In this document: one piece after another, positions 1-19,549 of the stretch
How the letters are laid out: each line of letters opens with the position of its first letter
Numbering within the stretch: position 1 is the first letter of the stretch
Source of the DNA: Acidobacteriota bacterium
GTDB taxonomy: Bacteria; Acidobacteriota; Terriglobia; Terriglobales; Acidobacteriaceae
Length of the DNA: 19,549 nucleotides
NCBI GenBank assembly: GCA_003225615.1
Contig: QIAS01000296.1
Location: 1,369-20,917 of the forward strand
Direction: 5' to 3'
Translations under genes and position numbers: made by a program
The notes under the pieces: model-generated
The model's input: the letters and a program-made list of their open reading frames with translations, nothing else
What the model was told of the DNA's origin: nothing
The model's database searches: none

Positions 1-1610
1 CCAGGGACTTGCTCGATCAAAGAGAGTTCATATACTGACTGGGCGTTATCGGTTACTGGACCGTAGGAATCCACCGCGATGGTTACTGGACCCATGCCGA
101 GGAAACCGAACGCGACCAGGCCAAAAGCGAAGACAGGGGCAGCTACCATTGTGGTGGCAACCGCCAGTCCCATGGTGCTCATGTAGTACCCGATGGCCAT
201 TAGCGAGACCATTGTTAATCCCAGGTAGTAGCCGGAAAAGTTTCCCGCCACGAATCCCGACAGGATGGCAAGCGAGGCGCCGCCCTCCTGGGCGGAGATA
301 ACAACTTCTTTCACGTGTCGTGATTCGGTAGAAGTAAACACCTTTACCAGTTCCGGGATCAGCGCGCCCGCCAGGGTGCCGCACGAAATGATCGTAGCCA
401 GCTTCCACCACTGGGTGGTGTCTCCACCTAGAGTGGGAATAATCAGAGACGAGACAATGTAGGTCAGCACAATGGAGACGACCGAGGTGATCCATACCAA
501 GGATGTGAGAGGCGCCTCGAAGTTCATCTTTTGCGCATTACCGTACTTCGCCTTCGCAATCGCCGCATTAATAAAGTAGGCAGCGGCGCTGGCGATGAGC
601 ATCACGACACGCATAATGAAGATCCACACCAGCAGTTGCACCTGCACCATCGGATCCTTAACGCCGAGCAGGATAAACGTGATGAGTGCCACGCCAGTGA
701 CGCCGTAGGTTTCAAATCCGTCGGCACTGGGGCCAACCGAATCTCCGGCGTTGTCGCCGGTGCAATCGGCAATTACGCCCGGGTTGCGGGCATCATCTTC
801 CTTAATCTTGAAGACGATCTTCATCAGATCGGAGCCGATGTCGGCGATCTTGGTGAAAATGCCGCCTGCGATACGCAGGGCAGCGGCGCCGAGCGATTCG
901 CCGATCGCAAAACCGATGAAGCAAGGGCCGGCATAATCGCCGGGAATAAAGAGCAGGATGACCAGCATCATGAGCAGTTCGACGCTGATCAGCATCATGC
1001 CAATGCTCATACCGGCTTCCAGAGGAATTTGATAGCAGGGAAATGGCTTGCCGGGAAGGGAAGCGAATGCGGTACGCGAGTTGGCAAAAGTATTTACTCG
1101 AATGCCGAACCAGGCCACACCGTAGCTGCCCCCGATTCCGATGAGGCTAAAAGCCAGAATGATGGGCAGCGTGACAGCGATAGGCTTTCCGGGAACAGGC
1201 GCCAGTACGCCAAAATAAAGAATAATTACGACCGCGATGAAAACCCACAGCAGCATCAGGAACTTGCCCTGAGTGATGAGGTAAGTCTTGCAGGTCTCGT
1301 AAATCAGTTCAGAAATTTCCCGCATCGCGCGATGCACAGGCAGATTTTTCAGCTTGGTGTAAATGACGAGGCCGAAAAGCAAACCGAAAACGCAAAAGAG
1401 AATTCCAAATAAGAGAAGCTTGTGCCCATCTACACCAAGAAACTGAACGGATGAAAGGTCAGGAACTTTGAGGGCCGCTTCGCCGCCGACTTCTTCACCA
1501 GGTTGGGCAAGCGCCGAGGCCGAGGCAAGGGTGAGCACGCCCAGAACGCCCGCCAAACACTTAGCAAAACGGCATCCTGAGGACGCAGCAGTTGCGATCC
1601 AGGTGCGCAT
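1..1610 (-). CDS. hppA: Membrane-bound ion-translocating pyrophosphatase (5' part; C-terminus outside window)
   Basis: Integral membrane enzyme that couples PPi hydrolysis to H+ and/or Na+ pumping. The frame is open from an ATG at 1610 to the window edge, about 536 codons of a usual 670-800, so roughly the last third is missing. GGAGG at 1622-1618, seven bases before the ATG, fixes the start. The N-terminus looks like a signal peptide (hydrophobic stretch ending ASALAQ), followed by many transmembrane segments. Family motifs are seen near residues 245-290: GGIFTKIADIGSDL, then EDDARNP, IADCTGDNAGDSVG and SADGFE, which are the pyrophosphate/Mg-binding loops. Near the window edge comes IAVDSYGPVTDNAQSVYEL, matching the conserved DxYGPxxDNA loop. 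The residue that separates K+-dependent from K+-independent enzymes lies about 20 codons beyond the edge, so the ion class cannot be read here. Confidence 0.95.
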   Translation of the reverse strand, partial: MRTWIATAASSGCRFAKCLAGVLGVLTLASASALAQPGEEVGGEAALKVPDLSSVQFLGVDGHKLLLFGILFCVFGLLFGLVIYTKLKNLPVHRAMREISELIYETCKTYLITQGKFLMLLWVFIAVVIILYFGVLAPVPGKPIAVTLPIILAFSLIGIGGSYGVAWFGIRVNTFANSRTAFASLPGKPFPCYQIPLEAGMSIGMMLISVELLMMLVILLFIPGDYAGPCFIGFAIGESLGAAALRIAGGIFTKIADIGSDLMKIVFKIKEDDARNPGVIADCTGDNAGDSVGPSADGFETYGVTGVALITFILLGVKDPMVQVQLLVWIFIMRVVMLIASAAAYFINAAIAKAKYGNAQKMNFEAPLTSLVWITSVVSIVLTYIVSSLIIPTLGGDTTQWWKLATIISCGTLAGALIPELVKVFTSTESRHVKEVVISAQEGGASLAILSGFVAGNFSGYYLGLTMVSLMAIGYYMSTMGLAVATTMVAAPVFAFGLVAFGFLGMGPVTIAVDSYGPVTDNAQSVYELSLIEQVP

Positions 1611-1950
1611 ATGAATTCCTCCAGAACGAAAGCTTTTTATCAGGGATGACAACGTGTTTTAAGGCACCACCTTCCGGCAGACGGGCGTCACCGGACGTTC
1701 TGGCTTCCGAGCGTCGGGAGAGCGCATTACCGGAGTTCCGAACACGCTTCCACTGCAAGACTTGAACAGGAGTGCTGAGTTTGGCCGCGTCGGAGTCAAT
1801 CGTGCCGGATTCGTTCAGGCAGGAGTTACACCAGTGCCCAAGCTGATCCGACACAACGTGGCAGTTTACAACATGTTAGGGGAGGGTGCCAATCCCGGGC
1901 TCGCGCCGCCCGGTAAAACCCGCGCGGGCAGGAGTGCCCGCGACAAGACG
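1611..1950. other. Intergenic region upstream of hppA
   Basis: This 340-bp stretch lies between two minus-strand genes. It holds the hairpins that follow the peptidase stop codon (1895-1942) and the hppA ribosome-binding site (GGAGG at 1622-1618). I saw no convincing -35/-10 pair, no known riboswitch and no credible ORF in the rest. Confidence 0.5.
1895..1942 (-). terminator. Hairpin pair after the prolyl oligopeptidase gene
   Basis: A perfect 8-bp stem, CGCGGGCA at 1923-1930 with TGCCCGCG at 1935-1942 and a four-base loop, begins eight bases past the stop codon. On the minus strand it is followed by CGGGTTTTACC, which is only a short T-run. A second 6-bp stem, CCGGGC 1895-1900 with GCCCGG 1908-1913, lies just beyond. 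Position and stem strength suggest termination of the peptidase transcript. The weak T-tract keeps this uncertain. Confidence 0.55.
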
Positions 1951-4062
1951 TTACGGTTTCACCCCCAGCTGCCAGAAGATATCGGTGTACTCTTCGATTT
2001 GCTTGGCTACCGGCTTGCCCGCGCCGTGGCCCGCCTTGGTCTCGATCCGCAGCAGAATTGGACGCTCCTTGCTGGCCCCATTCTTGGCTTCAGCCTGCAT
2101 CAATGCCGCCATTTTCTTGGCGTGCATGGGATCCACTCGCGTGTCAGTGTCCGCCGTCATGAACAGAATTGCAGGGTACTCCACGCCTTCTTTGACATGG
2201 TGGTAAGGGGAGTAAGCGTAGAGAAAAGCGAATTGTTTGGGGTCTTCGGCGCTGCCGTACTCGGGAATCCAGAGCTTGGCAATCTGGAAGTTCTGGTAAC
2301 GCAGCATGTCGAGCAGGGGCACGGCGCAGACTACCGCGCGGAACAGGTCAGGGCGCTGAGTGATCATAGCGCCCATCAGCAGGCCGCCGTTGGAGCCGCC
2401 CTGGATGGCAAGATGGTCCTTATCTGTGTATTTTGCCGAAATCAGGTATTCCGCAGCGGCGATGAAGTCGTCAAAAACATTCTGCTTTTTGTCCAACATT
2501 CCTGCACGATGCCAGTCCTCGCCAAATTCCGCTCCGCCGCGTAGATTCGCGAGCGCGTAAATTCCTCCGTGCTCCAGCCACAGATAGGCACTGCGATTGA
2601 AAGATGGCGTCATGCTGATGTTGAATCCGCCGTAGCCGGTCAGCATCGCCGGATTCCTGCCATTCCTTTCTATTCCTTTTTTGTAGACCACGAACATGGG
2701 CACGCGCGTGCTGTCTTTCGAGTTGTACCAGACCTGCTCGACCGCATAGACCGAGGGATCGATGGAAGGCGCGTCCACCTTGCCCCATTGTGAGGTCTTG
2801 TGGTCGGTCAGGTCATAGCGGTAGATGGAGGGAGGAACGGTGAACGACTGGAATCCGAAGAACGCTTCGTTCTTGTCCCACTTGGTCGGAAGGCTTATAT
2901 CGTCCAGCTTCTTGCCATCGAGGTCGAAGAGCCTGAGTTGCGAAGTGGCATTGTGCTCATATTGCGCGAACAGCTTGCCGCCAAAGATGCCCACGCCCTG
3001 GAGCACTGCTTCACTCTGCGGAATAATTTCCTTCCAATTTGCGCGCTTCGGACTGGCTGCGTCAGCCACAAACACGTGGTAGTGGGGAGCGTCTTCGTTG
3101 GTGGTGATATAGAGCTTTCCTTTCAGCACGTCGCCGCTATAGAGAAATTCTTTCCCAGTGGTCATTTCCACGGGCGGAGTGCCAGCCTTCAGATCCATTA
3201 AATACATCTCGCTCTTGCTCCAGCCTTCGAAGACTGTGATGACCAGCCAGCGATCATCTTCGGAGAGAGAGACGCCGGGAATATCCTGCGCGTTGCGGCC
3301 TTCGCCGAAGATGAGCGGGTCTTTGCCGGGATCGCCGCCCATGACGTGGTAAAAGACCTTGACGTGGTAGACCTCTTCGCCGGTTGGGACCTCTCCTTTC
3401 TTAGGATGGCGGGTGTAGTAGAAGCCGGAGTTGTCATGTTTCCACGCCACGCTGGCAAAACGGGTGCGCTCGATTGTGTCAGGCAAAGTTTTGCCGGATG
3501 CGGTTTCGATGATGTGGAGGGTACTTTCTTCCGAGCCGCTGGCCGAAATGCCGTACGCCACATATTTCCCATCTTCGGAGGGGAACCACCAGTCCAGCGC
3601 CATGGTTCCGTCCGCCGCCATCTGGTTTGCGTCCACCAGGGTTCGATCCGTTCCGCTCACCCCTTCGCGCACGTAAAGCACCGGCTGGTTCTGCGTGCCT
3701 TCACGGCGCGTATAGAAGTAATACTTTCCGGCTAGTTGGGGCGCGCCGATGGTGCCAATGGCAACCAATTGCGAGAGGCGGGTGTGAATCTGTTCGCGGC
3801 CGGGTAGCGGGTCGAGCATGCTGCGCGTGTAGGAGAGTTCGGCTTGCACGTAGGCCTGGGTATCCGGGTTGCTGGAATCTTCCATGTAGCGGTAAGGGTC
3901 CACAATCTTGTGCCCTTGGACCGTCTCCTCCACGGGCGCGACCTTGGCTTTCGGAGGCCCTACTGGGGTGGTGGTCGGACTGGCACTGTCGGCGGCAAAG
4001 ACGCCAATGACGAAGACGAACATGAAAGCGACGATGCAAAGCAAACGAAACCCTCCTGGCAT
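1951..4062 (-). CDS. Secreted prolyl oligopeptidase, family S9A
   Basis: Serine peptidase cleaving after proline in short peptides, likely exported to the periplasm. From the ATG at 4062 it has 703 residues, normal for S9A. The N-terminus is a signal peptide (hydrophobic residues about 7-22, then FAADSAS). A seven-bladed propeller domain (about 75-435) precedes the alpha/beta-hydrolase domain. The catalytic triad is complete: Ser557 in GGSNGG, Asp640 in TADTDTRVDP, and His679 in TKAGHGAGKP. The start is a choice. An in-frame GTG lies at 4068, but GAGG at 4072-4069 is six bases from the ATG and fits that codon better. The gene stands alone: hppA follows after 340 bp and a hairpin, and upstream is a divergent tRNA. 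The role is probably peptide scavenging. Confidence 0.96.
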   Translation of the reverse strand: MPGGFRLLCIVAFMFVFVIGVFAADSASPTTTPVGPPKAKVAPVEETVQGHKIVDPYRYMEDSSNPDTQAYVQAELSYTRSMLDPLPGREQIHTRLSQLVAIGTIGAPQLAGKYYFYTRREGTQNQPVLYVREGVSGTDRTLVDANQMAADGTMALDWWFPSEDGKYVAYGISASGSEESTLHIIETASGKTLPDTIERTRFASVAWKHDNSGFYYTRHPKKGEVPTGEEVYHVKVFYHVMGGDPGKDPLIFGEGRNAQDIPGVSLSEDDRWLVITVFEGWSKSEMYLMDLKAGTPPVEMTTGKEFLYSGDVLKGKLYITTNEDAPHYHVFVADAASPKRANWKEIIPQSEAVLQGVGIFGGKLFAQYEHNATSQLRLFDLDGKKLDDISLPTKWDKNEAFFGFQSFTVPPSIYRYDLTDHKTSQWGKVDAPSIDPSVYAVEQVWYNSKDSTRVPMFVVYKKGIERNGRNPAMLTGYGGFNISMTPSFNRSAYLWLEHGGIYALANLRGGAEFGEDWHRAGMLDKKQNVFDDFIAAAEYLISAKYTDKDHLAIQGGSNGGLLMGAMITQRPDLFRAVVCAVPLLDMLRYQNFQIAKLWIPEYGSAEDPKQFAFLYAYSPYHHVKEGVEYPAILFMTADTDTRVDPMHAKKMAALMQAEAKNGASKERPILLRIETKAGHGAGKPVAKQIEEYTDIFWQLGVKP

Positions 4063-4168
4063 ATGCACCTCGTAGAGATTGCTGGGACAATACTAAGTTA
4101 ACAAAAATCAAGGAACATGGGTCAATTCAGGTGTTTAGACTGCGCTCGGCGGCAAACGTGATCGTGGG

Positions 4169-4197
4169 TTTTCAGCGCAGGCGCGGGGTGCTATTAT
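4169..4197 (+). promoter_or_regulatory. Probable promoter of tRNA-Asn
   Basis: TTTTCA (4169-4174) and TATTAT (4192-4197) are separated by 17 bases. The -10 box is preceded by TGC, making it an extended -10. Transcription would start near 4204, leaving a leader of about 43 bases before the tRNA. This is inferred from motif match only. Confidence 0.55.
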
Positions 4198-4246
4198 GAA
4201 GACGGTAATTCAACTGACAAGCCTTTTCCGGATTGTCCCACGACAC

Positions 4247-4322
<76 letters not shown>

Positions 4323-4345
4323 TCTTACAAAGGCTTAGCCTCCTC

Positions 4346-4367
4346 TGCGCTCCGTTTGCGCTCCGTT
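4346..4367 (+). repeat. 11-bp perfect tandem duplication
   Basis: TGCGCTCCGTT occurs at 4346-4356 and again immediately at 4357-4367. The second copy is followed by TG, the same bases that begin each copy. It lies 25 bases past the tRNA and may mark replication slippage or a junction scar. Confidence 0.8.
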
Positions 4368-4641
4368 TGTCGGAAAAGCAAGCTGAGGCACTTTGCTGCT
4401 GGCGGAAGTCATCTCATCCGTTACAACGTCCCCGTAAATGTTGTTCGTAACAAGGGCATCTGTACCCAAGAACCAAAGAGTTTGGCACGCACCGGAAACG
4501 CTTTTCGGATCGCATTGATTGTTGCAGCTTCTACAGCGTTCGAAGTGCGCTAACTGCGGCCAACCTCCATGAACTGGCTCGGTTTGTGATCACAAGGGCA
4601 TGTGCCGCGCCGGGGACTCTGAAACCTGGCTTGCGCGCTCC

Positions 4642-4670
4642 TTGACACGAAATCTGCTTCGGCATAACCT
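4642..4670 (+). promoter_or_regulatory. Putative sigma70-type promoter for the 4725-6513 gene chain
   Basis: A perfect TTGACA (4642-4647) is followed after 17 bases by TAACCT (4665-4670), which matches the -10 consensus at only three positions. It is placed about 55 bases before the first ORF of a chain of overlapping genes on the same strand. No experimental support can be drawn from sequence alone. Confidence 0.45.
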
Positions 4671-4724
4671 TTTCTGACTTTCAAAGGAACCCATCAAAAT
4701 TAGATTGTTCCGAGGTGGCGGGGC

Positions 4725-4931
4725 ATGGCGCCCGGCGGAAATATCTGTGCGTTATTGGTGGGCCTGGCAGCTTTTGCTGGCTGGACGCTCTCCCGCTTCA
4801 CTGTGCCTCGGCGTGTGGGTTGGGTTAACTTGCTTGGCGGAGTGGGTATCCTCGCTCTCTTCTTTTCCATCGATCCATTCCCCACCAGTTGCTTCATGAT
4901 CTGCTCTCGACTTCGAGTCTTTATGGGGTGA
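4725..4931 (+). CDS. Small hypothetical membrane protein (68 aa)
   Basis: Unrecognised. The 68-residue product has two hydrophobic stretches: residues about 7-23 (CALLVGLAAFAGWTLS) and about 32-48 (GWVNLLGGVGILALFFSI). A basic turn, RFTVPRR, lies between them, so a two-pass inner-membrane hairpin is plausible. GAGG at 4712-4715, nine bases before the ATG, is a possible ribosome-binding site, and a TTGACA-type promoter lies upstream. Its TGA (4929-4931) overlaps a GTG start (4928-4930) of the next ORF. That ORF in turn overlaps the oxidoreductase start, giving a chain that hints at coupled translation. It could instead be chance coding in a region full of gene remnants. Confidence 0.4.
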   Translation: MAPGGNICALLVGLAAFAGWTLSRFTVPRRVGWVNLLGGVGILALFFSIDPFPTSCFMICSRLRVFMG

Positions 4932-5140
4932 GTGCAGTGTCCGTCCTCTGTTTGTCTGGGCGCATCGATTCCACATCGACGAACTTCGCGTCGGCGAGCG
5001 ACCTGGCAAGCGCACTGCGGCGAGCGGAGGCCGCCCACGGGCAGCACGAGAAGCGCACCGGGCAGCGCGACGCGAACTGGCCGGACTGGTACGCCGAGTA
5101 CATGGCGGCGGAGCAGTCGGGCAAAGAATTGCCGCAATGA
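4928..5140 (+). CDS. Detached C-terminal tail of a glyoxalase/VOC protein (70 aa ORF)
   Basis: Translated from GTG 4928. Residues from about SGRID to the end resemble the helical tail found after the VOC domain in some glyoxalase-like proteins: FASASDLASALRR, then HEKRTGQRDANWPDWYAEYM, ending GKELPQ. The preceding metal-binding VOC domain of about 110 residues is absent, and the first dozen residues do not match it. The ORF is open further upstream to a TTG at 4889, again without VOC sequence. Its TGA overlaps the ATG of the oxidoreductase (ATGA at 5137-5140) and its GTG overlaps the previous stop. So it may still be translated to couple the next gene. Family assignment is from remembered similarity, not a search. 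Confidence 0.55.
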   Translation: MSAVSVLCLSGRIDSTSTNFASASDLASALRRAEAAHGQHEKRTGQRDANWPDWYAEYMAAEQSGKELPQ

Positions 5141-6513
5141 AGCATTTCGACGCCATCATCATCGGGACGGGCCAGGCAGGCCCGTCCCTGGCGGCGCGGT
5201 TCGCCGGTGCGGGCAAGACAGTCGCCATCATCGAACGTCACAAGTTTGGCGGCACCTGTGTGAACACGGGCTGCATCCCGACAAAGACGATGGTTGCCAG
5301 CGCGTATGCAGCCCACGTTGCCCATCGAGGCGCCGAATATGGTTTTGCTGTCACCGGCGATGTGCGCGTCGATATGAAGCGTGTGAAAGCACGCAAGGAT
5401 GCGGTTTCCGGACGGTCGAACACAGGCGTAAAGGAATGGTTGCGAGGACTGAGAAACTGCACGGTCATCCAGGGCCATGCCCGCTTTCAGTCGTCCCGCA
5501 CTGTCGTGGTCAACGATGAAATTCTTGAAGCCGACAACATTTTCATCAACGTCGGCGGGCGTGCCTATGTTCCCGATATGCCAGGGATCCATGATGTCCC
5601 GTTTCTCACCAACTCCTCGATGATGGAGGTCGACTTCCTGCCGAAGCATCTAGTTGTGGTCGGCGGAAGTTATGTTGGATTGGAATTTGCTCAGATGTAT
5701 CGCCGCTTCGGCAGCGAAGTCACGATTGTGGAGATGGCACCGCGCCTGATTGGACGAGAAGACGAAGATGTTTCTGATGCTGTGCGAGAAATCATGGAGG
5801 CCGAGGAGATGCAGATTCGGCTGAATGCGAAATGTATATCACTGGCAAAGCGCGACGGCGGTGTGGCAGTTCATGTCACATGCGAAGATGGCCCGCCGGA
5901 CGTAGTAGGCACTCACGTTCTTGTCGCGGTGGGACGTATCCCCAACACGAGCGACTTGGGTCTTGACCGTGCTGGAATTGTGACTGACCGGCGCGGCTAC
6001 ATCGTCGTTGACGATGAGCTGCAAACCAACGTTCCCGGCATCTGGGCCTTGGGTGACTGCAACGGCCGCGGCGCTTTTACACATACTTCGTACAACGATT
6101 ATGAAATCGTCGCCGACAATCTGTTCAACGCAGACCATCGCCGCGTCTCAGACCGGATCCAGGCTTACGCCTTATACATAGATCCGCCGCTTGGCCGCTG
6201 CGGCATGACGGACGCCGAAATACGGAAGTCCGGACGCCGCGCACTCGCCACGAAATATGCCATGAGCCGAGTGAGTCGGGCCTATGAGAAGGGCGAGACA
6301 CGGGGGTTCATCAAAATCTCTGTGGACGCGGAGACAAAACAGATTCTGGGTGCTGCGATTCTGGGCACCGGAGGCGATGAAGTCATTCATGTTTTGCTGG
6401 ATGTCATGTACGCGAAGGCTCCATACACGGTCATCCAGCGGGCAATGCATATTCATCCGACGGTTGCGGAATATCTCCCCACCGTTTTGGGAAAACTGGA
6501 ACCTTTCGCGTAG
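5137..6513 (+). CDS. FAD-dependent pyridine nucleotide-disulfide oxidoreductase (MerA-like, not a true mercuric reductase)
   Basis: 458 residues, class I flavin disulfide reductase fold. The N-terminal FAD motif is GTGQAG (10-15). The redox-active disulfide is Cys41/Cys46 in GGTCVNTGCIPTK. The NAD(P) fold carries VVVGGSYVGLEFAQ, and the second FAD contact is GIWALGDCNG. The C-terminal dimerisation domain has HIHPTVAEYLP, with the His-Pro-Thr and Glu of the partner active site. It lacks the N-terminal heavy-metal domain and the C-terminal Cys pair that MerA uses to bind Hg(II). Annotation pipelines often call this group mercuric reductase, but the substrate is unknown and a soluble thiol or quinone substrate is equally possible. 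It starts inside the stop of the VOC-tail ORF (ATGA), with no strong Shine-Dalgarno, so translational coupling is likely. Family membership is certain; specificity is not. Confidence 0.93.
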   Translation: MKHFDAIIIGTGQAGPSLAARFAGAGKTVAIIERHKFGGTCVNTGCIPTKTMVASAYAAHVAHRGAEYGFAVTGDVRVDMKRVKARKDAVSGRSNTGVKEWLRGLRNCTVIQGHARFQSSRTVVVNDEILEADNIFINVGGRAYVPDMPGIHDVPFLTNSSMMEVDFLPKHLVVVGGSYVGLEFAQMYRRFGSEVTIVEMAPRLIGREDEDVSDAVREIMEAEEMQIRLNAKCISLAKRDGGVAVHVTCEDGPPDVVGTHVLVAVGRIPNTSDLGLDRAGIVTDRRGYIVVDDELQTNVPGIWALGDCNGRGAFTHTSYNDYEIVADNLFNADHRRVSDRIQAYALYIDPPLGRCGMTDAEIRKSGRRALATKYAMSRVSRAYEKGETRGFIKISVDAETKQILGAAILGTGGDEVIHVLLDVMYAKAPYTVIQRAMHIHPTVAEYLPTVLGKLEPFA

Positions 6514-6540
6514 GAGGCAGTAATCACCGTCCAACGCTAC

Positions 6541-6879
6541 ATGGGAGAAAAGAAGATAGCAAACCTAAACAAAGGGGCGTCTCTGCTATCGGTCGCTGCT
6601 GTCGTGTTGTACGCGATGACCGCAGTGGCACGAAGCACAAGCGACACTTGTAAACCCTCGCCAATTATCCCGCTCGCCACCCAGGAGTACTCGAAGGCGC
6701 TTGGCCGCACCATCAGCTTTCAGGACATTCCTCTCGGACCCTGGCGGGACGCGCTGCTCGCGCGCGGCTTGCCCGCTCACCTGGTTCACCACCTCGCGAC
6801 GATGGCTGATCTGCACCGCGCGGGACGCTATGACCGGATGTCGGACGACGTGCTCACGCTCACTGGGCAAGTCCAGTAA
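6541..6879 (+). pseudogene. C-terminal remnant of an NmrA-like/SDR NAD(P)-binding protein fused to an unrelated N-terminus
   Basis: The 112-residue ORF has two parts. From about residue 48 (QEYSKALGRTISFQDIPLG) to the end (ATMADLHRAGRYDRMSDDV) it matches the substrate-side C-terminus of NmrA-type SDR proteins. The Rossmann NAD(P)-binding half of about 200 residues is missing. Residues 1-45 are unrelated and contain a hydrophobic stretch (LLSVAAVVLYAMTAVA). A strong AGGAGG at 6512-6517, overlapping the oxidoreductase stop, has no start codon at a usable distance; the ATG lies 23 bases away. This looks like the scar of a gene whose front was deleted. The ORF could be translated but should not be an enzyme. 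Confidence 0.6.
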
Positions 6880-7037
6880 GGTAAGAGTTGCCGACAATCC
6901 AGGAATCGCTCACGAGAAGCGCGTTTTGTCGGTACCAATCCGCAACTGACCTTCACTTTCGAATGTCCGTCATCCTCCCGCAAGCGCGCGCTGGCTAACT
7001 TCGCGGGCGTGTCGCGTCCATGGTTCGGGTTCTTCGA

Positions 7038-7439
7038 CTACCGGGGCTGGCCCCGTTGCAGGCTCCACAGCCCGCGCGCCGAGAGGATGAGGGAGAACAT
7101 CCCAGTCACGCCGAGCACGTGAAACGTCCAGACGAACAAGAAGGCTGGGCTGGACTTGGCTATCGCGCCGCGAAAAACGCCTCCCGCTCCCATCACGTGG
7201 ATGACAGGTATGCCCAGCGCAAGGAGCGACCCGACGAGCATGATGATGTGCCCCGATCGCCGTTCCGCGAGCACCAACGTTCCGTACAGCCAGACAACCA
7301 GGATGGGCACCGCAACGAGGGTTGAGCCCCCTGCCTCGGGCGTCCCAATCTTGGCGTGGATGGTATCGCTCGTCAGATGAAACGTCATAAACAGGATCGA
7401 GAGCAGAGACGTGATGGTTAACATGAGGTTGTGCTTCAC
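7038..7439 (-). CDS. Small four-helix membrane protein (133 aa), conserved hypothetical
   Basis: Function unknown. It starts at GTG 7439, with AAGGAG (7453-7448) eight bases before it, a good ribosome-binding site that fixes the start. There are four hydrophobic segments: about residues 4-22, 42-60, 66-84 and 102-122. The loop between the first two carries a His-rich stretch, FHLTSDTIHAK. The product has no soluble domain. It runs opposite to the oxidoreductase. The VOC-like fragment lies directly upstream on the same strand, its stop 15 bases before this start, so the two may share a transcript. The good ribosome-binding site and intact frame argue it is still functional, unlike its neighbours. 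Confidence 0.75.
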   Translation of the reverse strand: MKHNLMLTITSLLSILFMTFHLTSDTIHAKIGTPEAGGSTLVAVPILVVWLYGTLVLAERRSGHIIMLVGSLLALGIPVIHVMGAGGVFRGAIAKSSPAFLFVWTFHVLGVTGMFSLILSARGLWSLQRGQPR

Positions 7440-7454
7440 TTGATATTCTCCTTG

Positions 7455-7720
7455 TTAAGGGGCCTTCTCAAGATTAAGAATCGTCGAAGTCGCGGCGTCG
7501 ATTCCGCGGTAGCCAGAACTTTGTGAGCGGTCGAACAATGCGAGCACGTGGGTGTGGCCGCCATACCCATCCCCGATTTTGAAAAACGCCCAATGTGGAG
7601 TTCTGTTCATCAGCGGCAAACCGATGGGGCTGCTTCGGTTGCCCAGCATAGAGCTTGCCCCTGATTGCTGAGGGACCACGGGCAATCCCGGAAGTAATCC
7701 AAAACGCGCAGGAGAATCTC
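7455..7720 (-). pseudogene. Fragment of a glyoxalase/VOC-superfamily gene, frame-disrupted
   Basis: An open frame from about 7685 to the stop at 7455 gives residues typical of the centre of VOC proteins: LPVVPQQSG, then HWAFFKIGDGYGGHTHVLA, LFDRS and YRGIDAATSTI. Immediately upstream, in another frame, VLDYFRD fits the usual FYRDVLGLP beginning, so a frame break near 7688-7692 is likely. After AATSTI the expected second beta-alpha-beta half is missing and the frame ends nine codons later. What remains is about one VOC module without a complete metal site. It is probably a decayed gene. It is not the source of the VOC tail at 4928-5140, which belongs to a different subtype. Identification is from motif memory. 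Confidence 0.5.
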
Positions 7721-7775
7721 AAAAGTAGCCCTTGAGAGGGAACGAAACATCCCTTTAAGCAGGTACTGAAGTCAT

Positions 7776-7956
7776 ATGGAACAAAAATGTGAAACAGGCA
7801 TTATAGCCTCGTGGATGCTAGGCTGGACTTGGGAGTGTTCTTTGATCCACGCTGGGAAACGGGCATGCGCCGCCGCCCTACTGCTAGTGCTGCAAATCAT
7901 GGCGGGAAACACTGCTGCCGTGGCGGCAGACGAAGTTAGTGCGCCGGCCAAGGGGG
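7776..7956 (+). other. Displaced signal-peptide segment of the M23 peptidase gene
   Basis: This frame, one base off the peptidase frame, encodes a typical Sec signal peptide: KRACAAALLLVLQIMAGNTA followed by AVAADEVSAPAKG. The best start is TTG 7842, with GGGAG (7831-7835) six bases before it. ATG 7815 and ATG 7776 are alternatives with weaker sites. The frame runs into GVPGCRQRC, unlike the family, just at a run of five G (7952-7956). Reading four G instead would join AKG directly to FPAVVNGAPILL of the peptidase. The two are therefore almost certainly parts of one gene. Confidence 0.75.
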
Positions 7957-8730
7957 TTCCCGGCTGTCGTCAACGGTGCTCCGATCTTGCTACGAGTGAA
8001 GCCGCCTATGCGCCTCAAGTCCCTTCAGGGAACCTGGCTGGGGCACGATGTTTCTTTCGATTTCGATTCTTCGACTCGAACTTGGTACGGCTTGGCCGGA
8101 GCCAGCCTGAAGACCCATCCTGGTAGCTATCCGTTAGCGCTGAATGCAGAAAGCATCAGCGGAAAGACACTCTCGTTCGAACGCAAAATTCACGTTGGGC
8201 ATGCGAAATATCCGAGCATCGCGATCAATGTGCCCAAGCGATACACTGAGCCGGATCCCGCCCAAGTGGAAAAGATTAAGCAGGATCAGGCACTGAAAGA
8301 GAGTCTTTTTCCGAAGAGTGGGCCCGAACGGGAATGGTCTGGTCGTTTTCTTCCGCCCGTCGACGCGCCGATTTCTGACCAGTTCGGCACTGAGCGAAAA
8401 CTGAACGGCGTCATTCAAAGTACGCACCAAGGCCTGGATTACCGAGTGCCAGCAGGGACGCCGATAGCGGCGCTCAATCGCGGCACTGTTCTGCTGGCCC
8501 GTCCGCTCTTCTTCGAGGGAAACTGCGTTGTGGTGGACCACGGGCAGGGCCTGCTGAGTCTTTACCTGCACCTCTCGGAGATAACGGTAAAAGAAGGGGA
8601 TCAGGTCACCGGCGGCAAGCAGATTGGTCTAAGCGGCGCAACCGGCCGCGCTACCGGAGCCCACTTGCACGTCGCCGTCCGCTGGCAGGGTGTATATCTG
8701 TCCACCTTGTTCGCACTCCGCTTGCCCTGA
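7939..8730 (+). CDS. M23-family (LytM-type) metallopeptidase, N-terminus frameshifted
   Basis: Zinc endopeptidase of the cell-wall hydrolase group, acting on peptidoglycan cross-links in the periplasm. Numbering from GTG 7939 (263 residues), an all-beta N-terminal region (about 10-100) is followed by the M23 domain (about 135-263). The Zn and catalytic residues are all present: His163 and Asp167 in THQGLDY, His211 in LYLHLSE, and His242/His244 in GAHLHVAV. The C-terminal VYLSTLFALRLP seems to lack two or three residues of the usual VYLDPATLL-type end. No signal peptide exists in this frame. It lies in the frame ending at the G5 run (7952-7956), so a one-base insertion, a sequencing error or slippage separates export signal and enzyme. 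The gene converges on the sigma54 activator across a hairpin. Confidence 0.92.
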   Translation: MRRPRGFPAVVNGAPILLRVKPPMRLKSLQGTWLGHDVSFDFDSSTRTWYGLAGASLKTHPGSYPLALNAESISGKTLSFERKIHVGHAKYPSIAINVPKRYTEPDPAQVEKIKQDQALKESLFPKSGPEREWSGRFLPPVDAPISDQFGTERKLNGVIQSTHQGLDYRVPAGTPIAALNRGTVLLARPLFFEGNCVVVDHGQGLLSLYLHLSEITVKEGDQVTGGKQIGLSGATGRATGAHLHVAVRWQGVYLSTLFALRLP

Positions 8731-8732
8731 GC

Positions 8733-8756
8733 CCAACGCAAAGACCTTGCGTTTGG
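8733..8756. terminator. Shared hairpin between convergent genes
   Basis: CCAACGCAA (8733-8741) pairs with TTGCGTTTGG (8747-8756) with one bulged T and a five-base loop. It fills most of the 36-bp gap between the M23 gene (plus) and the sigma54 activator (minus), so it probably stops both transcripts. No clear T-tract follows on either strand. Confidence 0.55.
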
Positions 8757-8766
8757 AGCCCACGAC

Positions 8767-10710
8767 TCAAGCTTGCAGTCCGAACTTCCCTCGCGTGGTT
8801 GTCTGGCGCAGAGATTCCTTGAGATCGAGGTTGCGAATCAAGCGATGCAGGTAATTGGGATGCACTCCCAGAATCCGCGCAGCTTCTGTGTAATTGCCCT
8901 TGGCATCCTCGAGGGCCGTCAAAATCAGCTGTTTTTTTAGATTCTTAACTGCGGAATGGTATTTGGCGGCCGTGATTCCGGCGGGCGTTTCTGTCTCCAG
9001 CAAGGTTTCTGGAAGGTCTTCGGGCAAAATCGTATCCGACGATCCCAATACCAAGGCGTGCTCGATGGCGTTCTCCAGTTCGCGTACGTTTCCCGGCCAG
9101 TCATAGCTCATGAGAGAAGCCATAGTTTCGCGGGAAATGTTTTTCGCCTTACCCTTGGACTTTGCGCTGTGCTTTTCGACGAAGTAACGCGCCAGCAGTG
9201 GAATATCGGCTTTGCGATCGCGTAGAGCGGGCATGGTAAGAGAAACCACGTTCAAGCGGTAGTAGAGGTCGCGACGAAAAGAGCCATTCTTGACCGCCTC
9301 GTCCAGGTCTTTGTTGCTGGCTGCGATTAAGCGAATGTCCACGGCAATAGGACGGTTTCCGCCCACCCGCTCAAACTCGCGCTCCTGTAATACTCGCAAC
9401 AACTTGACCTGCAAGGCGGGAGGAATCTCACCTACTTCGTCCAGAAAGACTGTGCCGCCATCGGCGACTTCCAACCTGCCCTTCTTTTGGGAGACCGCGC
9501 CGGTGAATGCGCCTTTCTCGTAGCCGAACAGTTCGCTCTCCAGCAAAGTGTCGGGAATAGCCGCGCAGTTGATAGCAACGAAAGGCTTGGCGGCACGTGG
9601 ACTGTTGAGGTGAAGCGCCCGGGCAGCCAGTTCTTTGCCCGTGCCGCTCTCGCCTCCGATCAGGACCGTGGAGTCGGTGGGTGCGGCACGTGTCAGAAAC
9701 TGAAAAACTTCCTTCATCTTTGGACTTTCGCCCAACATGCTGCGCTCGAAATTCAATTCCGTCATCAACCGCTGATTTTCCTGCTCCAGCCATTGCAGCC
9801 GTCGAGCGTTCTCCAAAGCCATGGCGGAAATCCCGGCTATCGCGGTCACGAGCTCGAGGTGATCGTCATCGAAGCGGTGAAGCGGGTCAGTGGAGTCCAG
9901 GTAAATACAGCCAATCACGCGCTCGAAGACCGTCATAGGCACGCACAACAGAGAGCGCACCTGTAAAGCAATTAGACTCTCGACCTTTCCGAAGCCGCTG
10001 CTGCCGGGAATATCACTGCCGAGGATCGCGACGCCCTGTTCCATAACCTGGCGGACGATGGTGCGGCTCACCCGCACCGGTCGGAAATCGTCAGCCAGGC
10101 GATTGCGGGCAAACACCGAGTGAAGGTGTTCCAAGCCAGTTCCATCCAGCAGGATGGCCGCGCGCTCGGCAGGAGCGACTTCGAATGTGAGTTTCAAGAT
10201 CTGCGCCTGTAGTTCGTCGAGCTCGCGGATAGAATGCACTACCCGGCTGATTTTCAGCAGGGCATTCAGGTTACGGGCCAGGCGGGAGGTGGCAGGCAGT
10301 TCGCTGAGGATTTTGTCAGGTTGCAGATAAAGCACGTCCTGCGGGCGAATTCTGGAAGTAGTATGCGTCGGCTGGTCATCGTCGAACTCAACCTTGTAAC
10401 GGTCCTCCTCCTCGGCTTCGTCTCCGACCAGGTACAGAAATACGGAGTCGCCGATGGCCAACTGGTCCCCATGCTTTAGCGTTTGCTCCTTTATCGATGC
10501 CCCATTGACCTGGGTACCATTGCGGCTTTCCAGGTCTCGGATTTTAATTCCGCCGCCTTCATGGGTCAGCACGCAGTGTCTGCGCGAGACGGAGGGATCA
10601 TTAATGTAGAGAAGGTTCAACGGGTCGCGCCCAACCGAGACGTCGTCGGTAGGTAAGACGAAGGTGGATTCTTTCAGGGGCCCGTTGATTGCGACCAATC
10701 TCGGGTTCAC
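8767..10710 (-). CDS. Sigma54-dependent transcriptional activator, FHA-GAF-AAA+-Fis architecture
   Basis: 647 residues from GTG 10710, with AGGGGA six bases upstream as ribosome-binding site. Domains in order: FHA (about 5-95; [20 protein letters not shown]), which binds phosphothreonine; a GAF sensor (about 145-300); and an AAA+ core (about 325-555). The core has Walker A GESGTGKE (353-360), the sigma54-contact loop GAFTGA (400-405), Walker B VFLDEVGE (421-428) and arginine-finger region [11 protein letters not shown] (478-488). A Fis-type helix-turn-helix follows (about 606-627; [18 protein letters not shown]). All ATPase and sigma54-contact motifs are intact. The FHA domain implies input from a Ser/Thr kinase rather than a two-component histidine kinase, since no receiver domain is present. 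Its target genes cannot be told from the window. Two palindromic boxes lie 50-90 bp upstream of its start and may control it. Confidence 0.97.
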
Positions 10711-10760
10711 TATAATTCCCCTTCTTCGCCCGAAGTAGGTGCCCGCCCGTTTTGCTTATT

Positions 10761-10797
10761 CTATCCGAGTGGATAGCTAACCTATCCGAGTGGATAG
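10761..10797. promoter_or_regulatory. Two identical palindromic operator-like boxes, 21 bp apart
   Basis: CTATCCGAGTGGATAG occurs at 10761-10776 and 10782-10797. Each copy is a perfect 6-bp inverted repeat (CTATCC/GGATAG) around a four-base spacer. The centres are exactly 21 bp apart, two turns of the helix, so two dimers would bind the same face of the DNA. On the minus strand a possible -10 box (TAGAAT, 10763-10758) overlaps the proximal box, suggesting repression of the sigma54 activator. I do not recognise the cognate regulator. Confidence 0.75.
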
Positions 10798-11003
10798 TGG
10801 GACGCGAGGCCCCGCCCATCGAGCCACTCTTATAAGTCGGAACCGCAAAACATGCAAGCCCAAGAAAAATAGCAACTTGTTCGGAATTCGTAACAAGCAT
10901 GCCAAGCATCGGTCATTGGCCACGAACGTGCAAGGCTATTTTGTGACGACTGGCCTGGCAAAAGCGATGGGGGAAGCGCTTTAACAGTCCTGCCGGGCAG
11001 TGC

Positions 11004-11052
11004 TTAATCGGGGACCCGAGGTACCCCCTCATCAGGTCCCCGATTAACTTTT
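11004..11052 (+). terminator. Long perfect hairpin with T-tract
   Basis: TTAATCGGGGACC (11004-11016) pairs perfectly with GGTCCCCGATTAA (11035-11047), a 13-bp stem. The 18-base loop can itself pair GAGG with CCTC. CTTTT follows at 11048-11052, which fits an intrinsic terminator on the plus strand; the minus side has no T-run. It sits directly against the ATG of the next ORF, so it could alternatively act in that gene's leader. Confidence 0.7.
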
Positions 11053-11472
11053 ATGGCAAGCCTTCGCCGCGTGGCCTATTCGGGAGCGTCAGATTCTTTT
11101 CACAAATTCTCTTTTTCTGTCGTGAGCCTCTCAATATTCGAGCCAGCAGAAACGAACTCCGTCACCGCGGTAGTTCACGTCCCATTTAATTTTCTAGTGG
11201 GGGAAATAATGTTGAGCGCAAGCCCTTACTTGATCGGGGCCAGCGAGTTGGCCGACACGATGCTCATACGCCCGGCGAACTCTGACTCACCCAAGGCATT
11301 GGTGCAGGCCATCGGCATTCCGAAGCAGAAGGATGGCTTGTCGATGAAGCTGCTCTTTTATTGCCGAGGAGGGCGGTATTTCCTGGCGCAGGTATTGATG
11401 GTTTCGTCCGTTGACGAATCTACCCAGTTGCCGCCGCAGGCAGGCGGGAGCCTTCCAAATCCTGGCTTGTGA
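11053..11472 (+). CDS. Small acidobacterial-type beta-domain protein, possibly degenerate
   Basis: 139 residues of unknown function. Residues about 40-130 resemble a small domain abundant in Acidobacteriota secreted proteins: VVHVPFNFLVGE at the start, a middle strand DTMLIRPANS, then KLLFYCRGGRYFLAQV and a final QLPP in place of the usual RELPKS. Family members normally carry a clear signal peptide. Here the N-terminus has only a modest hydrophobic patch (FSFSVVSLSIF) and no ribosome-binding site before the ATG, which abuts a terminator-like hairpin. The last 53 bases overlap the 3' end of the helicase gene on the other strand, so the C-terminus beyond about residue 123 may be secondary. A remnant that lost its export signal is possible. 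No search was run. Confidence 0.5.
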   Translation: MASLRRVAYSGASDSFHKFSFSVVSLSIFEPAETNSVTAVVHVPFNFLVGEIMLSASPYLIGASELADTMLIRPANSDSPKALVQAIGIPKQKDGLSMKLLFYCRGGRYFLAQVLMVSSVDESTQLPPQAGGSLPNPGL

Positions 11473-14400
11473 CTGCGACACCATCGCGGAATGTGACCGT
11501 CCTGCCTGAAATCGCCGGAACCCGTTCTCCGGGCACAAGAATGCCAACCAGGTTTAGGGGATCGGCTGCCGACAACGTTATTGTGTCGCCACTCGGAGGG
11601 ACTTTTCGAGCCGCGCGAAGCGACTCAACAGCTACTGGTAGCGCGAACTGTTCACCTAAGAATCCACTGATGAAGCGTCCGCCGCGAACTTCTCCGCGAT
11701 CTTCGAGTCGGCGGAAGCCGATCTGTAGCTCACGCCATTTGGGGAGATTAGTCTCACGGGCCAGAATGTCCCGAAAAACCACGCCGTAACGTTTCAGCAG
11801 CATCCAGCAGGTGGCCTCGACGGCCTTGGATCGTTCCGTTTCTTGACCGGTGTAGAGCAGAGACCAACGCCCAGAACTGTGCCTTGGACGTGCGGTGCGC
11901 CCGCTGCCGTGTCCAGCACGGCGTTTGGGATCAATCAGAGAACGCAAGTTGTCGAATCCATCCGCAGTGACAATTCCTGCCGCTACCAGTTCCCAGAGTG
12001 CAGTCTCGATTTCAGCTTTCAGCTTGCCGGTGCCGCGCACAATGTCGGCGAAGAACGATGCTCCGCGCTGGCGCAGGAACTCGAGCACCTGCTGTGCGCC
12101 ATGACTTAGCCCTCGCGCCTCAGGCTGTTGTGGGTAGGGATGGTGCGGCGTCATCCAGTCGGAATCGTCGCGAATAAAGAATGTGATAGGGGCGACGCTG
12201 GTGGGAATCACGCGTCGCTTGCCGGCGGCCGAATCCTCCAGCGTGGCGGGATGCGGCGAGAGACGTCCCCAACCCACTGCCCCAGTCAGGCAAAGCTGGT
12301 CGAGGACCTTCGGATCGTAATCCGCTATGCGCCGGCCCAGTGCCTGGCGTTCCCATGCGTTCGCCGGAATTTCAAAACCCTGGAGCTGCCGGAGAACTTC
12401 GAGGGTGCCACGTTCCCCCAGGACCTGCGTTCCTGGGGCGAGGTGCTGCCAACGTAAAAGCCATGCCATGAACTGCGCCGAAGTGACCGGCTCAATCTGC
12501 TTGCGCAATGTTGCCACGGTAAGCCGGTGAATGCGCGCCAGCAGCCGACGGTCACACCATTCCACCTCAGTGACTTGCGGCACTCCTGTGGCTTCTCTCG
12601 AAATGGCGCCGGTAAAGTTGCCGCGCAGGATTGCCCCACTCGCCTCCAGCCGCAGCAAAGCTTTATCAATTTCAGAGGACGGCAAACCAAGCAAATGTCC
12701 GAGCTGTTCGGCAGTGGTTGGTCCCAAATGCATCATCCATCCGGTGATCATGGCGAGCAGAGCATCGTCGCGAGAAGGGACGGCGGTGTCGAATTGCGGC
12801 AAAGGCCGATCAAACTCTGCATTGGGAAATATCTGGAGGAAGCTGCGCGCCCGCTCTGCAGCCACCCAGTAGCGTCGCGCTCCGGCGTGCGGTTCATCGT
12901 CGGCCACAGTTGCTACTGCAGCGCGACCATCGGCCGCAAGCCGCACGAAGAAATCATTCCATTCAGGGGTGGTCTGCGACGACGTAGCGACCTCGCCAAC
13001 ATTTTGCTGTAGAAGGAGAGAAGTGTCGGTTGCATCTGCCACAGAGGCAAGGTTGCTCCCGTCTGTCTGGCCTGGCAAAGCCCGGTACTCTTCCGGCAAC
13101 GCAATAAACGTGTGCAGCACATCGTGCAATTCGTCTGCATCCCGCACATCCGGCCAAGCCTCTTCCCGAACTTGCGCAATCGCCGTCGGGTCGAGTTTGC
13201 CAACTTCTTCGAGGACCGACTCCGGCAGCATCCGCCGCATCTCCACGGCGCGCGCCCGCCGTTCCTCTAGCGGCGCATCGTCCAGATAGGCGTATGGATT
13301 TGCATTTAGAATCTCGTGGGAAAACTGGGACGGCACAGGCGTGTCCACGGCCAGGCAGCGAATGCGTCCGTCGGCAATCCGCAGCAGCACATCTTTCAGT
13401 CCATCCAGATCCATCGCTTCGGTGAGCACGTCTTTCATGACCTCGCTCACCAGCGGATGGTCAGGAATCTGAATGTCTCCGCTAATGTTTTCCTGGCAGG
13501 CCGCCACATCGGGGAACACGGAGGCCAGCAAATCATCAGAGCGCATGCGCTGAATTTGGGGAGGGACTTTGCCTCCGCCCTGGAAGCGCAGCAGTGCCAA
13601 GGCACGCATTGCGTCCCAGCGCCAGCGAGTTCCGAAGATCGGAGAGGCCAGTGCGGCCTGCTCCAGAATCGGTTGCACCGTTTCAGCTTGCAGGAAATGG
13701 AAAACGTCGCCTAACGGGAAGCTGTGTTGCTCCGCCAGCGCGATGTTGAGCCCGTTGTCGGTCGCCGCCGCTTGCAATTCAAAATTGAAGCTGCGGCAAA
13801 AGCGCTTGCGCAGCGCGAGTCCCCAGGCTTTGTTGATTCGGCCGCCGAATGGCGCGTGAATGACGAGTTGCATTCCGCCGCCTTCATCGAAGAAGCGTTC
13901 CGCGATGATCGTCTTCTGTGTAGGAACATCGCCCAACACGGCGCGGCCTTGCAGAATGTATTCGATGGCCTGCTCTGCCCCGGAATCATCCAGCCCGCAC
14001 TCCTGTTTTAGCCAGGAAACAGTGTCGGCTACCAGCGGCTGAGTCGGAGAGAATCCCACGGGCGAAATATTGGGCAACATATCGCTGATTGCCTTGCGCA
14101 GATCAGCAACGTAAGTAGAAAGTTCCGCAGTGCGAGCAGGAGCTTCACCTAACCAGAAGGGAACTGTCGGAGGAGCGCCATGGGCATCTTCGACGAGAAC
14201 GCGTCCGGACCTACCCTCGATGCGGCGAATACGCCAGGAGGAATTTCCCAGCAGAATGATGTCATCGCGATTGCTCTCAACCGCGAAGTCCTCATCGAGC
14301 GTGCCCACTACTGTGCCCTCCGGCTCAGCCACCACGGTATAAAGCGCTGTATCGGGAATCGCACCACCGCTGGTGATCGCCGCCAGCCGGGCTCCGCGGC

Positions 14401-15755
14401 GGGCGCGCAATTTTCCGTTCACGCGGTCGCGATGCAGGTATGCGCCGTACCGACCTCGGCGGGCGGCAATGCCTTCCGAAAGCATTTCCAAAATTGCATT
14501 GAAAGTTTCGCGCGGCAGATTGCGATAGGGGTACGCCTGGCGCAGCAGTGCGAAGAGCTCGAGAACATCCAGCGGCGATTCCGGAATCATCAGGCGATCC
14601 AGATCGCCATGCCGGATGGCCTGGACCAGCGCGGCACATTCGAGCAACTCATCGCGCGTGGTGGCGAATAATTTTCCTTTGGGAACAGCGCCACGCCAGT
14701 GGCCGGAGCGTCCCACACGCTGCAGAGCTACTGCAATGGATCTCGTGGAGCTGATGTGGCAAACCAGCTCGACCGTGCCGATGTCAATTCCAAGTTCCAG
14801 AGAGGCGGTCGCCACCAGCGCCTGGACTTCTCCATTCTTCAGCTTGCGCTCAGCCGCGAGACGCAGTTTGCGTGACAAACTGCCATGATGCGCCGCAACC
14901 GCCTCCTCGCCCAGTCGCTCGGCCAGATGGTGCGCCACCCGCTCGGCCAGCCGTCGCGTGTTGACGAACACCAAGGTTGACCGGTGCTGCCGCACGAGTT
15001 CCGAGATGCGGTCGTAAATCTCGTCCCACATCTCGTTGGTCGCGATTGGTCCTAATGGGCTGCCCGGCACCTCGACCGCGAGATCAAGTTGCCGTTTGTG
15101 GCCAATGTTCACGATGACGGGATCGGGCCGCCCGTTCCCGGTGAGGAAGTGAGCGACGACTTCAATCGGCTTCTGCGTCGCTGAAAGCCCGATGCGCACC
15201 GGCGGCCGGTTGGCGAGCGCACTCAGCCGCTCAAGCGAGAGCGCCAGATGAGCGCCGCGCTTGTCGTCGGCGACGGCGTGGATTTCGTCCACGATCACCG
15301 TCTCCACGTCCCGCAAAATCGCTCGGCTCCGTTCTGCGGTCAGCAGGATGTACAGCGACTCCGGCGTGGTGACCAGAATATGTGGGGGACGCTTCAGCAT
15401 GGCCCGGCGCTCGTGCATGAGCGTGTCGCCGGTGCGGACCGCGGTGCGAATCTGGGGCATGAGCAAGCCACGCTCGCCCGCCATTTGTAGAATTTCCCCG
15501 AGAGGGATTTCGAGGTTTTTCTGAATGTCGTTGCCCAGTGCCTTGAGGGGCGAAATGTACAGAACTTCCGTGCGGTCTTGCAGCTCGCCAGCCAGAGCCT
15601 TGCGGACCGGGCGGTCAATGCACGCGAGAAACGCAGCCAGAGTTTTTCCGGAGCCAGTAGGGGCGGAAATCAGGGTAGTCCGGCCGGACAGAATATGAGG
15701 CCACCTGTACGAGTGGGTGCGCCCATGCCAGGGAATTGGGGACCAGGAAGGACAT
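11420..15755 (-). CDS. lhr: Lhr-family superfamily-2 DNA/RNA helicase with a disrupted 5' end
   Basis: Large bacterial Lhr-type helicase, ATP-dependent, 3'-5', implicated in DNA repair in other bacteria. The frame is open from 15760 to the stop at 11420 (about 1446 codons). Seen in order: Walker A SAPTGSGKTLAAF (about 15640-15670), SPLKALGNDIQKNL, TTPESLYILLT, motif II DEIH (about 15289), GLSATQ, FVNTRRLAERVAHHL, HHGSLSR, ATASLELGIDIG and QRVGRSG. Then come the DEAD-associated and winged-helix C-terminal regions, ending DPLNLVGILVPGERVP. The first ATG in this frame (15484) lies after Walker A, so a protein starting there could not hydrolyse ATP. The likely true start, ATG 15755, reads SLAWAHPLVQ in another frame. 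It meets the main frame at about 15701-15707, and the expected PTxxQ motif between them is missing. The gene is therefore either inactivated or misassembled at this point. Confidence 0.9.
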
Positions 15756-15872
15756 TCTAGCTATTCTAAATGGAAGTTCTGGCTTTCGCAAATCATTCGC
15801 CCCAGAACATAGCATTGCGTTTTTGGCATTCCCTTCGTTTTGGGAGGTAAAAGCTAACGGCCAAATGGCAGA

Positions 15873-15881
15873 TGCTATATT
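15873..15881 (+). promoter_or_regulatory. Extended -10 element immediately before kdsC
   Basis: TGCTATATT (15873-15881) is an extended -10 box ending six bases before the kdsC ATG. Initiation at the usual distance would put the transcript start at or next to the start codon. No Shine-Dalgarno sequence lies upstream and the -35 position (GCTAAC) is poor, as expected for an extended -10 promoter. A leaderless mRNA is inferred. Confidence 0.45.
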
Positions 15882-15887
15882 TCCGCC

Positions 15888-16514
15888 ATGTCCAAAGCGC
15901 GCGCCAAGAAAATCAAGCTCATCCTCTTCGACGTTGACGGCGTCCTCACCGACGGCAAAATCTGGATATTTCCTGCCCCCGCAGGTGCACAGCAGAGCTT
16001 ACTGGAGCGCACGGCCGAACATGCCGAGAGGGGCGGATTCGCCTTTCACAGTCAATCGTTGATTGAAGCCAAAGGTTTCCACGCCCACGACGGCACAGCG
16101 ATTTCTCTGGCCCGACTGGGAGGCATTAAAACCGGCGTCATCACCAAGCGCATTTCAGAAACTGTGGCGCTACGCGCCCGTGATTTGAAGATGGAACACG
16201 TCCACCAGGGTATTCAGGACAAGCTGACGGTATTTGAAGAGATCTTGCGCCAAGAAGCGTTACAACCTGCCGAAGCTGCCTTCGTCGGTGATGACGTCAT
16301 CGACCTGCCCGTGATGCGCAATTGCGGCCTCGCCATCGCAGTCGCCAACGCTCGCCGGGAAGTCAAAGCGGAGGCACACTTCGTCACACCTCACGGCGGC
16401 GGAGACGGTGCAGCACGGGACGCAGTGGAATACATCCTGAAAGCTCAAGGGAAGTGGAAGCGGGTGGTCAGCGAATACATCTGCGAGCGCAGTCCGAAGA
16501 AAACCAGCACTTAG
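15888..16514 (+). CDS. kdsC: 3-deoxy-D-manno-octulosonate 8-phosphate phosphatase (KdsC, HAD family)
   Basis: Dephosphorylates Kdo-8-phosphate to Kdo in lipopolysaccharide core synthesis, in the cytoplasm as a tetramer. 208 residues. HAD motifs: nucleophile Asp15 and acid Asp17 in FDVDGVLTDG; Thr86 in GVITKRIS, where the family usually has ITGR; Lys112 in QDKL; and the Mg-binding GDDVID (134-139). The C-terminus GGGDGAARDAVEYIL is typical. It is longer than the usual 170-190 because about 30 extra residues (about 29-60) separate the first motif from KGFHAHDG, in the region that forms the beta-hairpin of the tetramer core. It stands alone between the divergent helicase and the convergent TPR gene, without other kds genes nearby. 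The related C0 HAD phosphatases are the only real alternative. Confidence 0.88.
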   Translation: MSKARAKKIKLILFDVDGVLTDGKIWIFPAPAGAQQSLLERTAEHAERGGFAFHSQSLIEAKGFHAHDGTAISLARLGGIKTGVITKRISETVALRARDLKMEHVHQGIQDKLTVFEEILRQEALQPAEAAFVGDDVIDLPVMRNCGLAIAVANARREVKAEAHFVTPHGGGDGAARDAVEYILKAQGKWKRVVSEYICERSPKKTST

Positions 16515-16626
16515 CAATCAGCATTCAGCTTGTTCGACCCCAGCGCGCATTCGCGAGATGACACTTGGCTTGCGGACGTGGAAGAGATCTTACGGAAACG
16601 GCTGAATGCGGAGTGCTGATTGCTGA
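16512..16626. repeat. Imperfect inverted repeat after kdsC
   Basis: TAGCAATCAGCATTCAGC (16512-16529, beginning at the kdsC stop codon) is repeated in inverse at 16601-16626 as GCTGAATGC, a seven-base insertion, then TGATTGCT and GA. The arms are about 70 bases apart. It could fold in the kdsC 3' UTR or be a dispersed AGCAATCAGC-type repeat. Confidence 0.6.
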
Positions 16627-16731
16627 AGACTGTTCATCCAACGGAAAAGCCCACCGATCACCTGCTTGGGGCGTGCTCGGGTCGGCAATCGGTGGGCCAC
16701 CGTTTCTCCTTACTCACCCTGTTGTTTTCAG
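16623..16731 (-). ncRNA. Candidate structured RNA or second terminator
   Basis: Three nested pairings share one axis. CTGAAGAC (16623-16630) pairs with GTTTTCAG (16724-16731) with one G-U. AACGG (16640-16644) pairs with CCGTT (16700-16704). GCCCACCGAT (16649-16658) pairs with ATCGGTGGGC (16688-16697) around a 29-base loop. On the minus strand the 10-bp stem is followed by TTTTCC, as in an intrinsic terminator. With the earlier terminator at 16747-16765, a separate minus-strand RNA of about 100 bases is possible. I cannot match it to a known family. Confidence 0.35.
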
Positions 16732-16746
16732 GAGTATGTACTGAAG

Positions 16747-16765
16747 TAAAACCCCATGCGTGGGG
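16747..16765 (-). terminator. Terminator of the PBP-TPR transcript
   Basis: On the minus strand CCCCA (16765-16761), loop CGCA, TGGGG (16756-16752), then TTTT (16751-16748). The stem is short but GC-rich with a T-tract, about 50 bases after the TPR stop codon. Confidence 0.6.
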
Positions 16766-16815
16766 AAAGTTTCGTGCATCGCGAGATTTCTCGTAAGTCT
16801 TTGTTGCCGAGTCAT

Positions 16816-17637
16816 TTACTCTGGAATTGCCGGAGGCTTGGCAGCCATTAAGGCGGTGAATCTTGGATCCTTGCGCAAGTCCGCGAACTCGGCATCTTTA
16901 TACACGTCGCCGATACCTTTGTAGCCCTCCTCCATCGCTCGCCTCAGGTATTGCAGGGAACGGTCGCTGGCACCCATTTTGGCGTAGAGCTTGGCCAGCA
17001 CATAATCGTAGTGGGCGCGGTCCTCAGGCTTCGACATTTGTGCCGAAACGCCGGAATGCGAGACCCGCTCAAAGACCTCGGGGTCGAGTTGTATTGCCTG
17101 GCTGTAGGCCCGAATTGCCTGATCGAACTCCTTCTTGGCGAAGTAAGCAGCTCCCAAATTGCTGAAGTAGGAAGCAGCCTGATTATTCAATTCGATTGCG
17201 CGGTCATATTCTTTGATGGCCTTGCCGTATTTTTTCGATATGTAATAGACGACGCCCAGGTTGTTGCGGGCGTCGGCATATTGCCGGTTGTTCTTGATGG
17301 AGCGCTCGAAATTTTTCTTGGCATCCTTGTAATGCTGCAGCTGCAATTCGGTAATCCCAAGCTTATTGAGGAGGACAGAATCGTTCGGCTTCTTTTGTAG
17401 GGCCGCATTGTAATAGTCAATGGCGTCGAGATAATACTTCGTGCTTCGCAGTTCATCACCCCGCTTTTCCAGATCTTCATGATTTGCTTCCGCTTTCGGC
17501 GGCTCGGCGCGGTGCAGGGGAGGTGGACCCACTTGAACCTGTTCGGAAGGGGCGTTTTGCGCTCGGGCGAAAACAGTAAGGAAAAAAAACAAGACAAAGG
17601 TGATCAGAAAACAGAGCGAGGTGCGATTCGGACGCAT
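16816..17637 (-). CDS. Secreted or periplasmic tetratricopeptide-repeat protein
   Basis: About 273 residues from ATG 17637. GGAGG (17649-17645) is seven bases before this codon, while an upstream in-frame ATG (17643) lies only one base from it, so 17637 is preferred. The N-terminus is a signal peptide (hydrophobic LCFLITFVLFFFLTVF, then ARAQ), followed by a proline-rich linker. At least four TPR units follow from about residue 55 to 190 (for example AIDYYNAALQKKPND, AKKNFERSIKNN, AIKEYDRAIELN, AIRAYSQAIQLDP). A C-terminal helical region resembles degenerate repeats (SLQYLRRAMEEG, FADLRKDPRF). TPRs make protein contacts; no enzymatic domain is present. It starts 57 bases after the class A PBP gene on the same strand, so the two are probably cotranscribed. 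A scaffold for envelope assembly is a guess from that neighbour. Confidence 0.85.
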   Translation of the reverse strand: MRPNRTSLCFLITFVLFFFLTVFARAQNAPSEQVQVGPPPLHRAEPPKAEANHEDLEKRGDELRSTKYYLDAIDYYNAALQKKPNDSVLLNKLGITELQLQHYKDAKKNFERSIKNNRQYADARNNLGVVYYISKKYGKAIKEYDRAIELNNQAASYFSNLGAAYFAKKEFDQAIRAYSQAIQLDPEVFERVSHSGVSAQMSKPEDRAHYDYVLAKLYAKMGASDRSLQYLRRAMEEGYKGIGDVYKDAEFADLRKDPRFTALMAAKPPAIPE

Positions 17638-17694
17638 CACCATACCTCCCCAGCACCCGCGTCCCCGGCTGTCTGGCTTGTTTCCTGCCAGCCC

Positions 17695-19549
17695 TTACTG
17701 CGGTGGAGGGTCGTTTCCGCCGGCGCCTGTCTGTTTGGACGGGGTGGGCTGTGTTTTGTCGTCCTTAAAGATACCCACTATTTTGCCGAAGAAGCCCTTT
17801 TTCTTTTTGTCGTCCGCCGCCGCCTGCTCATTGGGCTGGTTGCCTTTAGGGGGCGGCAGCACTTTCTCGGAGTTGGTGCCGAAGATACGGGAGAAGAAGC
17901 CGGTTATGCCTCCACCCTGGTCGCAGGTGTCATGAGGTTCGGTTCCCGCGACGAACGCCGCGGTGTAGGTGTCGGGGCAGGCTGGAGTGGCCAACCGGTT
18001 GGTGGCTTTGTCCAGTTGCACATCCACCACGCCCGTGGGCTGGGTAAAAGGCTTTACGTCTGAATATTGCGACAGGGCGATGGCTTTCTTCATGAATTCT
18101 GCCCAGATAGGAGCGGCGGTTTGCGCTCCGCTAAGCCGCAGGTCGCTGTAGTCGTCGAAGCCCACCCATACTATGCACAGCAAGTTGCTGGTGTAGCCCG
18201 CAAACCATCCATCATGGGAACTGCCGGTCTTCCCGGCGGCTGGAGCGGTAAAGCCACGCTGCCGCACCGGATAGGCCGTCCCGAAATTCAGTACGCCCTC
18301 CATCATGTTGGTCATGACGAAGGCAATGCGCGGATCGAGAACCTGCCGCTTGTCAGGCGCGAAATCCATAACCACGTCGCCCTTGGAATTGCGCACGGAA
18401 TCGATCAGCACGGGCGATACCCGCATGCCCCCATTGGCGAACACGGTGTAGGCCGCAGCCATGTCCATCGGTGTCGCATCATACGCCCCCAGTGCCATTG
18501 CCGGAGTCGCTTTTACGGAACTGATGCCTGCGCCTTTGGCCAAGTCGGCAACCTTATCGTATCCAACCTCCTCCGCGACTTTCACAGTGGCATTGTTTAA
18601 CGAAAGCGCCAGAGCATAGCGGAGGGTTACGTCGCCGTGGTATTCCTCCTTGTAGTTCCGGGGCTCGTAAATCTGATCGCCGTAGGAAAACGTGGAAGGC
18701 TGATCCGGAACCATGGAGGCGGGGGTCAGAACGGTCGGTGTCCCGTCCAGGGCCGTGTTCAGGGCCGCAGCATATACAAAGGGCTTGAAAATAGATCCCG
18801 TGGGTCGCTTGGCGACCGCGTGATTCAGTTGGCTGAAGGCATAGTTACGTCCTCCCACCAATGCCAGTACCTGCCCCGTGTGCGGATCTATCGCCACCAA
18901 GGCCACTTGCGCGTCGGGTCCGGGTTTCACCTTGGTCTCGTACTTATTCTTGCCAACCTTTACTTTCTTGGTCCGAAGTTTGGTGATCTGGTCATCAACC
19001 AGCTTGATACCGGTCTCGACCGCCTGCGCCGCTGTCTTCTGCAACTCGGGATCGAGAGTCGTGTAGATGCGGTAAGACTGCTCGTTCAATTCCCGCTCGT
19101 TTAGCCGGCTGATGAGCGTGTCGCGCACCAGGTCAACATAGTAAGGTGCGTCGCTGGCCTCCACATTGGGAGGCGCGAGCTTCAGGGGAGCCGCCTTGGC
19201 TTTATCCGCCTGCTCACGAGTGATGGCATGAGTGTCTACCATGGCATCCAGCACGATATTGCGGCGATCTAATGCTCGTTCCGGATGGCGATAAGGGGAG
19301 AGATAGCTCGGCGCCTGGATCAGACCCGCCAGCAGCGCTGTTTCCGACAGCGTGATGTCCTTTAGATCCTTATTGAAATAAGCGCGGGAAGCCGCTGCGA
19401 AGCCGCCTATGGTGAATGAGCCCCGTTGTCCCAGGTCAACCCGGTTGGCATAGAACTCGAAAATCTGCTGCTTGGTGAACTTCTGTTCAAGCTCAAGGGC
19501 AATGAGCATCTCAATCAGCTTGCGCTTTAAGGTTTTCTCGGGGCTCAGG
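17695..19549 (-). CDS. Class A (PBP1A-type) penicillin-binding protein, 5' end outside window
   Basis: Bifunctional peptidoglycan glycosyltransferase/transpeptidase anchored in the inner membrane. The reading frame enters from the edge. The visible part starts inside the GT51 domain (SPEKTLKRKLIEMLIALELE, then IFEFYANRVDLG and ETALLAGLIQAPS), so about 150 N-terminal residues with the membrane anchor and the catalytic Glu are missing. The transpeptidase motifs are complete. Numbering from the Met codon at 19509, they are Ser239-x-x-Lys242 in PTGSIFKP, SLN 303-305, and KTGS 427-430. The C-terminus is a low-complexity tail rich in Pro, Lys and Asp with two similar short hydrophobic patches, GFFSRIFG and GFFGKIVGIF. 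It is probably the first gene of an operon with the TPR protein. Confidence 0.95.
   Translation of the reverse strand, partial: LSPEKTLKRKLIEMLIALELEQKFTKQQIFEFYANRVDLGQRGSFTIGGFAAASRAYFNKDLKDITLSETALLAGLIQAPSYLSPYRHPERALDRRNIVLDAMVDTHAITREQADKAKAAPLKLAPPNVEASDAPYYVDLVRDTLISRLNERELNEQSYRIYTTLDPELQKTAAQAVETGIKLVDDQITKLRTKKVKVGKNKYETKVKPGPDAQVALVAIDPHTGQVLALVGGRNYAFSQLNHAVAKRPTGSIFKPFVYAAALNTALDGTPTVLTPASMVPDQPSTFSYGDQIYEPRNYKEEYHGDVTLRYALALSLNNATVKVAEEVGYDKVADLAKGAGISSVKATPAMALGAYDATPMDMAAAYTVFANGGMRVSPVLIDSVRNSKGDVVMDFAPDKRQVLDPRIAFVMTNMMEGVLNFGTAYPVRQRGFTAPAAGKTGSSHDGWFAGYTSNLLCIVWVGFDDYSDLRLSGAQTAAPIWAEFMKKAIALSQYSDVKPFTQPTGVVDVQLDKATNRLATPACPDTYTAAFVAGTEPHDTCDQGGGITGFFSRIFGTNSEKVLPPPKGNQPNEQAAADDKKKKGFFGKIVGIFKDDKTQPTPSKQTGAGGNDPPPQ

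Follow-up and report, generated by a model that had tools for sequence, protein, structure and literature searches.

The locus and its paired boxes

The window (the whole stretch of DNA analysed, 19,549 nucleotides from an Acidobacteriota bacterium) carries a sigma54 activator (bEBP) gene, two identical palindromic boxes upstream of it, and a divergent unit with a putative promoter and a putative sRNA. The features are listed by position.

7939..8730, plus strand: M23 peptidase gene, a synteny marker
8767..10710, minus strand: sigma54 activator with FHA, GAF, AAA+ and Fis-type HTH parts (from Pfam, GAFTGA and recognition helix), the proposed binder of the boxes
10761..10776, no strand: box 1, CTATCCGAGTGGATAG, activator-proximal half of the proposed enhancer
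10782..10797, no strand: box 2, an identical copy of CTATCCGAGTGGATAG, promoter-proximal half of the proposed enhancer
10916..10933, plus strand: putative sigma54 -24/-12 promoter, TTGGCCACGAACGTGCAA, with GG at 10918-10919 and GC at 10930-10931
10943..11054, plus strand: putative sRNA of about 110 nt (alignment A2, RNAalifold and covariance model), with the 5' end inferred from the promoter and the 3' end from the T-run
10961..10982, plus strand: predicted hairpin AAAGCG-(ATGGGGGAAG)-CGCTTT with a G-rich loop, within an outer stem at 10954-10959/10992-10997
11004..11054, plus strand: predicted intrinsic terminator with its stem at 11004-11016/11035-11047, a loop containing CCCCCTCATC (11024-11033), and then CTTTTAT
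11053..11472, plus strand: ORF resembling small secreted proteins divergent to other bEBPs
11420..15484, minus strand: Lhr-type helicase gene, the synteny marker on the other side

The activator is 647 aa long and has FHA, GAF, Sigma54_activat and HTH_8 domains by Pfam, with a GAFTGA motif at residue 400, in agreement with the original prediction of a sigma54 activator beside the boxes. The cognate bEBP of an enhancer (UAS) carries an AAA+ sigma54-interaction domain, GAFTGA and an HTH, and all three are found here. Its closest named relatives are in Acidobacteria/Terriglobia MAGs. The genome also encodes rpoN (G000:C487, E 1.7e-59), which a UAS requires. A second FHA-GAF-type bEBP is present in the same genome (L053/L134, G000:C284), with a pair of tandem GTATC-type boxes that precede the aligned part by about 600 bp.

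Both boxes are 16-bp dyads with a centre-to-centre spacing of 21 bp, and the tandem perfect palindromes first reported are exact at these positions. UAS sites are inverted repeats, usually more than one, and the box pair has this form. An activator homologue search gave 17 loci, and the upstream sequence was inspected for 13 (L005-L017). The box pair is present in 12 of these 13 (L005-L016, 61-66% activator identity), and it was not seen upstream of the activator in L017 (47% identity). Alignment A1 combines the window with 11 of the 12 box loci; L011 was omitted because its contig ends shortly upstream. Both boxes are kept in all 12 rows. The four arms have a mean column identity of 0.81-0.97, against 0.52 between the boxes and 0.50 in the linker that leads to the promoter. 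The promoter GG and GC reach 1.00, and the values for the sRNA and the activator side are 0.83 and 0.72. Diverged boxes in a conserved flank would speak against a regulatory role; the opposite was found, with boxes kept and a linker about 50% identical. Selection on the identical four-base spacers, also proposed originally, was rejected because the spacers differ among relatives.

The putative RNA and its neighbours

Sigma54-dependent sRNAs of the Qrr/GlmY kind combine a conserved structure and an intrinsic terminator. The outer stem, the hairpin with the G-rich loop, and the terminator are predicted in all 15 aligned RNAs. Double compensatory changes occur at 12 of the 29 predicted pairs, and the terminator stem has compensatory changes. 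An Rfam scan of the window at gathering scores returned nothing but a tRNA, and at E ≤ 5 it added just sub-threshold miRNA models. The RNA is therefore not a member of a described Rfam family, and a known family was rejected as its identity. The window has an ordinary tRNA gene at 4247-4318 on the plus strand.

The covariance model, with stricter filters, gave 13 matches to the RNA, spread over 12 of the 399 genomes. The RNA has the bEBP and boxes alongside in eight genomes (G000, G006, G010, G284, G335, G349, G397, and G412). In G397, two tandem sRNA copies stand behind one box pair and one sigma54 element matching at 13/14 positions (L105/L107, G397:C267:25605-25851). Four genomes have the RNA and no bEBP genome-wide at E ≤ 1e-100: G290 (65 bits), G027 (56), G028 (50), and G415 (34.5, a weak match). 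The 450 bp preceding the RNA contain no box-like 16-mer (≤3 mismatches) in any of these four. One of the four loci has a weak GG-N10-GC (9/14) near the RNA (L103), and the other three have none at ≥8/14 within 200 bp. M23 and Lhr homologues flank the RNA in all four, as in the window, so the locus is the same, with just the bEBP and boxes missing. Because the RNA is present without the bEBP and boxes, it either predates sigma54 control or has lost it.

We consider it unlikely that the conserved RNA is a leader or attenuator for a downstream gene instead of a free sRNA. A small-protein ORF does follow the terminator in the window and in G397, but the small protein is found at just 2 of the 19 sRNA loci tested (several with little flanking sequence), the downstream genes vary by locus, and a strong terminator ends the RNA. 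For a leader of one conserved downstream gene, these differing genes and the 2/19 count led to rejection. The window ORF at 11053-11472 is 34% identical over 98 aa to a protein at L025 (pair E 5e-12), has no evident signal peptide, and is perhaps a decayed former target. Pfam has no family for the window ORF at 11209-11472.

Promoter distance and the proposed binding protein

Sigma54-dependent promoters of the GG-N10-GC type are expected tens to about 200 bp downstream of a UAS. In the window, the putative promoter is 139 bp from the array centre; it has 9 of 14 matches to the consensus and is imperfect. The same 14-position consensus was used for all promoter scoring. Across the class, a strict tandem pattern matched 14 of 399 genomes at 16 distinct sites, the remaining rows being the same sites read in reverse. 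Fifteen of these 16 sites have a GG-N10-GC at ≥8/14 whose distance to the array centre is 134-146 bp, compared with an expectation of 0.029 per site in real flanking DNA (the loci are related). At ≥9/14 the count is 12 of 16 vs. 0.006 expected. At the remaining site (L075), the GG-N10-GC is at 83 bp. Because the loci are related, these survey statistics are inflated. Of 30 bEBP upstream regions with tandem dyads, 20 have their best divergent-strand element at 135-143 bp; in seven it is at another distance, and three have none (one of these with just 44 bp of sequence). The highest promoter scores (13/14) are at L108 (G397) and L124.

The positions of the boxes bear on which gene they serve. 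Genes for bEBPs are often autoregulated, and the window boxes are 51-87 bp upstream of the activator start codon. A site bound by the bEBP for its own gene only, with the divergent unit unconnected, would fit both points. Against it, four of the 16 tandem sites (L069-L072) precede a small secreted-protein gene, with the bEBP elsewhere in the genome and none in the fetched locus, and at L084 the boxes are found past the 3' end of the bEBP gene, again ahead of a small secreted-protein gene. The promoter distance is also fixed on the target side. These five loci have boxes ahead of secreted-protein genes and not bEBP starts, so the boxes probably serve target promoters, and we regard purely autoregulatory boxes as improbable. 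It is possible that the same boxes also autoregulate the bEBP gene. The original prediction placed a possible -10 element (TAGAAT, minus strand) over the proximal box. A conserved activator -10 at this position was rejected because the hexamer differs in the other 11 aligned loci (GGATATTG, GGATATCA, GGATATCG, or GGATACCG).

Several small proteins are found at other loci of this kind. Those at L069-L072 and L084 belong to a family of about 147 aa (GSFTLPxEVRWQ...LPAGxYxF), and Pfam has no family for the three that were scanned. Arrays of 16-aa ORFs with good ribosome sites are divergent from NHLF-class bEBPs and have CTAAC-type boxes and a sigma54-like element upstream of them: four tandem copies at L133 (G005:C144), MKIKT(N/S)TKAGSAVWGG, and two at L030 (G003:C38), MTVKTNTKAGSAVWGG. 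The KAGSAVWGG pattern matched 0 of 299 class genomes in a draw without the holders G003 and G005. At L123 (G284:C5) and L124 (G349:C4), the NHLF-class bEBPs have divergent ORFs of 55-56 aa behind sigma54-like elements; these ORFs have a signal-like start and the motif ...ADGGP(I/L)ILCPP....

Co-occurrence of boxes and regulator in related genomes was surveyed, as the original prediction had suggested. The bEBP (E ≤ 1e-140) is carried by 67 of 399 genomes, including all 14 with the strict pattern, and a homologue adjoins nine of the 16 tandem sites within the fetched locus. A reversed-pattern control matched one of the 399 genomes (G202). Tandem dyads were also sought, without regard to box sequence, in the 300 bp upstream of bEBP genes (72 regions), with a cut-off score of 21; in 720 shuffles, the 99th percentile was 20 and the maximum 21. 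The cut-off was reached in 30 of the 72 regions. Three of 17 further loci, overlooked by the helix pattern or without an HTH, reached it too (L116, L167, and L128), for a total of 33 of 89. No tandem dyad at the cut-off was found in the other 56 scored upstream regions, several NYLH homologues included.

Recognition helix and box sequence vary together. At scores ≥21, half-sites are CTATC in all 25 NYLH loci and one NNLH locus, CTAACC in two NSLL loci, CTAACA in two NHLF loci, and GTATCC or GTAGCT in two HPKYLH loci; L128, with an unrelated helix, has AGCAAC. Consistent loci at score 20 are four more HPKYLH (GTATCC or GTAGCC) and L122 (NSLL, CTAACC). One score-20 locus is an exception (L152), with an NYLH helix yet mixed CTAAC/GATAG boxes and a CTAACT half-site, and three others (L133, L165, and L156) fit no helix-box scheme. 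A tree that omits the HTH places the HPK, NSLL, and NHLF helices in one clade each, each with its own box change; five box labels (L025, L026, L036, L123, and L133) were read by eye and the tree has no support values. Judged from this tree, the helix-box changes count as three events, not 33. A match between site and HTH specificity is thus indicated by covariation only, seen in three clades, with L152 as the single exception. Evidence for the variant box classes comes from loci next to a bEBP, because a strict CTAAC tandem search matched only one of 399 genomes (G344). That match is an isolated perfect tandem CTAAC-N6-GTTAG pair (L190, G344:C12:61319-61353), which lacks both a bEBP in its locus and a sigma54 element at the expected distance.

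The regulator family was originally left unassigned, and comparative evidence (presence and absence, helix-box covariation, and fixed promoter distance) now points to the adjacent sigma54 activator. The proposed binding by the bEBP rests on comparative evidence, which leaves some room for another, unlinked regulator on the boxes, but co-occurrence in 14 of 14 genomes and covariation in three clades make this very improbable.

The boxes are also rare in their own genome. The window has three matches to the box at ≤2 mismatches (two perfect and one with two mismatches) vs. a shuffle mean of 0.42. The two perfect copies are the only ones in the assembly (G000, 4.03 Mb, 577 contigs, about 83% complete), which has two isolated one-mismatch copies elsewhere. 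A dispersed repeat or chance duplication without a regulatory role, to which the identity of the copies and their spacers might point, has negligible probability and was rejected given the shuffle excess, the lack of another perfect copy in the assembly, and the conservation of arms and position across loci and genera.

Proposed circuit and its significance

The box pair most likely serves the adjacent FHA-GAF bEBP as its enhancer (UAS) and acts on a sigma54 promoter from which an uncatalogued sRNA of soil Acidobacteria, about 110 nt long, would be made; we put the probability of this reading at roughly 0.85. Comparative sequence evidence supports the identity of the proposed binder, the presence and position of the putative promoter, and the predicted RNA structure, while we infer binding, activation and transcription, the signal, and the sRNA's mode of action and targets. 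The element was rightly seen as conserved, protein-site-like, and previously unassigned, but it is more likely an enhancer for the divergent unit than an operator at an activator -10.

In the proposed mechanism, the Fis-type HTH would place bEBP dimers on the two dyads. A signal would reach the FHA/GAF part, where FHA suggests a phosphoprotein partner and GAF a small ligand. The AAA+ ring would then contact sigma54 holoenzyme at 10916-10933 by DNA looping over about 139 bp, and promoter opening would yield the terminated sRNA. Its exposed G-rich and C-rich loops may pair with targets, and candidate target sites would be complementary to CCCCCUCAUC and near start codons.

Two known systems come closest in kind. 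In Vibrio fischeri, LuxO (and SypG) drives qrr1 from two dyad UAS sites (TTGCAWWWTGCAA) and a sigma54 promoter, and the sites overlap for two bEBPs (PMC10162802). The window likewise has a bEBP, two dyad sites, and a predicted sigma54 promoter ahead of a putative sRNA. As a response regulator, LuxO has a REC domain, whereas the window bEBP has FHA and GAF; the UAS sequences differ, and the window RNA has no Rfam match to Qrr or any other family. In E. coli, QseF/GlrR controls the sigma54 promoter of the glmY sRNA, which has an overlapping sigma70 promoter too, and glmZ is constitutive (PMC7073468). The predicted arrangement here is similar in having an sRNA with a sigma54 promoter under one bEBP, and the glmY/glmZ contrast is comparable to the RNA with and without the bEBP. 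QseF is a two-component response regulator, unlike the window bEBP, and the RNAs are unrelated by the Rfam scan.

FHA-domain sigma54 activators exist in myxobacteria. They resemble the window bEBP in having an FHA sensing domain on a sigma54 activator, a likeness drawn by description only, and we know of no sRNA target for them. The parts are of known kind and the circuit looks undescribed: no description was found in titles and abstract starts of open-access literature on Acidobacteria with sigma54/bEBP or sRNA, among the matches listed.

A broader and more tentative reading, which we think somewhat less probable than its negation, is a signalling regulon found class-wide in Acidobacteria. 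One FHA-GAF bEBP family would have had its operator re-specified at least three times, with the enhancer kept about 13 helical turns from sigma54 promoters. The family would control small secreted proteins and arrays of 16-aa micropeptides. In one lineage its targets would also include an sRNA of earlier origin, located between the M23 and Lhr genes and captured when the bEBP and boxes came alongside.

An unassigned motif of a little-studied phylum thus gains a proposed regulator, promoter, and target, and an RNA family without an Rfam match is offered. The helix-box pairs can be used as they stand to study recognition by Fis-type HTHs. Loci that have the RNA together with the bEBP and boxes, set beside those that have it without them, offer a natural comparison of how sigma54 control over an sRNA may be gained (or lost). 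If the regulon reading is true, it would link phosphoprotein signalling through FHA to RNA-based regulation.
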